Assembly (NCBI RefSeq): GCF_023516435.1
Contig: NZ_CP097332.1
Span: forward strand, 2,480,001 to 2,544,000
Direction of reading: 5' to 3'
Source: Jatrophihabitans telluris
Lineage (GTDB): Bacteria > Actinomycetota > Actinomycetes > Mycobacteriales > Jatrophihabitantaceae
DNA length: 64,000 nt
Part shown: in pieces, positions 1 through 64,000 of the stretch
Layout of the letters: each line of letters starts with the position of its first letter
Numbering within the stretch: position 1 is the first letter of the stretch
The notes under the pieces: generated by a model
Told to the model about the DNA's origin: nothing
The model's database searches: none
What the model saw: the letters and a program-made list of their open reading frames with translations, nothing else
Program-made: the position numbers and the translations under genes

Positions 1-1
1 C

Positions 2-1156
2 CTGTTCACCACCTACACCGCCGGGCCGGCAAGCATCGGCGCGCACTTCGCGCAGGTGGCGATGCGTTCGTGTGCCGACCAGCCGCTGATCGTGGCGACC
101 GGCACGGACATCGCGTTCTTCGCCGGCAGCGGATCGTCCCCGGTAATCCAGCCATTTCGCCTGTCCACCCGTGGCTTCAAGGAACTGGCCGCCGTCTCGC
201 ATCTCGGACCGGCACTGGCCACCCTCTCGGTCATGGCCCAGCAGGATCCGGACGGCAGCTGGCGCGCCGACGCCGCCCGGCTCCTGGACGCTTGCAAGGC
301 CGCGCGCGCAGCCAACTCGATCGAGCTGTGGCGAGACCACATCCGGGTCACGGCCTTCCGCGGCCGGGAAGCGGCGATCGCGAGCATGGTCGACTACAGC
401 TGTCGCGTCACCGAGCATCGGTTGAGTCAGGCCCTGGACCGCCCGGCCGCGTTCACCATGCACGCCGTGCGAGAGGAATACCTCGAAGGTCCCGCGCAGG
501 ATCTGCCGGTGCCGTTCAGCCGGATCATGATCGCCACCTTCTTCCTCACCGGACTCGACCTGGCGCACCGGCTCATCAGCTGGTTCGACGGCCTCGATCT
601 CGACTGGGAACGCGCGATGGTCATCGTCGCCGGCCGAGCCGGCCGCGCCACGGCCGGTGTCACCGAGGAATCAAACAGCGTTGCGGGGGTCATCCGCACG
701 GCCGCCCGAAATCGACTGCGGCCCGCGCATCTGTACATCGCACCGCACGCGCCTGTCTTTCCCGCCTATGACGGCACGAACGGCTCAGCCGTCGCGGGCT
801 TCGAGGACGGCTATCGCGCGCTGTGGGCCTCGCTCGACGCGACGTCGAAGCTGGGTGCCGACATGTTCGCCGGCTACCCGGAATTCGCTCCACGGTCCGG
901 GGAACGGACCCCGCTGGGTGCTGGGTCCCGCAGCGTCGCGGAGAAGCCCGCGATCGCCGACGCCACCGACTGGCGGGCGATGACCACCCGGCTGCGCGTC
1001 GTCATGGAGGACTCCCGCCAGTTGCTGTCCGGCGCCGTGACCGACTACGCGAGCCAGCAGCTCATCGACAGCGGCAACGACCCCGCCGCCGTGACCGTTC
1101 CGGGTCTCGACGGCGAACCCTTCCCACCCATCAACGAGGAGTCCGGCAATGACTAA
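2..1156 (+). CDS. Unrecognised protein, 5'-truncated by the window edge
   Basis: The frame is open from base 2, so the visible 384 codons are the C-terminal part of a longer protein; the first internal ATG is at 56. I do not recognise the family (a DUF5624-type assignment is only a guess). The protein looks soluble and globular, with no signal peptide or clear transmembrane segment in the visible part and a Pro/Gly-rich C-terminal tail. Its stop overlaps the start of the binding-protein gene by 8 nt, so it is translationally coupled to the ABC importer and was probably selected with it. A cytosolic enzyme or accessory acting on the imported compound is an inference from position only. Confidence 0.75.
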   Translation: MFTTYTAGPASIGAHFAQVAMRSCADQPLIVATGTDIAFFAGSGSSPVIQPFRLSTRGFKELAAVSHLGPALATLSVMAQQDPDGSWRADAARLLDACKAARAANSIELWRDHIRVTAFRGREAAIASMVDYSCRVTEHRLSQALDRPAAFTMHAVREEYLEGPAQDLPVPFSRIMIATFFLTGLDLAHRLISWFDGLDLDWERAMVIVAGRAGRATAGVTEESNSVAGVIRTAARNRLRPAHLYIAPHAPVFPAYDGTNGSAVAGFEDGYRALWASLDATSKLGADMFAGYPEFAPRSGERTPLGAGSRSVAEKPAIADATDWRAMTTRLRVVMEDSRQLLSGAVTDYASQQLIDSGNDPAAVTVPGLDGEPFPPINEESGND

Positions 1157-2375
1157 CCAGCAAACGCGCGCACCGAGACGCGTAGCCGTCGTGTTGGCTG
1201 CGGCGGCGCTCACGATCGCCGCGTGCTCATCCGGCACGCCCAGCTCGCAGCAGGCGTCGGGACCGTTGAAGATCGGGATGTCGCTGCCGATGACCGGGCC
1301 CGTCGCCGACGTCACCAAGTCCGGCCTGCAGGGTTACCAGCTGTGGGCCGCTGACGTGAACTCCGCCGGCGGCTTGCTCGGCCGCCAGGTGTCACTCGAC
1401 GTCCTCGACAACGGTTTCGACCCCACCCAGACCGGCGCCCAGTACACGAGATTGATCAGTAAGGACAAGGTGGATCTCCTGCTCGGCACATTCTCGTCGT
1501 TGCTGAACGCCCCGGCCTCGGCGATCGCCGCTCGCCAGGGGTATCTCTACGTCGAACCGTCCGGCGGCTCCGCCTCGCTGTTCACCCGCGGTTTCAGCAA
1601 TCTCTTCTTCGCTCAGCCTGGAACGACCGACCATCTGCCCGACCGGTTCGTGGAGTGGCTCTCCGGCCTGCCGAGCAGTCAACGTCCCAGCTCAGCGGCC
1701 TATCTCACCCAGGACGATCCCAGTGCCAGTCCGGCCATCGCGATCTTCAAGACCAAGCTGGAAGCACTCGGCATCAAGTCGGTCTACAACCAGACCTACG
1801 ACCCGAGTACCACGAACTTCGACGCGATCGCATCCTCGATCGCGCACGCCAAGCCCGACATCGTCTTCCAAGGGGCGGTCGCAGACGATGGTGCTCAGTT
1901 CGTCAGGTCACTGGAGAAGATCAGCTTCAGCCCGAAGCTGATGTTCCAGACCAACGCTCCGACGGACGAGACATACCCGACCGCGATCGGCAAGCAGAAC
2001 GCGGAGGCAATCTTCACCGCCGAGGCCTGGAGTCCCAAGGCGAAGTACGCCGGTAACGCCGCCTTCGTCGCCGCCTACACCAAGAAGTATGGTGCGCCGC
2101 CTACCGAGGACGCCGCGAACTCCTACACCGCCGGTCAGGTGCTGGCCGCCGCCGTGCGGGCCGTCGGCAAGGTCGATCAGAAGGCCATGGCCAGCTGGCT
2201 GCACAGTCACACCGTCCAGACCATCGTCGGCCCGCTCAAGTGGGACTCCACCGGGGTTCCCGAAGGCAGCCTGCTGCTGGCCCAGTGGCAGTCCGGTCAG
2301 CTCGAGATCATCGCGCCCGCGTCAGCGGCCACCACGTCGGACGCCCTCATCACCAAGCCTGGCTGGCGAAGCTGA
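1149..2375 (+). CDS. ABC importer substrate-binding lipoprotein (branched-chain amino acid type)
   Basis: 408 aa. The N-terminus is a lipoprotein signal: an Arg-containing start, a hydrophobic run and a lipobox ending Thr-Ile-Ala-Ala-Cys near residue 26. The mature part has the LivJ/Peripla_BP_6 pattern: a KIGMSLPMTGPVA strand near 38, a GGLLGRQV motif and a C-terminal region ending in a short tail. LivJ-type proteins bind amino acids, but in actinobacteria the same fold also carries aromatic acids, amides and urea, so the ligand is open. It is the first gene of a binding protein-permease-ATPase set; the permease start overlaps its stop by 1 nt. The downstream aldolase and lactonase-like gene suggest an organic acid rather than an amino acid. 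Confidence 0.9.
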   Translation: MTNQQTRAPRRVAVVLAAAALTIAACSSGTPSSQQASGPLKIGMSLPMTGPVADVTKSGLQGYQLWAADVNSAGGLLGRQVSLDVLDNGFDPTQTGAQYTRLISKDKVDLLLGTFSSLLNAPASAIAARQGYLYVEPSGGSASLFTRGFSNLFFAQPGTTDHLPDRFVEWLSGLPSSQRPSSAAYLTQDDPSASPAIAIFKTKLEALGIKSVYNQTYDPSTTNFDAIASSIAHAKPDIVFQGAVADDGAQFVRSLEKISFSPKLMFQTNAPTDETYPTAIGKQNAEAIFTAEAWSPKAKYAGNAAFVAAYTKKYGAPPTEDAANSYTAGQVLAAAVRAVGKVDQKAMASWLHSHTVQTIVGPLKWDSTGVPEGSLLLAQWQSGQLEIIAPASAATTSDALITKPGWRS

Positions 2376-3256
2376 TGGTCGAGCTCGTTCAGACTGTCAT
2401 CTTCGGGGTGCTCATCGGCGCCGTGTACGCGCTGATGGCCACCGGTCTCACGCTGACCTTCGGCGTGATGAAGATCGTCAACATGGCGCAGGGCGCGTTC
2501 CTGATCCTGTCGGCGTACCTGTGTTACAGCTTGTGGTCGCGCTTCGGCATCGACCCCATCCTCGCTTCGTTCATCGTCACCATTCCGCTGGCTGGGCTGG
2601 GACTGGTGCTGTACAAGCTGGTGATCGAGCGCGTTCAGCGCATCGACCACGGTTTGACCATCGTGGCCACGTTCTCGCTCGCGATCGTCGCCGAGGCGGT
2701 TATCGCCCTGATCTGGGGACCGAACCCCACCACGACCACGCCCAAGTACTTCAACCAGTCCTTGCATCTGGGCTCGTTCGTAGTGCCTCGTGCACAGCTG
2801 TACGCGTGCGTGTTCGCCCTCGGGGTCGCGGTCGTGCTGCAGCTCGTCGTCAAGCGCACCTGGCTCGGACACGCCATCACGGCAGCGTCGGAGAACCCCG
2901 AGGGCGCGCGTCTGATCGGCGTCGAACCTTCCACGGTGGGTGCCTGGATCTTCGCGATCGCGACCGCCAGCACGGCTTTCGGGGGCGCCGCCTTGAGCTT
3001 TCTGTACCAGTTCACCCCTGACACGCAGGACATCTGGATCGGCCTCACTCTGAGCGTGGTCATCCTGGGCGGGTTGGGAAGTATCCCGGGCGCGCTGGCG
3101 GCCGGCGTCCTGCTCGGCGTCGCCGAAGCCACCACGTCGACCTACGTGTCCGTCCGGTGGGCCGCGGCGGTGCCCACGCTGCTGATCCTCGTGGTGTTGC
3201 TCGTGCGCCCGCAGGGACTGTTCACCCGGGCCACTCGACAGGACGTGGGCACATGA
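2375..3256 (+). CDS. ABC importer permease, LivH-like
   Basis: 293 aa from the ATG at 2375, which shares its A with the TGA of the binding-protein gene. An upstream in-frame start at 2240 lies inside that gene and is not used here. The protein has about eight hydrophobic segments and the LivH signatures: an early GAVYALMATGLTLTFG stretch followed by the MKIVNMAQGAF loop, and a C-terminal VVILGGLGSIPGALAAG segment. It forms the inner-membrane pore with the LivM half encoded by the next gene. Coupling is by a 4-nt ATGA overlap at 3253. Confidence 0.93.
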   Translation: MVELVQTVIFGVLIGAVYALMATGLTLTFGVMKIVNMAQGAFLILSAYLCYSLWSRFGIDPILASFIVTIPLAGLGLVLYKLVIERVQRIDHGLTIVATFSLAIVAEAVIALIWGPNPTTTTPKYFNQSLHLGSFVVPRAQLYACVFALGVAVVLQLVVKRTWLGHAITAASENPEGARLIGVEPSTVGAWIFAIATASTAFGGAALSFLYQFTPDTQDIWIGLTLSVVILGGLGSIPGALAAGVLLGVAEATTSTYVSVRWAAAVPTLLILVVLLVRPQGLFTRATRQDVGT

Positions 3257-5040
3257 GCCTCACCCTGGCCCGGCGCTGCTTGGTCAGCGCGGCCCTTGCC
3301 GCGCTCATCGCCTTTCCGCTGATCTCGAACAGCCTGTACTACCAGAACCTGCTCATCCTCACCTTCGTCCTCGCCATCGGGGCGAGTGGCTGGAACATCA
3401 TGGGGGGTTACGCCGGTTACATCTCCCTGGGCAACAGCGCATTCATCGGTCTCGGCGCGTACACGACCGGAATCCTGGCCGCCAAGCAGCAGCTTTCTCC
3501 CTTCATCGGCTGTCTCATCGGCGGCGGGGTCTGCGCCGTGGCCGCCGCCGTGTTGAGCCTCGTCACCCGCCGGACCCGCGGCATGTACTTCGTGATCGTC
3601 ACGTTCGCCACGTTGCAGCTGCTGGGCGTCGTGGCCACGACCTGGTCAGGACTCACCGGGGGAAGTCAGGGCCTGGCGCTGCCCCTGCCGACCTGGAGCT
3701 TGAGCTATCAGACCTGGCCGATCTACTTCCCGTTACTCGCCCTGCTCGTTCTCACCGTTGCCGCGTCCATCCTGGTTCGTCGCAGCAAGCTCGGCGCCGG
3801 GCTGTTCGCAATCCAGGACGACGAGGACAAGGCCGCTGGGCTCGGCCTGCGCACCGCTGTGTACAAGATGATCGCCTTCGTGCTCGGAGGCACGTTCGTC
3901 GGGATCGCGGGCGGTCTGTACGCCTACTACGTGACTTTTCTCAACGTGCCGGCGGTATTCGACATCGTGACGAGCGTGCTGATCGTCCTGTCGACCCTCT
4001 TGGGCGGACGCGGAACTATCTGGGGCCCGGTCGTGGGTGCCTTCATCGTGGAGCCGCTGGCCGACCTCACCAGCACCAATCTCGGTGGCGCCGACTCCGG
4101 GGCGATTCGGCTCCTGCTGTTCGGCGGACTGCTCGGCGCGGTCGTGCTGTTCCTGCCGCGCGGCGTGCTGCCGACGCTGACCGAGCGGTGGCGGCGGTCC
4201 GGACCGAAGCGCTCGCGACCGAGCGAAGCCGCCGGGTCACCACCCGCACCGACCGGTCGAACCAGCGCGCCGAATTCGGCGGCACTGGAACTGCAAGGCG
4301 TGTCGAAGGCTTTCGGCGGGATCCAGGCGGTGGACTCAGTGAGCCTGAGGGTGGAACCAGGTTGTATCACCGGCCTTATCGGCCCGAACGGATCGGGTAA
4401 GACGACCCTGTTCAACCTGATCGACGGGACGGTCCCCACCCGGTCCGGCCGGATCAGCGTGGGCGGGCGTCGTCTGGATCGCGACGGCCGGCCTGGACGT
4501 GCGCACGCCGGACTGGCCCGCACCTACCAGTTGCCCCGCCTGTTCCCCAGCCTGACCGTTCTGGAGAATCTGGTGCTGGCAGAACCGGCGTTGTCACCGA
4601 GGCGCCTGGTGCTCCGACGTGTGACCGAGGCCGAGCGCACCCGGGCAATGACCGTGCTCGAAGACCTCGGGTTGGCCGAATTCGCCGACACCAGCCCCGG
4701 CGAGCTGAGCTACGGCCAACGCAAGCTCGTCGAACTGGCCCAGGTGATCTGGCTCGAGCCGGTCGTGGTCCTGCTCGACGAGCCCGCCGCCGGAATCAGC
4801 CCGGCCCTGTCGCAGCGGCTGGCCGAAACAGTGCTCACCCTGCGGGGGCGCGGGGTCGGCATCCTGCTCGTCGAACACAATCTGCCCTTCCTGGCCAGTT
4901 TGTGCGAACGGGTCTACGTGATGTCCAACGGCGCGGTCATCGCCGAAGGAACGGTCGCCGAGGTGAGTGCCGAGCGCTCGGTGGTCGACGCCTACCTCGG
5001 TGACGAGATCGCTCTGGTTCCCAAGGAGATCAACGCATGA
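3253..5040 (+). CDS. Fused ABC permease-ATPase (LivM-LivG fusion)
   Basis: 595 aa from the ATG at 3253 (4-nt overlap with LivH). Residues about 1-310 are a LivM-type permease with multiple hydrophobic segments and an NSAFIGLGAYT motif. Residues about 311-345 form an Arg/Ser/Pro-rich linker. From about 346 to the end is a LivG-type ATPase: Walker A GPNGSGKT near 376, a signature around LSYGQ, Walker B VVVLLDEP, and a C-terminal H-loop in LVEHN. Both halves look intact, so this is a genuine fusion rather than a readthrough artefact. LivM and LivG are usually separate genes. The next ATPase gene overlaps by 4 nt. Confidence 0.93.
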   Translation: MSLTLARRCLVSAALAALIAFPLISNSLYYQNLLILTFVLAIGASGWNIMGGYAGYISLGNSAFIGLGAYTTGILAAKQQLSPFIGCLIGGGVCAVAAAVLSLVTRRTRGMYFVIVTFATLQLLGVVATTWSGLTGGSQGLALPLPTWSLSYQTWPIYFPLLALLVLTVAASILVRRSKLGAGLFAIQDDEDKAAGLGLRTAVYKMIAFVLGGTFVGIAGGLYAYYVTFLNVPAVFDIVTSVLIVLSTLLGGRGTIWGPVVGAFIVEPLADLTSTNLGGADSGAIRLLLFGGLLGAVVLFLPRGVLPTLTERWRRSGPKRSRPSEAAGSPPAPTGRTSAPNSAALELQGVSKAFGGIQAVDSVSLRVEPGCITGLIGPNGSGKTTLFNLIDGTVPTRSGRISVGGRRLDRDGRPGRAHAGLARTYQLPRLFPSLTVLENLVLAEPALSPRRLVLRRVTEAERTRAMTVLEDLGLAEFADTSPGELSYGQRKLVELAQVIWLEPVVVLLDEPAAGISPALSQRLAETVLTLRGRGVGILLVEHNLPFLASLCERVYVMSNGAVIAEGTVAEVSAERSVVDAYLGDEIALVPKEINA

Positions 5041-5786
5041 TCACCATCGAAGGCCTGTGGGCCGGCTACGGCGGAATCGACATCCTGCGAGGTATGGACC
5101 TGCACGTCGAGGAAGCCGGCATCACGTGCATCGTCGGACCGAACGGAGCTGGGAAATCGACGGTGCTCAAGGCGATGAGCGGCATCCTGAAGCCTCGGCG
5201 GGGCCGCATCACGGTAGGTGGGGTTGACATCACCGGCCGCCCACCGGAGGCGATACTGCGCGAGGGTGTCGTGCAGGTTCCCCAGCGTCACGGCTTGTTC
5301 TCCCGGCTGACTGTGCGCCAGAACGTTCTGATGGGCGCCTACGTCATCCGGCGGCGGCGCAAGCACATCGAAGCACGCTACGACGAGTTGGCGACCTTGT
5401 TCCCACCGCTGGCCGAGCGACCCGACGTGGCCGCCGGAGCCCTGTCGGGCGGCCAGCGGCGAATGGTGGAGTTCGCCCGGGCCATGATGCTCGAACCACG
5501 CGTCGTCCTGCTCGACGAACCGACGCTGGGTCTCGACCCGCGCAGCCTGGCGGTCATCCGTGAAAGCACCCTCGCGATGAATCGAGGGGGTGCGACGGTG
5601 CTGATGGTCGAACAGAACGTGCGCTTCGGACTCTCACTGGCGCACGAGGCGACGGTGATGAGCGCGGGCACGGTCGCATTGGCGGGCACGGCGGAGGAGA
5701 TCGGCAGCCATCCCGCCTTGATGGACCTGTTCTTCGGCGCGGCCACAACGAGCAGCGGGACCCTCTCACGACCGAGGACCGATTGA
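5037..5786 (+). CDS. ABC importer ATPase, LivF-like
   Basis: 249 aa, start by ATGA overlap with the fusion gene. Walker A GPNGAGKS is near residue 36, the signature LSGGQ and Walker B VVLLDEPTLGLD are present, and the switch His is replaced by Gln in MVEQN, as is usual for LivF. LivF pairs with the LivG domain to form the nucleotide-binding dimer at the cytoplasmic face. It completes the importer: binding protein, LivH, LivM-LivG and LivF. The stop overlaps the next ATG by 1 nt, so the catabolic enzymes are coupled to the transporter. Confidence 0.94.
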   Translation: MITIEGLWAGYGGIDILRGMDLHVEEAGITCIVGPNGAGKSTVLKAMSGILKPRRGRITVGGVDITGRPPEAILREGVVQVPQRHGLFSRLTVRQNVLMGAYVIRRRRKHIEARYDELATLFPPLAERPDVAAGALSGGQRRMVEFARAMMLEPRVVLLDEPTLGLDPRSLAVIRESTLAMNRGGATVLMVEQNVRFGLSLAHEATVMSAGTVALAGTAEEIGSHPALMDLFFGAATTSSGTLSRPRTD

Positions 5787-6595
5787 TGACCCACGACCGC
5801 GGTGCCTTTCTCGATCGACTCCGATCCGGGCGCCTGACGCTCATGCTCGGGATTCGCAGTTCCCGCACGACCGAAATCGTCCGCATCGCCCGCACGACCG
5901 GGCACCACGCCATCCTGGTCGACCTGGAACACTCGACGATCCCGCTCGATGTCGCGGCCCAGATGTGCAGCACGGCGCTCGACCTGGGACTGACTCCTTT
6001 CGTTCGGATACCCGAACGGGACTACGGCACCATCGGCCGATTGCTCGACGGCGGAGCGCAGGGCATCATCGCGCCGCGGATCCAGACGCCCGCCGAGGCC
6101 CGTGACGTCAGCCGAGCCTGCCGTTTCGCACCGCGCGGGCAGCGGTCACAACTGGCAATGGTGCCGCAACTAGGCATGCGACCCACCCCCGCAGCGAAAC
6201 TCAACCCCGCGCTGGACGACACGACGATCGTCCAGATCCTGCTGGAAACCCCTACCGGGATCGCCAACGCCGATGACATCGCGCGGTTGGAAGGGGTGGA
6301 CATGCTCGCGATCGGGGCCAACGACCTCTCGGCGGAGCTCGGGATACCCGGCCGATACGACGATCCGCAGATCCAGCAGGCGGTAGCCGACGTCGCGCAG
6401 GCCTGCCGACGCAACGACAAGCTGTTGATGCTCGGAGGCATCGGTGACCTCGCGGTGCTGGACGAACTCATTCCGCTCGGTGTGTGCCCGTTGCACCTGA
6501 CCGGCATGGACACCGACCTGCTGTTCGCCGGCGCCGCGGCCCGGACCGACAAGTTCGCGCTTCGGCGGCCACAACCCGTCTCGACAAAGGAATAG
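5786..6595 (+). CDS. HpcH/HpaI family aldolase or citrate-lyase-like enzyme
   Basis: 269 aa from the ATG at 5786 (a TTG one codon earlier is less likely). This is a class II, metal-dependent TIM-barrel aldolase family acting on 2-oxo acids to give pyruvate plus an aldehyde or oxo acid. Visible signatures are the LVDLEHS strand near residue 46, a RIPERD strand near 75, a metal-binding Glu in LLETPTG near 153 and an Asp in GANDLS near 176. Its place after an importer and before a lactonase-like hydrolase fits retro-aldol cleavage of a ring-opening product. The exact substrate cannot be read from sequence. Confidence 0.87.
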   Translation: MTHDRGAFLDRLRSGRLTLMLGIRSSRTTEIVRIARTTGHHAILVDLEHSTIPLDVAAQMCSTALDLGLTPFVRIPERDYGTIGRLLDGGAQGIIAPRIQTPAEARDVSRACRFAPRGQRSQLAMVPQLGMRPTPAAKLNPALDDTTIVQILLETPTGIANADDIARLEGVDMLAIGANDLSAELGIPGRYDDPQIQQAVADVAQACRRNDKLLMLGGIGDLAVLDELIPLGVCPLHLTGMDTDLLFAGAAARTDKFALRRPQPVSTKE

Positions 6596-6599
6596 TGCG

Positions 6600-7472
6600 A
6601 TGACCGATATTGCCCAGACCACGCCGATGCGCGCGGCCGAGACGAACACTCCTGCGACGTTCGCGGTGCCCGACGGAGCGTGTGATGCGCATTTCCACGT
6701 CTTCGAGCCGGGATTCGCCCACGTCGCGAATCCGTTGTACACGTTCCCGGATGCCAGCCTGGAGCAGTATCTGCGGATGACCGAAGTGCTCGGCATCGAC
6801 CGCATGGTCATCGTCCAGCCCACCTTCTACGGCACCGACAACACCCTGTTGCTGGACGTCCTGCGCCGGGTGGGCCCGTCCGCGCGCGGCGTGGTCCGCA
6901 TCGATGATGACGTCAGCGACGCCGAACTGGACCGCTTCGACGAGTACGGCGTCCGCGCGATCCGGCTCGACCTGTTCGCCCGCTCAGCGTGGCCGACCGC
7001 AGAGATCATCAGCTACGTCCACAAGATGGCCGCGCGCGCCGCCCCGCGTGGCTGGCACCTGCAGTTCTACACACCGGGAACGATCGTGCGGGACCTACTG
7101 CCGTACCTGGCCGACCTCGATCATCCCTACGTCATCGATCACATGGGTTACATGCTGGAAGCGGATGGGCTCACCGACACCGACTTCGCCCGGCTGTTGG
7201 GAGTGCTCACCCACGGCGCGTGCTGGATCAAACTCTCCGGGCCCTACCGGATCGCCAAGGCCAGGCCGCTGTCATCGGTGGAACCGATCGGACGCGCACT
7301 CGTCGCGGCCAGGCCCGACCGCCTGCTGTGGGGATCCGATTGGCCCCACCTGCCCAACGGGCAACGCGACACCGGCGAACTGCTGAACCTGCTTGGGCAG
7401 TGGGCGCCGAAACAAGCCGATCGGCAGCAGATCCTCGTGGAGTCGCCGACCGAACTGTTCTTCGCGCGATGA
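6600..7472 (+). CDS. Amidohydrolase, 2-pyrone-4,6-dicarboxylate lactonase-like
   Basis: 290 aa, 4 nt after the aldolase gene. Amidohydrolase-2 family TIM barrel. The family hallmark is at the N-terminus, VPDGACDAHFHVF near residue 20, with the two metal-type histidines. The middle has VQPTFYGTDN near 79, then VIDHMGY near 175 and a C-terminal LLWGSDWPHL with the catalytic Asp. This pattern is that of LigI-type pyrone dicarboxylate lactonases and related sugar-lactone hydrolases. Together with the adjacent aldolase it suggests meta-cleavage-type or sugar-acid lactone metabolism. It ends the operon; 30 nt separate it from the convergent regulator gene. Confidence 0.85.
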   Translation: MTDIAQTTPMRAAETNTPATFAVPDGACDAHFHVFEPGFAHVANPLYTFPDASLEQYLRMTEVLGIDRMVIVQPTFYGTDNTLLLDVLRRVGPSARGVVRIDDDVSDAELDRFDEYGVRAIRLDLFARSAWPTAEIISYVHKMAARAAPRGWHLQFYTPGTIVRDLLPYLADLDHPYVIDHMGYMLEADGLTDTDFARLLGVLTHGACWIKLSGPYRIAKARPLSSVEPIGRALVAARPDRLLWGSDWPHLPNGQRDTGELLNLLGQWAPKQADRQQILVESPTELFFAR

Positions 7473-7502
7473 CCGGCCGGCGTGCGCCGAACTGGCTTCG
7501 AG

Positions 7503-9056
7503 CTAACTGTCGCCGTCCCGGCGTACCCGGTTCCGGTCGAGCGCCCACAGCGCGATGGCCAGCGCGACCCGATCGGCAAAGACCAACGGGTCGCGGCCGG
7601 TGAGCTGAAAGATCCGAGTAAGCCGGTGGCGGACCGTGTTGACGTGCAGGTACTGATCGTCCGCCGTCCGCTGCAGGGATCCGTCGTTGCGGAGAAAGGC
7701 GCGCAGGGTTTCCACCTGCTTCGTTCCCTGCTGCTCGTCGGCCGAGATCAACGGAGTCAGGAGCTGGTCGACGAAAGGGTCCAGTCGTTCCAGGGGCTGT
7801 TGCTCCAGAAGGCCTTCCAGGCTCGTCAACGCGTCGGGGCCGACGACGACACCGCGCTTTCGCGACAGCTCGAGAGCGGCGCGGGATTCCGCGATCGCAC
7901 TCGCGGTGTGAGCGAGTTCGACGGTTCGGCTGATACCGCAGGCCAGCATGAGCGTGCGCGCGGCGGCGACGGCTGAGGCGGCCGTCCCGGTGACGGCAAC
8001 GGTGACGCCGGGTGCCTCACCGATCAGACCCTCGGGTAGGTGCACGGCCAACAGCGGCCCGGCTCCGGCCGGCCACGAGGACAACACGAACCGGCCGAGT
8101 TCGATGCCGACGGACTCCAGCATCGGCTGGAGCGCGAGCGGGTTCGCGAGCCGGTCGCCCACCAGGAGCAACAGCTGCCCGATGCGCTCGCGCTGCAGCG
8201 ACGCTTCGACGTCGCGTTCGTGCCAGGCCAGCTCGATGACCCGGCCCAGCTGGGAAAGCAGCCGGGAGGTCGGACCCAGCCCCGGGCCGGACCAGCTCAG
8301 AGTGCTGTCGCTGTCGACCGTCGCCGTCACACTGACCTGAGCTCCGGCCGCCTGCGCGTCGTCGACCGCGATCGTGCGGCCGTCCACGGTCAGGGCGAGA
8401 TGGCCGCCCAGGGAACGAGCGGCCATCGCGAGCATCTCCGCCACCGACGCCTGAGCGCGAACCCCCGCCAACAGCTCGGTCATCAACGCTTCGGCGCGAC
8501 GGTTTTCCTGCTTTTCGGCCAGTGCCCGGCGCTCGGCGAGGTACTCCGCGATGGCGATGAACGGCGCACCGAGCGGGGCCTGCAGCAGTGGAAGTTCGAG
8601 ACGCTCACACGCCTGGACGAGAGCCGGCGGGACTACGTCGTGAACATCGCCGACGCCGAAGCACAGCCCAGCCGCGTGCGCTGCGGCGATGGAGTCGGCG
8701 AACGCGGCACACGCTCCCGGGTCGGTCAGCGAGGCGCCGACCGTGCAGACGAGTTCACCGCCCCGTAGGTACGGCGCGGGATTGAGCAGCTCAGTCGTGT
8801 GGGCCCAGCGCACGGATCGGGTCAGCCCATGCGGATCGCCGACAACTGGTGCCAGGCGGAGGTTGGCCACGCTGAGCAGCTCGTGCAGGCTGACACCCCC
8901 ACCGTCGCCGCCAGCGTTGCCGCCACCGCCACCTTCGCCGCCGCCGCCACCTTCGCCGCCGCCGCCACCTTCGTCGCCAGCGTTGCCGCCGCCGTCGCCG
9001 TCGACTTCGCCGTCGCCGTTGGCAGACGGCGCCGCCGTGCCCGCCTCGACCCCCAT
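7503..9056 (-). CDS. PucR-type transcriptional regulator
   Basis: 517 aa from the ATG at 9056; a TTG at 9086 would add 10 residues. After a Gly/Glu/Asp-rich stretch (about residues 12-53) comes a PucR N-terminal sensor domain beginning SLHELLSVANLRL, with a GGELVCTVG motif, then a GGDEF-like middle region. The C-terminal PucR helix-turn-helix holds LHVNTVRHRLTRI and LTGRDP near the end. PucR regulators control purine, amino acid and other catabolic genes in response to small ligands. The gene is convergent with the importer operon and divergent from the APC permease, with an inverted repeat between the two divergent genes. The N-terminal glycine run is unusual for the family. Confidence 0.9.
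   Translation of the reverse strand: MGVEAGTAAPSANGDGEVDGDGGGNAGDEGGGGGEGGGGGEGGGGGNAGGDGGGVSLHELLSVANLRLAPVVGDPHGLTRSVRWAHTTELLNPAPYLRGGELVCTVGASLTDPGACAAFADSIAAAHAAGLCFGVGDVHDVVPPALVQACERLELPLLQAPLGAPFIAIAEYLAERRALAEKQENRRAEALMTELLAGVRAQASVAEMLAMAARSLGGHLALTVDGRTIAVDDAQAAGAQVSVTATVDSDSTLSWSGPGLGPTSRLLSQLGRVIELAWHERDVEASLQRERIGQLLLLVGDRLANPLALQPMLESVGIELGRFVLSSWPAGAGPLLAVHLPEGLIGEAPGVTVAVTGTAASAVAAARTLMLACGISRTVELAHTASAIAESRAALELSRKRGVVVGPDALTSLEGLLEQQPLERLDPFVDQLLTPLISADEQQGTKQVETLRAFLRNDGSLQRTADDQYLHVNTVRHRLTRIFQLTGRDPLVFADRVALAIALWALDRNRVRRDGDS
8927..8982. repeat. 18-bp in-frame tandem repeat encoding a polyglycine linker
   Basis: About three imperfect copies of an 18-bp unit lie in the 5' part of the PucR-type gene (consecutive ccaccttcg cores are 18 bp apart), flanked by more GCC-type triplets from about 8897 to 9020. 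Read on the minus strand, each unit encodes five glycines and one glutamate, so copy changes keep the frame. It is likely length-variable between strains. Confidence 0.8.
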
Positions 9057-9100
9057 GGCAGCGAGTGTAGGGGCGTCTGATCGCAATTCCTGCTCGTGGG

Positions 9101-9116
9101 TTGTAGGAACCTACAA
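9101..9116. promoter_or_regulatory. Perfect inverted repeat, candidate PucR operator
   Basis: TTGTAGG and CCTACAA form 7-bp arms separated by AA, 45 bp upstream of the regulator ATG (9056) and 105 bp upstream of the APC permease ATG. A perfect dyad between divergent regulator and target genes is the usual place for an autoregulatory operator. No binding data are available here. Confidence 0.6.
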
Positions 9117-9131
9117 GATCAAGCGCGCGCA

Positions 9132-9204
9132 TTGTGGATCCATAGCGGAATCAGAGCCAGCGTCTTGAGGTTTCCCGGCCCTCGCGGATTATCGGTATCC
9201 ACAA
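9132..9204. promoter_or_regulatory. Widely spaced inverted repeat in the APC permease leader
   Basis: TTGTGGAT (9132-9139) is repeated inverted as ATCCACAA (9197-9204). The arms are 57 bp apart, just before the ribosome-binding site AGGAGG at 9211. They could be two half-operators or a leader mRNA hairpin; the sequence alone does not decide. Confidence 0.4.
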
Positions 9205-9220
9205 CCGGCCAGGAGGTCCT

Positions 9221-10699
9221 ATGTCATCCCTCACGTCCGCGCCCACGGACCACAGTCTGAAGCGCGAGTTCAATCTGTGGTCATCGTTCGCGTTCGCGTT
9301 CGCCTTCATCTCCCCGATCGTGGCGCTGTACGGGATCTTCGGGCTGGCCATCACGGCAGCAGGTCCACGTTTCTGGTGGGGCTTCTTCGTGGTGTTCGCC
9401 GGGCAGCTGGTGGTGGCGTTCGTGTTCGCCACCCTGGTCTCGCGCTGGCCGATCGAGGGTTCCATCTACCAGTGGTCGCGCCGGCTGCTCGGTGGCGGCT
9501 ACGGGTGGTTCGCCGGGTGGGCCTACACCTGGACGCTGGTCATCGCGATGGCGACCGTGGCGCTGGGTGCGGCCGGATTCATCGCCAACATCGCAGGAAT
9601 CGACTCTCCCACCGGGACTCAGCGAGCGAGCATCGCCTTCGTCATCCTGCTCTGCGGTACCGGTCTGAACCTGATCGGCCGGCAGGCCCTGAAGATGTTC
9701 ATGACGGCGAGCATCATCGCCGAGGTGATCGGCTCGCTCGGCCTGGGCACATGGCTGCTCGTGTTCCACCGCCACAATTCCCTCAGCGTGCTCATTCACG
9801 GTGCCGGAGCGAGCAACGCCAGTGGCTACTTCTCCCTGTCTGGGCCCTTCCTGGTGGCCGTGGCCTTCATCGGCTTCTCCTTCGTCGGCTTCGAGAGTGC
9901 GGGAGCCATCGCCGAAGAGGTCCACGAGCCGCGCAAGAACCTGCCCAAGGCCGTGATCTTCTCCCTGACCTTCATCGCCGTGGTCGTGATCTACGCCAGC
10001 CTGGCGATCATCCTCGCGATTCCGGACCTGTCGGCCGTGGCCAACGGCTCGGTCGCCGACCCCGTCTACTCCACGCTGACCAGTGCGCTGGGAAGCGGCA
10101 TCGCCCGTCCCGTCGAGGTTCTGTTCGTCGTGGGCTTCCTGGCCAGCTTCCTCGCGCTGCAGACCTCGGCCTCACGCTTGATCTGGGCCTTCGCCCGCGA
10201 CCGTGCCCTGCCCGGCTCGGCCGTGCTGGCGGGCCTGAGCCAGGGTCAGCGACTGCCGCGAGCCGCACTACTGGTCACCACCGTGCTGGGCTCGATCCTG
10301 TTCCTGCTCAGCAATCTCGCGACGAACGTGTACACGATCATGGTGAACTTCTCCTCCGGAGGCTTCTTCCTCGCGTTCCTGTTCCCGCTGATCGGCTTCC
10401 TGGTCGTGCAGTTGCGACGTAGCTGGAAGCCGGGCCCGTTCACCCTGGGCCGCGGATCTCTGGTCCTGACCGCGATCGCCACCGCATGGGTCATCTTCGA
10501 GTTCCTCAACATCGCGTGGCCGCGAAAGGTGTATCCCCAGCGCTACCTCGACTGGTCCGAGTGGATCATGATCGGCGTCCTCGGAGTCATCGGAGCGATC
10601 GTGTACGCCTCGGTGCGTCCGCGCATCATCAGCGCGGCGGTCATCGACCGGGAAGAGGAAGCCGACGAGGCCGTGGACCTGCGATCGGCCACCGCGTGA
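9221..10699 (+). CDS. APC-family amino acid/polyamine permease
   Basis: 492 aa, 12 likely membrane segments, with a strong AGGAGG ribosome-binding site 4 nt before the ATG. The APC superfamily pattern is clear: an SPIVALYGIFG segment in TM1, GWFAGWAYTWT in TM3, the GFESAGAIAEEVHEPRKNLPKA loop (split over TM6 and the following loop) near residue 227, and a Glu/Asp-rich cytoplasmic C-terminus. The family takes up amino acids, polyamines and related amines. The downstream agmatinase-like gene makes a guanidino or amine substrate plausible. The stop overlaps the GTG of the next gene by 4 nt, so it leads a five-gene operon. Confidence 0.92.
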   Translation: MSSLTSAPTDHSLKREFNLWSSFAFAFAFISPIVALYGIFGLAITAAGPRFWWGFFVVFAGQLVVAFVFATLVSRWPIEGSIYQWSRRLLGGGYGWFAGWAYTWTLVIAMATVALGAAGFIANIAGIDSPTGTQRASIAFVILLCGTGLNLIGRQALKMFMTASIIAEVIGSLGLGTWLLVFHRHNSLSVLIHGAGASNASGYFSLSGPFLVAVAFIGFSFVGFESAGAIAEEVHEPRKNLPKAVIFSLTFIAVVVIYASLAIILAIPDLSAVANGSVADPVYSTLTSALGSGIARPVEVLFVVGFLASFLALQTSASRLIWAFARDRALPGSAVLAGLSQGQRLPRAALLVTTVLGSILFLLSNLATNVYTIMVNFSSGGFFLAFLFPLIGFLVVQLRRSWKPGPFTLGRGSLVLTAIATAWVIFEFLNIAWPRKVYPQRYLDWSEWIMIGVLGVIGAIVYASVRPRIISAAVIDREEEADEAVDLRSATA

Positions 10700-11403
10700 C
10701 CGGCACGCCAAGCGCCGGTACCGCCGTCGTGACGGGCGCGGCGAGCGGCATCGGTGCCGCTGCCGCCGCTGAGCTCAAACGACGGGGCTGGTCGGTGGCC
10801 GGGCTCGATCTGCGCCCCGCCCCGGAGTGCGACTACACGGCGCAGGTGGACGTCGGTGATCCCGATGCGGTAGCGGCCGCGGTGGCCCAGGTGCAAGAGC
10901 GCCTCGGGCCCGTGGACTGCGCCGTCTCGGTCGCCGGGTACTACGAGATGCTGCCGGTCTCCGACATCACCGAGCAACAGTGGACGCGGATGCTGCGCGT
11001 GCACGTCGGCGGCCTGGTCAATCTCAGTCGCGCGGTGCTTACCGGGATGCTCGAGCGCGGAACCGGATCGATTGTTGCGGTCGCGAGCGAGTTGGCCGTG
11101 GGCGGCGGCAGCGAGGACGCACACTACGCCGCGGCCAAGGGCGCCATCCTGGGCGTGGTCCGGAGCCTGAGCGCGGAGGTCGCGGGCAGGGGAGTTCGCG
11201 TCAACGCGGTCGCGCCCGGACCGACGGACACGCCGTTACTGGCCGCGGATTCGCCGTGGCGGGCGCCGGATTACCTGCGCACGCTGCCGCTGGGACGCCT
11301 CGTCAGCGCCGAGGAAGTGGCCTTGTGCATAGCGTTTCTCGCCGACGAGGCCACCTTCTGTGTCGGCGAAGTCCTCAACCCCAACGCTGGAGCGGTGATC
11401 TAA
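10696..11403 (+). CDS. Short-chain dehydrogenase/reductase
   Basis: 235 aa from the GTG at 10696, chosen because it makes a GTGA overlap with the permease stop and sits just before the nucleotide-binding motif; the frame is open further upstream inside the permease gene. Classical SDR features: TGAASGIG near residue 12, a Ser then Tyr-Ala-Ala-Ala-Lys active site, and NAVAPGPTDTP. It oxidises or reduces a hydroxyl/carbonyl with NAD(P). Followed 3 nt later by a second SDR, suggesting two successive redox steps in the same pathway. Confidence 0.9.
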   Translation: MTGTPSAGTAVVTGAASGIGAAAAAELKRRGWSVAGLDLRPAPECDYTAQVDVGDPDAVAAAVAQVQERLGPVDCAVSVAGYYEMLPVSDITEQQWTRMLRVHVGGLVNLSRAVLTGMLERGTGSIVAVASELAVGGGSEDAHYAAAKGAILGVVRSLSAEVAGRGVRVNAVAPGPTDTPLLAADSPWRAPDYLRTLPLGRLVSAEEVALCIAFLADEATFCVGEVLNPNAGAVI

Positions 11404-12174
11404 GTGATCCAGGATGCGCCACTGACCGGCAAGATCGCGCTCGTCACCGGTGCCGCTCAGGGCATGGGGGCGTCACACGCCCGACGCCTGGCGGCCGACG
11501 GTGCGACAGTGGCGGTCAATGACCTCACTTCCTCGCCGGCGCTCACCGCACTCGCCGGTGAGATCGGCGGTATCGCCGCTCCGGGCGACGTGAGCGATCC
11601 AGCCGAGGTCCAGCGCCTGGTTGCCGGCGTCCAAGCCCAACTCGGACCCGTCGACGTCCTTGTCGCCAACCACGCCTACATGAGCATGGCGGCGTTCCTC
11701 GACTACGACCTGGCTGACTGGTGGAAGGTCCTCGACACGAATCTGGGCGGCACCTTCCACCTCATCCAGGCCGTGCTCCCCGGCATGCGCAGCCGCGGTG
11801 GCGGCCGGATCGTGGTGGTGGCCAGCGAGTGGGGCGTCATCGGCTGGCCGCAAGCGACGGCGTACGCGGCCTCCAAGGCCGGCCTCATCGCTCTCGTCAA
11901 GACGCTGGGACGCGAACTGGCGCCGGAGTCGATCATCGTCAACGCCGTCGCACCCGGCGTCACCGACACCCCGCAGTTGGAGGTCGACGCCCACGACGCC
12001 GGAGTGAGCCTGGCCGAGATCCATGCCCGATACGCCGCGGGCATCCCGTTGGGCCGGATCGGCGCGCCGGAGGAGATCTCCGGGGTCGTGGCGTTGTTGT
12101 CGGACTTCCGCCTCTCGGCGATGGTCGGCCAAGTCGTCCAAGCCAACGGAGGCTCGACCCGTACCCGGGCGTGA
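11404..12174 (+). CDS. Short-chain dehydrogenase/reductase
   Basis: 256 aa, GTG start directly after the TAA of the preceding SDR. TGAAQGMG near residue 16 binds the cofactor, VANHAY corresponds to the NNAG motif, the active site is YAASK with an upstream Ser, and NAVAPGVTDTP follows. It is about one third diverged from its neighbour by eye, so the two are not a recent duplication. Role inferred: NAD(P)-dependent step in the amine/alcohol pathway of this operon. Confidence 0.9.
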   Translation: MIQDAPLTGKIALVTGAAQGMGASHARRLAADGATVAVNDLTSSPALTALAGEIGGIAAPGDVSDPAEVQRLVAGVQAQLGPVDVLVANHAYMSMAAFLDYDLADWWKVLDTNLGGTFHLIQAVLPGMRSRGGGRIVVVASEWGVIGWPQATAYAASKAGLIALVKTLGRELAPESIIVNAVAPGVTDTPQLEVDAHDAGVSLAEIHARYAAGIPLGRIGAPEEISGVVALLSDFRLSAMVGQVVQANGGSTRTRA

Positions 12175-12223
12175 GTAAGCCCCGCCGCCATAGCTGCAGT
12201 CATGATCAGAGGGACGAGAACCC

Positions 12224-13195
12224 GTGACCGAGCAACACCAGCACTCCCCCGACGGAATCGTCGGTCAGATCGACGGACTGCAAGTCCCCCGGTATGCGGG
12301 CTTGACGACGTTCGCTCGGCTGCCCCGCCTGGAGGACGTCAACGCCTACGACGTCGCCGTGGTCGGACTGCCGTTCGACACCGGTGTGACCTACCGGCCA
12401 GGAGCCCGTTTCGGCCCGTCGCACATCCGGCAGGCATCGAGGCTCCTGCGGCCCTACAACCCCGCGCTGGACGCCGAACCGTTCCGTGAGGCGCAGGTCG
12501 TCGACGCCGGAGACATCGCCTGCAACCCCTTCGACATCGCGGCTGCCCTCCAGCAGATCGAGCAGGGACTCACGCCACTGATCGGCGACGGCCGCCCCTT
12601 CCTTGCCCTCGGCGGCGATCACACGGTCGCCCTGCCTGCGCTGCGAGCGATCAATGCCGTGCACGGTCCGGTCGCGCTGGTGCACTTCGACGCGCACCTG
12701 GACACCTGGGACACCTACTTCGACGCGCCGACCACCCACGGCACTCCGTTTCGCCGCGCATCGGAGGAAGGCCTGCTGCTCAAGGGGAATTCCGCCCACG
12801 TCGGCATCCGCGGGTCGCTGTACGACCGGCAGGATCTGCTCGACGACGTCGAGCTGGGATTCACGATCGTGCACTGCCGCGACATCGAACGGATCGGCGT
12901 CGCCGGGGTCCTGGAACGCGTACTCGACCGCGTGGGCACGGCGAAGGTCTACGTCTCCATCGACATCGACGTGCTGGACCCGGCCTTCGCGCCGGCGACG
13001 GGTACACCCGAAGCCGGCGGCATGACCAGTCGCGAACTGCTGGCCGTCCTGCGGGGCATGAGCGAACTACCCGTCGTCGGAGCGGATATCGTCGAGGTGT
13101 CGCCCGCGTACGACCACGCCGAGATCACCGCAGTGGCGGCGGCAAACCTGGCCTACGAACTGGTGACGATCATGGCGATGGGAAAGCGTCGATGA
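12224..13195 (+). CDS. Agmatinase/guanidino-acid ureohydrolase family protein
   Basis: 323 aa from a GTG at 12224, preceded by an AGAGGGA-like ribosome-binding site; 49 nt after the second SDR. The ureohydrolase fold hydrolyses a guanidinium group to urea and an amine using two Mn ions. Metal ligands are all visible: His133 in LGGDHT, Asp156/His158/Asp160 in HFDAHLDTWD and the two Asp of SIDIDVLDPAFAP near 246. The N-terminal GLPFDTGVTYRPGARFGP motif is the agmatinase-type pattern. Agmatine, guanidinobutyrate and guanidinopropionate are all possible substrates. Confidence 0.92.
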   Translation: MTEQHQHSPDGIVGQIDGLQVPRYAGLTTFARLPRLEDVNAYDVAVVGLPFDTGVTYRPGARFGPSHIRQASRLLRPYNPALDAEPFREAQVVDAGDIACNPFDIAAALQQIEQGLTPLIGDGRPFLALGGDHTVALPALRAINAVHGPVALVHFDAHLDTWDTYFDAPTTHGTPFRRASEEGLLLKGNSAHVGIRGSLYDRQDLLDDVELGFTIVHCRDIERIGVAGVLERVLDRVGTAKVYVSIDIDVLDPAFAPATGTPEAGGMTSRELLAVLRGMSELPVVGADIVEVSPAYDHAEITAVAAANLAYELVTIMAMGKRR

Positions 13196-14079
13196 GCTCC
13201 CCCGCGGCGGCCCTGCCCTGGCCGGACGGAAAGACGTCGGCCGCGTCGTTCACCTTCGACATCGACGCCGAGTCCGCGGTGCTCTGGCGAACTCCGCACA
13301 ACGGCACCCGCATGAGCGTGATGAGCCATCAGGCCTACGGCCCGCTTGTCGGCGTCCCGCGGCTGCTCGCCCTGTTGGACCGGCACCAGATCAGATCAAC
13401 CTTCTTCGTACCCGGTTACACCGCCGAGCGGTACCCCACCGTGGTCCGCGACATCGTCGCGGCCGGGCATGAGATCGCCCACCACGGCTACCTGCACGAA
13501 CAACCCACCGGCCTCACCGTGGCCGAGGAAGCCGAGGCTCTCGACCGCGGTCTGGACGCGTTGGAGCGCGTTGCCGGTATCCGTCCCGTCGGTTATCGAG
13601 CGCCGATGTGGGATCTGTCCTGGCACACTCCTGAGCTGCTGGCGGCGCGGGACTTCCTCTACGACTCCAGCCTGATGGACGCCGACCACCCCTACGAGCT
13701 GGCCCTGACCCCAGGCGCGACGAGCTCCATCGTCGAGATTCCGATCCAGTGGTCCCTGGACGACTGGGAGCAATACTGCTTCCTGCCCGACGTCTCCGGC
13801 AGTGGCCTCATCGAGACACCGGCGAAAGCCCGCGAGCTCTGGCAGGCCGAGTTCGAAGGCCTGCGAACGGTCGGTGGCTGTTGGGTGCTCACCAACCATC
13901 CGTTCCTGTCGGGGCGAACGTCGCGAGCTCACCAGCTCGACCAGCTCATGGCCCACGTAGCCGGCTGCGACGACGTCTGGCTGACGTCGCTGGAGGAAAT
14001 CGCCCGTCATACGCGCCGGCTGGCGCTGACCCCACGAACGATCGAGCCGCCCGCCGGTCTGGACGCCCCCGATGCGTGA
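13192..14079 (+). CDS. Polysaccharide deacetylase-fold hydrolase (NodB/PuuE-like)
   Basis: 295 aa, ATGA overlap with the ureohydrolase. The NodB-type fold shows a catalytic Asp in FTFDID near 23, a metal-binding GHEIAHHGYLHE near 100 and GYRAPMWDLS near 142. No signal peptide is present, so it acts in the cytoplasm on a small molecule, like allantoinase PuuE or N-acyl-amine deacetylases, rather than on peptidoglycan. In the operon it could remove an acyl or cyclic amide group before or after the ureohydrolase. Confidence 0.87.
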   Translation: MSSPAAALPWPDGKTSAASFTFDIDAESAVLWRTPHNGTRMSVMSHQAYGPLVGVPRLLALLDRHQIRSTFFVPGYTAERYPTVVRDIVAAGHEIAHHGYLHEQPTGLTVAEEAEALDRGLDALERVAGIRPVGYRAPMWDLSWHTPELLAARDFLYDSSLMDADHPYELALTPGATSSIVEIPIQWSLDDWEQYCFLPDVSGSGLIETPAKARELWQAEFEGLRTVGGCWVLTNHPFLSGRTSRAHQLDQLMAHVAGCDDVWLTSLEEIARHTRRLALTPRTIEPPAGLDAPDA

Positions 14080-14109
14080 TGGCGGTCCGGCCCTCCCGAT
14101 TGCGGCCTG

Positions 14110-14343
14110 GTGAACCAGCTCATCCAGGTCGTCGGCTCGCTGCTCGTACTGGCCGGGTTCGCGTTGGCGCAGACCGGCGTGTTGGAGCAGCGATCAGCCA
14201 GATATCTCATCCTGAATCTGACCGGATCGGCGATCCTCGCCGTCCAGGCCGTCCTGTTGAGGCAGTGGGGATTCCTGCTGCTGGAGGGCGTCTGGGCCGT
14301 GGTTTCGGCGCTCAGCCTAGCCCGCGTCCGACGTTCGCGCTGA
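14110..14343 (+). CDS. Small membrane protein, CBU_0592-like
   Basis: 77 aa, GTG start, 30 nt after the deacetylase gene. Three hydrophobic helices and a basic C-terminus (RVRRSR). The pattern of an early LIQVVGSLLVLAGFALAQ helix, a LILNLTGSAIL helix and a final LLEGVWAVVS helix resembles the CBU_0592 family of small inner-membrane proteins of unknown role. It may be co-transcribed but no functional link is evident. Confidence 0.7.
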   Translation: MNQLIQVVGSLLVLAGFALAQTGVLEQRSARYLILNLTGSAILAVQAVLLRQWGFLLLEGVWAVVSALSLARVRRSR

Positions 14344-14400
14344 CGGACGTGGGTCGCTGGATCCGTGCATCGAACTGCTGTGGCCGCCCCCGGCGGCGAC

Positions 14401-14865
14401 TCAGTGCTCGCCCTTGATCACGAAGTACGAACCGCGGATCTCGCCGGCCAGCTTCGACTTCTGCCGGGCGAACTTGAACTGCGGTGCGAGCTCGTCGGGA
14501 ATGTCCATCCCCTGTGACAGCTTGAACCCGACCGCGCGCTTACCCGCATCCGCGATCGTGTACATCACGTTGACCGACAGGCCCGACTCGTAGAAGACGT
14601 AGGCCATCCGGATGCCCTCGACTTCGAAGGACGTCGCCTCCAGGGGACGGCTCGCGAACACGATCCCGCGCTCGTCCTGCAGGACGCGATTCACCCAGTC
14701 GATCGTTGCGCTCGCCTCGTCGGCCGACTCGACCGTGAAGACGTGGTCGTACTTGTTCTTGAAATAGCGCGCTTCGTTCGCTCTCAATCCGGCGAGCGCC
14801 TCCGCTACGGGCGAGGATTCCAGCCCGGCGCTGGACACGTTCACGAAGTCGACGACTTGCCCCAC
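14401..14865 (-). CDS. Hypothetical 154-aa soluble protein
   Basis: GTG start at 14865 with a good GGGAGG ribosome-binding site 5 nt upstream, which supports it as a real gene. I do not recognise the family. The protein is an alpha/beta-looking soluble domain without signal or membrane segments; a KNKYDHVFTVESADEAS stretch, an acidic middle and a Lys-rich C-terminus (RQKSKLAGEIRGSYFVIKGEH region) stand out. It is monocistronic, convergent with the small membrane protein gene and 54 nt downstream of the cupin gene. Confidence 0.7.
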   Translation of the reverse strand: MGQVVDFVNVSSAGLESSPVAEALAGLRANEARYFKNKYDHVFTVESADEASATIDWVNRVLQDERGIVFASRPLEATSFEVEGIRMAYVFYESGLSVNVMYTIADAGKRAVGFKLSQGMDIPDELAPQFKFARQKSKLAGEIRGSYFVIKGEH

Positions 14866-14919
14866 GACAACCTCCCAAGTTCGATCTGTGAGACGAACCG
14901 TAGCGGGTCGCCCGCGCCT

Positions 14920-15339
14920 TCAGTCAGTGGCGGCTGCGGCTGTGTGCGCGGCGGCGTACTGCTCATCGCTGACCGGCTCGAGCCACGTGGTGGCCTCGCC
15001 GTCGCCGGCGGCGTCGAGAATCGCGTAGTGGCACATCATCGTCTCCGACGTCCCGCCGTGCCAGTGTTGTTCGCCGGCCGGTGTCCAGACCGCGTCTCCG
15101 GCTCGCATCCGGAACGCGCGCCCGTCGCGGGTCGCCACCAGGCCGGTGCCGTCGGTGCACCGCAACAGCTGCCCGTTGGCGTGCGAGTGCCAGTTCGTCC
15201 GCGCGCCCGGGGTGAACCGGACGAGGCCAACCACGAGCTGCGACTTACCGTCGCCGCTGAAGACGGGATCGAGGTAGACGTCGCCGGTGAAGTTCTCCGC
15301 CGGGGTCTTGACGGTGGTGGGCGTGGGCTGACGTTGCAT
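14920..15339 (-). CDS. Cupin-domain protein
   Basis: 139 aa, ATG start at 15339. A single double-stranded beta-helix domain: the first cupin motif is GARTNWHSHANGQLL near residue 45 (two His) and the second is GDAVWTPAGEQHWHG near 81 (His). The similarity is to quercetinase/carboxymuconolactone-decarboxylase-associated cupins. Metal-dependent binding or isomerisation of a small molecule is likely. It follows the zinc dehydrogenase gene on the same strand by 83 nt. Confidence 0.85.
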   Translation of the reverse strand: MQRQPTPTTVKTPAENFTGDVYLDPVFSGDGKSQLVVGLVRFTPGARTNWHSHANGQLLRCTDGTGLVATRDGRAFRMRAGDAVWTPAGEQHWHGGTSETMMCHYAILDAAGDGEATTWLEPVSDEQYAAAHTAAAATD

Positions 15340-15422
15340 GCTGCGGCTCCTCAGGTGGGATTTCGGGTCGGACAGGTTCCGGGTCGCACAGGCCCTCGGG
15401 CCGAGACGTGCTTTGGGGAGTA

Positions 15423-16463
15423 TCAGAGCTCGCTGACCCTCAGCAGTGACTTCACCGCACGGCGTTCGTCCATCGCTGCGTAGGCCTCGCCGACGTGGTC
15501 GAGATCGGCTTCGAAGTCGAAAACGCGACCAGGGTTGATGCGACCGGCCATGACATCGGCGAGCAACTCGGGGATGTACTGCCGTGCCGGCGCCACGCCG
15601 CCACGGATTCCCACGTTCTTCCAGAAGATGCTCTGGTACTTGAAGTTCTCATACAGCGGAACCCCTACTGCTCCGATCATGCCTCCCGCGCGGGTGACGC
15701 CGACGGCCGTCTCGATCGACTGGTCGGTGCCGACGCACTCCAGGGCGGCGTTGACACCGATACCGTCGGTCAGTTTCACGACGGCCTGAACTGCCGCCTC
15801 CCCGCGCTCCTCCACAATGTCGGTGGCCCCGAACTCGACGGCGAGCGCCTGTCGGGCCGGATTGCGGCTGAGGACGATGATGCGTCCGGCTCCCAGCTTC
15901 TTGGCCGCGATCACTGCGCACAACCCAACCGCGCCGTCGCCCACCACGGCCACCGTGTCGCCGACCTTGACGTCGGCCATCCGCGCGGCGTGGTAGCCGG
16001 TGCACATGACATCGGACAGCGCGGTGAAGGAGGCCAGCTGCTCGTCGGTGAAATCCGAGCCGGGGACCTTCACCAATGTCGCGTCGGCGAAGGGGGCGCG
16101 AACGAGCTCACCCTGACCGCCGTCGTGCTCGCCGTCTCCGAAGGCTCCGCCGTGGCTGCAATTGGACTGGAACCCGGCGAGGCACGCTGGGCATTCGCCG
16201 TCGCTGAACGTGAACGGTGCGATGACGAAGTCGCCCTTGGTCAGATCGGTGACATCCTCGCCGACCTCTTCGACGACGCCGACGTACTCGTGCCCGATGC
16301 TGCCGATCTTGTGCGGGTTGACGCCGCGGTAGTACCAGAGGTCCGACCCGCACACACAGCCTCGAACCACCCGGACGATGGCATCGCTGGGCGCTTCGAT
16401 GCGAGGTTCGGGGCGCTCGCCGAGCGTGATGTTCGCCTTGCCGTTGAAGAGTGCTGCTCTCAT
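15423..16463 (-). CDS. Zinc-dependent alcohol dehydrogenase (MDR family)
   Basis: 346 aa. Catalytic zinc ligands are in GCVCGSDLW (Cys) and GHEYVGVVEEVG (His, Glu). The structural zinc loop is partly replaced: CPACLAGFQSNC has three cysteines visible. The Rossmann motif is VVGDGAVGLCAV near 172. Clustered with a cupin, it probably oxidises a small alcohol or aldehyde, but the substrate is not predictable. A 237-nt stretch upstream to the GGDEF-EAL gene holds no convincing gene. Confidence 0.88.
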   Translation of the reverse strand: MRAALFNGKANITLGERPEPRIEAPSDAIVRVVRGCVCGSDLWYYRGVNPHKIGSIGHEYVGVVEEVGEDVTDLTKGDFVIAPFTFSDGECPACLAGFQSNCSHGGAFGDGEHDGGQGELVRAPFADATLVKVPGSDFTDEQLASFTALSDVMCTGYHAARMADVKVGDTVAVVGDGAVGLCAVIAAKKLGAGRIIVLSRNPARQALAVEFGATDIVEERGEAAVQAVVKLTDGIGVNAALECVGTDQSIETAVGVTRAGGMIGAVGVPLYENFKYQSIFWKNVGIRGGVAPARQYIPELLADVMAGRINPGRVFDFEADLDHVGEAYAAMDERRAVKSLLRVSEL

Positions 16464-16700
16464 GTCTGCTCCCAGGTCTGTGACGGCCGCACAATCACCG
16501 TGATCGCTCCGGTGCCGAACGCGGTGTCCGTTGTGCTCATGTGACCAGTGAAGCCGACCGTGCCGGCGGTGGGGAGGGTCTGCCCGCCCAGGTAACCGCA
16601 GTACCCCCTTCGACTCGTACTCGCGATCGCGGTCCCGCGGCCATGCGCGGGCACGAACAGCTCGCCTTCGTCTTCCGGCGACATCGCGGAGAAGAGTCGA

Positions 16701-18935
16701 TCAGCGTGCGGGCAGGGTCTGACGCTCACGCACTCGAAGGGACAGCCAATGGTCCAGCTCGACGGCCGGCATCGGGCGAGCGATGTGGAAACCCTGGGCC
16801 TGGTCGCACCCGTGCCGAGCCAGTTCGGCCAGCGCGGTGTCGTTCTCCACACCCTCGGCCACCATCCGCAGACCCAGGCTGTGGGCCAGCCCGATCGTGG
16901 ACACGACAAGTGCGGCCGCGCGCGCATCGTCGGCCATCGGGAACACGAACGCCCGGTCGAGCTTCAGTTCGTCGATGGGCAGATCGCGCAGGTAGGCCAG
17001 CGAACTGTAGCCAGTGCCGAAGTCGTCCACCGAGATCTCGATGCCCTGATCGCGCAACCGATGCAGGATGCGACGGCCACGATCGCGATCATCCATCAAG
17101 GATTCTTCGGTGATCTCGAGCTTCAGCATGCAAGCGGGTAGTTGTCGGGCGGCGAGCCGCTGCGCGATGAACTCGGGAAGCTCGTCATCGACGAGTGAGC
17201 TGGCCGATACGTTCACCGCCACGGGCAGTGGACGGCCGAGGGCGGCCCAATCGGCCGCCTGGGCCACCGCAAGCGCGAGGACCCGTTCGGTGAGAGCGGG
17301 CATCATGCCGCCCTCCTCGATCAGCGGCAGGAAGCCGTCGGGATAGACCAGTCCCCGCCGGGGATGATCCCAGCGAACCAGCGCCTCGACCCCGCAGATC
17401 TCGTCCGTCCGCAGATCGAGTTTGGGCTGGAAGTGCAGGACGAACTGATCGGTGTGCAGCGCGGTCCGCAGCTCTTGCAGCGTTCGCAGGCGATCATCGC
17501 CGTTGCTCTCGTCGGCGGCGGCGTAGACGTGGCTCTTCAATCGCGCCCGCTTCGCCTTGTACATCGCGATGTCGGCCCGACGCAGCAGTCCGCTGACCTC
17601 CATGCCGTGCTCGGGGGCCAGCGCGATGCCGATGCTCACGTCCGTTGCGATCATGATGTCGTTGAGCGCGAACGGGGCGGCGAGCTCGGCGTGGATGCGA
17701 GAGGCTGCGGCTTCGGCCTGGGCCTGATCGACGTCAGTCAGCAGCAGCGCGAACTCGTCTCCGCCGAGCCGGGCCAGCAGATCGTAGTCTCGAAGCAGGG
17801 TAGCCAGACGCGCTCCGAGACCGACGAGCAGTCGATCGCCGATGTGGTGCCCGAGGCTGTCGTTGACTTCCTTGAACTTGTCGAGGTCCAGCAGCAGGAG
17901 CGCCGACCGGGGCGAGACGGCGAGTTGGCGCGCCGCCTGCGCATAGAACGCCCGCCGGTTCGCCAGTCCCGTGAGGTCATCGGTACCGGCCTGTCGACGG
18001 AGTTCGCCCAGGCGCCATTGATGACCGAACGCAAGTTGGGTGCGAACGCCGGTCAGTACGACCGTCAGTGCCGCCAGCGCGACAGCGACCATCGGCACCG
18101 CAGTGATCGTGCCGGTGATGAGAACGCCCAGGCTGAGGGCTATCGCGATTGCCGGCACGGCGAGAACGGTCGGCTGGGCGGTAGCCGGCGCCCGCTCGGC
18201 CGGGCGACGCGTCGCCCACAGTGTCGTGAGCGTCAATCCGATGGCCCAGGTGGCGTCCAGGGGGGTGCCCAGGTGATAGCTGCCGCTCGCGATGCTGCGG
18301 TCATAGATCACGTCGGCGCAGGCGAATACCGCGAAGCCCGCCATGAGGGCCATCCACGACGGCGACAACCGGAATCGTTTGAGGGCCGCGATCGCGACCA
18401 CCACGAACACCAGGGCAAGGTCGAGCAACGGGAAGGACAACGAGACGAGGGTGCCGGCGATCGACTGGTCGGACACGCTGAAGGCGGGACCGAGCAGCAC
18501 CGCGACCGCGGCGGCGGCGCCGAAGCCGCCGACGATGCTGTCGAGCCAGATCCCGCGCCGCGCCGCGCGCAACTCGCGACGGGCGGCCAGGACCAGCGTG
18601 GCCAGGACCGCAGGGTAGAAGGCCAGATACCCGATGTCGGCAGTCGACGGAACGTCCAGCGAGGTGTGATGGGCCTCGGCCAGGACCAGCGCTACATTGC
18701 CGAAGGCGAACGCCGTGATGCCTATGGCCAGCCAGCAGATTTCGGGGCGGCGGGCGCCCGCCCCGGGCACGGCGAGCCAGCAGACCAGCGCGGGCACGAA
18801 CTGCGTGAGCACGCAGAGCCAGCCGTCCACGAACGGCTCGAACGCCGAGCCGTGAACGGTGAGCAGGCAGGTATATGTGGCGACGAGCAGCCACATCAGC
18901 GACTGGGCACACCTGCGAGAGCGTGTGAACTGCAT
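16701..18935 (-). CDS. Membrane-anchored GGDEF-EAL protein (c-di-GMP turnover)
   Basis: 744 aa. Residues about 10-305 contain roughly nine hydrophobic helices, a MASE-like sensory membrane region. A GGDEF domain (about 315-480) has the intact catalytic RLGGDEFALLL motif, and an EAL domain (about 490-735) keeps EVEALVRW-type and DDFGTGYSSLAYL motifs. Both cyclase and phosphodiesterase activities therefore look possible; which dominates cannot be told. The gene stands alone with short intergenic gaps on either side. Confidence 0.93.
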   Translation of the reverse strand: MQFTRSRRCAQSLMWLLVATYTCLLTVHGSAFEPFVDGWLCVLTQFVPALVCWLAVPGAGARRPEICWLAIGITAFAFGNVALVLAEAHHTSLDVPSTADIGYLAFYPAVLATLVLAARRELRAARRGIWLDSIVGGFGAAAAVAVLLGPAFSVSDQSIAGTLVSLSFPLLDLALVFVVVAIAALKRFRLSPSWMALMAGFAVFACADVIYDRSIASGSYHLGTPLDATWAIGLTLTTLWATRRPAERAPATAQPTVLAVPAIAIALSLGVLITGTITAVPMVAVALAALTVVLTGVRTQLAFGHQWRLGELRRQAGTDDLTGLANRRAFYAQAARQLAVSPRSALLLLDLDKFKEVNDSLGHHIGDRLLVGLGARLATLLRDYDLLARLGGDEFALLLTDVDQAQAEAAASRIHAELAAPFALNDIMIATDVSIGIALAPEHGMEVSGLLRRADIAMYKAKRARLKSHVYAAADESNGDDRLRTLQELRTALHTDQFVLHFQPKLDLRTDEICGVEALVRWDHPRRGLVYPDGFLPLIEEGGMMPALTERVLALAVAQAADWAALGRPLPVAVNVSASSLVDDELPEFIAQRLAARQLPACMLKLEITEESLMDDRDRGRRILHRLRDQGIEISVDDFGTGYSSLAYLRDLPIDELKLDRAFVFPMADDARAAALVVSTIGLAHSLGLRMVAEGVENDTALAELARHGCDQAQGFHIARPMPAVELDHWLSLRVRERQTLPAR

Positions 18936-19007
18936 GAGCTGTCCGATCCGTAGCTGACAGGAGCCTCATCGGCAGCTGAGGTGTCCGCCTGAGGGAGGGA
19001 TCGTCCC

Positions 19008-19571
19008 TCAGACCGGTTCGAGGGTGAAACGTCCCTGCGCATCCTCGAAGAACACCAGCACAGCGTAGTCGTCGCCACTGATGGAACCGTGGCACACGCT
19101 CACGACGTTCTGGGCCACTTTCGGAGTGGGCGGGCAGTCCATGCGGGACACGCTCCCGCCGTCCTGCGCGATTCGATCGCGCACCGCGGTGGCCAACGCG
19201 CTTGCGCTCAACGCCCCGCTCGGTACGGCGTTCAATTGGCCGGTGAGCGGGACGAGGGCACCCTGCCCCGACGACGATGCTCTGGACGGCACGGTGGCGA
19301 GCACGACCACCCCGATGACCAGCACGCCGATCAAGGCCACGATCGACACGATCAACCCGGCGATGGCCAGTCCTCGACCACGTGGCTGCGGCGCGACCGG
19401 CATGCCGACCGGCCCCATGTTCGGATACACCGGTTGGTACTCGGGATACACGCGCGGCTCCACTTCGGCGTGCCAGCGAGGTCCTGCCGGCGGGTTTTCC
19501 AGACGATTCGGCCGGCGCCGCGCAAACCTGAGGATTCCGGAGAAGGCGTTGCCGAGTCCGGACGCGGGCAC
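19008..19571 (-). CDS. DUF4333 membrane protein
   Basis: 187 aa, GTG start at 19571. A proline-rich cytoplasmic N-terminus with repeated PEYQPVYPN-type residues is followed by one transmembrane helix (about residues 69-91, GLAIAGLIVSIVALIGVLV region) and an extracytoplasmic DUF4333 domain with a conserved Cys pair in RMDCPPTPKV and VSVCHGSI. DUF4333 proteins are typical of actinobacteria and have no settled function. It is divergent from nrdAB; its start lies 39 bp from the first NrdR-like box. Confidence 0.82.
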   Translation of the reverse strand: MPASGLGNAFSGILRFARRRPNRLENPPAGPRWHAEVEPRVYPEYQPVYPNMGPVGMPVAPQPRGRGLAIAGLIVSIVALIGVLVIGVVVLATVPSRASSSGQGALVPLTGQLNAVPSGALSASALATAVRDRIAQDGGSVSRMDCPPTPKVAQNVVSVCHGSISGDDYAVLVFFEDAQGRFTLEPV

Positions 19572-19609
19572 AGCTAGCGAGCGAGGCGCAGTGAACGTGC
19601 GACACGCCG

Positions 19610-19656
19610 CTACGACATGTAGTTACCAACATCGTCAGTACCACTAGATATGGTGT
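19610..19656 (+). promoter_or_regulatory. Tandem NrdR-box-like repeats over the nrdAB promoter
   Basis: Two 16-bp sites start exactly 31 bp apart: 19610-19625 (9 of 16 positions match the general NrdR consensus acaCWAtATaTwGtgt) and 19641-19656 (13 of 16). A 15-bp gap, three helical turns centre to centre, is the known arrangement for the NrdR repressor. A plausible promoter, TTACCA (19623-19628) and TAGATA (19645-19650) with 16 bp between, is covered by the boxes, so NrdR binding would block RNA polymerase. NrdR itself is not encoded in the window. Confidence 0.75.
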
Positions 19657-19663
19657 GCTCGCA

Positions 19664-19870
19664 GCTGGTTCGCCCGTCATCCAGGCGGGTCGAGGCAACA
19701 GGGAATCCGGTGCGAATCCGGGACTGCCCCGCAGCGGTGAGTGGGAACGACAGCCGTCAACACAAGCACTGGGCACACAGCCTGGGAAGCGACGGCCAGT
19801 AGGTGGCGGGTACTCGGGGATTCGAACCCCGAGCGGCCGGCCGCGCCCACGAGTCCGAAGACCTGCCAGC
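19664..19870 (+). promoter_or_regulatory. Cobalamin (B12) riboswitch aptamer
   Basis: The core B12 box is recognisable: a GGGAATCCGGTGCGAATCC element at 19711, the GACTGCCCCGCAGCGGT segment at 19722-19738, a GCCTGGGAAG element at 19780 and the closing CGAAGACCTGCC at 19856. The closing stem pairs GCTGG (19664-19668) with CCAGC (19866-19870). An internal hairpin (CTCGGGG...CCCCGAG, 19813-19833) is a variable arm. In known cases, B12 binding turns off B12-independent ribonucleotide reductase when a B12-dependent class II enzyme can work. It controls nrdAB, 140 nt downstream. Confidence 0.93.
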
Positions 19871-19871
19871 G

Positions 19872-19929
19872 CACCGCGCACACCCGTGCGCGGTGGTCTG
19901 ATGCCTCGTGGGACGGCAGACGGCAGGTC
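19872..19929 (+). promoter_or_regulatory. Candidate expression platform of the B12 riboswitch
   Basis: Immediately after the aptamer, CACCGCGCAC (19872-19881) and GTGCGCGGTG (19886-19895) form a perfect 10-bp stem with an ACCC loop; no T-run follows. GGCAGGTC (19922-19929) is fully complementary to the aptamer closing segment GACCTGCC (19860-19867), giving a competing pairing. This fits an on/off switch between aptamer closure and an alternative fold. The ribosome-binding site GAGGAG (19998) is not directly in either stem. Confidence 0.55.
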
Positions 19930-20009
19930 GGGCGCCATCGGGTGTGCCGGCTCCGTCGCCCCTCGCGCCGGCCTCCGACCGTTCGGACCCAGCTCGCGAG
20001 GAGAGAGCC

Positions 20010-22415
20010 ATGACGGTCACCATCGACATTCCCACGCCGGAATCCCCGGCGCCCCGAAAGACGATGCAGGTACGCAAGCGAAACGGCGACAGCGAGGCGG
20101 TCGACGTCAACAAGATCGTTCGTGCGGTCGAGCGCTGGGCCGGCGACCTGGACGAGGTCGATCCGCTGCGCGTCGCCACCAAGACGATCAGCGGTCTCTA
20201 CGACGGCGCGACCACCGCAGAACTTGACCGCCTGTCGATCCAGACCTCGGCCGAGATGATCACCGAGGAGCCGCAGTACTCCCGGCTTGCGGCCCGGCTG
20301 CTGGCCAGCTACGTCGAGAAGGAGGTCCGCGGCCAGGGCATCGCCTCGTTCAGCCAGGCGATCGGCCTCGGGCACGCTGAGGGCCTGATCGGCGAGGAGA
20401 CCGCGCGCTTCGTCAAGGACAACGCCCGCAAGCTCGACTTCGCCATCGACGAGGACGCCGATCGCCGCTTCGAGTACTTCGGCCTGCGCACCGTCTACGA
20501 CCGCTACCTGCTGCGGCATCCCAAGGATCGCCTGGTCATCGAGACCCCGCAGTACTTCCTGCTCCGCGTCGCCTGCGGGTTGTCCCGCACCACGACCGAG
20601 GCGATCGATTTCTACCGACTGATGTCCTCGCTCGCCTATTTGCCCAGCAGCCCGACGCTGTTCAACTCGGGTACGGGGCACACCCAGATGTCCTCCTGCT
20701 ACCTCGTCGACTCGCCCAAGGACGAGCTCGACTCGATCTATTCGCGCTACCAGCAGGTCGCGCGCCTGTCGAAGTTCGCCGGCGGCATCGGGATCTCCTT
20801 CTCCCGCGTCCGCTCGCGCGGCGCCCTGATCCGGGGGACGAACGGCCAGTCGAACGGGATCGTCCCGTTCCTGCGCACGCTGGACTCCTCCGTCGCGGCC
20901 GTGAATCAGGGTGGCCGGCGCAAGGGCGCCGCGTGCGTCTACCTCGACACCTGGCACCCCGACGTCGAGGAGTTCCTGGAACTGCGGGACAACACCGGTG
21001 AGGACGCCCGGCGCGCCCACAACCTCAATCTCGCCAACTGGGTGCCGGACGAGTTCATGCGGCGCGTCGAGGCCGACGAGCCGTGGTCGCTGATCGACCC
21101 GGACCAGGTCCCCGAACTGGCCGATCTATGGGGCGACGCCTTCGACGCGGCCTACCGTTCGGCCGAGGCCGAGGGGCGTTTCGTCCGGCAGGTGAGGGCT
21201 CGTGACCTCTACGGCAAGATGATGCGCACCCTGGCCCAGACCGGCAACGGGTGGATGGTGTTCAAGGACGCGTCCAATCGCCTGTCGAATCAGACCGCGC
21301 TGGCCCACAACGTCGTGCATCTGTCCAACCTGTGCACCGAGATCATCGAGGTCACCAACGATGGCGAGACCGCTGTCTGCAACCTCGGCTCGGTCAACCT
21401 GGCGCGCCATCTCACGCCCGCGGCCGACGGCGTGGACTGGGACAAGCTCCGCCAGACCGTGCGGACCGCCGTGCCGTTCCTGGACCGGGTCATCGACATC
21501 AACTACTACCCGTCCGAGCAGGCCGCGGCGTCCAACCCGCGCTGGCGTCCAGTCGGCCTGGGTGTCATGGGGCTGCAGGATGTGTTCTTCGCGTTGCGGC
21601 TGCCCTTCGACTCCCCCGCCGCGCTGGAACTGTCGACCCGGATCGCGGAGGAGATCTACCTGACCGCACTGGAGACCTCGGCCGAGCTCGCCGAGCAGTT
21701 CGGACCACACCCTGCCTACGCCGAGACGCGTGCCGCCGGCGGACAGCTGCAGCCGGACCTCTGGGGCGTCACGCCGACCCAGACCGGGCGTTGGACCGCG
21801 CTGCGAGAGCGGGTTGCGGCGAGCGGGCTGCGCAACTCCCTGCTGATCGCGATCGCGCCCACCGCGACGATCGCCTCCATCGCCGGGTGTTACGAGTGCA
21901 TCGAACCGCAGGTGTCGAACCTGTTCAAGCGCGAAACCCTCAGTGGGGAATTCCTGCAGATCAACGCCGCCCTGGTTCGTGATCTGAAAGCTCATGGACT
22001 GTGGACGGCTGAGGTCCGGGACGCGATCAAGCGGGCCGAAGGATCGGTCCAGGATCTCCTGGCGTTACCGGCGGAGGCCCGAACGTTGTTCCGCACCGCG
22101 TGGGAGCTGCCGCAACGGGCTTTAATCGATATCGCCGCGGCGCGGGCGCCTTACATCGACCAGTCGCAGTCGCTGAACCTGTTCATGGCCGCCCCGTCGA
22201 TCGGCAAGCTGTCGTCGATGTACCTGCACGCCTGGAAGAGCGGTTTGAAGACGACGTACTACCTTCGGTCGCGCCCAGCGACCCGCATCCAGCAAGCGAC
22301 CGTCGCCCCCACGCCCCGGGCGGGTGCGGCAGCGAACCAGTCCGCCACCGTCTCCGACGAACAAGCGCTCGCATGCTCCCTGGAGAACCCCGAGAACTGC
22401 GAGGCCTGCCAGTGA
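20010..22415 (+). CDS. nrdA: Ribonucleoside-diphosphate reductase, class Ia, alpha subunit
   Basis: 801 aa from the ATG at 20010, preceded by GAGGAGAG; the frame is open upstream through the riboswitch but that is leader. An N-terminal ATP-cone (about 18-105) senses ATP/dATP. Active-site motifs follow: SGTGHTQMSSCYL with the first redox Cys, NLCTEI with the thiyl-radical Cys and its Glu, AVCNLGSVNL with the second redox Cys, and PTATIASIAG for phosphate binding. The C-terminus carries CEACQ, the CxxC pair that takes electrons from thioredoxin. It reduces ribonucleotides to deoxyribonucleotides with NrdB. GTGA overlap with nrdB. Confidence 0.97.
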   Translation: MTVTIDIPTPESPAPRKTMQVRKRNGDSEAVDVNKIVRAVERWAGDLDEVDPLRVATKTISGLYDGATTAELDRLSIQTSAEMITEEPQYSRLAARLLASYVEKEVRGQGIASFSQAIGLGHAEGLIGEETARFVKDNARKLDFAIDEDADRRFEYFGLRTVYDRYLLRHPKDRLVIETPQYFLLRVACGLSRTTTEAIDFYRLMSSLAYLPSSPTLFNSGTGHTQMSSCYLVDSPKDELDSIYSRYQQVARLSKFAGGIGISFSRVRSRGALIRGTNGQSNGIVPFLRTLDSSVAAVNQGGRRKGAACVYLDTWHPDVEEFLELRDNTGEDARRAHNLNLANWVPDEFMRRVEADEPWSLIDPDQVPELADLWGDAFDAAYRSAEAEGRFVRQVRARDLYGKMMRTLAQTGNGWMVFKDASNRLSNQTALAHNVVHLSNLCTEIIEVTNDGETAVCNLGSVNLARHLTPAADGVDWDKLRQTVRTAVPFLDRVIDINYYPSEQAAASNPRWRPVGLGVMGLQDVFFALRLPFDSPAALELSTRIAEEIYLTALETSAELAEQFGPHPAYAETRAAGGQLQPDLWGVTPTQTGRWTALRERVAASGLRNSLLIAIAPTATIASIAGCYECIEPQVSNLFKRETLSGEFLQINAALVRDLKAHGLWTAEVRDAIKRAEGSVQDLLALPAEARTLFRTAWELPQRALIDIAAARAPYIDQSQSLNLFMAAPSIGKLSSMYLHAWKSGLKTTYYLRSRPATRIQQATVAPTPRAGAAANQSATVSDEQALACSLENPENCEACQ

Positions 22416-23452
22416 CGGCACCATCGCCATCAGGGGATTCCCGCTTGCCGCAGACGATGCTGCTCGATCCGGGCATGGATCTGACCCTGCGGCCGATGCG
22501 GTACCCGCACTTCTACGACCGGTTCCGCGACGCGATCAAGAACACCTGGACCGTCGAGGAGGTCGATCTGCATTCGGACCTCAAGGATCTGGCGCGGCTC
22601 TCGCCCGCAGAGCAACACCTGGTCAGCCGGCTGGTCGCGTTCTTCGCCACCGGCGACACGATCGTCTCCAACAACCTGGTGCTGAACCTCTACCAGCACG
22701 TCAACTCCCCCGAAGGTCGGCTGTACCTGTCTCGGCAGCTGTTCGAGGAAGCCGTGCACGTCCAGTTCTATCTGACCCTGCTCGACACCTACGTTCCCGA
22801 TCACACTGAACGGTTCGAGGCGTTCGCGGCGGTGGAGAACATCCCCTCGATCCGTCGCAAGGCCGAGTTCTGCTACAAGTGGATCGATTCCATCAACCAG
22901 CTGCACCGGTTGACGAATGCCCCGGAACGTAGGGCTTTTCTGCTCAATCTCATCTGCTTCGCGGCGTGCATCGAGGGCCTGTTCTTCTACGGTGCGTTCG
23001 CCTACGTCTACTTCCTGCGTTCCCGCGGATTGCTCAACGGGCTCGCGTCGGGAACGAACTGGGTCTTCCGCGACGAGTCGATGCACATGGCCTTCGCCTT
23101 CGATGTGGTCGACACCGTCCGCGCGGAGGAACCCGACCTGTTCGACGAAGACCTCACCCAGCAGGTGACGGACATGATCGCGGAGGCGGTCGAGTGCGAG
23201 GTGGCCTTCGCCGAAGACCTGCTCGAGCAGGGAGTGTCCGGGATGTCACTGCTGGACATGCGCGAATACCTGCAGCACGTGGCCGATCGGCGACTGTCCC
23301 AGTTGGGCATCGATCCGCTCTACGGCTCGAAGAACCCGTTCGCGTTCATGGAGTTGCAGGACGTGCAGGAGTTGTCGAACTTCTTCGAACGCAAGGTCTC
23401 GTCGTACCAGGTCGGGGTCAGCGGCACGGTCGGGTTCGACGACGAGTTCTGA
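22412..23452 (+). CDS. nrdB: Ribonucleoside-diphosphate reductase, class Ia, beta (radical) subunit
   Basis: 346 aa from the GTG at 22412. Metal ligands are Asp82 in ATGDTIV, Glu113 and His116 in FEEAVHVQFY, and later Glu and His in ECEVAF and RDESMHMAF. Tyr120, four residues after His116, is in the radical-tyrosine position, so this is a Tyr-radical subunit and not a class Ic-type Phe variant. The C-terminal tail GFDDEF is the usual NrdA-docking peptide. No third nrdS-like regulator gene follows; the caspase gene is convergent 14 nt on. Confidence 0.96.
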   Translation: MTAPSPSGDSRLPQTMLLDPGMDLTLRPMRYPHFYDRFRDAIKNTWTVEEVDLHSDLKDLARLSPAEQHLVSRLVAFFATGDTIVSNNLVLNLYQHVNSPEGRLYLSRQLFEEAVHVQFYLTLLDTYVPDHTERFEAFAAVENIPSIRRKAEFCYKWIDSINQLHRLTNAPERRAFLLNLICFAACIEGLFFYGAFAYVYFLRSRGLLNGLASGTNWVFRDESMHMAFAFDVVDTVRAEEPDLFDEDLTQQVTDMIAEAVECEVAFAEDLLEQGVSGMSLLDMREYLQHVADRRLSQLGIDPLYGSKNPFAFMELQDVQELSNFFERKVSSYQVGVSGTVGFDDEF

Positions 23453-23466
23453 TCGGCGACGCTGTC

Positions 23467-24891
23467 CTACCGAGCAGCCGCGATCAGCACCGCACACCCG
23501 GAGTGTTGTACATAGGCGGCGCGGGCCGCACCAGTGCTCAACTGGTGGGCCTGCGTCGCCGCGGTCAAGCGCTCGAAGTTCAGCACGGTCCCGTCCGCGG
23601 CATTGCGAAGCGTCACCGGGCAAGTGCTTCCGGTCAGAGCCGACGCGGTCACCGTGATCATGCCCGTGACCGCGAAGGCGTCGGTGTCGCCCCGGCTGTT
23701 TGCCACGGTGGCCGGAAGCGGGAGCGAGCCGGGCCCGGCCAGTGGGGCGAGCTGGCAGCCGGATTCGTTCTTCAGCAAGGTCAGGGCACCGGTCTGCGCG
23801 ACCTGGAAAGTCGCCGGATCGTAGATTCCCGCGGCGAGCTGGATCGTTGTGCCGCTTGCCGATCGGATCGCGACCGCGCACCCGGGGTCGCCGTCGACCG
23901 AGGCGGCGTCCTGAATCTTCAGTCTCCACGGCGAGGCAGCCGAGTACTGGCGATCGACGATGTTCGGTGTCGTGCCGACATGGCCGTGTCCGCCCGAGCC
24001 CGACGTGCCCTGCAGCAGCACGATCGTGGTGAGGAGCCCGGCAGCGGCAAGGACGCTGACACCGGCGAGCGTCGTGCGGCGACCGATCCAGCGGTCCCGC
24101 CCGGCTGACCTCGCACGCCCTGTGGCCGGATCAGAGCGGACTGGCGGCCCCGGCGGCGGATCAGCAGTCGGTGCGCCTTGGCGCTTGGCCAACGCAATGT
24201 CACCGTCGCCGGCCACCTTGCGCTGTGGGATCTGCTTTCCCTCAGCGCGCAGACGACGGTCGATGTAGGCGTAGAGGTCTGAGAAGTCGACGTAGCCGTC
24301 GTGGTCACGGTCGACGGCAGCGCCGACCAGACCCTCAACCAGATGCTGGGTGAAATGGCTCGTCCCGTCCGCCTCGGTTGCGTCGTTGGCCAACTGCGTG
24401 CCGCGACAGCTCGTCAGGACGTAGCGGCCAGGTCCGGCGACCGCATCGCTGAACTCGCCACCCCGGAAGGCACCGGCATAGCAACAGTCGAGGACGACCA
24501 CCAGCGTCCGGGCCCGCGACGCCTCCGCGAACTCGTTGATCCTGGTGCTACTGACCGCGGTGGCGAGCAGGTCAGCGCTGTCGGTGTCCTGCATACATAG
24601 ATGCAGCCGGCCGAGCTGGTCGAGCTTTCCGTGGCCGCTGAAATAGAGCAGCAGGACGTCCTCGCGCTGCGCCGATCCGAAGAACGTCCCGATCGCGCGA
24701 AGCGCTCTGCTGGAGGTGGTCTCACTCAGCAGGGTGACGTTGATTTCGTCGAAGAGGCCCGTTTCCTGGTCGGTCAGCGCGCGGCGGAGCGCGGCGAGGT
24801 CATTCGGCGGTCCCTTCAGCGGCTGAAGATTGTGCTCGTCGGCGGGATAGGTGGCATTGCCGATCAGGAGCGCTCGGTACTTGGCGGCCAC
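23467..24891 (-). CDS. EACC1-associated caspase with membrane helix and exported C-terminal domain
   Basis: 474 aa, GTG start at 24891, overlapping the EACC1 gene by 28 nt. Residues 1-185 are a caspase/metacaspase p20-like domain: YRALLIGN at the first strand, the catalytic His87 in YFSGHGKLD and Cys137 in VVLDCCYAGAF. An EF-hand-like DRDHDGYVDFSDLY loop (194-206) is followed by a Pro-rich linker, one transmembrane helix (about 274-294) and a 180-residue C-terminal domain with four cysteines. It is expected to be a cysteine protease held at the membrane with the catalytic part in the cytoplasm. Pairing with EACC1 marks it as a conflict/immunity-type effector. Confidence 0.92.
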   Translation of the reverse strand: MAAKYRALLIGNATYPADEHNLQPLKGPPNDLAALRRALTDQETGLFDEINVTLLSETTSSRALRAIGTFFGSAQREDVLLLYFSGHGKLDQLGRLHLCMQDTDSADLLATAVSSTRINEFAEASRARTLVVVLDCCYAGAFRGGEFSDAVAGPGRYVLTSCRGTQLANDATEADGTSHFTQHLVEGLVGAAVDRDHDGYVDFSDLYAYIDRRLRAEGKQIPQRKVAGDGDIALAKRQGAPTADPPPGPPVRSDPATGRARSAGRDRWIGRRTTLAGVSVLAAAGLLTTIVLLQGTSGSGGHGHVGTTPNIVDRQYSAASPWRLKIQDAASVDGDPGCAVAIRSASGTTIQLAAGIYDPATFQVAQTGALTLLKNESGCQLAPLAGPGSLPLPATVANSRGDTDAFAVTGMITVTASALTGSTCPVTLRNAADGTVLNFERLTAATQAHQLSTGAARAAYVQHSGCAVLIAAAR

Positions 24892-25283
24892 TGTGGCCCT
24901 CCCACGCGTCGCGCGGCTGCTTCGGCGATGCTGCGAACGCTGTCCACATCGATGGCGCTACCGGTCAGGGTCACGAAATGCGTCTGGCCGTCCTCGTCCC
25001 AGCGGACGTCGACGCGGCGGTCGCGGTCTCGGGCGAGCCAGGCCCGGAACATCTCGAAGGTCGTCGTGAAGGCCCCCGCGCTGCCGAGCGCGACGATGAC
25101 CTCGGTGATGGTCCCCTTGGCCCCAGCCCGGACGTGGTGCCGCTGCCGGATCTCGGCCACATGCTCAAGATCGGAGACGAGCACCGCGACCTGGTCGCGC
25201 CACCGGTCGTCATCGGCGGAGTACGCGTCACTGCGCGGCTCGATAACCAGCTCGAACGGACCCGCTGTGCTGTGCTGGAGCAT
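24864..25283 (-). CDS. EACC1 (effector-associated constant component 1) protein
   Basis: 139 aa from the ATG at 25283; the frame is open further upstream but only this segment has the expected length and composition. An alpha/beta domain: an FELVIEPRSDAY strand, SDLEHVAEI helix, GTITEVIVALGSAGAF and a C-terminal VDVRWDEDGQTHFVTLTGSA sheet region. This matches the EACC1 small domain described alongside caspases, trypsins and STAND NTPases in multicellular bacteria. It precedes and overlaps the caspase gene, the standard order. No STAND NTPase is adjacent. Confidence 0.85.
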   Translation of the reverse strand: MLQHSTAGPFELVIEPRSDAYSADDDRWRDQVAVLVSDLEHVAEIRQRHHVRAGAKGTITEVIVALGSAGAFTTTFEMFRAWLARDRDRRVDVRWDEDGQTHFVTLTGSAIDVDSVRSIAEAAARRVGGPQWPPSTERS

Positions 25284-25484
25284 CACCGACACCTCCGCTA
25301 CTACCGGACGGACGATACGCCGCGAGCGCGGCGGCCGGGATAGTGCTGCGGCACACCGTGGTGCCCAGCACGACCAAGGCTGCTCTTTCGTCGTATACAG
25401 GTGCCAAGAGTCCAAAGCGGTTGATTGTCGGCAGGTCGCGTACGGTCGAATCATGTTCGCACTGCGGATCGGGAGACGTGATCG

Positions 25485-27071
25485 ATGAACGCCGAGGCGA
25501 CGCAGGAGACCGGTTTCACCCATCGGCAGATCCTGGTCATCATGTCCGGCCTGATGATGGGCATGTTCCTGGCCTCGCTGGACCAGACGATCGTGTCCAC
25601 CGCCCTGCCGACGATCGTCGGTGACTTTCACCGGACGGATCTGCTGTCGTGGGTGATCACGTCCTACCTCTTGGCCAGCACGGCCTCGACCCCGCTGTGG
25701 GGCAAGGCTGGTGACCTCTACGGGCGCAAGCGCGTTTTCCAGCTGGCGATCGTGGTCTTCCTGCTCGGATCCATGCTGTGCGGCGCCTCGCAGAACATGT
25801 TCGAGCTGATCGCGTTCCGCGGCGTGCAGGGAATCGGGGGCGGCGGCCTGATCTCGCTGGTCTTCGCCATCATCGGCGACGTCATCCCACCCCGCGAGCG
25901 TGGTCGGTACCAGGGTTACTTCGGCGCGGTCTTCGGCGTCTCCAGCGTCGTCGGCCCGCTGGCCGGTGGATTCGCGGTGGACAATCTGAGCTGGCACTAC
26001 ATCTTCTACATCAATCTGCCACTGGGTATCGCAGCGCTCATCGTGACCAACCGCGTGTTGCACCTGCCCAAGCGGACCCGCGAGGTCAACATCGACTGGT
26101 GGGGTGCGCTGCTGCTGGTCGCCGGTGTGTCGGCGATCCTGCTCGCCACCCAGTCCGGAGGCACGGACTACCCGTGGGGATCGTGGCAGATCATCGGCCT
26201 GTTCATCCTCGGGGCAATCCTGCTGGCGGGCTTCGGCGTGCGTGAACATCTGGCCAGGGAACCGATCCTGCCGCTGGAGCTGTTCCGGCTGCAGATCTTC
26301 ACCGTCTCCAACACGATCGCCTTCATCAGTGGTGTCGCGATGTTCGGAGCGTTGGCCTTCCTACCGCAGTACATGCAACTCGTCCACGGGGTCTCGGCGA
26401 CGGTGTCGGGGTTGTTGCTGCTGCCCTTGCTGATCGGCCTGCTGGTGATGAGCATCGGCTCCGGGCGGTACATCTCGAGGACGGGCCGCTACCGGTGGTT
26501 CCCGCTGGCGGGCACCGTGCTCGTCACGCTCGGACTCTGGTTGCTGACCCACATCGGGGCCCACACCTCACTGGCCGTCGTGGGCCTGTACATCCTGGTG
26601 TTCGGGGCCGGTCTGGGCCTGTTCATCCAGGTCCTGACCCTCGTCGTCCAGAATGCCGTCCCCATGAGGCAGATGGGTGTGGCCACCTCATCGGTGACGT
26701 TCTTCCGGTCGATGGGCGGCGCGATCGGCGCCTCCGCCCTGGGCGCTGTTCTGACCGCGCGCATCGCTTATGAGTTCCCGCACTATCTGCCGGCCGCGAC
26801 CCTGGCCAGTGGGGGCGACAAGGTGTCGCAACTCGTCCAGAGTCCCGCCATCCTGAACGCGCTCAAGCGCAGCAACCCGGCTTTGCACGAGGGCATCATC
26901 CAGGCCTACTCACACGCCATCGACCGAGTTTTCCTCGTCGGCACAATAGTGTCCGCGTTCAGCATCATCGCGGCGCTGTTCATCAAACAGGTCCAACTGC
27001 GCGGCGGCGCCGGGTCAGCACCTGCACCGACCGAACCCGTCGTGGCGGCCGCCCCAGGAGGTGGGCACTGA
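25485..27071 (+). CDS. MFS transporter, DHA2 (EmrB/QacA) drug exporter type
   Basis: 528 aa, about 14 transmembrane helices. DHA2 features: LDQTIVSTALPTIVGDF near residue 30, WVITSYLLASTASTPLWGKAGDLYGRKR (motif A region) near 56 and GLGLFIQVLTLVVQNAVP in the second half. Family members extrude antibiotics and lipophilic cations with protons. No TetR/MarR repressor adjoins it. The 200-bp gap upstream to the EACC1 gene holds its promoter but no recognisable operator. Its stop shares one base with the next ATG. Confidence 0.92.
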   Translation: MNAEATQETGFTHRQILVIMSGLMMGMFLASLDQTIVSTALPTIVGDFHRTDLLSWVITSYLLASTASTPLWGKAGDLYGRKRVFQLAIVVFLLGSMLCGASQNMFELIAFRGVQGIGGGGLISLVFAIIGDVIPPRERGRYQGYFGAVFGVSSVVGPLAGGFAVDNLSWHYIFYINLPLGIAALIVTNRVLHLPKRTREVNIDWWGALLLVAGVSAILLATQSGGTDYPWGSWQIIGLFILGAILLAGFGVREHLAREPILPLELFRLQIFTVSNTIAFISGVAMFGALAFLPQYMQLVHGVSATVSGLLLLPLLIGLLVMSIGSGRYISRTGRYRWFPLAGTVLVTLGLWLLTHIGAHTSLAVVGLYILVFGAGLGLFIQVLTLVVQNAVPMRQMGVATSSVTFFRSMGGAIGASALGAVLTARIAYEFPHYLPAATLASGGDKVSQLVQSPAILNALKRSNPALHEGIIQAYSHAIDRVFLVGTIVSAFSIIAALFIKQVQLRGGAGSAPAPTEPVVAAAPGGGH

Positions 27072-27739
27072 TGCCCGGAGTCACCATCACCGCCAACTAC
27101 GGCGCCGGCGGCAGCTACATCGCGCCGGCCGTGGCCCGCGCGCTGAGCGTGCCGATGCTCGACCGCGCCATCAGCACCGAGGTCGCGGCAGCCCTGCACG
27201 TATCGGTCCAGGAAGCCGAGGGTGGCCAGCTGAAACGGTCCCTGGTCGATCGGTTCCTCGGCGTGCTCGCACCGCTGTCCGGCGGCGTGCTCGGCGCGGG
27301 TACCGACGCCGCTCCACCGGAGAATGCCTTTCCCGCGCCGGAGGATTCCGATCTGTTCCGCGAGCAGGCCGAAGTGATCATGCGGTCGGCCCTCGCCTCG
27401 GGTGCCGTCATCCACGGCCGGGCCGGAGCGGCCGCCTTCCAGCGCGAACCCGGCGTGCTGCACGTTTACCTCGGCGGCGCCACGCAGGCCCGCATCGTCC
27501 AGGGCGCCGCTATCGAACACGTCTCCCTAGAACAGGCCCGTAAGGCACGGGCCGAGGTGGACCGAGCCCGCGCGCACTACGTCCGCCGGCTGTACAACAT
27601 CAGCATCGACGACCCGTCGCTGTATGACCTTCAGCTGGACAGCACCCGTCTCCCGCTCGACACCTGCGTCGAACTGATCACGCTCGCGTACCGGTCCCTG
27701 CGCCCGGACCGCGCCCGATCAGATCGCGGCGCTGAATGA
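27071..27739 (+). CDS. Cytidylate kinase-like family protein
   Basis: 222 aa, coupled to the MFS gene by a TGATG overlap. A P-loop-like NYGAGGSYIAPAVA stretch at residue 9 and an RAGAAAF strand near 118 match the cytidylate kinase-like family (PF13189 type), whose members are not the housekeeping Cmk. The classic GxxGxGK Walker A is absent (NYGAGGSY instead), so kinase activity is uncertain. Its job next to an exporter is unknown. Confidence 0.8.
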   Translation: MPGVTITANYGAGGSYIAPAVARALSVPMLDRAISTEVAAALHVSVQEAEGGQLKRSLVDRFLGVLAPLSGGVLGAGTDAAPPENAFPAPEDSDLFREQAEVIMRSALASGAVIHGRAGAAAFQREPGVLHVYLGGATQARIVQGAAIEHVSLEQARKARAEVDRARAHYVRRLYNISIDDPSLYDLQLDSTRLPLDTCVELITLAYRSLRPDRARSDRGAE

Positions 27740-27802
27740 CCTGAGGGACCACGAACGCCGAAGGCCATGATGTCGGGGCGGCGGCAGGCATCACGCTCGG
27801 GG

Positions 27803-29986
27803 TCAGCGCGCCTTGGCGGCCAACCGATGGCGGTGCAGGATCGGCTCGGTGTAGCCAGAGGGCTGCGCCGCCCCGTCGAGCAGCAGTTCGGACGCGGCGA
27901 GAAATGCTTCGCCGTCGAAGGATGGCGCCATCGGACGGTAGTCGGGATCGTCGGAGTTCTGCTCGTCCACCAGCACGGCCATGCGGCGAAGGCTCTCGTG
28001 CACCTGCTCGGCGGTGATCACGCCGTGGTGCAGCCAATTCGAGACGTGCTGGGAGGAGATCCGGCAGGTGGCGCGGTCCTCCATCAAGGGCGTCCCGGCG
28101 AGGTCGGGAACCTTCGAGCAACCGACACCGGCATCGATCCAACGCACGACGTAGCCGAGGGTCGCCTGGACGTTGTTGTCCAGCTCGGCGCGGCGCTCGT
28201 CCTCGCTCCACGAACGAGGATCGGCCAGCGGCAGCACGAGTAGATCGTTCAACGTCCCACGGCGACCGGCGGCAAGGAGTTCGCGCTGCCGCTGCTTGAC
28301 GTCGACGGCGTGGTAATGCAGCGCATGCAGCGTCGCGGCGGTCGGTGACGGCACCCAAGCGGTGTTTGCTCCGGCCCGGGGCTGGGCAATCTTGTCCTTG
28401 AGCATTGCGGCGAGGTTGTCGGGGGCGGCCCACATTCCTTTGCCGATCTGGGCGCGTCCCATGAGACCGCAGGCCAGCCCGACGTCCACGTTCGCGTCCT
28501 CGTAGGCTGCCAGCCAACTCGCCCGTTTCATATCGTTCTTGCGGACCACCGGACCGGCGAGCATGGCGGTGTGGATCTCGTCGCCGGTTCGATCGAGGAA
28601 TCCCGTGTTGATGAAGGCGATTCGCTCACGGGCCGCATGGATGCACGCGGCCAGGTTGAGCGTCGTGCGGCGCTCCTCGTCCATGATGCCGACCTTGATC
28701 GTGTTGCGGGCAAGCCCGAGCGTGTCCTCGACGAGGCCGAACAGGTCGACGGTGAGAGCGACCTCGTCGGGCCCGTGCTGCTTGGGCTTGACGACGTACA
28801 TGGCACCGGTGCGCGAGTTGGGCCGCGCGGTGTTGCCCCGGATGTCGTGGCAGCTCCCCAGCCCGGTGACGAAGGCGTCGACGATACCTTCGGCCACGGG
28901 TGCGCCCGTGGCGTCCAGAACGGCGTCGGTGGTCATCAGGTGACCCACCTGCCGGACGAACATCAACGCCCGCCCGGGCAGCGTCACGCTCTGGCCCCGG
29001 AGCGTGGTGTACGAACGGTCCGCGTTCAGCCCGCGCGTGAACGTCCGGCCGTTCTTGCTGACTTCCGCCGTCAGCCGTCCCTGCATAAGCAGGAGCCAGT
29101 TGCGGTACCCGGCGACCTTGTCGGTCGCGTCGACCGCGGCGACCGAGTCCTCGAGATCCATGATCGAGGTGAGCGCCGCTTCGAGCACGATGTCCTTGAC
29201 TCCGGCCGGGTCCGTGCCGCCCACCTGATCAGCGCGGTCGATGGTGATCTCCACGTGCAATTGATGGTGCACCAGCACGATCGCATCGGGCGCCTGAGGT
29301 TCGCCTCGGTAACCGACGATCTGGCCGGGCTCGGCCAACCGAACCTGCCCATCGGCGGTGCGGCAGAGCAAGCCCTCCTCGTCGATCGAGTAACCGATCA
29401 CCTGCCGGTGGGTGGCGTTCGTCAGCGGCGCCACCTGATCGAGAAAGGCGCGAGCGCGGGTGATCACCTGTTCGCCGCGAAGCGGGTTGTACTGGCGCCC
29501 CGGAGCCAGTTCGCCGGACTGGTCGATGACGTCGCTGCCGTAGAAGGCGTCGTACAACGATCCCCAGCGGGCGTTCGCAGCGTTGGCAGCAAAGCGGGCG
29601 TTGAGGATCGGCACGACCAGCTGCGGTCCGCACTGATCGCTGATCTCGACATCGACGCCCGTGGTCGAGACGCTGAATTGCTCAGGCTCATCGACGAGAT
29701 AACCGATGCCGCGAAGGAAACCCTGGTATCCCTGGAGATCCGAGACGGGACCTGGCGCGTTGCGGTGATAGGCATCGATGGCCGTCTGCAGTTCTTCACG
29801 GCGGTCGAGCAGCGCGCGCTGACGAGGGCCCAGCTCGGCGACCGCCTGTTGAACTCCGGCCCAGAAGTCTGCGCTGGCCACGCCGGAGGCCGGCAACGCC
29901 TCGTCCTCGACGAAGCGATGCAACACCTGCGACACCGACAGGTCGCCAACGCTCACGTAGTCCGACACCTCGGGCACCACCCTCAC
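27803..29986 (-). CDS. glcB: Malate synthase G
   Basis: 727 aa with a GTG start at 29986; GTGs at 29980 and 29977 are alternatives and the upstream frame runs open for another 1.3 kb without similarity. The G-type single-chain enzyme condenses glyoxylate with acetyl-CoA to malate. Near-identical blocks to mycobacterial GlcB are visible: NAANARWGSLYDAFYG, SIMDLEDSVAAVDA, INSRTG-type, KVGIMDEERRTT, NTGFLDRTGDEIH, AQPRAGANTAWVPSPTAATL and MEDRATCRISSQH. An isocitrate lyase gene is not nearby, so glyoxylate may come from other sources. The divergent IclR regulator starts 60 bp away. Confidence 0.96.
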   Translation of the reverse strand: MRVVPEVSDYVSVGDLSVSQVLHRFVEDEALPASGVASADFWAGVQQAVAELGPRQRALLDRREELQTAIDAYHRNAPGPVSDLQGYQGFLRGIGYLVDEPEQFSVSTTGVDVEISDQCGPQLVVPILNARFAANAANARWGSLYDAFYGSDVIDQSGELAPGRQYNPLRGEQVITRARAFLDQVAPLTNATHRQVIGYSIDEEGLLCRTADGQVRLAEPGQIVGYRGEPQAPDAIVLVHHQLHVEITIDRADQVGGTDPAGVKDIVLEAALTSIMDLEDSVAAVDATDKVAGYRNWLLLMQGRLTAEVSKNGRTFTRGLNADRSYTTLRGQSVTLPGRALMFVRQVGHLMTTDAVLDATGAPVAEGIVDAFVTGLGSCHDIRGNTARPNSRTGAMYVVKPKQHGPDEVALTVDLFGLVEDTLGLARNTIKVGIMDEERRTTLNLAACIHAARERIAFINTGFLDRTGDEIHTAMLAGPVVRKNDMKRASWLAAYEDANVDVGLACGLMGRAQIGKGMWAAPDNLAAMLKDKIAQPRAGANTAWVPSPTAATLHALHYHAVDVKQRQRELLAAGRRGTLNDLLVLPLADPRSWSEDERRAELDNNVQATLGYVVRWIDAGVGCSKVPDLAGTPLMEDRATCRISSQHVSNWLHHGVITAEQVHESLRRMAVLVDEQNSDDPDYRPMAPSFDGEAFLAASELLLDGAAQPSGYTEPILHRHRLAAKAR

Positions 29987-29988
29987 AA

Positions 29989-30005
29989 ATTCCGTATCGT
30001 GGAAT
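29989..30005. promoter_or_regulatory. Palindrome between malate synthase and IclR gene, candidate operator
   Basis: ATTCC and GGAAT arms around GTATCGT. It lies 2 bp upstream of the malate synthase GTG and 41 bp from the IclR start, in a 60-bp divergent interval that also has TATATA at 30014-30021. IclR regulators often bind TTCC/GGAA-type dyads. Position so near the start codon fits repression. Confidence 0.5.
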
Positions 30006-30046
30006 ACGTCTTCTATATATCGGAAACATATGACACCATCGTCGGC

Positions 30047-30838
30047 GTGGTCAATCCCCCCAGCTCCCCTACCGCCGAACGCGCCGGCGTTCAATCGCTG
30101 CATCGCGCACTCGACGTCATCGAGGCCGTCGAGCAGCGCGGCGGGCACCTGCCGATCGCCGAAATCGCGGCCGCCGCGGGGCTTCCGCTGCCGACGACCC
30201 ATCGACTGCTGCACACGCTGGTCGAGCGCGGGTGGATGCGGCAGCTGCCCAACCGCCGCTACGCCCTGGGTTTCCGGCTCACACCCCTGGGGGCATCCGC
30301 GGCACGGCTCGCCGCCACTGGCGCAACCCCCTTGCTCGCCGATCTCGTGTCCTCCACGGGCGAGAGCGCGAACGTGGCCGTGCTCTCCGGCGACCGCGCC
30401 GAGTACGTGGCCCAGGTGCCGTCGGCTCACTCGATGCGAACCTTCACCGAGGTCGGTCGCCGGGTCGAGCTGCACTGCACGGGCGTGGGCAAGGCCATGC
30501 TCGCCCAGCTCAGCGACACCGAGCTGACCGCGCTGGTGCGCCGGGGCGGGCTGGCCGGCTACACCGACCACACCCTCACGACCGAGCGCGACCTGCTGGA
30601 CGACCTGGCGCACACACGCTCGCGGGGTTACGCCCTCGATGAGCAGGAACAGGAACTCGGCGTGCGGTGCGTCGCCGTGGTCGTACCGGACAGCGGCCCG
30701 GCGTGGACCGCCCTCTCGGTGTCCGGACCGGTAACCCGAATGACCGACGCCTTGATCGCCGATGCCGTGCCGAGGCTGCACGCGGCCGGGCGAAAACTGC
30801 GGGCAGCGACCATTCACGACGGTGAAGCCCATAGCTGA
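30047..30838 (+). CDS. IclR-family transcriptional regulator
   Basis: 263 aa from the GTG at 30047 (typical family length). N-terminal winged HTH: VQSLHRALDVIEAVEQRGG then LPTTHRLLHTLVERGW near residue 47. The C-terminal effector domain shows RVELHCTGVGKAML and GYALDEQEQELGVRCVAV, a typical ligand-binding GAF-like fold. Divergent from malate synthase across a palindrome, it probably controls glyoxylate use in response to a small oxo-acid. The frame extends upstream to 28571 inside glcB but has no protein similarity. Confidence 0.93.
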   Translation: MVNPPSSPTAERAGVQSLHRALDVIEAVEQRGGHLPIAEIAAAAGLPLPTTHRLLHTLVERGWMRQLPNRRYALGFRLTPLGASAARLAATGATPLLADLVSSTGESANVAVLSGDRAEYVAQVPSAHSMRTFTEVGRRVELHCTGVGKAMLAQLSDTELTALVRRGGLAGYTDHTLTTERDLLDDLAHTRSRGYALDEQEQELGVRCVAVVVPDSGPAWTALSVSGPVTRMTDALIADAVPRLHAAGRKLRAATIHDGEAHS

Positions 30839-30915
30839 TGAGCACTGCCAGGGTTCGTCCGAGTGCACGACATCCCAATAGCGCTCAGCGATCCGCTCCG
30901 GAGCGAACGGCCCGG

Positions 30916-32130
30916 TCAGTCGGCCGCGGCGGTGAGGTGGGCGCTGATGGCGTCGAACATCTGCAGGGTTGCCCTGCCCTTCTCGTCGTCGATCGGGGCC
31001 GCCCAGCTGGAAACCTTCACCCCGACCGTGCCCGTGGCCCGGTTGATGTAAACCATTTGCCCGTGAATTCCCAGACAGAGGGCGACGTCGCGGTTGGCGC
31101 TGGGAAACCAGAAATTGCTGCGGTACATGCCGCCGGGCATATCGTTGTCGTCGGGGCTCGCGGCGAACGCAGCGGCGGAGTCGGAGCCGCCGGTGAAGAT
31201 GTCGCTCACCCACTCGGCCGGCACAACACGCTCGCCGGTCAGAGACATTCCGTCTCCGAGGATCATCGCCCCAAACCGTGCCAGGTCGCCCAGCGTGGCG
31301 CAGATCCCGCCGTCGAACATGCCGGTGCCGTCTGAGTCGACGCACAGGTAGGCGTCGTAACGCGCCCCGAGCCGTGACCAGACAAGGTCCGACAGGAGCT
31401 GATGGAAACGCTGGCCCGCTGCCGCTTCACAAACCCAGCCGAGGACGTCCGTCTCGCAGCTGCGGTATAGGAACGCACCCCCGTGCGGGCGGTTCTGTTT
31501 CAGGGTCGGCAGAAACTCCTTCATCGTGCGGGGGGATCCCTCGCCGCGCGGGGGTGCCCAGCCAACTGCGGCATCCAACCGGGCTACCTCGGAGTCGGGA
31601 TCGAGGTATCGCTCGGAAAACTCGATCCCGCTGCGCATGTCGAGCAGATGTCGCACGCGAGCACCGGCGTATCCGCTGTCGCGCAGTTCGGGGACGTAGG
31701 AGGTCACCTGTGCCTCCGGGTCGATCAACCGTTGCCCTACCAGCGAGCCGGCCACGGTCGACACGAGCGACTTGCTCACCGACATCAGCAGGTGCCTCGT
31801 CCCCGGCTCCATCCCACCGAAGTACTGCTCGGTGACGACGTCGTTTCCGTACACGACCATCCAGGCGTCGGTGTTGGTCGCGGCGACGATCTCTGCCGCG
31901 GTGGACGATGACCCGCCCGCCAACGGAACTCTCAGCGCACCGAGGGCAACGGGGCGAGACCGCAGCTCGACACCTGCGGCCGGACCTCGGCGGACGTCGA
32001 CCGTGGGGAACACATCGGCCATGTGTTGAAACGACCAGCCCAGCACATCGGGGTCCAACCAGTTCGCGGCGGTTATCGGTCGTGGCGGTCGGCCAGGGCT
32101 GCGCGCGGGCAACGTGGGCGGCAGGGACAT
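30916..32130 (-). CDS. Class C beta-lactamase-fold serine hydrolase
   Basis: 404 aa from the ATG at 32130. Catalytic motifs: Ser-Val-Ser-Lys (SxxK) in LLMSVSKSLVS near residue 126, a Tyr in FLYRSCETD near 253 and an HGQ-type C-terminal motif in IHGQMVY. The pattern and the TGGSDS loop resemble EstB/6-aminohexanoate-dimer hydrolase-type enzymes rather than true beta-lactamases. No signal peptide is visible, so it acts in the cytoplasm on an ester or amide. The following membrane-protein gene is 53 bp away on the same strand. Confidence 0.85.
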   Translation of the reverse strand: MSLPPTLPARSPGRPPRPITAANWLDPDVLGWSFQHMADVFPTVDVRRGPAAGVELRSRPVALGALRVPLAGGSSSTAAEIVAATNTDAWMVVYGNDVVTEQYFGGMEPGTRHLLMSVSKSLVSTVAGSLVGQRLIDPEAQVTSYVPELRDSGYAGARVRHLLDMRSGIEFSERYLDPDSEVARLDAAVGWAPPRGEGSPRTMKEFLPTLKQNRPHGGAFLYRSCETDVLGWVCEAAAGQRFHQLLSDLVWSRLGARYDAYLCVDSDGTGMFDGGICATLGDLARFGAMILGDGMSLTGERVVPAEWVSDIFTGGSDSAAAFAASPDDNDMPGGMYRSNFWFPSANRDVALCLGIHGQMVYINRATGTVGVKVSSWAAPIDDEKGRATLQMFDAISAHLTAAAD

Positions 32131-32183
32131 GTCGAGCTCCTCGGTGGGATCGGGTGCGTCGGCGGTTGTCTTGCCGGGTCCGC

Positions 32184-32744
32184 TCACTCGGTCCTGGCCG
32201 ATCGGTGCCGGCCAGGGATCACGCGCCACAGTCGCCCGACGAGGATCGTGGCCGTCAGCCACAGCACCCAGGCCAGCGGTGTCCAGGCACCGCCGCGCCA
32301 ATCGCCGTGCCCGTCGGTGAAGTGATACGTGACCTCGCTCTGCAGGTACGCGATGCCGCTCCACGCATAGGATCCGGACGCGTGCGGGTTCGCGGCCGTG
32401 ATGCCACGGGCGAAAGCGTTGGCCGCCTCGCCGAGCAGCGACGTCCCGATCAGCTGAGCGGTCAGCAGGAACAGCGCGGCGCTGTAGTAAGCGGGCCGAG
32501 GGGCGATCCCGAATTGAGCCGTGCGGTACTCCTCCGCCAGTTCGCGGCTGTTGCCGAGTCCCCGAAGGGCAGCCGTCGTACCGACGTCGGTCGCTGCGGT
32601 GAGCAGGTTCTGCCGGACTTCGTGCCGATGGGCGATCCGGGATCTGCGTGGCAGGTCGTAGAGGCGTTGATCGAGCGTCCAGACGAGTCGTTCGATGCGC
32701 AGGCGGTCTATCCAGCTGATAGCCAAGGACCGAGCAGTGTCCAT
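32184..32744 (-). CDS. Membrane protein paired with PadR regulator
   Basis: 186 aa from the ATG at 32744, 1 nt after the PadR stop. An N-terminal soluble part with ERLVWTLDQRLYDLPRRSR and HEVRQNLLTAATDVG is followed by three hydrophobic helices (starting near YYSAALFLLTAQLIG). The organisation matches the 'permease prefix'/DUF1700-like membrane proteins that commonly accompany PadR genes. Function unknown. Confidence 0.8.
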   Translation of the reverse strand: MDTARSLAISWIDRLRIERLVWTLDQRLYDLPRRSRIAHRHEVRQNLLTAATDVGTTAALRGLGNSRELAEEYRTAQFGIAPRPAYYSAALFLLTAQLIGTSLLGEAANAFARGITAANPHASGSYAWSGIAYLQSEVTYHFTDGHGDWRGGAWTPLAWVLWLTATILVGRLWRVIPGRHRSARTE

Positions 32745-32745
32745 G

Positions 32746-33102
32746 TCACACTCCTTTACCGGGTCGGGTCGGCAGTGGTTGCTCCAGTACGCCCGAGACG
32801 ACGTCCACGAGGTCAAGCCAACTGCCCGTTGCTTCAATCAGCGCGTCGTAGCCGGTCGGCGTGACGCGGTAATACTTGCGCGCCGGTCCCGCATCCGACG
32901 CCACCAGTCTGGAGATCAGCCATCGTTCCCGCTCCAGCCGGGCCAGCGCGGGATAGACGGTGCCTTCGAGCACACTGTCGAGCCCGTGGGCGTGCAGCCG
33001 CTGCACCACCTCGTAGCCGTAGGACTCGCGTTCGGCCAGAAGGCGGAGCAGCAGCAGCGTCAGAACACCTTTGAGCAATTGCGGGTCATGGCGGGAAGGC
33101 AC
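32746..33102 (-). CDS. PadR-family transcriptional regulator
   Basis: 118 aa with a GTG start at 33102. Winged-helix features: LLKGVLTLLLLRLLAERESYGYE-type N-terminus, EGTVYPALARLERE and YYRVTPTGYDAL. PadR proteins repress stress, phenolic-acid or transporter genes. The likely promoter places the transcription start at the GTG, hence a leaderless message. It controls, with its partner membrane protein, an unknown target, possibly itself. Confidence 0.92.
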   Translation of the reverse strand: MPSRHDPQLLKGVLTLLLLRLLAERESYGYEVVQRLHAHGLDSVLEGTVYPALARLERERWLISRLVASDAGPARKYYRVTPTGYDALIEATGSWLDLVDVVSGVLEQPLPTRPGKGV

Positions 33103-33108
33103 GTTACA

Positions 33109-33137
33109 AGGTTATGCTTGGTACTGTAGATAGTCAA
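33109..33137 (-). promoter_or_regulatory. Promoter of the PadR gene, apparently leaderless
   Basis: On the minus strand TTGACT (33137-33132) and TAACCT (33114-33109) are spaced by 17 bp. The -10 box ends about 7 nt before the GTG start at 33102, so transcription would begin at or near the first base of the start codon. Confidence 0.6.
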
Positions 33138-33224
33138 GTAGTCTGATCGCTAAGCCCTTCGGCGACGAATGCCCCGGCGTGCGTGCCGACACAGTGGTTG
33201 ACCCCGTCAGCGAATCCGCTCAGG

Positions 33225-34646
33225 ATGACGTGCGTGGTGACGCAGGTGGTGGAGGCGGACTATCTCGTCGTCGGCGCCGGTGCGGCGGGCATGGCCTTCA
33301 CCGACGCCCTGATCACCAATGCGGACGTCAGCGTCGCTGTCGTGGACCGGCGCCACAGCGTGGGTGGTCACTGGCTGACCGCCTATCCCTTCGTGCGCCT
33401 GCACCAGGCGTCGGCGTTCTACGGCGTGGCCTCCACTCTGCTCGGAGCCGGCAGGGTCCAGGACGACGGCCCGGAGGCGGGGCTGCAGGAGCGCGCCACA
33501 GCACCCGAGATCTGCGCGTACTACGCACGAGTGCTGACGACGCGCATGCTTGCCTCTGGAAAGGTGCGCTTCTTCCCGAACTGCGAATACACCGGTGATC
33601 GGCAGTTCGTCTCACGCGTGTCGGGCCGACGGTATGAGGTCGAAGGTCGCTGCCGACTCGTCGATGCCCATTACCTCTCGCCGCACACACCGGCCGACAC
33701 TCCCCCGCCGTTCGGAGTGGGCGAAGGCGGACATGTCGTCGCCGTCAACGAACTGATCAACCTCGGCGAGGCGCCATCGCTGTACGTGGTCGTCGGTGCG
33801 GGCAAGACCGCCACGGACGCGTGCATCTGGCTGCTGTCCAACGGGGTTGACCCGGATTCCATCTGCTGGGTGCGGCCGCGGGACCCATGGATGCTCAACC
33901 GTGCCGTCGTACAGCCCGATCCGGCCATCTTCATGGGAATGGCCGCAGACATCTTTGCTGCCGCCGCCCGGGCATCATCTGCCGACGACTTGTTCCTGCG
34001 CCTGGAAGCGGACGGGGTGATGATCCGCATCGACAGGTCGGTCACTCCCACTATGGCCAAGACCCCCACGCTTGCCACCTGGGAACTCGACCTGTTGCGC
34101 AGCATCACGAACGTGGTCCGGCTGGGGCACATTCGTTGGGTCGAGCCAGGAAGGTTGCTGTTCGACCACGGCACGATCGACCTTCCACCGGGCGCGCTCG
34201 TCGTGCATTGCGCCGCATCGGGGCTTCGCCGGCGACCTCTCGTGCCGATCTGGCGCAGCGACATGATCACCTTGCAGCTCATCAGGGCCGGCTTCCCGTG
34301 CTTCGCGGCCGCGCTCGCCGGCTACGTCGAGGCAACCCGTGACGAGGACGTCGAGAAGAATCGGTTGTGCCCGCCATCGCCGTACTCGAACTCGGCGCGA
34401 TCGTGGGCCCGGATGCAGCTGCTCGGCGCCAGGGCAGCGATGGCATTCGCGACCGAGGCCGACATCAAGGCCTGGGCTGACCAGGTGCCACTCAACCCGG
34501 CCCGCATCGCCGCGGACACGGTGGTTACCCCCGGCCTGACCGGCGCGCTGGATCGCTATCGCCACAACCTCACGCCAGGGTTGGTGCGCCTGGCTCAACT
34601 CGCAGGCGAGCCAGCCACGGATCGACCGCCGGGGACCTGTGCCTAG
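33225..34646 (+). CDS. FAD/NAD(P)-binding flavoprotein (monooxygenase-like)
   Basis: 473 aa from the ATG at 33225 (an upstream GTG at 33183 is possible). An FAD-binding Rossmann motif YLVVGAGAAGM is near residue 14, followed by RRHSVGGHWLTAYPFVRLHQ, and a second nucleotide motif VVGAGKTATDA is near 205. The overall layout resembles flavin monooxygenases/lysine N6-hydroxylase-type enzymes, but the FxGxxxHxxxY fingerprint is not evident. It is single-gene, plus strand, beyond the PadR cluster; substrate unknown. Confidence 0.82.
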   Translation: MTCVVTQVVEADYLVVGAGAAGMAFTDALITNADVSVAVVDRRHSVGGHWLTAYPFVRLHQASAFYGVASTLLGAGRVQDDGPEAGLQERATAPEICAYYARVLTTRMLASGKVRFFPNCEYTGDRQFVSRVSGRRYEVEGRCRLVDAHYLSPHTPADTPPPFGVGEGGHVVAVNELINLGEAPSLYVVVGAGKTATDACIWLLSNGVDPDSICWVRPRDPWMLNRAVVQPDPAIFMGMAADIFAAAARASSADDLFLRLEADGVMIRIDRSVTPTMAKTPTLATWELDLLRSITNVVRLGHIRWVEPGRLLFDHGTIDLPPGALVVHCAASGLRRRPLVPIWRSDMITLQLIRAGFPCFAAALAGYVEATRDEDVEKNRLCPPSPYSNSARSWARMQLLGARAAMAFATEADIKAWADQVPLNPARIAADTVVTPGLTGALDRYRHNLTPGLVRLAQLAGEPATDRPPGTCA

Positions 34647-34670
34647 GACACGGGGCGAACCCGCTCCGTA

Positions 34671-34770
34671 TCGAGAACGCGCGGGTCGAGAACGCGTTGG
34701 TCAGGAACGCGCGGGTCAGGAACACGCGGGTCAGGAGCGCGCGGGTCGAGAACGCGCGGGTCGAGAGGCG
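34671..34770. repeat. 15-bp tandem repeat, six copies, running into a gene end
   Basis: Six 15-bp units (tcgagaacgcgcggg or tcaggaacgcgcggg variants) occupy 34671-34760, with a partial seventh. The COG4705 gene (minus) uses bases of this array for its stop codon (34731-34733) and last residues (a Ser-Arg-Pro-Ala-Arg repeat). Confidence 0.9.
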
Positions 34771-35534
34771 GTGACCGTCAGGTAGGCAACCGAGATGACG
34801 ATCAGCAGGGCCAGGGCGAGGCTCACCGGTCCTGGGCCGAGGTTCAGCCCGCCACGCCGATGGGAAACCCCTAGCCAGTCGGCGAACGATGCACCGAGGG
34901 GCCGGGTCAGCACGTAGGCGAACCAGAAACCGAAGATCGGGTTCAGGCCGAACCTCCAGTAGCCGATCGCGGGGATGAGGATGATGGCGGCGAACAACAG
35001 GCCTGAGGAGAAGTAGCCCAGATGCAGGGTGACAGCGCTCAGGTCTCCGGCGGCGGTGCCGAGGGCGAACGTCGCCATGACCGCGGCCCAGTAGAACAAC
35101 TCTCGCCGCACGGTCCGGATGCTGTGGATCGAGAGGGTTCGCTCGCTCGCGTACCAGAGCGCGAACACAGTCGCGAGGGCCACGACGAAAAACGCACTCG
35201 ACACGACGTAGGGAACGCCCAGCCCGACGTGAAGCACGTCGGCGGCCATGGTGCCGAACACGCCGACCATCGCCACCGCGAGCCAGTACTTCCAGGGGAC
35301 GTACCGACGAGCCCCGAATTGCACCGCGAGCGCGGCAACGAACGCGATGAAGCCCGCAATGACCGCAAGCACCGGGGGAAATCGGTGGACGAGATAATCC
35401 GACGTGGACTCCCCCATGCCTGTGGTGAGCGCCTTGATGATCCAGAACGCGACGGTCACCTCCGGGACCTTCGAGGCGCCGAGCAGCACGGTCGAGGTCA
35501 CCATCGGGTCATCGCTGCGCTCATCGGTCGTCAC
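34731..35534 (-). CDS. COG4705-like polytopic membrane protein
   Basis: 267 aa, about eight transmembrane helices. The family has an internal duplication around a TADVLHVG/TAAGDLSAVTLHLGY type motif; here KALTTGMGESTSDYLVHR and AADVLHVGLGVPYVV are the first-half signatures and GTAAGDLSAVTLHLGYFSSG the second. The C-terminal tail is a repeat-derived Arg/Ser/Pro run. No function is established; it is annotated as a membrane permease-like protein. Confidence 0.85.
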   Translation of the reverse strand: MTTDERSDDPMVTSTVLLGASKVPEVTVAFWIIKALTTGMGESTSDYLVHRFPPVLAVIAGFIAFVAALAVQFGARRYVPWKYWLAVAMVGVFGTMAADVLHVGLGVPYVVSSAFFVVALATVFALWYASERTLSIHSIRTVRRELFYWAAVMATFALGTAAGDLSAVTLHLGYFSSGLLFAAIILIPAIGYWRFGLNPIFGFWFAYVLTRPLGASFADWLGVSHRRGGLNLGPGPVSLALALLIVISVAYLTVTASRPARSRPARS

Positions 35535-35605
35535 CGCACCATGATGCCAAAGGCTCGAGAGCGAACCGTCGTCTGAGGGCCGTGCCGGACGTTACGTCCA
35601 GGTGC

Positions 35606-36394
35606 ATGCCTGACCGTAGAGTTCCGCCCGTGAGGAACCGCGGCGAACACGAGGGCGCGGACCTCGACGGCTACTCGCCGGTCGAGCACCTGACCGAGGT
35701 CTTCGACGACCCCGCCGCAGCGGACTACCCGCTGCGTGCAGCGGAGAGACCGGGTCCCACGGTCGCGGGTCATCCACTGTGGCCGGCGGCCGTGGCGGTG
35801 ATGCTGCTCCTGATCGTTGTGGCCGCCGTAGCGGCACTGGAGCGCCAGCGGTCCGACGACCGGGTTGGCCGGGCATCGGCGACCACGACCTATCCCGGCC
35901 CGCAACCGTCAGCCCGGCCGCACGCGACCTTGGTCGCGGTGCAACCGTTCGTGCCTGTGGGCAAGACGAGCGTGAGCACGGACGACAGGTTGCACCGCTT
36001 CACGCTCGCAGAGACGTTGACCTATGTCGGCGGTGGCCCCTCGACAGTGAGCGCCACCGTGCACCTGGTCGATTCCTCAGGCCATCCGGTGAGAGCCGAC
36101 CTGGCGATGCTCACCGCACCGGCGTATCGCGACCAGGTCATCGCCAATCCCGACTTTCACCCGCCTGGCGCGGGCGGTCTGGTTCCCGGGACGACGGTGC
36201 TGCTCGTCGTGCGGCAGCGGGTGATGTGCCCTAGATCCACAGGTTCGCTCGTCGAGCCCTCGCTGCAGTTCGGTTACGGCGACGAAGCCGCGCATCAGGT
36301 GTTCACCGCGCGCTGGTCTGACCTCGTGGTGCCATCCCTGGCGGGCTACTCCACCATCGTCCACGGGGCGTGCGGAGGCTCGGGGCTCGGTTAG
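35606..36394 (+). CDS. Single-pass membrane protein of unknown function
   Basis: 262 aa from the ATG at 35606; a GTG at 35630 is an alternative start. An acidic cytoplasmic N-terminus is followed by one transmembrane helix (about residues 59-80, AVAVMLLLIVVAAVAAL region) and an extracytoplasmic domain with two Cys in the C-terminal part (VMCPRS and HGACGG). I do not recognise the family. It is divergent from the COG4705 gene by 71 bp. Confidence 0.7.
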   Translation: MPDRRVPPVRNRGEHEGADLDGYSPVEHLTEVFDDPAAADYPLRAAERPGPTVAGHPLWPAAVAVMLLLIVVAAVAALERQRSDDRVGRASATTTYPGPQPSARPHATLVAVQPFVPVGKTSVSTDDRLHRFTLAETLTYVGGGPSTVSATVHLVDSSGHPVRADLAMLTAPAYRDQVIANPDFHPPGAGGLVPGTTVLLVVRQRVMCPRSTGSLVEPSLQFGYGDEAAHQVFTARWSDLVVPSLAGYSTIVHGACGGSGLG

Positions 36395-36652
36395 CGTCGG
36401 TGCGGGCGTAGGGGCCTGCGCCTTCAGAGCGCGGTGTGCCCGGGTGGAGTGGCGTCCTCGTCGTCGACGGCTGGACGCCAGGCCTGCCTCGTTCGCGAGC
36501 CTCTCCACGCGGGTCCTCGACACACCGCAGCGGAATGCGGTTGACGACCTTTACCACCTGACGTAGCTTCGCCGTTAAGTTGATCTGCCGGATTTGTCCA
36601 TGGATGCCCCGGCCGCAACGGCCCCCACGACGGCTCAACCGACAGGACGCTC

Positions 36653-37462
36653 ATGACGATCCCGTACGCCCCGACCCTCCGCCGAGCAGCAGCCCTCCCG
36701 ATCGGCCTCGTGCTGGCTTCGCTGGCGATGGCCGGTTGCGGCCACAGCTCCTCGAGTGCAGCCGCGGGCCAGTCGAGCACGAGCTCCAGCGCGAGCGTGG
36801 CGCCCGGCGCAAGCTCGTCGTCGACAGCCCCGGCCTACACACCGCTAACCACCACCCAGCTCGCGGCCTTGCTCCCGACAGCGGCCGCGCTGCCCGGCTG
36901 GAAAGCAACGCCATCGAGCAGCACCGCGAACGACCCGGCCACCGCCAAGCAGGACGCCGAACTGGCCGCGTGCGTCGGCAGCCCCAACAGCGACACCCTC
37001 AAAGTGGCGCAGGCCTCGACACCAGACTTCACCCTGAACCCGTCCGGAGCGTCCCAAGTGATCAGTGCGGACGTCACGAGTTACAAGACGACGGCCGCGG
37101 TCACGGCCGACGTCGCCGCCCTGAAGAACTCGCGATACCCGGCGTGCTTCAAGAAGGAACTCGCCGCACATGGCGCGCAACTGTTCGGTGGCGGCTACAC
37201 CTATGTCAGCTCAACCGTCACCGTCACGCCGGGCACCACCGCCATGGTGGCCGGTCGCATCGATTCGGTGGTGAAACTGAAATCGGCGACCGGCAAACCG
37301 CTGGCCTTCGCCGTGACCGAGGTGGCCCTCGTCGGACCCGGGGTCGAGGAATCCGTGACCTTCGTGGCTGCCGGAAAGCCGGTGTCTGCCGCCGTCGCCG
37401 CACGCTTCCTGACCCAAGCGGAGAAGAGCCTCGCCAGCGGCACATCGACCGGGGGCGCCTGA
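36653..37462 (+). CDS. Predicted lipoprotein
   Basis: 269 aa. Signal peptide with lipobox Leu-Ala-Met-Ala-Gly-Cys near residue 25, then a Ser/Ala-rich low-complexity stretch to about 60 as in many actinobacterial lipoproteins. The rest is a soluble extracytoplasmic domain with a Cys pair (AACVGSPNS and PACFKKEL), repeated Val/Thr-rich strands and a GGGYTYVSSTVTV segment. Family not recognised. A 258-bp gap precedes it with no other gene. Confidence 0.78.
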   Translation: MTIPYAPTLRRAAALPIGLVLASLAMAGCGHSSSSAAAGQSSTSSSASVAPGASSSSTAPAYTPLTTTQLAALLPTAAALPGWKATPSSSTANDPATAKQDAELAACVGSPNSDTLKVAQASTPDFTLNPSGASQVISADVTSYKTTAAVTADVAALKNSRYPACFKKELAAHGAQLFGGGYTYVSSTVTVTPGTTAMVAGRIDSVVKLKSATGKPLAFAVTEVALVGPGVEESVTFVAAGKPVSAAVAARFLTQAEKSLASGTSTGGA

Positions 37463-37601
37463 CTTCAGTCCCCAGCGGGCCAGCGCAGGGTCGCAACAAC
37501 GAGCACGGGCTTCGCGCAGGCGCCAGACCGGTGAGATTCTGTTCGCGCGGCAGTCTGCCTGGCAGAGCCCGAAGGGGGCGCTGAGATCCGGAGGAGATGC
37601 G

Positions 37602-38198
37602 ATGAGCACTGTGGTGATGCACGCCGTGACGTCGGTCGATGGTTACATCGCCGACCAGAACGACGAGGTGGGGCCGCTGTTCGACTGGTACTTCAACGGC
37701 GACCAGCCGATCGTCGATGAGTCCTTGGACCAGCAGCACGCGCCCTTTCGCGTCTCGGCCGTCTCGCAGTCCTACGTTCGCCCCTTCTGGGACAGCATCC
37801 GCGTGACGATCCAGGGGCGCCACCTGTTCGACCTGACCAACGGTTGGGACGGTCGACCGCCCGCCGGTGAGCACCTCATAGTCGTATCCCACCGGCCCAA
37901 ACCTGATGGTTGGCACCCCGAGGCCGACGTGCCGTTCTTCGACGACGTGGCGGCCGCGGTGGCGGAGGCGAGGCGGCGTGCCGGCGATGGTGCGGTCGCC
38001 GTGTGCGCCGGAGACGTCGGTGGCCAGGCGTTCGCCCTAGGCCTCGTCGATGAAGTGGCCATCGATGTGGTGCCTGTGGTGTTCGGCAAGGGCAAGCGGT
38101 ATTTCGGCCGGGTCGGCGGTGAGCACCTGCTCGACGATCCCCATGTCGTGATCCAGGGCGAACGGGTGCTGCATCTCCGCTTCAAGGCGCGTCGCTGA
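37602..38198 (+). CDS. Dihydrofolate reductase-fold protein (RibD C-terminal family)
   Basis: 198 aa, GGAGGAG ribosome-binding site upstream of the ATG. The HAVTSVDGYIADQNDEVGPLFDWYF start, TIQGRHLFDLTNGWDG and PHVVIQGERVLHLRF end match the RibD-C/DHFR-like family of NAD(P)H-dependent reductases. These are usually orphan genes with unknown substrates. Monocistronic. Confidence 0.87.
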   Translation: MSTVVMHAVTSVDGYIADQNDEVGPLFDWYFNGDQPIVDESLDQQHAPFRVSAVSQSYVRPFWDSIRVTIQGRHLFDLTNGWDGRPPAGEHLIVVSHRPKPDGWHPEADVPFFDDVAAAVAEARRRAGDGAVAVCAGDVGGQAFALGLVDEVAIDVVPVVFGKGKRYFGRVGGEHLLDDPHVVIQGERVLHLRFKARR

Positions 38199-38303
38199 CC
38201 AGGTCGGGTTGACGGCCGAGGCACCCGCCGGTCGTTGACACCATCCCTCGGCCGTCCAATACTTTCCACATCGTTACGCACGTATCCACAGAAGTGGGCA
38301 TCG

Positions 38304-39071
38304 ATGTTGGTCGTTGAACGGCACGACCGGATCCGTGAGTTGGTCGACACTCGGCGCGTCATCAGCACCGACGATCTCGCCCAGGTACTCGCCGTCTCCG
38401 CCGAGACGGTGCGTCGTGACCTGTTGCTGCTCGATGGCCAGGGTCTACTGCGTCGCGTCCACGGCGGGGCTATGGCGTGCGCCGCACACGTCGGGGTCGA
38501 GCCCCCGTTCGCGGACCGAGAAACCCTTGCCTCGTCGGCCAAATCCGTAATCGGTACGTTCGCCGCCGGGCTAGTGACATCAGGGCAGACCGTGGTTTTC
38601 GACGTCGGGACGACCGCCGCCGCGGCGGCCCGCTCACTGCCGGCATCCTTCGTAGGCACAGTGGCCACCTGCTCACTGCTCGTGGCGGCGCAGTTGGCCG
38701 AGCGGCCTTCGGTAGAGGTGCTCATCTGCGGTGGCCGGGTCCGTCGCGGTGATCTCGCCGTCTCCAACGCCCAGGCCCTGTCGTTCTTCGCGGACCTGCA
38801 CGCCGATGTCGCCTTCCTCGGGTGCGGCGGCGTCGATGCCGAAGCTGGCCTGACGGACTTCTACCCCGATGAGGTCGCGACGCGGCGGGTCATCCTGGCC
38901 AACTCCGCGCTGAGCTACGTGCTGGCCGATTCGAGCAAGCTGTCCCGCGTCGCACCGCACCGGGTCTGCGGACTCGATCAGCTGAGCGCCGTGATCACCG
39001 ACCGGCGACCGCCGGTGGCTCTGCAGCGGGCCGCCGAGCGCGCGGGCGCCAGGATCCACACGGCCGCGTGA
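38304..39071 (+). CDS. DeoR/GlpR-family transcriptional regulator
   Basis: 255 aa from the ATG at 38304; the earlier start at 38235 has no family similarity. DeoR HTH: ERHDRIRELVDTRRVIS then SAETVRRDLLLLDGQGLLRRVHGG near residue 33. The C-terminal sugar-phosphate sensor domain has FDVGTTAAAAARSLP and an NAQALSFF segment. In this family glycerol-3-phosphate or sugar phosphates inactivate the repressor. It precedes the glycerol-kinase-like cluster and likely represses it. Confidence 0.93.
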   Translation: MLVVERHDRIRELVDTRRVISTDDLAQVLAVSAETVRRDLLLLDGQGLLRRVHGGAMACAAHVGVEPPFADRETLASSAKSVIGTFAAGLVTSGQTVVFDVGTTAAAAARSLPASFVGTVATCSLLVAAQLAERPSVEVLICGGRVRRGDLAVSNAQALSFFADLHADVAFLGCGGVDAEAGLTDFYPDEVATRRVILANSALSYVLADSSKLSRVAPHRVCGLDQLSAVITDRRPPVALQRAAERAGARIHTAA

Positions 39072-39120
39072 GCCGATCGCCCGCCGGATCGCAGCCGGAT
39101 CGCGCGCCCGCTCACAGCAG

Positions 39121-39141
39121 GGTGAATCCGTGCGGATCACC
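39121..39141. promoter_or_regulatory. Imperfect dyad upstream of the kinase gene, candidate DeoR operator
   Basis: GGTG-A-ATCCG-TG-CGGAT-CACC: nine base pairs with one bulged A, ending 21 bp before the kinase ATG. Located between the DeoR gene and its likely targets. Confidence 0.45.
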
Positions 39142-39162
39142 ACAGCCCGGAAATGAGACCTC

Positions 39163-40602
39163 ATGACCGCTCAGGCGATCCTGGCAATCGACCAGGGAAC
39201 GTCGGGGACGAAGGCGATCGTCGTCGACCCGGACGACGGCGTCGTCGCCGTCGCCGAGGAGCCGGTACAGCCGGTCTACCTTCCCGGCGGAGGCGTGGAG
39301 CAGGACCCGGACGAACTGCTGTCCTCCGTCCTGGCCGCCGGCCGGCGCGCTGTCGCCGCGGCGGGCCGGCCGGTGGCTGCGGTATCCCTGGCCAACCAGG
39401 GGGAAACCGTCTTGGCGTGGGACCGTCGAAACGGCCGGCCGCTGTCGAGGGCCATCGTCTGGCAGGACCGTCGCGCCGAGGGCCTGGTCGCCGAGCTCGC
39501 GAGCTCGGGCGGTTGGGTCACCGAACGAACCGGTCTCGTACTGGATCCCTACTTCTCGGCCCCCAAGATGGCGTGGCTGCGCCGCAACGTGACAACCGAG
39601 GGCGTCGTCACGACAACCGACAGCTGGCTGGTGCATCACCTGTGCGGTGAGTTCGTGACCGATGTATCGACGGCCAGCCGCTCGCTGCTGGCCGGACTCG
39701 ACAGCGGCGCTTGGGACCCGGAACTGTGCGCCCTGTTCGGCTGGCAACACGAGCCCCTGCCGCGAATAGTCGCCTGTGACGAGGTCGTCGGCAGCACGAC
39801 GGCCTTCGGGACCGAAGTGCCGGTCGCGGGACTGGTCGTCGACCAGCAGGCCGCGCTGCTGGCGGAGGGGTGCGTCGAACCCGGCGCGGCCAAGTGCACC
39901 TTCGGCACCGGTGCTTTCCTGCTCGCGAACACCGGCACGACCGCGGTGCGATCGGGCTCCGGCCTGACCAGCTCAGTGGCCTGGCGGGCTCGTGGGCAGC
40001 TGACGTACTGCCTGGACGGCCAGGTGTACACCGCAGCGTCGGCCGTCCGGTGGCTGCAGGACCTCGGACTCATCGGCGGGCCGGAGGACCTCGACCGGCT
40101 CGCCGCCGACGACGCGGGCGGGGTGCTCTGCGTGCCGGCGCTGGCCGGCCTCGCGGCACCCTGGTGGCGATCGGATGCAACAGCCGTGTTGAGCGGGATG
40201 ACGCTGGCCACTCGTCCTGGGCACCTCATCCTCGCTGTGCTGCAGGGAATCGCAGCTCAGGTCGCCGAGCTGGCCGCGCTCGTCGACGACGAGACGGGCG
40301 AGCCCCTGTCCCGGCTGCGCGTCGACGGCGGCCTGACCAGATGCCGGACCCTGATGCAGTCCGTGGCCGATGTGTTGCAGCTCCCGCTCGATGTCTACCC
40401 CTCGCCGCATGCGACCGCCCTCGGCGCCGCGACGCTGGCAAGGTTGGCCCTCACGCCGCGGCTCGGCGTTGCCGACGCCATCACAGCGTGGGAACCGACG
40501 CACAGCTTCGAGCCCCGCTGGAGCGCCGATCAGGCGTGGGACTTCCGCGGCCGTTGGCGTTCGGCCGTGACGATCGCCCTGGGCTCGGAGACGCGTCGAT
40601 GA
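39163..40602 (+). CDS. FGGY-family carbohydrate kinase, glycerol-kinase-like
   Basis: 479 aa. The N-terminal AILAIDQGTSGTKAIVVD motif (ATP phosphate-binding, GlpK-like), VSLANQGETVLAWDR and SRAIVWQDRR match the glycerol kinase/FGGY pattern, and KCTFGTGAFLLANTG and LRVDGGLTRCRTLMQ give the C-terminal ATPase parts. The phosphorylated product is likely a glycerol-type polyol phosphate, given the GlpA-like neighbour. ATGA overlap with the next gene shows coupling. Confidence 0.9.
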   Translation: MTAQAILAIDQGTSGTKAIVVDPDDGVVAVAEEPVQPVYLPGGGVEQDPDELLSSVLAAGRRAVAAAGRPVAAVSLANQGETVLAWDRRNGRPLSRAIVWQDRRAEGLVAELASSGGWVTERTGLVLDPYFSAPKMAWLRRNVTTEGVVTTTDSWLVHHLCGEFVTDVSTASRSLLAGLDSGAWDPELCALFGWQHEPLPRIVACDEVVGSTTAFGTEVPVAGLVVDQQAALLAEGCVEPGAAKCTFGTGAFLLANTGTTAVRSGSGLTSSVAWRARGQLTYCLDGQVYTAASAVRWLQDLGLIGGPEDLDRLAADDAGGVLCVPALAGLAAPWWRSDATAVLSGMTLATRPGHLILAVLQGIAAQVAELAALVDDETGEPLSRLRVDGGLTRCRTLMQSVADVLQLPLDVYPSPHATALGAATLARLALTPRLGVADAITAWEPTHSFEPRWSADQAWDFRGRWRSAVTIALGSETRR

Positions 40603-42002
40603 CGCTCGGCCACGGCAACGACTACGACGTCGCGGTCATCGGCGCCGGCCTGGTGGGGGCGGCCATCGCACGCCAGTTACTCGGCTTCGAGCTGGCCGTA
40701 GCCATCATCGAGGCGCGCGATGATGTGGGGGACGGAACCAGCAAGGCGAATACCGCCATCCTGCACACCGGTTTCGACGCCACTCCCGGGACCCTGGAGT
40801 CGCGGCTCGTCCGGCGTGGGTACGAACTGCTCGGCGCCTACGCGACCGAGACCGGCATCCCGGTCGAGCACACCGGCGCCCTCCTCGTCGCCTGGACGGC
40901 AGAGGAGCTCGACTCGTTACCCGCGCTTGCGGACAAGGCGGTCCGCAACGGTTACGAACGCTGCGAGATCGTCGACGCGGACTATGTGTACCGGCACGTA
41001 CCGGCGCTCGGGCCAGGCGCCCTCGGTGCGCTGACCGTCCCTGACGAGTCGATCATCTGCACCTGGACCGCGACCCTGGCCCTGGCCACTGATGCCCGCC
41101 TGCGGGGCGCCGAACTGCTGCTGGGCCACCGCGTCACCGCGGTCACGCCCGGCTCCCCCACGACCACGCTGCACACCACCGCGGGCGATGTCCGCGCTCG
41201 CTGGGTGATCAACGCCGCAGGCCTGGGGGCCGACCACATCGACGCCCAGTTCGGCTACGACCGCTTCACCGTCACGCCGCGGCGAGGCGAACTTCTGGTG
41301 TTCGACAAGCTTGCTCGCCCGCTGGTGAACAAGATCGTGCTGCCGGTGCCTTCGAAACTCGGCAAGGGAGTGCTCGTCAGCCCGACCATCTACGGCAACG
41401 TGATGCTCGGCCCGACCGCGGAGGACCTCACCGACCGCACCGCGACCGCGACGTCCGAGGCAGGGTTGGCGTTCTTGCTGTCCAAGGGCGAACGGCTGAT
41501 GCCCAGGCTGCTCCGTGAGGAGGTGACCGCCAGTTATGCCGGCCTGCGGGCCGCGATCGACCACGGCGACTACCTGATCGAGTCCGATCCCGAGCAGCGA
41601 TACGTGCTCGTCGGCGGCATCCGCTCAACCGGGCTGACCTCGTCGATGGCGGTGGCCGAGCACGTGAGCGACCTGATTCACGAAGCCGGCCTGGTCTTGA
41701 TACCGCGGCAGCAGCTGCCCGCGCCGCCGCGGATGCCCAATCTCGGCGAAGCCTTTCCTCGGCCGTACCAGGACGATGACCGGATCGCCGCTGACCCCGC
41801 CTACGGCAGCATTGTCTGCTTCTGCGAGCGCGTCACCCTCGGCGAGCTCCGCGATGCCTTCCGCTCCCTGATCCCGCCCACCGGTCTCGACGGGCTACGT
41901 AGGCGCACGAGAGTCATGAACGGCCGCTGCCAGGGTTTCTTCTGCGGTGCCGAGGTCGCGGCCCTGCTGGAACGGCGAGGCCGCGACGAGGCCCACCCAT
42001 GA
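40599..42002 (+). CDS. GlpA-like FAD-dependent glycerol-3-phosphate dehydrogenase with 2Fe-2S domain
   Basis: 467 aa from the ATG at 40599. Residues 1-370 are a DAO-family flavoprotein: DVAVIGAGLVGAAIARQL at 9, an AILHTGFD motif and a late VLVGGIRSTGLTSS. About 390-460 is a BFD-type [2Fe-2S] domain with CFCERVT and MNGRCQGFFCG (four Cys). This architecture occurs in anaerobic/alternative glycerol-3-phosphate dehydrogenases partnered with an FAD/NAD oxidoreductase. It should oxidise the kinase product. ATGA overlap with the next gene. Confidence 0.9.
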   Translation: MTLGHGNDYDVAVIGAGLVGAAIARQLLGFELAVAIIEARDDVGDGTSKANTAILHTGFDATPGTLESRLVRRGYELLGAYATETGIPVEHTGALLVAWTAEELDSLPALADKAVRNGYERCEIVDADYVYRHVPALGPGALGALTVPDESIICTWTATLALATDARLRGAELLLGHRVTAVTPGSPTTTLHTTAGDVRARWVINAAGLGADHIDAQFGYDRFTVTPRRGELLVFDKLARPLVNKIVLPVPSKLGKGVLVSPTIYGNVMLGPTAEDLTDRTATATSEAGLAFLLSKGERLMPRLLREEVTASYAGLRAAIDHGDYLIESDPEQRYVLVGGIRSTGLTSSMAVAEHVSDLIHEAGLVLIPRQQLPAPPRMPNLGEAFPRPYQDDDRIAADPAYGSIVCFCERVTLGELRDAFRSLIPPTGLDGLRRRTRVMNGRCQGFFCGAEVAALLERRGRDEAHP

Positions 42003-43258
42003 CGCCGTCCCAGCGCCCCGTCGACATGCGGCCGGACGTCCTCGTCATCGGCGCCGGCCCGGCAGGGCTCACGGCGGCCGCCGACCTCGCCGGCACCACC
42101 GCCGGCGAGGTCCTGGTGCTGGACCGCGAGGAAAACGCCGGCGGCATCCCCCGGCACAGTGACCATCTCGGCTACGGGGTGCGAGACCTTCATCGGATGC
42201 TGACCGGGCCTGATTACGCGCGCCGTCTTGTCGACGCGGCCACCGCCGCAGGCGCAACGATCCGCACGCGAGCGATGGTGACCGGGTGGGACGCGGACGG
42301 CAGCGCCGAGGTGACCACCCCGACCGGACGGCTCCTGGTGCGCGCGAAAGCAACCGTCCTCGCCACCGGCGCCCGGGAACGTCCGCGCTCGGCCCGGCTG
42401 GTTCCCGGTGACCGTCCGCGCGGTGTCCTGACCACCGGCCAGCTGCAGAACCTCGTACACCTGCATCATGCCGACCCAGGCCACCGCGCCGTGGTCGTCG
42501 GCGGCGAACTGGTCAGCTGGTCGGCGGTCCTCACCCTGCGCGAAGCCGGTTGCCGGACTGTTCTCCTCACGACCGAATACCCGTCACCGGAGTCGTATGC
42601 GGTGTTCAATCTCGCGGGCAGGCTCGCGCTGCGCACACCGGTCGCCACTGGCACCCGTGTCGTCGACATCATCGGCGAGGGCCGAGTGCGCGCGGTGGTG
42701 GTGGAAAGCATCGAGACCGGACAGCGTCGCACCGTCGAATGCGACACCGTCGTGTTCACCGGTGACTGGATCCCCGACCATGAGCTGGCCCGCCTGGGCG
42801 GCCTGGAACTCGACACCCACACTCGTGGACCGCGGGTCGACACCGCGTTACGGACGAGTCGGCCCGGTTTCTTCGCCGCCGGCAACCTCGTTCATCCCGT
42901 GGACACCGCCGATATCTCGGCGCTGGACGGTCGGCACGTGGCCGCCGGGGTCCGTGCCTACCTGGAGGGCGCACGGCCATCCGGACCCGCCGCGCTGATT
43001 CTGGCGGACAAGCCGTTCCGCTGGATCGCCCCTAACGTTCTCCGTCCCGACGATCCCGCTCCCCCGCGCGGCCGCCTGCTGCTGTGGACCGATGAACTGG
43101 TCCGGCGGCCACACATCAGCGTGCGGCAGAACGGTTACGAACTCGCTCATGCGCGCCTGCGGTGGCCGGCCTCCCCCGGCCGCGTGGTGCGGGTGCCGTC
43201 GTCGCTGCTGGACGGAATCGACCCGGCCGCCGGGGATGTCACGGTCGGCCTGCGCTGA
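41999..43258 (+). CDS. FAD/NAD-dependent oxidoreductase, partner of the GlpA-like protein
   Basis: 419 aa. An N-terminal FAD motif VLVIGAGPAGLTAAADLA is near residue 14, then GGIPRHSDHLGYG and TVLATGARERPRSAR typical of the HcnB/sarcosine-oxidase-alpha-like group, and a second Rossmann motif AVVVGGELVSW near 166. The C-terminus carries an extra ~100-residue domain (LILADKPFRWIAPNVL). Firmicute/Thermotoga clusters encode GlpA, this oxidoreductase and a DUF1667 protein; the DUF1667 partner is not present here. Electrons likely go to NAD or a quinone-linked acceptor. Confidence 0.85.
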   Translation: MTPSQRPVDMRPDVLVIGAGPAGLTAAADLAGTTAGEVLVLDREENAGGIPRHSDHLGYGVRDLHRMLTGPDYARRLVDAATAAGATIRTRAMVTGWDADGSAEVTTPTGRLLVRAKATVLATGARERPRSARLVPGDRPRGVLTTGQLQNLVHLHHADPGHRAVVVGGELVSWSAVLTLREAGCRTVLLTTEYPSPESYAVFNLAGRLALRTPVATGTRVVDIIGEGRVRAVVVESIETGQRRTVECDTVVFTGDWIPDHELARLGGLELDTHTRGPRVDTALRTSRPGFFAAGNLVHPVDTADISALDGRHVAAGVRAYLEGARPSGPAALILADKPFRWIAPNVLRPDDPAPPRGRLLLWTDELVRRPHISVRQNGYELAHARLRWPASPGRVVRVPSSLLDGIDPAAGDVTVGLR

Positions 43259-43297
43259 CCGGCAGGCGCACGTTCGAAGCCCGGGACCACCTCGTCG

Positions 43298-44125
43298 TCA
43301 ACGGCCGCGAGGTTGGTATGCCCAGGCGCCGATTTCCAGATGTGCCGTCAGGACCGTGCCGTTGGCGAGAACCTCGGCCTGCATGCGGTCGACCAACGTG
43401 TCGGGGTCGAGTTCGTCGATCTGAGCAATTCCGTGCTCGGCCATCGCGGGCGCAAGGGTCCTGGCAATGTTGGCGATCAGCGCGAGGTTGTCTCGCGCAT
43501 GTTCCGCGGCGGCGATCAGCGACTCGAGCCTCAGTACCGGTTCGGGTAGGCCAGCCGAGGTGAATGCCGCCGCGAGTCCGAGTCCCATGTGGGCGCTCGC
43601 GCCCGAACCTTCCACAGCCGCCACGCACCAACGGCAGACGCGGTCGTACAACGGCGCCGACGGCACGGACCGGACACCGGACCAATCCAGCTCGTGGAAC
43701 ACGATCGGCGCACCCGGTTTCGCGTGAGACGCAAGCGCGGCAAGCATCGCCGCCGGGTCGGGCTGGAACTGCAACACGTAGCGGCCCACCACCGCATCGA
43801 AGGGCTCATCGAAGCTCACCTCGGCGGCGCCGCCGACGACGAACGCCACATTGGACAAGCCCCGTCCCGCCACCTTGGCCCGAGCGGCTGCCACCCCGAC
43901 CACGGACCGATCGACGCCCACGACCTGGCCGTGCTCACCGACCAAATCGGCCAGTAGCACAGCAACATCCCCGGCACCGCTGCCGACATCGAGTACCCGC
44001 ATCCCCGGACCCACACCGGCCTCGATCGCAAAGCGGCGGGTGATGGGGTCCTTCATCCGGGCCTGGGTCTCGAGCCGACGCAACTCGGCCTCGGAATGAC
44101 CGAGCACATACCCTTCATCAGTCAT
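43298..44125 (-). CDS. Class I SAM-dependent methyltransferase
   Basis: 275 aa from the ATG at 44125. The SAM motif VLDVGSGAGDVAVLLADLVGE is near residue 45, with post-I VVGVDRSVVGVAAAR and motif II FDAVVGRYVLQFQPD. It most resembles small-molecule/ubiquinone-type methyltransferases; substrate unknown. It converges on the oxidoreductase gene with 39 bp between. Confidence 0.9.
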   Translation of the reverse strand: MTDEGYVLGHSEAELRRLETQARMKDPITRRFAIEAGVGPGMRVLDVGSGAGDVAVLLADLVGEHGQVVGVDRSVVGVAAARAKVAGRGLSNVAFVVGGAAEVSFDEPFDAVVGRYVLQFQPDPAAMLAALASHAKPGAPIVFHELDWSGVRSVPSAPLYDRVCRWCVAAVEGSGASAHMGLGLAAAFTSAGLPEPVLRLESLIAAAEHARDNLALIANIARTLAPAMAEHGIAQIDELDPDTLVDRMQAEVLANGTVLTAHLEIGAWAYQPRGR

Positions 44126-44371
44126 CGACGAAGTATCACACTCGATGTCACGCTTGTGGCGGGCCAACGCGTAGCTGTGGATGTGGTGCCGGCTGGGTTC
44201 GTCCTTGTCGAACCTGAACCCTTCGCCGATTCCGCCGAACCACGGGAATCAGGTCCGGTGCACGTTGACCAGCCGTTGGACCTGGCCGCCCCGTGGCCCG
44301 CGTCTGATCATGGCGCGGGCTACAGCGCGGGGAACCTGCTCCTCGCGCGTCGAGCTGAGCAGATGCGCCGG

Positions 44372-44782
44372 TCAGTTGATGATTTCCCCGCGTTCAACGT
44401 GAAGAATTGTCGCCAGCCGCTCGCGCCAGGCCTGTAGCTGCGCGGGGCTCAGCCGTTTCCAGTCGGTCACTTCGTCGACGATCCTGAGCGGCTCTTTGCT
44501 GCGGTAGGACCGGGTGGGATTGCCGGGGAACTTCTTGTCGGTCACGTTGGGATCGTTCTCGAAGAACCCGGTGGGTTCAACAACGTAAACGCGAGGAGCA
44601 CCGTCACCGGCTGCGAGTTCTGCGGCCAGCCCCGCACCGTCGCGCAGGGCGGTGAAATAGATGTGGTTCATCACCACTTCCGGTCGGTAGTTCGAACGGA
44701 ACCCGGCGGTGAGTAGCGCGCCCGGCCCGAGGTCGGCCTTTGTGCCGTGAAAGAAGGGACCCTCGTCCAACACCTCGCTCAT
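44372..44782 (-). CDS. arr: Rifampin ADP-ribosyltransferase
   Basis: 136 aa, full length for the family. Arr transfers ADP-ribose from NAD to the ansa-chain hydroxyl of rifamycins. Diagnostic stretches are the N-terminal FFHGTKADLGPGALLTAG (His/Gly NAD-binding), HIYFTALRDGAGLAAELA and YVVEPTGFFENDPNVTDKKFP followed by GNPTRSYRSKEPLRI. Arr is common in environmental actinobacteria, where it confers intrinsic rifampin resistance. It lies after the EboE-like gene on the same strand, 84 bp away. Confidence 0.96.
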   Translation of the reverse strand: MSEVLDEGPFFHGTKADLGPGALLTAGFRSNYRPEVVMNHIYFTALRDGAGLAAELAAGDGAPRVYVVEPTGFFENDPNVTDKKFPGNPTRSYRSKEPLRIVDEVTDWKRLSPAQLQAWRERLATILHVERGEIIN

Positions 44783-44866
44783 GGCGACAGCCTACGAGGT
44801 GACTCGATTCGGAACGACCGCGAGGACGGCGGGTGCGGAAACCGCCGCCCTCTCGGTCGATGCCGC

Positions 44867-46099
44867 TTATTCGACGGAGGCTGCCAGCGCCGCGGTGGCG
44901 CTGCGCAGCTGCTCCTGAAACCACTCGAGTTCACGCGACACGTAGTCGGTGACGTCGCCGGACTTCAGGTGTGCGGGCAGCACATCCCACGTGTACGTCT
45001 CGATCTCCAGATGATCCGAAAGCGGCGTGTCCGCATGCACTTCGAGGGCACGCTCGATCCCGTCGCGGGTGGTGCCGAACTCACCTAGATCATCGAGAAA
45101 GACCGGCACGTGGAAGTGAGTGCGCCATTCGCGAACACCGCCGGGCTGGGCCTTCCAACGATCGATTGCCTCGGTGAGGGTGAGCATTCGGGTCAACTGC
45201 CCGTCCCTGGACTCGGTGGTCTGGCTCAGGTAGATGGTGTCGGTGAACGAGCCCAGAGCAGCGACCACGTCAGCGGTGACCATCGGCACACGCAGCGCAG
45301 CAGCCGCTTGAAGCTTGAAGATGGGCACCCCGGCATCGCGCAGCTGTCGCAACGCTGCGGCTATGTCCTCGAATTCAACGGACTGGTGGCATACGTCGAA
45401 AACCACGCCGAGGTGCCGGCGCACCAGCCCCACGACCTCACTGACAGGCAAGCCCGTCAGGTCACAAAGCACGCGGGCGCCCGACGCCGACCAGATTCGT
45501 TCGCGGAAATATGCGATCGTCTCCTCGGTGGTCTCGAGGTAGCAGGCGGGCTCGGGTTCCAGGGCCAGCTTCACCCGCCGCCCGGTCGTGCGCTCGACCT
45601 CGATCAGGTGCGCTACGACCCTCAACACGTTGCGGGTCAGCACTTCGACGTCAGCCTCGCAGGTGACCTTGGCGCGAAAGGCCAGGGGCGCCGTCTGGAT
45701 CGACGGCGCCACCGACGACGGGGTGATCTCGGCGAGGATGTCCGCGACCTGGCAGGTGTAGCGAACCCTGTCCTCGGTGGCCCAGTCCGGTTCGTAGACG
45801 TCCTCCATCACCCTGCGCCCCTTGAACGGGCCGTGCGGAAAGGCGTTGACCGTGAACACGTACATGTCGTGCTCGCTCAACCAGGACGCCAACCGCCGTC
45901 GCTCGGCGGGATCGTCGGTCAAGGTCTGGGCCGATGCCCCCGAAATCCGCAGCGACACACCATAGGTCTCGTCCGGGCTCACGCGGGCCTTCACAGCCGG
46001 GGCGTAGGTCTCCAGGCTCTCGCGCATCTCGGCCCAGGTATCGCCGGGATGCACGAGAGTGGAATAGGCGAGATGGCCGTGGCGGTCACCGAGAAACAT
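44867..46099 (-). CDS. EboE-like TIM-barrel protein
   Basis: 410 aa, xylose-isomerase-like TIM barrel. Characteristic blocks of the 'metabolite traffic protein EboE' family: HLAYSTLVHPGDTWAEMRESL at the start, ARVSPDETYGVSLRISG, MYVFTVNAFPHGPFKG, DVYEPDWAT, KLALEPEPACYLE and FDVCHQSVEFED. EboE is usually found in the ebo cluster with EboA, EboB, UbiA-like EboC and others. None of those neighbours is in the window; here it ends the dehydrogenase-complex operon. Confidence 0.83.
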   Translation of the reverse strand: MFLGDRHGHLAYSTLVHPGDTWAEMRESLETYAPAVKARVSPDETYGVSLRISGASAQTLTDDPAERRRLASWLSEHDMYVFTVNAFPHGPFKGRRVMEDVYEPDWATEDRVRYTCQVADILAEITPSSVAPSIQTAPLAFRAKVTCEADVEVLTRNVLRVVAHLIEVERTTGRRVKLALEPEPACYLETTEETIAYFRERIWSASGARVLCDLTGLPVSEVVGLVRRHLGVVFDVCHQSVEFEDIAAALRQLRDAGVPIFKLQAAAALRVPMVTADVVAALGSFTDTIYLSQTTESRDGQLTRMLTLTEAIDRWKAQPGGVREWRTHFHVPVFLDDLGEFGTTRDGIERALEVHADTPLSDHLEIETYTWDVLPAHLKSGDVTDYVSRELEWFQEQLRSATAALAASVE

Positions 46100-46162
46100 G
46101 ATGTCTCCAGATCAGAGGGCAGGACGGCGTGATTCACACAAGGCCGGAACCGCAGCGCGATT

Positions 46163-47428
46163 TCAGCTGAGTTCAGGTTCGAACTGCCCGGCCTCGAGCC
46201 GGTTCTTCACCGAGACGAGGTAGCGGGCCGCGTCGGCTCCGTCGACGAGACGGTGGTCGTAGGTCAACGCCAGGTAGGCCATCGATCGGATGGCGATCAC
46301 CCTTTGACCATCGGGCTGGCGGGCAACGGCGGGACGCTCGACGACCGCCCCGATTCCCAGAATGCCAACCTGCCCCGGAACGAGAATGGGGGTGTCGAAC
46401 AGCGCACCCCTGCTTCCGGTGTTTGTGATCGTGAAGGTGCCTCCGGCCAGATCATCCGGCGTGATCGCGCCCGCGCGGGTGCGGTTCGCGACGTCCTCGA
46501 TGCGGCGGCTGAGACCGAGCAGGCTCAGATCGCCGGCGTCGCGAAGCACCGGCACCATGAGACCCCGATCAGTGTCGACCGCGATTCCGAGGTGCTGGGC
46601 GGTGTGTCGGACCACCGAGCGGCCGTCCGCCCCGATCGAGGAGTTCAGCACCGGCATCGCTCGCAGGCCCTCCAGGGCGGCCTTGGCGAAGAACGCGGTC
46701 AGGGTCAGCCGCACGCCGAGTCGGTCGTGCAGGGGTCCGCGGGCCGCACTGCGCAAGGCCACCACGCGGGTCACATCGACCTCCACCACTGTGGTCAGCT
46801 GGGCGGTGGTGTGCAGCGACTGCATCATCCGGTCGGCGATCACCGTCCGCAGGCTCGTCATCGGGACGGCGGGACCGGCCACCGGTGACCCGGCAGCAAT
46901 CGACGCCGTGGGCGCGCTCGGCACGGCTGGTGCACTGGAGGCCGCCGGCAGGACTGGTGTACTGGAGGCCGCCGGCACGGCTGGCGCACTGGAGGCCGCC
47001 GGCCGGACCGAGGCCTCGGCTGGGACGACCGCCTGCCGGGCGGCGAGTGCCACATCCTCGCGGGTGAGGCGTCCACCCGAACCGCTGCCGGTCAGGCTGT
47101 CCAAACCGAGACCGGCCTCGGCCGCGAGCCGGCGGATCAGCGGTGAGTGGGTGTGCCGACGATGCGCCGGGCGCCCCGCACCGGCAGCGGGCTCGGAGTC
47201 GATGATCGCCAGGACGGTACCGACCGCGACGGTGGCGTCCACGTCGATGATGATCTCCCGCAGGCGACCCGAACCGGGAGCGGGCACCTCGGTGTCGACC
47301 TTGTCCGTCGAGATCTCGAGCAACGGCTCCTGATCGGTGATCACGTCACCGACCTGTCGCAGCCACCGCGTGATCGTGCCCTCCGCGACCGTCTCCCCCA
47401 GCTGAGGCATCGTGACCTCGATGTTCAC
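46163..47428 (-). CDS. Dihydrolipoyl acyltransferase (E2) of a 2-oxoacid dehydrogenase complex
   Basis: 421 aa from the GTG at 47428 (GTGA overlap with E1beta). Residues 1-77 are a lipoyl domain with the modified Lys in EISTDKVDTEV. A peripheral-subunit-binding domain (HSPLIRRLAAEAGLGLDSLTGSGSGGRL, about 91-130) follows, then a Pro/Ala linker with a 27-bp repeat. The catalytic domain ends with the HxxxDG-type YDHRLVDGADAARYL. The linker repeats are an oddity. No E3 gene is adjacent, so E3 is supplied elsewhere. Confidence 0.93.
   Translation of the reverse strand: MNIEVTMPQLGETVAEGTITRWLRQVGDVITDQEPLLEISTDKVDTEVPAPGSGRLREIIIDVDATVAVGTVLAIIDSEPAAGAGRPAHRRHTHSPLIRRLAAEAGLGLDSLTGSGSGGRLTREDVALAARQAVVPAEASVRPAASSAPAVPAASSTPVLPAASSAPAVPSAPTASIAAGSPVAGPAVPMTSLRTVIADRMMQSLHTTAQLTTVVEVDVTRVVALRSAARGPLHDRLGVRLTLTAFFAKAALEGLRAMPVLNSSIGADGRSVVRHTAQHLGIAVDTDRGLMVPVLRDAGDLSLLGLSRRIEDVANRTRAGAITPDDLAGGTFTITNTGSRGALFDTPILVPGQVGILGIGAVVERPAVARQPDGQRVIAIRSMAYLALTYDHRLVDGADAARYLVSVKNRLEAGQFEPELS
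46925..47005. repeat. 27-bp tandem repeat in the E2 linker
   Basis: Three near-identical 27-bp units (46925-46951, 46952-46978, 46979-47005) encode nine-residue Pro-Ala-Ala-Ser-Ser-type repeats in the linker between the subunit-binding and catalytic domains of E2. In-frame, so linker length can vary without breaking the protein. Confidence 0.85.
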
Positions 47429-48402
47429 GACTGCAGCGCCTTTTCCACGGCGGTGGCGACGACGTCGGCCGACGGCAGCACCAGGTCCTCCAAGGAGTCC
47501 GCGGACGGCAGCGGGATGTGTGGCGTGGTGATCCGCTGGATGGGGCCATCGAGGTCCCAGAAGCACTCCTCGGCCGCGATCGAGGCGATCTCGGCGCCCC
47601 AGCCGAGCAGCCGGGGGTTCTCCTCCACGGTGAACAATCTGCCGGTCTTGGCGAGCGAACCGAGAATCGTGCGGGTGTCCAGGGGAACCAGCGAGCGGAC
47701 GTCGATCACCTCCGCCTGGATTCCCCGCTCGGCCAGCTGGCCGGCCGCGTCCAGGGCACGACCGACAGTCAGCCCTAGCGACAGGATGGTGGCATCGGTG
47801 CCCGCGCGGCGGACCACGGCCGTACCGAGCTCGTCGATGATCTCGCCGTCAGGAACCTCTCCCTTCATGGAGTACAGACCCTTGTGCTCGAAGAACAGCA
47901 CCGGGTCATCGCTGCGCACGGCAGCCGCCATCAGGCCGACCACGTCCCGCGGCGTCGACGGGGTGACGACCTTGAGTCCTGGGACCGCCATCGCCCAATT
48001 CTCGATCGCCTGGGAGTGCTGGGCACCGAACCGCAGGCCGCCACCGTTGCCGGTCTTGATGACCAGCGGGATCGTGATCTGGCCGTTGGTCATGTATCGG
48101 GTCTTGGCGATCTCGTTGACGACGATGTCCCAGCAGACCGCGAAGAAGTCCGAGAACATGATTTCGGCGACCGGGCGCAGACCGGTCATCGCCGCTCCCA
48201 TGGCAGCCCCCAGGATCGCCTGCTCGGAAATCGGGGTGTCGATCACGCGCTTGGGCCCGAACTCATCCAGCAGCCCCACGGTGGTCTTGAACACCCCACC
48301 CGCGCCGGCGACGTCCTCGCCGATCATCACCACGCGCTCGTCTCGCCGCATCTCCTGGGCGATGCCCCGCGCTACAGCGTCGCGATAGGTCAGTTCCGCC
48401 AC
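47425..48402 (-). CDS. 2-Oxoacid/acetoin dehydrogenase E1 beta subunit
   Basis: 325 aa. Transketolase-like pyrimidine-binding fold: an early RVVMIGEDVAGAGGVFKTT near residue 24, GAAMGAAMTGLRPVAEIMFSDF near 65 and a C-terminal RSLVPLDTRTILGSLAKTGRL. It pairs with E1alpha to bind TPP. Overlap with the E1alpha gene (13 nt) and with E2 (4 nt) mark one operon. Confidence 0.93.
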   Translation of the reverse strand: MAELTYRDAVARGIAQEMRRDERVVMIGEDVAGAGGVFKTTVGLLDEFGPKRVIDTPISEQAILGAAMGAAMTGLRPVAEIMFSDFFAVCWDIVVNEIAKTRYMTNGQITIPLVIKTGNGGGLRFGAQHSQAIENWAMAVPGLKVVTPSTPRDVVGLMAAAVRSDDPVLFFEHKGLYSMKGEVPDGEIIDELGTAVVRRAGTDATILSLGLTVGRALDAAGQLAERGIQAEVIDVRSLVPLDTRTILGSLAKTGRLFTVEENPRLLGWGAEIASIAAEECFWDLDGPIQRITTPHIPLPSADSLEDLVLPSADVVATAVEKALQS

Positions 48403-49454
48403 GACGATCCTCCGTCAGCCCACAGGTCGGTAAATGCGCTGGCCGGGTCGGGCAGATCTCCGGCGATCGCTTCCTGGGTTGCGAGGTCGACGGCGGCGGC
48501 GACCTCCTTGTCGATCACGTCGAGGTCGGCCTCGTCCACGCCCAGGCGGAGCAACCGGCCCCGGTACACCGGGATCGGGTCGTACTGCTTCCACGCCTCG
48601 ACCTCCGCCGACGGCCGGTACTTGCCTGGATCGGCGCGGGAATGGCCGCCGTGCCGATAGGTGAGGGCCTCGACGAGCGACGGTCCCTCGCCCCGCCTAG
48701 CCCGCTCGATCGCCGCGGTCGCGGTGCCGTACACCTCGTCGGCGTCGTTGCCGTCGATGATCTGCGATTGCAGGCCGTAGGCGGCGGCCCGGTCGGCCGC
48801 CGGGTGGGCTACGGCGGTGATGTCGGCGATCGAGGTGTACTCCATGTAGAGGTTGTTCTCGCAGACGAATACGACGGGCAGCTTGTAGACGGCGGCGTAG
48901 TTGAGGGCCTCGTGGAAGGCACCGATGTTGGTGGTGCCGTCGCCGAAGAAGCAGACCGTCACCTGGCCCGAGCCCCGGTACTGCGCTGACCAGGCGGCAC
49001 CGTTGGCGATCGTGAGATGCGCGCCGATGATGGCGTAGGAGCCCAGTACCCCGTGCTCGACGCTGGTCAGGTGCATCGAGCCACCCTTGCCCGCCATCAG
49101 CCCGTTGGACCGGCCCAGCAGCTCGGCCAGCACCGGCGTCATCGGCACGCCCCGGGCCAGCGTGTGGGCATGGCCCCGGTAGGTGGCAAACGTCAGGTCG
49201 TCGGCACGCATCGCCGCACCGAATCCGGCCGAGATCGCCTCCATGCCCAGCGACAGGTGACTCGTCCCCTTGACCAGTTGACGCATGAACAGGTCATAGG
49301 CACGTTTCTCGAACTGCCTCATCTCCTGCAGCGAGCGATAGAGATCCAACCGCTTCTGCAACGGGATCTCGTCATTGTCGTGACGGGTCTGGTCCGACGG
49401 TGGCAGCACGACCTGGTGCGTGCCGTAACCGTGCTCGGACAGCGGGAGCCTCAC
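48390..49454 (-). CDS. 2-Oxoacid/acetoin dehydrogenase E1 alpha subunit
   Basis: 354 aa from a GTG at 49454 (GTGA overlap with the upstream gene). The TPP motif begins FFGDGTTNIGAFHEALN and ends at NN of VCENNLYMEYT near residue 196. LDLYRSLQEMRQFEKRAYDLFM and SHLSLGMEAISAGFG are the E1alpha signatures, and the YRHGGHSRADPG loop is of the acetoin/branched-chain type. Decarboxylates a 2-oxoacid or acetoin-like diketone and passes the acyl to E2. Proximity to a butanediol-dehydrogenase-like gene favours acetoin. Confidence 0.93.
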   Translation of the reverse strand: MRLPLSEHGYGTHQVVLPPSDQTRHDNDEIPLQKRLDLYRSLQEMRQFEKRAYDLFMRQLVKGTSHLSLGMEAISAGFGAAMRADDLTFATYRGHAHTLARGVPMTPVLAELLGRSNGLMAGKGGSMHLTSVEHGVLGSYAIIGAHLTIANGAAWSAQYRGSGQVTVCFFGDGTTNIGAFHEALNYAAVYKLPVVFVCENNLYMEYTSIADITAVAHPAADRAAAYGLQSQIIDGNDADEVYGTATAAIERARRGEGPSLVEALTYRHGGHSRADPGKYRPSAEVEAWKQYDPIPVYRGRLLRLGVDEADLDVIDKEVAAAVDLATQEAIAGDLPDPASAFTDLWADGGSSWRN

Positions 49455-50797
49455 GCCTGCCCCCCGATCTCGCTCCGGGTGTTGAGGTGCGACTGGCTGT
49501 CACGCAGGGTCGGCAAGGTCCCACCCGCGGTGTAGTACCGCTTACCGGCCACGAGCAGTTCCTCCGCCGGGAACTTCGTGATGACTTCGCAGCCGGTCTC
49601 GGTGACCACCAACTCCTCTTCGATGCGGGCCGCTCCCCAGCCGTCGTCGGACGGCCAGTAGGTCTCGAGGGCGAAGACCTGGCCGACCTCCAGCGTCTCG
49701 GGGTTGTCCGGTGAGGTGAGGCGGCTGAAGATGGGACGCTCCCAGATGCTCAGGCCGATCCCGTGCCCGTACTGCAAGGCGAAGGCGGCCTCCTCGTCGG
49801 CGAAGCCGAACTCCTGGGCGCTCGGCCACACCTGCACGATGTCGGCCGTGCTGGCACCGGGTTTGACGAGCGAGATCGCGTTGTCCATCAACTCACGGCA
49901 GATCTTGTACGCCCCGCGCTGGGCGACCGAAGCACTGCCGACCGCGAACGTGCGGTAATAGCACGTGCGGTAGCCCTGATAGCTGTGCAGGATGTCGAAG
50001 AACGCGGGATCACCGGGCCTGATCAACCGGTCGGAGAAGACGTGCGGGTGCGGCGAGCAGCGCTCCCCCGAAATCGCGTTGACGCCCTCGACGTGCTCGG
50101 AGCCGAGATCGAACAGCTTCTTGCTGACCAGCCCGACACACTCGTTCTCGCGCACCCCTGGCCGGAGGAACTCATAGAGGTCCTCATAGGCCGCATCGAC
50201 CATGCCTGCGGCCTGGGTGAGCAGCCCGATCTCGTCGGGCGTCTTGACGCGACGGGCTTCGAGGAACACCTGCTGACCGTCCACCACCGGGAACCCCAGA
50301 GCCTGGAGCGCGAACATGACCGGAGGCTCGACGATGTCGACACCGATCGGTTGACCGGTCAGCCCGAAGTCCGCCATCACCTGAGCCACTTTGGCGGCAA
50401 CGTCCTCCGCACGGCCCGCGCCGGGTGAGATTGCCCCGCGCAGCGTGGAGATACCGGCCCGAGCACCGTAGTGCGGTCCCCGTCCGGCGGCATCGTGAGG
50501 TTCGTCGAGCCAGGGGTTCTGGAGCTGGTGATGGCGGGCCGCAGAGCCGAAGTCCCACAGCACCGGATCGCCGCCTCGGGGCAGGATCGCGAACCGGATC
50601 ATCTTGTCCATCGCCCACGTGCCGATGTGAGTGGAGGTCATGTACCGGATGTTGTGGAAGTCGAACGTGAGAACGGCGCCGAGATCCGACCGTTCCAGCT
50701 CCGCCTTGAGCTTGGCCAACCGCTGCGTGCGCAGCCGATCGATGTCGAGCCGGTTCTCCCAGTCGACACCGGTCGTGCCGAACGTCGCCGAAACCAT
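49451..50797 (-). CDS. M24 (creatinase/aminopeptidase-fold) protein with altered metal site
   Basis: 448 aa. N-terminal creatinase-type domain (about 20-190), then a pita-bread C-terminal domain. Conserved positions: Asp in FFDILHSYQGY, His in YGHGIGLSIWERP, Glu in FALETYW and Glu in ARIEEELVVTETG. The position 11 residues after the first Asp, normally a second Asp (DxTRT), is Cys here (TCYYRTF). This suggests altered or mononuclear metal binding and a non-peptidase role, as for creatinase or the DMSP lyase DddP. It heads the coupled E1alpha-E1beta-E2 genes. Confidence 0.83.
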   Translation of the reverse strand: MVSATFGTTGVDWENRLDIDRLRTQRLAKLKAELERSDLGAVLTFDFHNIRYMTSTHIGTWAMDKMIRFAILPRGGDPVLWDFGSAARHHQLQNPWLDEPHDAAGRGPHYGARAGISTLRGAISPGAGRAEDVAAKVAQVMADFGLTGQPIGVDIVEPPVMFALQALGFPVVDGQQVFLEARRVKTPDEIGLLTQAAGMVDAAYEDLYEFLRPGVRENECVGLVSKKLFDLGSEHVEGVNAISGERCSPHPHVFSDRLIRPGDPAFFDILHSYQGYRTCYYRTFAVGSASVAQRGAYKICRELMDNAISLVKPGASTADIVQVWPSAQEFGFADEEAAFALQYGHGIGLSIWERPIFSRLTSPDNPETLEVGQVFALETYWPSDDGWGAARIEEELVVTETGCEVITKFPAEELLVAGKRYYTAGGTLPTLRDSQSHLNTRSEIGGQA

Positions 50798-50872
50798 AGT
50801 CTGTCTCCTCTAGTACGAAAGGTGTGTCCCGTAAGGCCGGTTACCCTCGGCGCGCGGAATGAGCAGGTCGTC

Positions 50873-51409
50873 TCAGGTGGGGCGCGGCGCCAGCTCGGCC
50901 AGGGGCGGTCGGCTTCGGAGGTAGACCTCGGCGTTACGCAGGCGTTCCTCACGCAGGTAGTAGGCGACCTCGACCAGCTCCAGCGCGAGGCCGTCCGGGT
51001 CGCTGAAATAGACCCAGCGCCACCCGGCGAGCGGACCCGAATCCACGACGTTGATCTCGGAGTAGAACTCGACACCGCAGCTCTCGAGCTCGGCCTTCGT
51101 CGCTCGGACGTCGGCCACCCGAAAGCAGACGTGGGCGGCACCGAGGTTGTTGTTCGGCGGGGGCGCCGTACTGTCAGGCGGCCGATTGGAGTACTCGATG
51201 AGCTCCATGATGGTGTCCCCGGCCAGCAGGCTCACCTGGCGCAGCCTGGCCGCGGGCACGCCGACCCCCACCGAAAGCTCGGGACCGTCGAACCAGGGCG
51301 TCGGCTCGTTGGCGAAGGGCAGCCCGAGCAGATCGTGGTAGAAGTAGATCGACCGGTCCAGGTCGGTGACGACCAGCCCGACGTGATGGATCGCTTCGAG
51401 ATCGATCAT
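50873..51409 (-). CDS. VOC-superfamily (glyoxalase/dioxygenase-fold) protein
   Basis: 178 aa from the ATG at 51409; the frame is open upstream but lies in the dehydrogenase gene. Two beta-alpha-beta-beta-beta modules: IHHVGLVVTDLDRSIYFYHDLLGL with the first His, TIMELIEYSN with a Glu, AHVCFRVADV with the second His and GLALELVEV with the second Glu. These are the four metal ligands. Could be a glyoxalase-like isomerase, epimerase or dioxygenase for a pathway intermediate. 14 nt after the dehydrogenase gene. Confidence 0.87.
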   Translation of the reverse strand: MIDLEAIHHVGLVVTDLDRSIYFYHDLLGLPFANEPTPWFDGPELSVGVGVPAARLRQVSLLAGDTIMELIEYSNRPPDSTAPPPNNNLGAAHVCFRVADVRATKAELESCGVEFYSEINVVDSGPLAGWRWVYFSDPDGLALELVEVAYYLREERLRNAEVYLRSRPPLAELAPRPT

Positions 51410-51423
51410 GGGGTCGCCGCCGC

Positions 51424-52494
51424 TCAGCCCGCACTCGTCGCTGAGACGAGCACCTTGAGTTGGTCGCCGCGGGGGTCGACGAGGACATCGAAGCCTTTGG
51501 TCACGACATCGCTCAGCCCGATCCGGGACGTGACCGCCTTGCCGACCGGGTACTTGCCGGCCGAGATCAGCCTGATGATGCGGGGCCAGTCGGTGATCAG
51601 ATAGCACCAGCTGCCGATCAGGCTGACATCCTTCTCGGACAGGGCCATGCCGTCCAGCGTCGCCGGCTTGGTGTGCAACCCGGTCTGCACGATCCCCCCG
51701 CGCCGGCGCACGCTGGTGAGTGCGGTCGCCAGGCCGGGCGTGGAGCCGGAACATTCGGCGACGACGTCCACCCCGAGACCGCCGGTGAGTTCCGCGATCG
51801 CCTCCGCGAAGCCGTCCTGGGTCGGGTCGAGGACCGGTCCCACATCCAGCCCGCGGGCCAGCGCGGCGCGGGCCGGGTTCGGTTCGGCGATGACGACCGT
51901 CGCGGCCCCGATGGCATCGGCATACAACGCCGACAGCACCCCGATCGGGCCGGCGCCGGTGACGAGGACGATGTCGCCGCCGTGCACACCCACCCGATCT
52001 ATCCCGTAGGCGGCGACGCTGGCCGGTTCGACGACGGCACCCTCGATGTCGCTGACCGAGTCGGGCAACGTCGAGACCTGGTAGTCCTTGAGCACGGCGT
52101 ACTGGGCCAGGCCACCGGTCTCGGCGGACAGACCCGTGCAGGCGAACTTCACGCACAGATGGCCGAGCCCGCGGCGGCAGTAAGCGCACTTGCCGCACAC
52201 GATCGCGGGCATGATCGCGACCCGGTCACCCACCCGGACGTCGGTCACGTCGGCCCCGATCTCCACCACCCGGGCGGAGAACTCGTGACCGAGGGTCTGC
52301 GGCAGCGTGACTCCGGTCAGCGGGTGGGGCGAGACCGGCGTGACGATCGGGCCGACCAGGTACTCGTGCAGATCGGTACCGCAGATTCCGCACCAGGCGA
52401 CCTCCACCAGGACGTCGTCGGAGGCGTTGAGCTGCGGCGTTGCGACGTCCTCTATACGGATGTCCAACTTGTCGTAGAACCGTGCTGCGCGCAC
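51424..52494 (-). CDS. Zinc alcohol dehydrogenase, 2,3-butanediol-dehydrogenase-like
   Basis: 356 aa. Catalytic-zinc region AWCGICGTDLHEYLVGPI and the PHPLTGVTLPQTLGHEFSA block are typical of (R,R)-butanediol dehydrogenases. The structural zinc loop CGKCAYCRRGLGHLC has four Cys. The Rossmann motif is LVTGAGPIGVLSALYAD near 175. A medium-chain dehydrogenase oxidising a vicinal diol or polyol to an acetoin-like ketone fits the downstream E1/E2 complex. Confidence 0.9.
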   Translation of the reverse strand: MRAARFYDKLDIRIEDVATPQLNASDDVLVEVAWCGICGTDLHEYLVGPIVTPVSPHPLTGVTLPQTLGHEFSARVVEIGADVTDVRVGDRVAIMPAIVCGKCAYCRRGLGHLCVKFACTGLSAETGGLAQYAVLKDYQVSTLPDSVSDIEGAVVEPASVAAYGIDRVGVHGGDIVLVTGAGPIGVLSALYADAIGAATVVIAEPNPARAALARGLDVGPVLDPTQDGFAEAIAELTGGLGVDVVAECSGSTPGLATALTSVRRRGGIVQTGLHTKPATLDGMALSEKDVSLIGSWCYLITDWPRIIRLISAGKYPVGKAVTSRIGLSDVVTKGFDVLVDPRGDQLKVLVSATSAG

Positions 52495-52522
52495 TGTCAG
52501 CTCCCTTTCGTCGAACTAGTGA

Positions 52523-55024
52523 TCACGCCGTGGTGCGGCGGAAACCGCGCACCTGGCTGTAGATGACGGCCGCGACCACGATCAGTGCGCCCTGGAAGAA
52601 GTACTGCCACGTCTGGGTCAGGTTCAGGAACACCGTGGCGTTGAGGACCTGCACGATCAGCCCGGCGCCGAGCAGTGTGCCGATGAACGTCCCGCGGCCG
52701 CCCAGCAGGCTGGTGCCGCCGAGCACGACCGCGGTGATGCTGCTCAGGGTGTAACTGACACCCTGCGATGGGTCGCCGATGCCCAGCTGGGCCAGCAGGA
52801 CCACCGCACCGAAGAAGACCATCACCGACGACCCGACATAGGCGGCTATGACGGTCGGATTGATCGCGACACCGACCTTGCGGGCCGAGTCCTCGTCACT
52901 GCCGACGGCCCGCAGCCGCAGACCGGAGCGGCGGAATCGCAGGATCCCTTCGAGCACGAGCGTGGCCGCTGCCATCACGACGAACGACAACGGGAAGGGT
53001 CCGACCTTGTGGGTGATGAGATTGGACACCGAACCGGCGATGTTGCCGCCCGGCGAGCTGCGCAACAGGAAACTCAATCCCTGCAGGGCGATGTACGTCG
53101 CGAGGGTCGCGGCCACCGGGGTGAACTTGGCGTATCTGATCAACGTGCCGTTCACGACCCCGTTGCCCACGCCGCAGGCCAGCATCAACGCCAGGCCGAG
53201 GACCATCACGATCCCCGATTTGCCGTCGGTGAGGAAGAAGGACCCGACCACGACCATGAAGCCGGCCAAGGGTCCCACCGACAGGTCGATACCCCCTACC
53301 AGAAGCACGATCGTCTGGCCGAGAGCGATGAAGCCTAGCGCCGCGCAGGAGGTCATGATGGACGTGACGTTGAACTGGCCCAGGTAGCGGGAGTTCTTGC
53401 TCAGCACGTACGCCCCGAGCAGCAACATCACCAGTGCGAGCACGAGCACCGGGGCGTAGTCACCGGTGAGGAACCGACGCACCCGTGAGGACGCGGTGGC
53501 CGAGGCCGGGGCGTTCGCGCCACGAGAGTGACCCGTGGCCCGCACGGCCGAGTGGATCAGCGCCTCCTCGGTGATGTCGTCCCCGGCACAGGTCTGCACC
53601 ACCGATCCGCGCGACATCACGATCACGCGGTCACACAGGCCCTCCAGCTCCTTGGCGTCCGAGGACGCAACCACAACCGGCACGCCGTCGGCCGAGATCT
53701 GGCGCAGGATCCGGTAGATCTCGGCTCGTGCACCGACGTCCACACCCTGGGTGGGCTCGTCGGCGACCAGGATCGCGGGCTGGGACATCAATGCCCGGGC
53801 CAGCACGACCTTCTGTTGGTTGCCTCCGGACAGTGCGGAAACCAACGTCTCGGGCGACCCGGTCTTGACCGCGAGTGCAGACAGCTCGTGGGCGACCGCC
53901 TCGTTCTCCGGTGCCGAGCGCAACAGCGGGCCACGGGTGAAACGACCGAGCGCGGACAGCGCGGCGTTCTCCCGAACCGACATCGACATCATCAATCCCT
54001 CACGGTGCCGGTCGGCCGGCAGATAACCCGACCGACGGCGCAGCTTCTTGGCGCCGAAGGTCTCGCCGGCGATCTGCACGATGCCATCGGAGGGTTCGAG
54101 CCCGGCCAGGGCGCGCAGCAGGGCGCTCTGACCGTTGCCCACGATGCCTGAAACGCCGACGATCTCACCGCGCGAGGCGGTGAAGCTGACATCGTCGAAG
54201 CCCTGACCGGACAGTCCCTGCACGCTGAGCAGCTGCTCGGCCTGCGGGTCGCGCTCGGGCTTGGCCGGGAACGTGCTGGCGAGCTTGCGCCCGACGATGA
54301 GCGCAAGCAGCTCGTCGTCGGAGATGTCGGAAGTCAGAGAGCTGCCGCGCACCGAGCCGTCGCGCAGCACCGTGACCCGATCGGCGAGCTCGCGGACCTC
54401 GGCGAGACGGTGGGTGATGTAGACGACGGCGGTGCCGCGTGCGGCGGCGGCCCGTACGGCGTCGAACAGCAGGGCCACCGAGTCCTGTCCGAGCGGGGCG
54501 GTCGGCTCGTCGAGGATGAGCAGGGCAGGTCCGACGGCAAGGGCCTTGGCCAGTTCGAGCAGATGCTTCTGGGCGATGGTGAGTGAGCCGACCCGGTCCT
54601 CGAGGTGCCTGGTGAAGCCCACCGCCTCGAGCATGGTGCGCATCGCAGCCTCCGCGCCGCCGTCTGCGCTCAGGTACTGCGGAGCCACGGCGACCCGGAT
54701 GTTCTCGGCCACCGTGAGGTCAGGCATCACGGCGGGGTGCTGGTGCACGATCGCGATCTTGAGCTCGGTCGCCTGCACCGGCGTCAGCCGCGGATAGGTC
54801 TGGCCACCGACCGTGATCGTGCCGGTGTCGGGTGCGACGGCACCCGAGGCGACACCCATCAGCGTCGACTTGCCGGCCCCGTTCTCGCCGAGAAGCGCGT
54901 GCACCTCGCCGCCGCGGATCTCCAGGTCGACACCGGTCAGGGCCGCCACGCCGTCGTAGTTCTTGCCGATGCCGGCGAGCGACATCGTGGTCGAGGCCGG
55001 AGCGATCATGGTCTGCTCATTCAT
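52523..55024 (-). CDS. Fused sugar-type ABC ATPase and permease (RbsA-RbsC fusion)
   Basis: 833 aa from the ATG at 55024 (AAGGA ribosome-binding site; the frame is open further upstream). Residues 1-505 contain two nucleotide-binding domains: Walker A GENGAGKS near 42 and a degenerate second site VGNGQSALL near 295, with SLTIAQKHLL and LSGGNQQ signatures and LLILDEPTAPLGQ/LVADEPTQGVD. After a linker (about 505-535) the last 300 residues are an RbsC-type permease with GQTIVLLVGGIDLSVG and LGGTSLLGGRGTFIGTLLGAG motifs. It transports a sugar or polyol with the downstream binding protein and separate permease. Confidence 0.93.
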   Translation of the reverse strand: MNEQTMIAPASTTMSLAGIGKNYDGVAALTGVDLEIRGGEVHALLGENGAGKSTLMGVASGAVAPDTGTITVGGQTYPRLTPVQATELKIAIVHQHPAVMPDLTVAENIRVAVAPQYLSADGGAEAAMRTMLEAVGFTRHLEDRVGSLTIAQKHLLELAKALAVGPALLILDEPTAPLGQDSVALLFDAVRAAAARGTAVVYITHRLAEVRELADRVTVLRDGSVRGSSLTSDISDDELLALIVGRKLASTFPAKPERDPQAEQLLSVQGLSGQGFDDVSFTASRGEIVGVSGIVGNGQSALLRALAGLEPSDGIVQIAGETFGAKKLRRRSGYLPADRHREGLMMSMSVRENAALSALGRFTRGPLLRSAPENEAVAHELSALAVKTGSPETLVSALSGGNQQKVVLARALMSQPAILVADEPTQGVDVGARAEIYRILRQISADGVPVVVASSDAKELEGLCDRVIVMSRGSVVQTCAGDDITEEALIHSAVRATGHSRGANAPASATASSRVRRFLTGDYAPVLVLALVMLLLGAYVLSKNSRYLGQFNVTSIMTSCAALGFIALGQTIVLLVGGIDLSVGPLAGFMVVVGSFFLTDGKSGIVMVLGLALMLACGVGNGVVNGTLIRYAKFTPVAATLATYIALQGLSFLLRSSPGGNIAGSVSNLITHKVGPFPLSFVVMAAATLVLEGILRFRRSGLRLRAVGSDEDSARKVGVAINPTVIAAYVGSSVMVFFGAVVLLAQLGIGDPSQGVSYTLSSITAVVLGGTSLLGGRGTFIGTLLGAGLIVQVLNATVFLNLTQTWQYFFQGALIVVAAVIYSQVRGFRRTTA

Positions 55025-55080
55025 GTGTTCGTCCTTCGTTCCGCACGCCGGGGACGGTGTTGCGGACTCGGTCCCCGGCA

Positions 55081-55113
55081 CCGGCCGGAGCAGTTTCGAG
55101 CTGCTCCGGCCGG
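55081..55113 (-). terminator. Strong intercistronic hairpin between binding protein and ATPase-permease genes
   Basis: CCGGCCGGAGCAG and CTGCTCCGGCCGG form a perfect 13-bp stem with a 7-nt loop (TTTCGAG). It lies 28 nt after the binding-protein stop and 57 nt before the next gene. No T-tract follows. This is the usual place for a stem that stabilises the binding-protein message or partially terminates, giving more binding protein than transporter. Confidence 0.7.
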
Positions 55114-55140
55114 GCAGCCGGTGGAGGCGATCCGCGGGTC

Positions 55141-56250
55141 CTACTTGTTGAACAGCGCAGCCTGGTCGGCGCCGGGCAGTTCTGCCGAGAGGTAGACGTC
55201 ACCAGGCAGCTTCGAGTCGCAGGTCACCGGGTGCGGCTGGCCGCTGATGGAGTCCTCGAAGACCGGCGCCTCGAACTGGGTGTTCGTCGGCGGCGTGCCT
55301 CCGGTGGCCTTCGCGATCGCCCACTGGACCGCCAGACGTGCGTTGTCGTTACCGGTCGCGACCGTGAGCAGCTTGAAGTCCGGGTTCTTGGCCTTGTGGG
55401 CCTGCCAGAAGCACGACAACGCGTTTCCGTCCGAGGTCACGAGCGCCGGGATCGAGCGACCGCTCTTCTCGAAGGCCGGCAGCGCACCGACCAGCGACGG
55501 GCCGAAGTCGGACACGATCACGTCGATCTTGGAGTACTTGGCGATCGCCGCGGTGAGCACCTGCTGGCTGAGCGAGGGATCCCAGTTGGTTACCTCGAAA
55601 GGGCTGGCGCCGATGAACTTGTACTTGCCGCTGGGGTCGAGCACGGAGTGCATGGCCTTGCCCTCGGTGACGCCCTGGCTGTTGCCGGCCGGACCGGACA
55701 CGAACAGGACGTTGCCACCGTTGGGCAGGTTCTTCAGAATCCAGTTCGCCCAGTTCTTGCCGTCGTTGGCGAAGTCGGCGCCGATCCACTGGGTGTAGTC
55801 GGTACCGGCCTTACCGCCCGGGTCGACCCGGTACGGCACCGTAACGACGCCGGCCTGGTAAGCGCTGCGTAGCGCGGGCAGTACCGCGTTACCCGCATCC
55901 GGGAACACGACGAGCGCGTTGACACCCTTGGCGACCATGCCCTGGATGTCGGAGATCGCCTTCTGGACGTTGCCCTGACCATCGGCATAGCTGAAGCTGG
56001 TCACGCTCTTGCACTTGGCGACCTCGGTCTTGGCCGAGGCCGTGGTGACCAGACGCCAGCTGTTGCCGCCGAAGCCGTCGGTCAGCCCAAGGCTGATCTT
56101 CTTGTTGCCGCACCACGAGGGGCCGCCGGAGCTTGCCCCGCCCGAACCGGCGGACGTGGCCGATCCGCCCGAACTGCTGCACGCGGTGGCCAGCAGGGTC
56201 ACCGCGCTTACAGCAGCCGCAACACGAATCGCGGTCGAGATCTTGGACAT
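55141..56250 (-). CDS. Sugar-type ABC importer substrate-binding lipoprotein
   Basis: 369 aa from the ATG at 56250; an in-frame start at 56340 precedes a non-lipoprotein-like stretch. The lipobox is Leu-Leu-Ala-Thr-Ala-Cys near residue 24, then a Ser/Gly-rich linker. Mature part is of the Peripla_BP_4 (ribose/galactose) type: KKISLGLTDGFGGNSWRLV near 50, ISDIQGMVAKGVNALVVFPDA and VIVSDFGPSLVGALP. Ligand unknown but not necessarily ribose; GFGGNSWR is typical of the rhamnose/autoinducer-2-type set. Confidence 0.92.
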   Translation of the reverse strand: MSKISTAIRVAAAVSAVTLLATACSSSGGSATSAGSGGASSGGPSWCGNKKISLGLTDGFGGNSWRLVTTASAKTEVAKCKSVTSFSYADGQGNVQKAISDIQGMVAKGVNALVVFPDAGNAVLPALRSAYQAGVVTVPYRVDPGGKAGTDYTQWIGADFANDGKNWANWILKNLPNGGNVLFVSGPAGNSQGVTEGKAMHSVLDPSGKYKFIGASPFEVTNWDPSLSQQVLTAAIAKYSKIDVIVSDFGPSLVGALPAFEKSGRSIPALVTSDGNALSCFWQAHKAKNPDFKLLTVATGNDNARLAVQWAIAKATGGTPPTNTQFEAPVFEDSISGQPHPVTCDSKLPGDVYLSAELPGADQAALFNK

Positions 56251-56411
56251 GGACACGCTTCCTTTCCTCGGAGTCGAACTCTCGGGGCACGGAGGGATCG
56301 CCGGACGAAGTCGTACGGCGGTGGAGCGAAGGTGAAACATCGCGCGTGGGTGGGTACCGATTGCGCACGGACGTCGGGTGGACGTCCAAGGGTGGACAGG
56401 ACTTGTGGTGC

Positions 56412-57440
56412 CTAGGGATGTGCTGAGCCGACGAGCGTTCGGGGTGGCACGGCCTGCCGTCTTCGGCGCAGTCGCGACCAGTTCACGGTGTAGAGCGCGA
56501 CTCCGACGGTGAGTGCGGCGGCCTGGACGAGGGTCTGGACGGCGAACGTGACGCCGAGCGCCAGAACGTACTGCTGCAGCTGGGTGAGGAACAGGGCGGC
56601 CAGAGCGCTGGCCACGAGGTTGCCACGCCCACCCAGCAGCGAGGTGCCACCGAGCACGACCGCAGCCACGGAGGCAAGCACGTAGCTGTCACCCTCGTAC
56701 GCGGTCGGCTTGTTGATGACGCCCGCGAGCAGAAAGCCGGCCAGCCAGTAGAGCACCGCGGCCCAGACGTAGGCGCCGGCTCGGAACCGCTCGATCTTGA
56801 GCCCCGTCGCCCAGGCCGCCCACGCGTTGGCGCCGACGGCTTCGAAGCGGCGACCGGCCACGGTGCGCTTCACCGCGACGGTCGTGACGATCGTGGCGAG
56901 GACGGCGAAGTACACGGCGTTCGGGATTCCGAAGCTGGTGCCCCCCGTGATGCGAGCCAGCAGATCCGTCGTCTGGCGCGGAGTGCCACCGGACACGCCC
57001 AGGACACCCGCGTACAGCAGGGCATTCGTACCGAGAGTGGCGACGATCGCGTTGAGGCCGAAGCGTCCGATGAGCACGCCGTTGATCAATCCGGCGACGA
57101 TCGCGGCGGCCAGCGCCACCAGGGCGGCGGGCAGCACCTTGGCGTTGTCGCCGTAGGCCTGGTGGGTGATGATCACGACGACGAGAGAGATGGTGCCGGC
57201 GACGGAGAGGTCGATACCGCCTTGCATGACGACGAGCGTCTGGCCCAGCGCGGCGACCGCGAGCACCGCCGCGAACGGCAGCATACCGAGGATTGCCCCG
57301 TGTCTCATGCTGCTGTGGGCCGTGGTCAGGCCCAGCACGACGAGGACTACGAGCGCGAGCAGGACGGTGGACAGTCCCCGCGATGGCGTGACGCGGAGGC
57401 GACGACGGGCCTGAGGCCGTTGCGCCACATGTGCGGTCAT
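56412..57440 (-). CDS. Sugar-type ABC importer permease (RbsC-like)
   Basis: 342 aa, AGGAG ribosome-binding site before the ATG at 57440. About nine helices. LGQTLVVMQGGIDLSVAGTIS and VLGGTSLLGGRGNLVASALAAL are family signatures. It is a second permease beside the one fused to the ATPase, so the transporter is probably a heterodimer of permeases. Promoter with near-consensus boxes lies 64-92 nt upstream. Confidence 0.93.
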   Translation of the reverse strand: MTAHVAQRPQARRRLRVTPSRGLSTVLLALVVLVVLGLTTAHSSMRHGAILGMLPFAAVLAVAALGQTLVVMQGGIDLSVAGTISLVVVIITHQAYGDNAKVLPAALVALAAAIVAGLINGVLIGRFGLNAIVATLGTNALLYAGVLGVSGGTPRQTTDLLARITGGTSFGIPNAVYFAVLATIVTTVAVKRTVAGRRFEAVGANAWAAWATGLKIERFRAGAYVWAAVLYWLAGFLLAGVINKPTAYEGDSYVLASVAAVVLGGTSLLGGRGNLVASALAALFLTQLQQYVLALGVTFAVQTLVQAAALTVGVALYTVNWSRLRRRRQAVPPRTLVGSAHP

Positions 57441-57503
57441 GCGATCTCCTCGGTCCGTGCTGGCCGGTCACGTTCTCCGCGACCCGCTGAGGTGTTGCGT
57501 GGG

Positions 57504-57532
57504 ACTATACGAATGCCTGGGGGTGTTCACAA
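57504..57532 (-). promoter_or_regulatory. Promoter upstream of the sugar-type permease
   Basis: On the minus strand TTGTGA (57532-57527) and TATAGT (57509-57504) are separated by exactly 17 bp. A 60-nt leader follows before the permease ATG. It would start transcription of the permease-binding protein-ATPase core of the operon independently of the upstream dehydrogenases. Confidence 0.65.
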
Positions 57533-57692
57533 TAGGTTGACGCCCTCGAAATCACGCCGACGCCGATTCGTGATGTCGGTGACGGCGACATGAGGCCACG
57601 AACCGCGGGATGCGTGAGCGGCGCACCGGGATCGACGCCGCTGCCCGACACACTCAAGGATCGGTAAACCCCGCTCCCGTAGCGGTAATCTC

Positions 57693-57820
57693 GGCTGCCG
57701 GCTGCCGGCTGCCGGCTGCCGCACCACCTGAGCGCGCTGGTCGCCAGATCGCGCAAGGGTCGCGGCAGGTCGCGGCAGGTCGCGGCAGGTCGCGGCAGTT
57801 CGTGGCTAGTCGCGGCTGGT
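57693..57820. repeat. Two short tandem repeats in an intergenic region
   Basis: Four copies of a 7-bp unit GGCTGCC at 57693-57720 and six imperfect copies of a 10-bp unit (consensus CGCGGCAGGT) at 57761-57820. They lie in the 452-bp gap (57441-57892) between the permease and the zinc dehydrogenase gene. I see no gene in that gap; the rest holds the permease promoter. The open frames there come from the repeats. Confidence 0.85.
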
Positions 57821-57892
57821 CGGGCCCGATCGTTGGGAAGCCCATGGGCGACGAGCACATCACTGTGCAGCAGCACCGCACGCGCCAGCGCC

Positions 57893-58945
57893 TCACGCAT
57901 GGTGCGGGCTGACAAGCACCTTGCCACCCAGCGTCCCTGCGGCCAGCGGCTCCAGCGCATCGGTGACGACGCTCTCCAAAGGTACGACCCGGTCGACGAG
58001 CAGTTGCGAGAGCGGGCGAGTTGCGAGCAGGTCGAGGGCACGCCCGAGGTCGGCATCGCAGACGTGGGCTACCGTCGTACGCACCGTGATCTCGCGCAAC
58101 ACCAGATCTGCCAGCGCCAGTGCCTGCGGGGTCTTGGTCAACCCGACGAGCAGAACCGTGCCCCCCATCGTCGTCAGCTGCACGGCCCGTTGAGCCGCTC
58201 CGGGAACCCCGGAGCTTTCGATCACCACGTCGGCGCCCCGCGGCAGCAGTTCGGCCAGTCCGGCCAAGGGATCGTCCACGGTAACCAGGCACGTCTCGGT
58301 CGCGCCGAGCTTGCCCGCGTTCTCCAACCGTGCCGCATCGACATCGACGGCGATGACCCGGCCGTCGTGGCCGGCCAGGCCCGCGAGGATGAACGAGCCG
58401 ATCGCGCCGGCGCCGATCAGCACCACCGTGTCGCCGGCCTCCAGCCCCGCCCGCGAGACCGCATGCAGGCCCACCGCCAAGGGTTGCGCCAGCGCGGCCT
58501 CGATGTCCGGGCAGCCCGGGGGGATCTCGCGCAGGGTGGATACCGGGACCGCGACGAACTCCGCGAGCGCCCCGTCGGTGGACAGGCCCAGGGTGTAGTA
58601 CCGCTCGCAGAGATTCGTCCGGCCGCGCAAGCACGCTCGGCACCGTCCGCACGACACCCCGGCGCCGCTGGCCACCCGCCGGCCCATCCAGTCCTGGGCG
58701 CCCTCGCCGGTCCCGACGACCTCGCCGATGAACTCGTGTCCGAGAATCGTGGGCCCGAGGTGACCCGAGCCGGGATGTCTCGTGGTCAGCGGCACCATCA
58801 TCGGGCCTTTGGTGTATTCGGTGACGTCGGTACCGCACAAGCCGTTGAGCGTGACCCGGACCAGAGCCTGGCCGGCACCGGCAACGGGCACCGCACGGTC
58901 CTCGATCCGCAGGTCACCGGGTGAATGCAGGACGGCTGCGAGCAT
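57893..58945 (-). CDS. Zinc-dependent alcohol dehydrogenase (MDR family)
   Basis: 350 aa. Catalytic zinc ligands in LNGLCGTDVTEY and ILGHEFIGEVVG; a four-Cys structural loop CGRCRACLRGRTNLC. The Rossmann motif VLIGAGAIGSFILAG is near residue 170. An HPGSGHLGPTILGHE block shows kinship to the butanediol/L-threonine dehydrogenase group. It lies 65 nt after the dehydrogenase gene on its 5' side, making a pair that could act on the imported polyol. Confidence 0.9.
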   Translation of the reverse strand: MLAAVLHSPGDLRIEDRAVPVAGAGQALVRVTLNGLCGTDVTEYTKGPMMVPLTTRHPGSGHLGPTILGHEFIGEVVGTGEGAQDWMGRRVASGAGVSCGRCRACLRGRTNLCERYYTLGLSTDGALAEFVAVPVSTLREIPPGCPDIEAALAQPLAVGLHAVSRAGLEAGDTVVLIGAGAIGSFILAGLAGHDGRVIAVDVDAARLENAGKLGATETCLVTVDDPLAGLAELLPRGADVVIESSGVPGAAQRAVQLTTMGGTVLLVGLTKTPQALALADLVLREITVRTTVAHVCDADLGRALDLLATRPLSQLLVDRVVPLESVVTDALEPLAAGTLGGKVLVSPHHA

Positions 58946-59010
58946 GGCTGTCTCCAGAGTCGTGGGTCCGGGGTTGGTGAACTGCGCCGCGTGCAGGCGG
59001 CGGCACTGCC

Positions 59011-59991
59011 TCAGAGCGTGGCGGTCGAGGTGATGTGAACCTTGAGCTGGTTCGGGTCGTCCAGCACTGCTGTCACGGCGTCCTCGGCACGGGCGAGCGG
59101 GTAGGCGGCGGTCACCAGCGCAGACAGGTCGATCCCGCTTCGTGACAGAAAGCGCAACGTCTGGGGCCAGACACCGGGCGATCCGATGATGCCGCGGGCC
59201 TGAAGCTCCTTGGACTGCAAGAGCCCGAGCCGTGCGGGGGCCTGCGAGCCCACGTCGATGCCCACATAGACCAGCCGCGCCTGGAAGGCCGCGATCTCCA
59301 GGGCGGTCGCCATCGCCGTGGGACGCCCGCTGGCCTCGAACACCACCGAGGCCCCGCGGCCCTCGGTGAGATCCTCGATCTGCTGGACGAAGGTATCCGC
59401 GGTGGGGTCGACCGCGTGGTCGGCGCCGAGAGCGAGTGCCACTTCGGTACGCGCCTTGGCCGGGTCGGCCACGATCACCCGGGCACCTTTACGCGAGGCA
59501 GCGGCCACGATCCCGAGGCCGATGGGTCCCGAGCCGAGGACGACGACGGTGTCACTGGCGTCGAGGTTGTCCGCCCGAACTGTGGCGTAGTAGCCACAGC
59601 TGAACGGCTCGACCAGGGCGCCCTGGGTCCAGGACAGATTGTCGGGCAGGCGGTGCAGCCAGCTTTGCTTGGCGACGAAGAACTCCGCGGCCGCGCCACT
59701 GATGCTGAAGCCGAAGTGCTCGGTGCCGATCACGCATTCGCCGACGACTCGGTCACCGACACCGAGGCCGCTGACCGCCGAGCCGACCCGGACGACCTCG
59801 GCGGCCCACTCGTGTCCGGGGATGACGGGGAACTCGAACGGGATGATGTAGCGGCCGTGCAGGAGTTCGATGTCACTGTGGCAGATGCCGACGCTGCGGC
59901 TGGCCAGCAGCACCTCGTCCTCGCTGATTGCCGGAATGTCGAGCTCGGTGACCGCGGCGCGGTCGTCGCCGACGAACTGCAGTGCCTTCAT
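59011..59991 (-). CDS. Alcohol dehydrogenase (MDR family, idonate/sorbitol-like)
   Basis: 326 aa. Catalytic zinc ligands in SVGICHSDIELLHG and IPGHEWAAEVV are kept, but the structural-zinc four-Cys loop is absent, shortening the protein. The Rossmann motif is VVLGSGPIGLGIVAA near 150. The IEDLTEGRGASVVFEASG strand is typical of polyol dehydrogenases. First enzyme after the XRE-cupin regulator (126 nt gap). Confidence 0.88.
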   Translation of the reverse strand: MKALQFVGDDRAAVTELDIPAISEDEVLLASRSVGICHSDIELLHGRYIIPFEFPVIPGHEWAAEVVRVGSAVSGLGVGDRVVGECVIGTEHFGFSISGAAAEFFVAKQSWLHRLPDNLSWTQGALVEPFSCGYYATVRADNLDASDTVVVLGSGPIGLGIVAAASRKGARVIVADPAKARTEVALALGADHAVDPTADTFVQQIEDLTEGRGASVVFEASGRPTAMATALEIAAFQARLVYVGIDVGSQAPARLGLLQSKELQARGIIGSPGVWPQTLRFLSRSGIDLSALVTAAYPLARAEDAVTAVLDDPNQLKVHITSTATL

Positions 59992-60117
59992 GACGCTCCC
60001 GGGTCCTGGGGTGGCGCGCCGTACCTACCGCGTGGCGTCAGCGGGAGCGCGTGTTCAGAGATACTGAACGCATCGCGCGTCTCCTGTCAAGGATCTACCG
60101 ACTCGAACCGTGGATTC

Positions 60118-60831
60118 TCAGACGTTGCCGTGCCGCACGCACCACACGCCGCGCGCGACCTTGCCGGTGCGGTTTGCGAGCAGGTGCGGGATGGCCGAGT
60201 CGAACCCGATCGCGTCGCCGGCGCGCACCGTCGTCACGTCGAACCCGACCGTGATCTCGAGTTCACCCTCGAGCAGGTAGCCGAACTCGGAGCCGGCGTG
60301 CTGGAGCATCCGCTGGCCGGTGGTGGAGCTGGAGTGCGGAGGGTAGACGATCTCGATGAAATCCAGGCCGGTGCCGGAGTTGTCCACCAGCCGTTCCCAG
60401 ATCACCCCGCTGTCCATTTCGAGAACATGGCGCTCCCCCGGCCGCGTGACCGACAGCTTCGCCAGTGCGGCCTGCTTGGGCCAGGCGTCGGCGATGGAGC
60501 CCATACCGGAACGGTTCACCCGTGCACCAGCGGGCTCCTCCGGCACGCGCCGACTGGCGACAGTGCCGTGCCGGGCGGCAGTCGGCGGCTCGGGCGTCTC
60601 CTCCTCGGCGAACAGCTCGTCGATGGAGACCTCGAGCAGCTGAGCCAGCGAATAGAGGGTCGCCACGGACGGCTGCGACTTGCCGTTCTCCAGCTGCGAG
60701 ACGAAGGACGGTGAGACGCCGAGCTGGCGGGCGAGTTCGCGCAGTGACATCCCGGATCGTTCCCGGGCGTGCTTGAGCCGGATCCCGAGCGAGACCACGG
60801 GTTCGGCGGGTGTTGCCCTGTTCTCAGTCAC
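60118..60831 (-). CDS. XRE-family regulator with C-terminal cupin
   Basis: 237 aa from the GTG at 60831, supported by a strong GAGGAG ribosome-binding site 4 nt upstream; an ATG at 60909 would add 26 residues. An N-terminal XRE HTH (LKHARERSGMSLRELARQLGVSPSFVSQLENGKSQPSVATL, about 19-60) is joined to a C-terminal cupin (about 160-237) with HAGSEFGYLLEGELEITVGF and IGFDSAIPHLL. This layout is typical of PuuR/SinR-like catabolic repressors that sense the substrate. It probably controls the polyol-type operon and the divergent reductase. Confidence 0.92.
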   Translation of the reverse strand: MTENRATPAEPVVSLGIRLKHARERSGMSLRELARQLGVSPSFVSQLENGKSQPSVATLYSLAQLLEVSIDELFAEEETPEPPTAARHGTVASRRVPEEPAGARVNRSGMGSIADAWPKQAALAKLSVTRPGERHVLEMDSGVIWERLVDNSGTGLDFIEIVYPPHSSSTTGQRMLQHAGSEFGYLLEGELEITVGFDVTTVRAGDAIGFDSAIPHLLANRTGKVARGVWCVRHGNV

Positions 60832-60980
60832 CGGTCTCCTCGCGCCCGCAGTGATGCGACGAGTGGCACTGTAGTCCCTGGGCGTGTCCGCGACCGGCGG
60901 GTCGGCCATCACGAGCTGCCCGGACGTCCGGGGCATTGCTGAGCCATGTCTACCTCCACCGCACTGTCGCGGCCGCTCCG

Positions 60981-60993
60981 CGTTCTCAGAACG
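60981..60993. promoter_or_regulatory. Perfect palindrome CGTTCTCAGAACG between the regulator and reductase genes
   Basis: Six-bp arms around a central C. It lies 150 bp upstream of the XRE-cupin GTG and 92 bp upstream of the reductase ATG. Likely operator of the XRE-cupin regulator or another repressor. Confidence 0.55.
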
Positions 60994-61006
60994 TAAAGCA
61001 TCACTT

Positions 61007-61017
61007 GACGGTCCGTC
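61007..61017. promoter_or_regulatory. GACGGTCCGTC dyad, TetR-operator-like
   Basis: Five-bp arms around T, overlapping a TTGACG -35-like box (61005-61010) in front of the reductase gene. Dyads of this kind are common TetR-family sites; no TetR gene is in the window. Confidence 0.4.
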
Positions 61018-61084
61018 CAGTAACAGGCACCATTTCTGCGACCCGCCCTGCATCGCCCGATCACTGCATCATCGAGGAGCCACC

Positions 61085-62155
61085 ATGGATCGCACCGCAC
61101 TGGTCGTCGGCGTCACCGGTATCGCGGGGTACAACATCGCCCAGGCGTTACTGGCCGACGGCTGGCGGGTGGTGGGTTTGTCGCGCAGCGCGCGCTACAC
61201 GATCCCCGGCGTGGAGCATGTCTATGCCGACGTGATGGACACCGATTCGGTCGCGGCCGCCGTGACCGGCAAGGGCGTCACGCATCTCTTCTTCGCCACC
61301 TGGTCGCGCCAGGAGACCGAGGCCGAGAACTGCGCGGTGAACGGAGCGATGCTCTCCAACACGCTGACTGCCGTCGGCGACACGTCCACCTTGCAGCACG
61401 CAGTCCTCGTCACCGGCCTCAAGCACTACCTCGGGCCCTTCGAGTCTTACGGGAAGGCGCCGGCCGACACGCCCTTCCGGGAGTCGCAGGACCGGCTGCG
61501 ATTCCAGAACTTCTACTACGAGCAGGAGGACATCCTCTTCGCGGCGGCGGAAAAGGGGGGCTACACCTGGTCGGTGCATCGACCGCACACGATGATCGGC
61601 TTCGCGCTGGGGAACGTGATGAACATGGGCGTGACGCTGGCCGTGTACGGGGCGATCTGCCGCGCCACCGACGAGCCCTTCGTGTTTCCCGGGAGCACCG
61701 AGCAGTACAACGGCATTACCGATCTCACCGATGCCCGCCTTCTCGGACGGCATGCGGTGTGGTCGGCGACGGAGCCGAGCGCACGCAACCAGGCCTTCAA
61801 CACCACCAACGGTGACGTCTTCCGCTGGCGTCAGCTCTGGCAGCGGGTCGCTGCTGGGCTCGGAGTGCAGGTCGGTGAGTATCCCGGGCACCCGACTCCC
61901 TTGGAGCAGCGACTCGCCCACGCCGACGAGGTATGGGCACGGCTGGTCGAACAATATGACCTCCAGCCCTACCGTGCCTCGGATCTGGCGTCCTGGTGGC
62001 ACACCGACGCCGACCTGGGTCGGGAGATGGAAACCTTTGCCGACATGTCCAAGAGCCGGTCGATGGGGTTCCTGGACTACCAGGACTCCGAGCACTCCTT
62101 CTTGGATCTGTTCGCCACCCTGCGGGAGCACCGCATCATCCCGCCGCTGGACTGA
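61085..62155 (+). CDS. PRISE-type NAD(P)-dependent reductase (5-beta-reductase/iridoid-synthase-like SDR)
   Basis: 356 aa from the ATG at 61085. An atypical SDR: ALVVGVTGIAGYNIAQALL near 6, LSRSARYTIPGVEHVYAD near 35, THLFFATW, then a Tyr-based active site NFYYEQEDILF near 145 and WSVHRPHTMIGFALGN near 160. These are the PRISE (VEP1) family hallmarks, whose members reduce activated C=C bonds of enones. Divergent from the polyol-type operon across two dyads. A catabolic step on an alpha,beta-unsaturated intermediate is an inference. Confidence 0.88.
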   Translation: MDRTALVVGVTGIAGYNIAQALLADGWRVVGLSRSARYTIPGVEHVYADVMDTDSVAAAVTGKGVTHLFFATWSRQETEAENCAVNGAMLSNTLTAVGDTSTLQHAVLVTGLKHYLGPFESYGKAPADTPFRESQDRLRFQNFYYEQEDILFAAAEKGGYTWSVHRPHTMIGFALGNVMNMGVTLAVYGAICRATDEPFVFPGSTEQYNGITDLTDARLLGRHAVWSATEPSARNQAFNTTNGDVFRWRQLWQRVAAGLGVQVGEYPGHPTPLEQRLAHADEVWARLVEQYDLQPYRASDLASWWHTDADLGREMETFADMSKSRSMGFLDYQDSEHSFLDLFATLREHRIIPPLD

Positions 62156-62187
62156 TCCCTCCGAGTTCTACTGATGCCTTTGAGTTC

Positions 62188-63336
62188 TCAGGCGTCTCGG
62201 GTCGTCATTCGCCAGGCGCCGATGACCGTCCACCCGATGAGCCACGCGAGGATGACGCAGATGGCCGTGGTGGTGGACTCGGTGACGCGGAAGTCCTGTC
62301 CGCCGCCGCCGAACGCCAGGGGTAGCTGCCCAGGTTCCAGATGTGCGGTGGCGACACCGATAATCCCCCGCTGGCCGTTGATGAAGTGAGGTATTCGGGT
62401 TCGGATGGCGATGGGGGTGAGGATGATTTCCAGCACGATCATCAGGATCACCGCGGTCGTGCGCTGGCCGAGCAGGGATCCCAGACCGAGGCCGACCAGG
62501 AACCCGACCGTTGCCTCGAGTTCGAGCCACAGGCCTGTCTTGATCATCAGGGCGTTCGACGGGTACAGGAACTGCTTCTTGTAGTCAGGGTAGTTGTGGT
62601 CGGCGATCTCGATGGCGGCCGCCTTGGCCTGGGCCGCGGTGGCTGTCACGAATCGCCGGTCAGCTCCGGCGACGACGATGCGGGCCGGTTGACCGGGCGG
62701 GTTGTCGCACCCCACGCCCTGCTTCGCTTGCCCGTCATAGTTGAAGTTGCACAGGACTTCGGTGGGATGGGCGGCAGCCCAATTCTCCAGGCTGCGTTGT
62801 GATAGGCCGGCGGGCACGGCCACGCCGTTGTACATCAGCTTGGTGGGCGCGGCGAACACGCAGACGGCACAGACGATGCCGAAGCCGATGGCGACGAGCG
62901 AGGCGATGATGGCCAGCCCGGCCGGGACCCGAGCCAGGTACAGGGCCAACCGGGAACGGCCGGTAATGACCAGATGCCGGAACATGCCTTCCGACAGGTC
63001 CACCGAGCCTGCGGTGCAGCCCAGAGCGGCGGCCGCGATGAACCCGAAGGTGTAGAGCACCCCCGCCGACATCGCCGTGTACACGTCGTAGCCACCGGCC
63101 GGTCCGTACGTCTTGGGAGCAATGGCGTGCAGCACCAGTCGCACCCCGAGGAAGACAGTGGGCAGGCCGACCGTCACCAGGATCAGGGTGATCATGAGAC
63201 CGCGGCGCCGGCGTAGTTCCATGAACCGGGTCGCGATCATCGCCCCGGTCGGGATCGGCGAGCGTCGGCGATCGCTCCTGCCCTCGGCAGATGCTCCGGG
63301 GGCTGCGGATGCGTCGTCCACGCGGATGGTGGTCAC
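62188..63336 (-). CDS. ABC-2 type exporter permease
   Basis: 382 aa from the GTG at 63336 (GTGA overlap with the ATPase stop); the longer frame upstream lies in the ATPase gene. Six hydrophobic segments, the first RGLMITLILVTVGLPTVFLG near residue 45, and a large extracytoplasmic loop of about 110 residues with a two-Cys pattern (VLCNFNY and GVGCDN). It forms the membrane part of an exporter with the next gene. Substrate unknown. Confidence 0.83.
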   Translation of the reverse strand: MTTIRVDDASAAPGASAEGRSDRRRSPIPTGAMIATRFMELRRRRGLMITLILVTVGLPTVFLGVRLVLHAIAPKTYGPAGGYDVYTAMSAGVLYTFGFIAAAALGCTAGSVDLSEGMFRHLVITGRSRLALYLARVPAGLAIIASLVAIGFGIVCAVCVFAAPTKLMYNGVAVPAGLSQRSLENWAAAHPTEVLCNFNYDGQAKQGVGCDNPPGQPARIVVAGADRRFVTATAAQAKAAAIEIADHNYPDYKKQFLYPSNALMIKTGLWLELEATVGFLVGLGLGSLLGQRTTAVILMIVLEIILTPIAIRTRIPHFINGQRGIIGVATAHLEPGQLPLAFGGGGQDFRVTESTTTAICVILAWLIGWTVIGAWRMTTRDA

Positions 63337-64000
63337 TCCGGATCCCCCAATCGGCTGGTGACTTGCAGGAACCAGGTCTCGAGCGAGGCCTGCACCGGGT
63401 GCAACCGATATATCGCGATACTGCCGCCGACCAGGACGCGGGCGACCTCGGCTATGACATCGCGGGTTGTGCCCGCTGGAAGGGTGATGGCCAGACCGCC
63501 GGGCTCCAACCCGACGCTCGCGCTGAGACTGCTCACTTCCAGCAAGGCCCGGGCGCGATCTGGTTCTGAGCACTCGACCTGAACGACCACCGACGTCCCA
63601 GCGAGCAGCTCCGCAATCGGGCCTTGACGGATCACCTTGCCCCGATCCACGATCGCCACCGCGTCGCAGGTCCGCTGGACCTCGTCGAGCAAGTGGGAGG
63701 ACAACACCACCGTCCGGCCTTCGTCGACCAGCGAGCGGATCATGTCGCGCATCTCCTGCATCCCCGCGGGATCAAGGCCGTTCATAGGCTCGTCCAGGAT
63801 CAGCAGCTCGGGATCTCCGATCAGACACGCCGCCACGCCGAGACGCTGCCGCATACCCATCGAGTACTTCGACACCCGGTCCTCAGCGCGGTGCAGGATC
63901 CCGACGCGTTTCAACGACGCATCGATCCGATCCCGGGCGGCGGGCTCGCGTGCTGCAGCCAGCACCTGTAGGTTCTGCCGCCCCGTCAGATGTGCGTGAA
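63333..64000 (-). CDS. ABC exporter ATPase, 5' end cut by window edge
   Basis: At least 222 codons; the frame continues to base 64000 (an HLTGRQNL segment is visible at the edge), so Walker A lies outside the window. Signature YSMGMRQRLGVAACLIG, Walker B LLILDEPMNGLDPAG and the H-loop VLSSHLLDEV are complete. The C-terminal extension (about 90 residues) is typical of drug/antibiotic exporters of the CcmA/ABC-2 type. Coupled to the permease by a 4-nt overlap. Confidence 0.94.
   Translation of the reverse strand, partial: HAHLTGRQNLQVLAAAREPAARDRIDASLKRVGILHRAEDRVSKYSMGMRQRLGVAACLIGDPELLILDEPMNGLDPAGMQEMRDMIRSLVDEGRTVVLSSHLLDEVQRTCDAVAIVDRGKVIRQGPIAELLAGTSVVVQVECSEPDRARALLEVSSLSASVGLEPGGLAITLPAGTTRDVIAEVARVLVGGSIAIYRLHPVQASLETWFLQVTSRLGDPE

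Follow-up and report, generated by a model that had tools for sequence, protein, structure and literature searches.

Predicted NrdR boxes and a cobalamin riboswitch ahead of the class I ribonucleotide reductase genes nrdAB in Jatrophihabitans telluris

The class I ribonucleotide reductase genes nrdAB of Jatrophihabitans telluris are preceded by a pair of predicted NrdR boxes and a full-length cobalamin aptamer, and from this arrangement we infer that NrdR and B12 leader control both act on the operon. On the evidence laid out below we consider it very probable that nrdAB, needing no B12, backs up the B12-dependent class II enzyme NrdJ and is itself turned off by two signals independent of each other, one from NrdR and one from the riboswitch. 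The window analysed is the whole stretch of 64,000 nucleotides of contig NZ_CP097332.1; five-digit positions refer to it, seven-digit positions are those of the genome and features lie on the + strand unless marked otherwise. A preliminary description of this DNA had placed the regulatory region at 19610-19870. The elements within that span were borne out, while its end stops short of the 3' part of the leader, where conservation continues in the direction of the Shine-Dalgarno sequence (about 20003).

Family searches identified nrdA (20010-22415) as the gene for an 801-residue class I alpha subunit with an ATP-cone and nrdB (22457-23452, the start being either 22457 or 22475) as that for the beta subunit. 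NrdA (P0001), made up of ATP-cone and barrel, scored 704.5 bits with TIGR02506, which is above the cut-off, and PF02867, PF00317 and PF03477 in NrdA and PF00268 (small chain) in NrdB were likewise all above their cut-offs. In the two proteins the matches to the class-1a alpha and beta models of NCBIfam stayed below their cut-offs, so that the placing in subclass Ia (not b, c or d), which we infer, draws on the ATP-cone and on kinship with actinobacterial nrdAB. In a tree built from 48 of 88 NrdA proteins the window nrdA grouped with those of a genome of the same genus (G004) and a metagenome-assembled genome (MAG, L006) with support of 98/89, apart from that of G013 of the same family. The 3' neighbour of nrdB (23467-24891, - strand) encodes an EACC1-associated type of caspase-like protease (NF047832, 183.5 bits, cut-off 140).

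The full B12 aptamer claimed ahead of nrdAB was recovered by the Rfam covariance model RF00174 at 19649-19884, matched over its full length (positions 1-189 of 189) with 90.5 bits against a gathering threshold of 31.5 (E 4.2e-21), and this was the sole Rfam match in the window at the gathering threshold. The first 8 bases of the match, which overlap the second NrdR box, probably lie outside the folded core, since the outermost pairs of the model are non-standard here. The B12 box AGUCCGAAGACCUGCC (19852-19867) was located by Rfam and by alignment on the 3' side of the core. A tRNA-like insert suggested by the T-arm-like hairpin CTCGGGGATTCGAACCCCGAG (19813-19833) was rejected, as ARAGORN found no tRNA there and Rfam none at gathering; the likeness to a T-arm comes cheaply because the hairpin loop TTCGAA reads identically on both strands. 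The idea that this loop pairs with the loop of a hairpin in the aptamer was dropped as well; by eye, the likeness among five related leaders was partial in L006 and L088 and lacking in L087, L091 and L092.

One further cobalamin match (2848595-2848748) was found among the 150 of 345 candidates scored in the genome. The gene (1761-3152 of locus L005) that follows this second riboswitch (1501-1654 of the locus) encodes a secreted-looking protein which has no Pfam match and matches the SCO2321 family weakly (65.6 bits, cut-off 300). We take it to resemble cobalamin-binding alpha/alpha-barrel proteins, in which case it may serve B12 capture.

Past the aptamer the leader carries a module of two hairpins, H1 (10 bp, 19872-19895) with strong covariation among relatives and H2 (19903-19917), also backed by covariation, with the loop CGUGGGA. 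In 42 relatives 96.9% of the cells were paired, which is a favourable figure because several of the pieces omitted from this alignment (A3, 42 of 48 pieces; L023, L037, L041, L044, L050 and L081 omitted) fit the module poorly. Two-sided changes were seen at 13 of the 16 pairs, with 104 two-sided-change cells as against 26.0 in shuffles, and slid controls were 30%-37% paired; the structure was drawn from the very sequences used for this count. The window leader, absent from model building, matched the H1-H2 model at 71.2 bits. Poor fits were obtained for L037, L041, L044 and L045 (18.9-32.4 bits), and no match at E<=1 was returned in L058 and L081 or in L094 and L099, distant loci that bear an aptamer. 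Alignment A1 contains 57 sequences, with 12 of the 68 non-redundant leaders omitted (L021, L037, L041, L044, L045, L058, L064, L065, L076, L081, L082 and L083) and L092 added. The leader of a Streptosporangiaceae MAG (L017, 2891-2971; 31.6 bits with the H1-H2 model) has the aptamer and H1 with no standard H2 loop and a Shine-Dalgarno sequence closely after H1, perhaps a natural deletion of the platform.

When the H1-H2 covariance model (R2) was run on 61 genomes it gave 12 matches, a lower bound since 93 first-look candidates were scored per genome under stricter filters. Nine lie before nrdA (8 close and 1 distant, in G012) and the other three before a nickel/cobalt transporter-like gene (G007) and metE-like genes (G052, G057), names that were read from translations with no family search. 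Rfam cobalamin aptamers are present at all four of the loci in G012, G007, G052 and G057. The idea of an nrdAB-specific element was therefore rejected, the module being found ahead of other genes too. In G007 a c-di-GMP-I-GGC riboswitch match was also noted close to the transporter-like gene (L170, 23-97, - strand; 62.3 bits, gathering 59).

The H2 loop reads CG-N-GGG in 80 of 82 leaders, and an aptamer stretch CTGCCC(C)GCA with a CCC(C) loop occurs in 75 of the 82; in the window this stretch, with a CCCC loop, lies at 19720-19735. The portion of PMC11260477 available describes, for the M. tuberculosis metE riboswitch, pairing of L5 (CCC) with L13 (GG) of the expression platform, backed by compensatory mutants. 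By comparison with that account the window stretch is read as the L5 equivalent, and the metE pairing together with the two conserved loops leads us to read H2 as L13. By this analogy the GGG loop of H2 could be the partner of the L5 CCCC loop in a kissing interaction; covariation is uninformative on the pairing because both sides hardly vary. The metE riboswitch is like the present one in its L5 cytidines and L13 guanosines, the pairing here being predicted, and in that the same portion of PMC11260477 gives no intrinsic terminator as found. It differs in controlling metE, in carrying uORFs and in having a platform that was probed, whereas ours is predicted.

The published B12 riboswitch cases, to the extent that they are set out in the available text of PMC3848588 and PMC11260477, suggest control at the translation start, by early termination or by both. 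The Shine-Dalgarno sequence of nrdA, GAGGAG, lies at 19998-20003, and a fold predicted from the platform's own sequence offers a candidate anti-Shine-Dalgarno strand at 19961-19966 (pairing with 19996-20001), in which Shine-Dalgarno bases 19998-20001 are paired with 19961-19964. As a general mechanism this pairing was rejected, since over 66 leaders its value was 0.55 as against 0.60 in shuffled sequences and was higher in the native sequence in 29. The whole leader folded as a single sequence gave a z of -1.52, with 9 of 100 shuffles folding as well. In the lowest-energy predicted fold of the platform H2 is open, its strand being paired with the region of the start codon; this could represent the other state of the switch or an artefact.

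A long-range helix is proposed between 19895-19901, which shares base 19895 with H1, and 19983-19989, just upstream of the Shine-Dalgarno sequence. Over 54 non-redundant leaders the strands paired with their own partners scored 15.19 as against 13.57 with foreign partners (sd 0.38), the highest of 500 foreign pairings being 14.61, and the own pairing was above the foreign mean in 35 of the 54; with all 79 leaders the values were 15.40 and 13.70 (sd 0.29). Among eight shifted controls the +24 shift rose similarly (15.05 vs 13.58), which we read as another helix, H3, the +9 shift rose somewhat (15.57 vs 14.88) and the remaining six differed by -0.44 to +0.48. The comparison lends the predicted helix modest support, at figures that relatedness may inflate.

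These results bear on the output step, for which the leading alternative to control at the translation start is that the folded aptamer works mainly through transcription termination by Rho. This alternative is compatible with the double control proposed above, from which it differs in the output step only, and we put it a little short of an even chance. A scan of the leader region returned no intrinsic terminator. The lack of general support for Shine-Dalgarno pairing over the 66 leaders speaks for termination, as does RNA-seq of P. acnes, where much nrdAB transcription apparently ends before the first gene according to the part of PMC3848588 at hand; Borovok 2006, going by its title, likewise has B12 controlling transcription. 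Against it stands the metE platform of M. tuberculosis, which is described in the available portion of PMC11260477 as translational, augmented by Rho or mRNA decay.

Upstream of the aptamer, box 1 (CTACGACATGTAGTTA, 19610-19625) and box 2 (CCACTAGATATGGTGT, 19641-19656) were found with the distance first described, 31 bp or about three helix turns from start to start, which leaves a 15-bp spacer. A weight matrix based on 79 such pairs ahead of nrdAB in other genomes gave the pair 30.0 bits (box 1, 6.5; box 2, 23.5), far above the next-best non-overlapping place in the window (1.8 bits), and a profile search of the window found it at E 3.7e-05. The profile (alignment A2, model R1) drew on 52 of 88 listed pairs, 30 from nrdAB and 22 from nrdRJ, all taken from genomes other than that of the host. 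Searched through the whole genome, with 150 of 338 first-look candidates scored, it placed the nrdAB pair second (E 0.0024) of three matches at E<=10, behind one upstream of nrdR-nrdJ (E 1.3e-8); the third (2737831-2737877, E 0.035), near his genes by our reading, is weak and was taken as chance. Box 1 is weak alone and by itself would have escaped notice; the evidence lies in the pair and its spacing. The pair sits just upstream of the aptamer in a position that fits overlap with the promoter; box 2 presumably overlaps the -10 region, a promoter role that we propose from this placing, and no match to the sigma-70 consensus was found in 19400-20100.

An alternative in which the riboswitch alone is functional and the NrdR pair is a degenerate remnant takes its force from the poor box 1, with its 6.5 bits, and from P. 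acnes, where a single box overlaps the nrdAB promoter in the part of PMC3848588 available. We consider this reading improbable. The pair ranks second among the matches scored genome-wide, and C at position 4 and G at position 13 are retained in both boxes; by our arithmetic these correspond to the GC pairs that the accessible part of PMC9110341 describes as conserved and as critical in nrdRJ of S. coelicolor. Among the 80 nearest nrdA loci a pair of like spacing was present in 79 at >=18 of 32 consensus matches and in 66 at the tighter cut of >=20, with a distance of 31 bp in 40, 32 in 38 and 30 in 1. The cut of 18 is loose, since the best scores of six distant nrdA loci were 16-19 and three loci scored on the wrong strand still reached 15-16; the box pairs of L089, L090 and L093 were not scored in the right orientation. 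The nrdAB box pair is thus real as a pair of predicted NrdR sites.

The aptamer is conserved alongside the boxes. A B12-box motif was found at 78 of the 80 nearest nrdA loci, and among the host and 60 relatives the Rfam aptamer was present at all 8 close nrdA loci and at 4 of 6 more distant ones. Within the nearest 80, Rfam was run on L017, L025 and L040 and matched in L017 alone; L025 and L040 returned no Rfam aptamer though boxes and nrdJ are kept. A locus from a MAG labelled Acidobacteria (L083) has an nrdA 75% identical and a B12-box motif, matches the H1-H2 model weakly (36.3 bits), and represents a mislabelled bin or a transfer. That the entire promoter and leader resemble regulatory elements by chance is refuted for practical purposes by the E value of the aptamer (4.2e-21) together with the covariation of H1-H2 in relatives and the fit of the window to that model.

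The preliminary description had further predicted a B12-dependent class II nrdJ elsewhere in the genome and had proposed a look for nrdR. Both were found, with NrdJ at 2233125-2234957 (TIGR02504, 611.8 bits, cut-off 399.95) and NrdR at 2235450-2235881 (156.9 bits, cut-off 124.65), the two genes adjoining within 2233125-2235881. With these genes present, a significant Rfam match and NrdR-box scores well above the rest of the window, none of the outcomes that the preliminary description had named as refuting was observed. The box pair of nrdR itself consists of CCCCAACATGTAGTAG and CGTCCACAAGTTGGGG, 32 bp apart. In 40 loci upstream of nrdJ in relatives a recognisable nrdR start was seen in 36, of which 35 have an nrdRJ-type pair (>=20 of 32). 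Many rows of alignment A2 from these promoters (L116-L155) show the inverted repeat TTACA-N4or5-TGTAA between the two nrdRJ boxes. TCCACA in nrdRJ box 2 presumably resembles the end of a DnaA box, and the region upstream of the host nrdR (L001, 1933-2300) holds several TTATCCACA-like stretches which we take to be DnaA-box-like. A further regulator at nrdRJ promoters is possible.

NrdJ was searched for in the genomes behind 50 of the 80 nearest loci; it exceeded the cut-off in 45 and was in pieces in 3 (G061, G074 and G080). The remaining two genomes, those of L055 and L085 (G097 and G110), yielded neither nrdJ nor nrdR, though the leaders at both loci carry the B12-box motif, and this may reflect assembly gaps or real losses.

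Double control of nrdAB is not new, as S. coelicolor and P. acnes share the architecture. The statement that B12 riboswitches occur on class Ia nrd genes of Streptomyces held for nrdABS of S. coelicolor, and had understated what was already published. In the parts of the literature available, the ribonucleotide reductase operons of that organism have NrdR boxes with 15-16 bp spacers (PMC9110341, PMC12051234) and nrdABS is under a B12 riboswitch (PMC4991794, citing Borovok 2006). To that extent it is like the present system in its class Ia nrdAB, spaced boxes, B12 riboswitch and nrdRJ under NrdR boxes of their own. The S. coelicolor operon includes nrdS, while our comparison covers nrdA and nrdB, and its nrdA is reportedly also under SenR, our comparison being of NrdR boxes and riboswitch. 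The accessible text of PMC4991794 also credits S. coelicolor with eight more genes or clusters under putative B12 riboswitches, as against one further match here with 150 of 345 candidates scored. Propionibacterium (Cutibacterium) acnes nrdAB also has a leader cobalamin riboswitch and an NrdR box at the promoter, and the portion of PMC3848588 available annotates no riboswitch at nrdRJ, which we count as like here. The same portion gives a single nrd-box at nrdAB, unlike the pair in J. telluris, and an additional nrdDG with an annotated riboswitch.

For nrdAB as a doubly controlled backup, the following course of events is suggested by the known systems. With dATP plentiful, an NrdR tetramer loaded with ATP/dATP would span both boxes and bend the promoter, and would block initiation at nrdAB and nrdRJ, as judged from S. 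coelicolor. Where the leader is transcribed and adenosylcobalamin is present the aptamer would bind it, by the example of S. coelicolor, P. acnes and M. tuberculosis. With the ligand bound, the CCCC loop would kiss the GGG in the loop of H2, and the leader further downstream would fold in a way that turns nrdA off, through an occluded translation start and/or early termination independent of an intrinsic terminator. Under B12 scarcity NrdJ would be idle, the switch would open and NrdAB would take over.

The source of the B12 sensed by this switch is indicated by the biosynthetic genes. No match to CobS or CbiC was found in the host genome, these being found in 46 and 41 of 61 genomes, respectively, so the host is probably unable to make B12 and dependent on scavenging it. 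The switch would then most likely read external supply. NrdJ would depend on that same supply, so that nrdAB would be released when the supply fails and may rescue DNA precursor synthesis once scavenged B12 runs out.

Within the family of the host nrdAB is patchy. In 12 family genomes at least 90% complete, both of those with neither CobS nor CbiC (the host and G013) keep an intact nrdAB, as against 1 (G004) of the 10 with both genes (Fisher p 0.045, kinship ignored). Over all 45 genomes with completeness of 90% or more and contamination of 5% or less, nrdAB was present in 4 of 7 CobS-less and 8 of 38 CobS-bearing genomes, a difference that is not significant (Fisher p 0.069, kinship again ignored). 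CobS was also found in 34 of 50 other nrdAB genomes of unstated completeness, so that B12 auxotrophy is no general requirement. The congener G001, which has CobS and CbiC, contains in mid-contig an inverted stretch corresponding to NrdA residues 44-132 beside a truncated nrdB, and no aptamer was found within the 3.3 kb examined; this remnant was counted as absent in the above figures. The scrambled state looks like decay, with mis-assembly possible. The remnant (L100, 1501-2606) adjoins an EAL-domain-like gene, with a short blastn match to the GGDEF-EAL gene of the window.

For the family as a whole we advance, as a tentative and rather doubtful suggestion, that the riboswitch-guarded nrdAB is an insurance operon, with NrdJ as the standing enzyme, which is kept without B12 synthesis and decays with it, its presence tracking the loss of synthesis. 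With the predicted arrangement in J. telluris, the known double lock on class I ribonucleotide reductase would be extended to a further lineage of actinobacteria; in the nrdAB operons nearest to this one the lock appears close to the rule. The covariation-backed H1-H2 module could help in predicting expression platforms in high-GC bacteria, and the apparent lack of B12 synthesis offers a testable reason for keeping two classes of ribonucleotide reductase.
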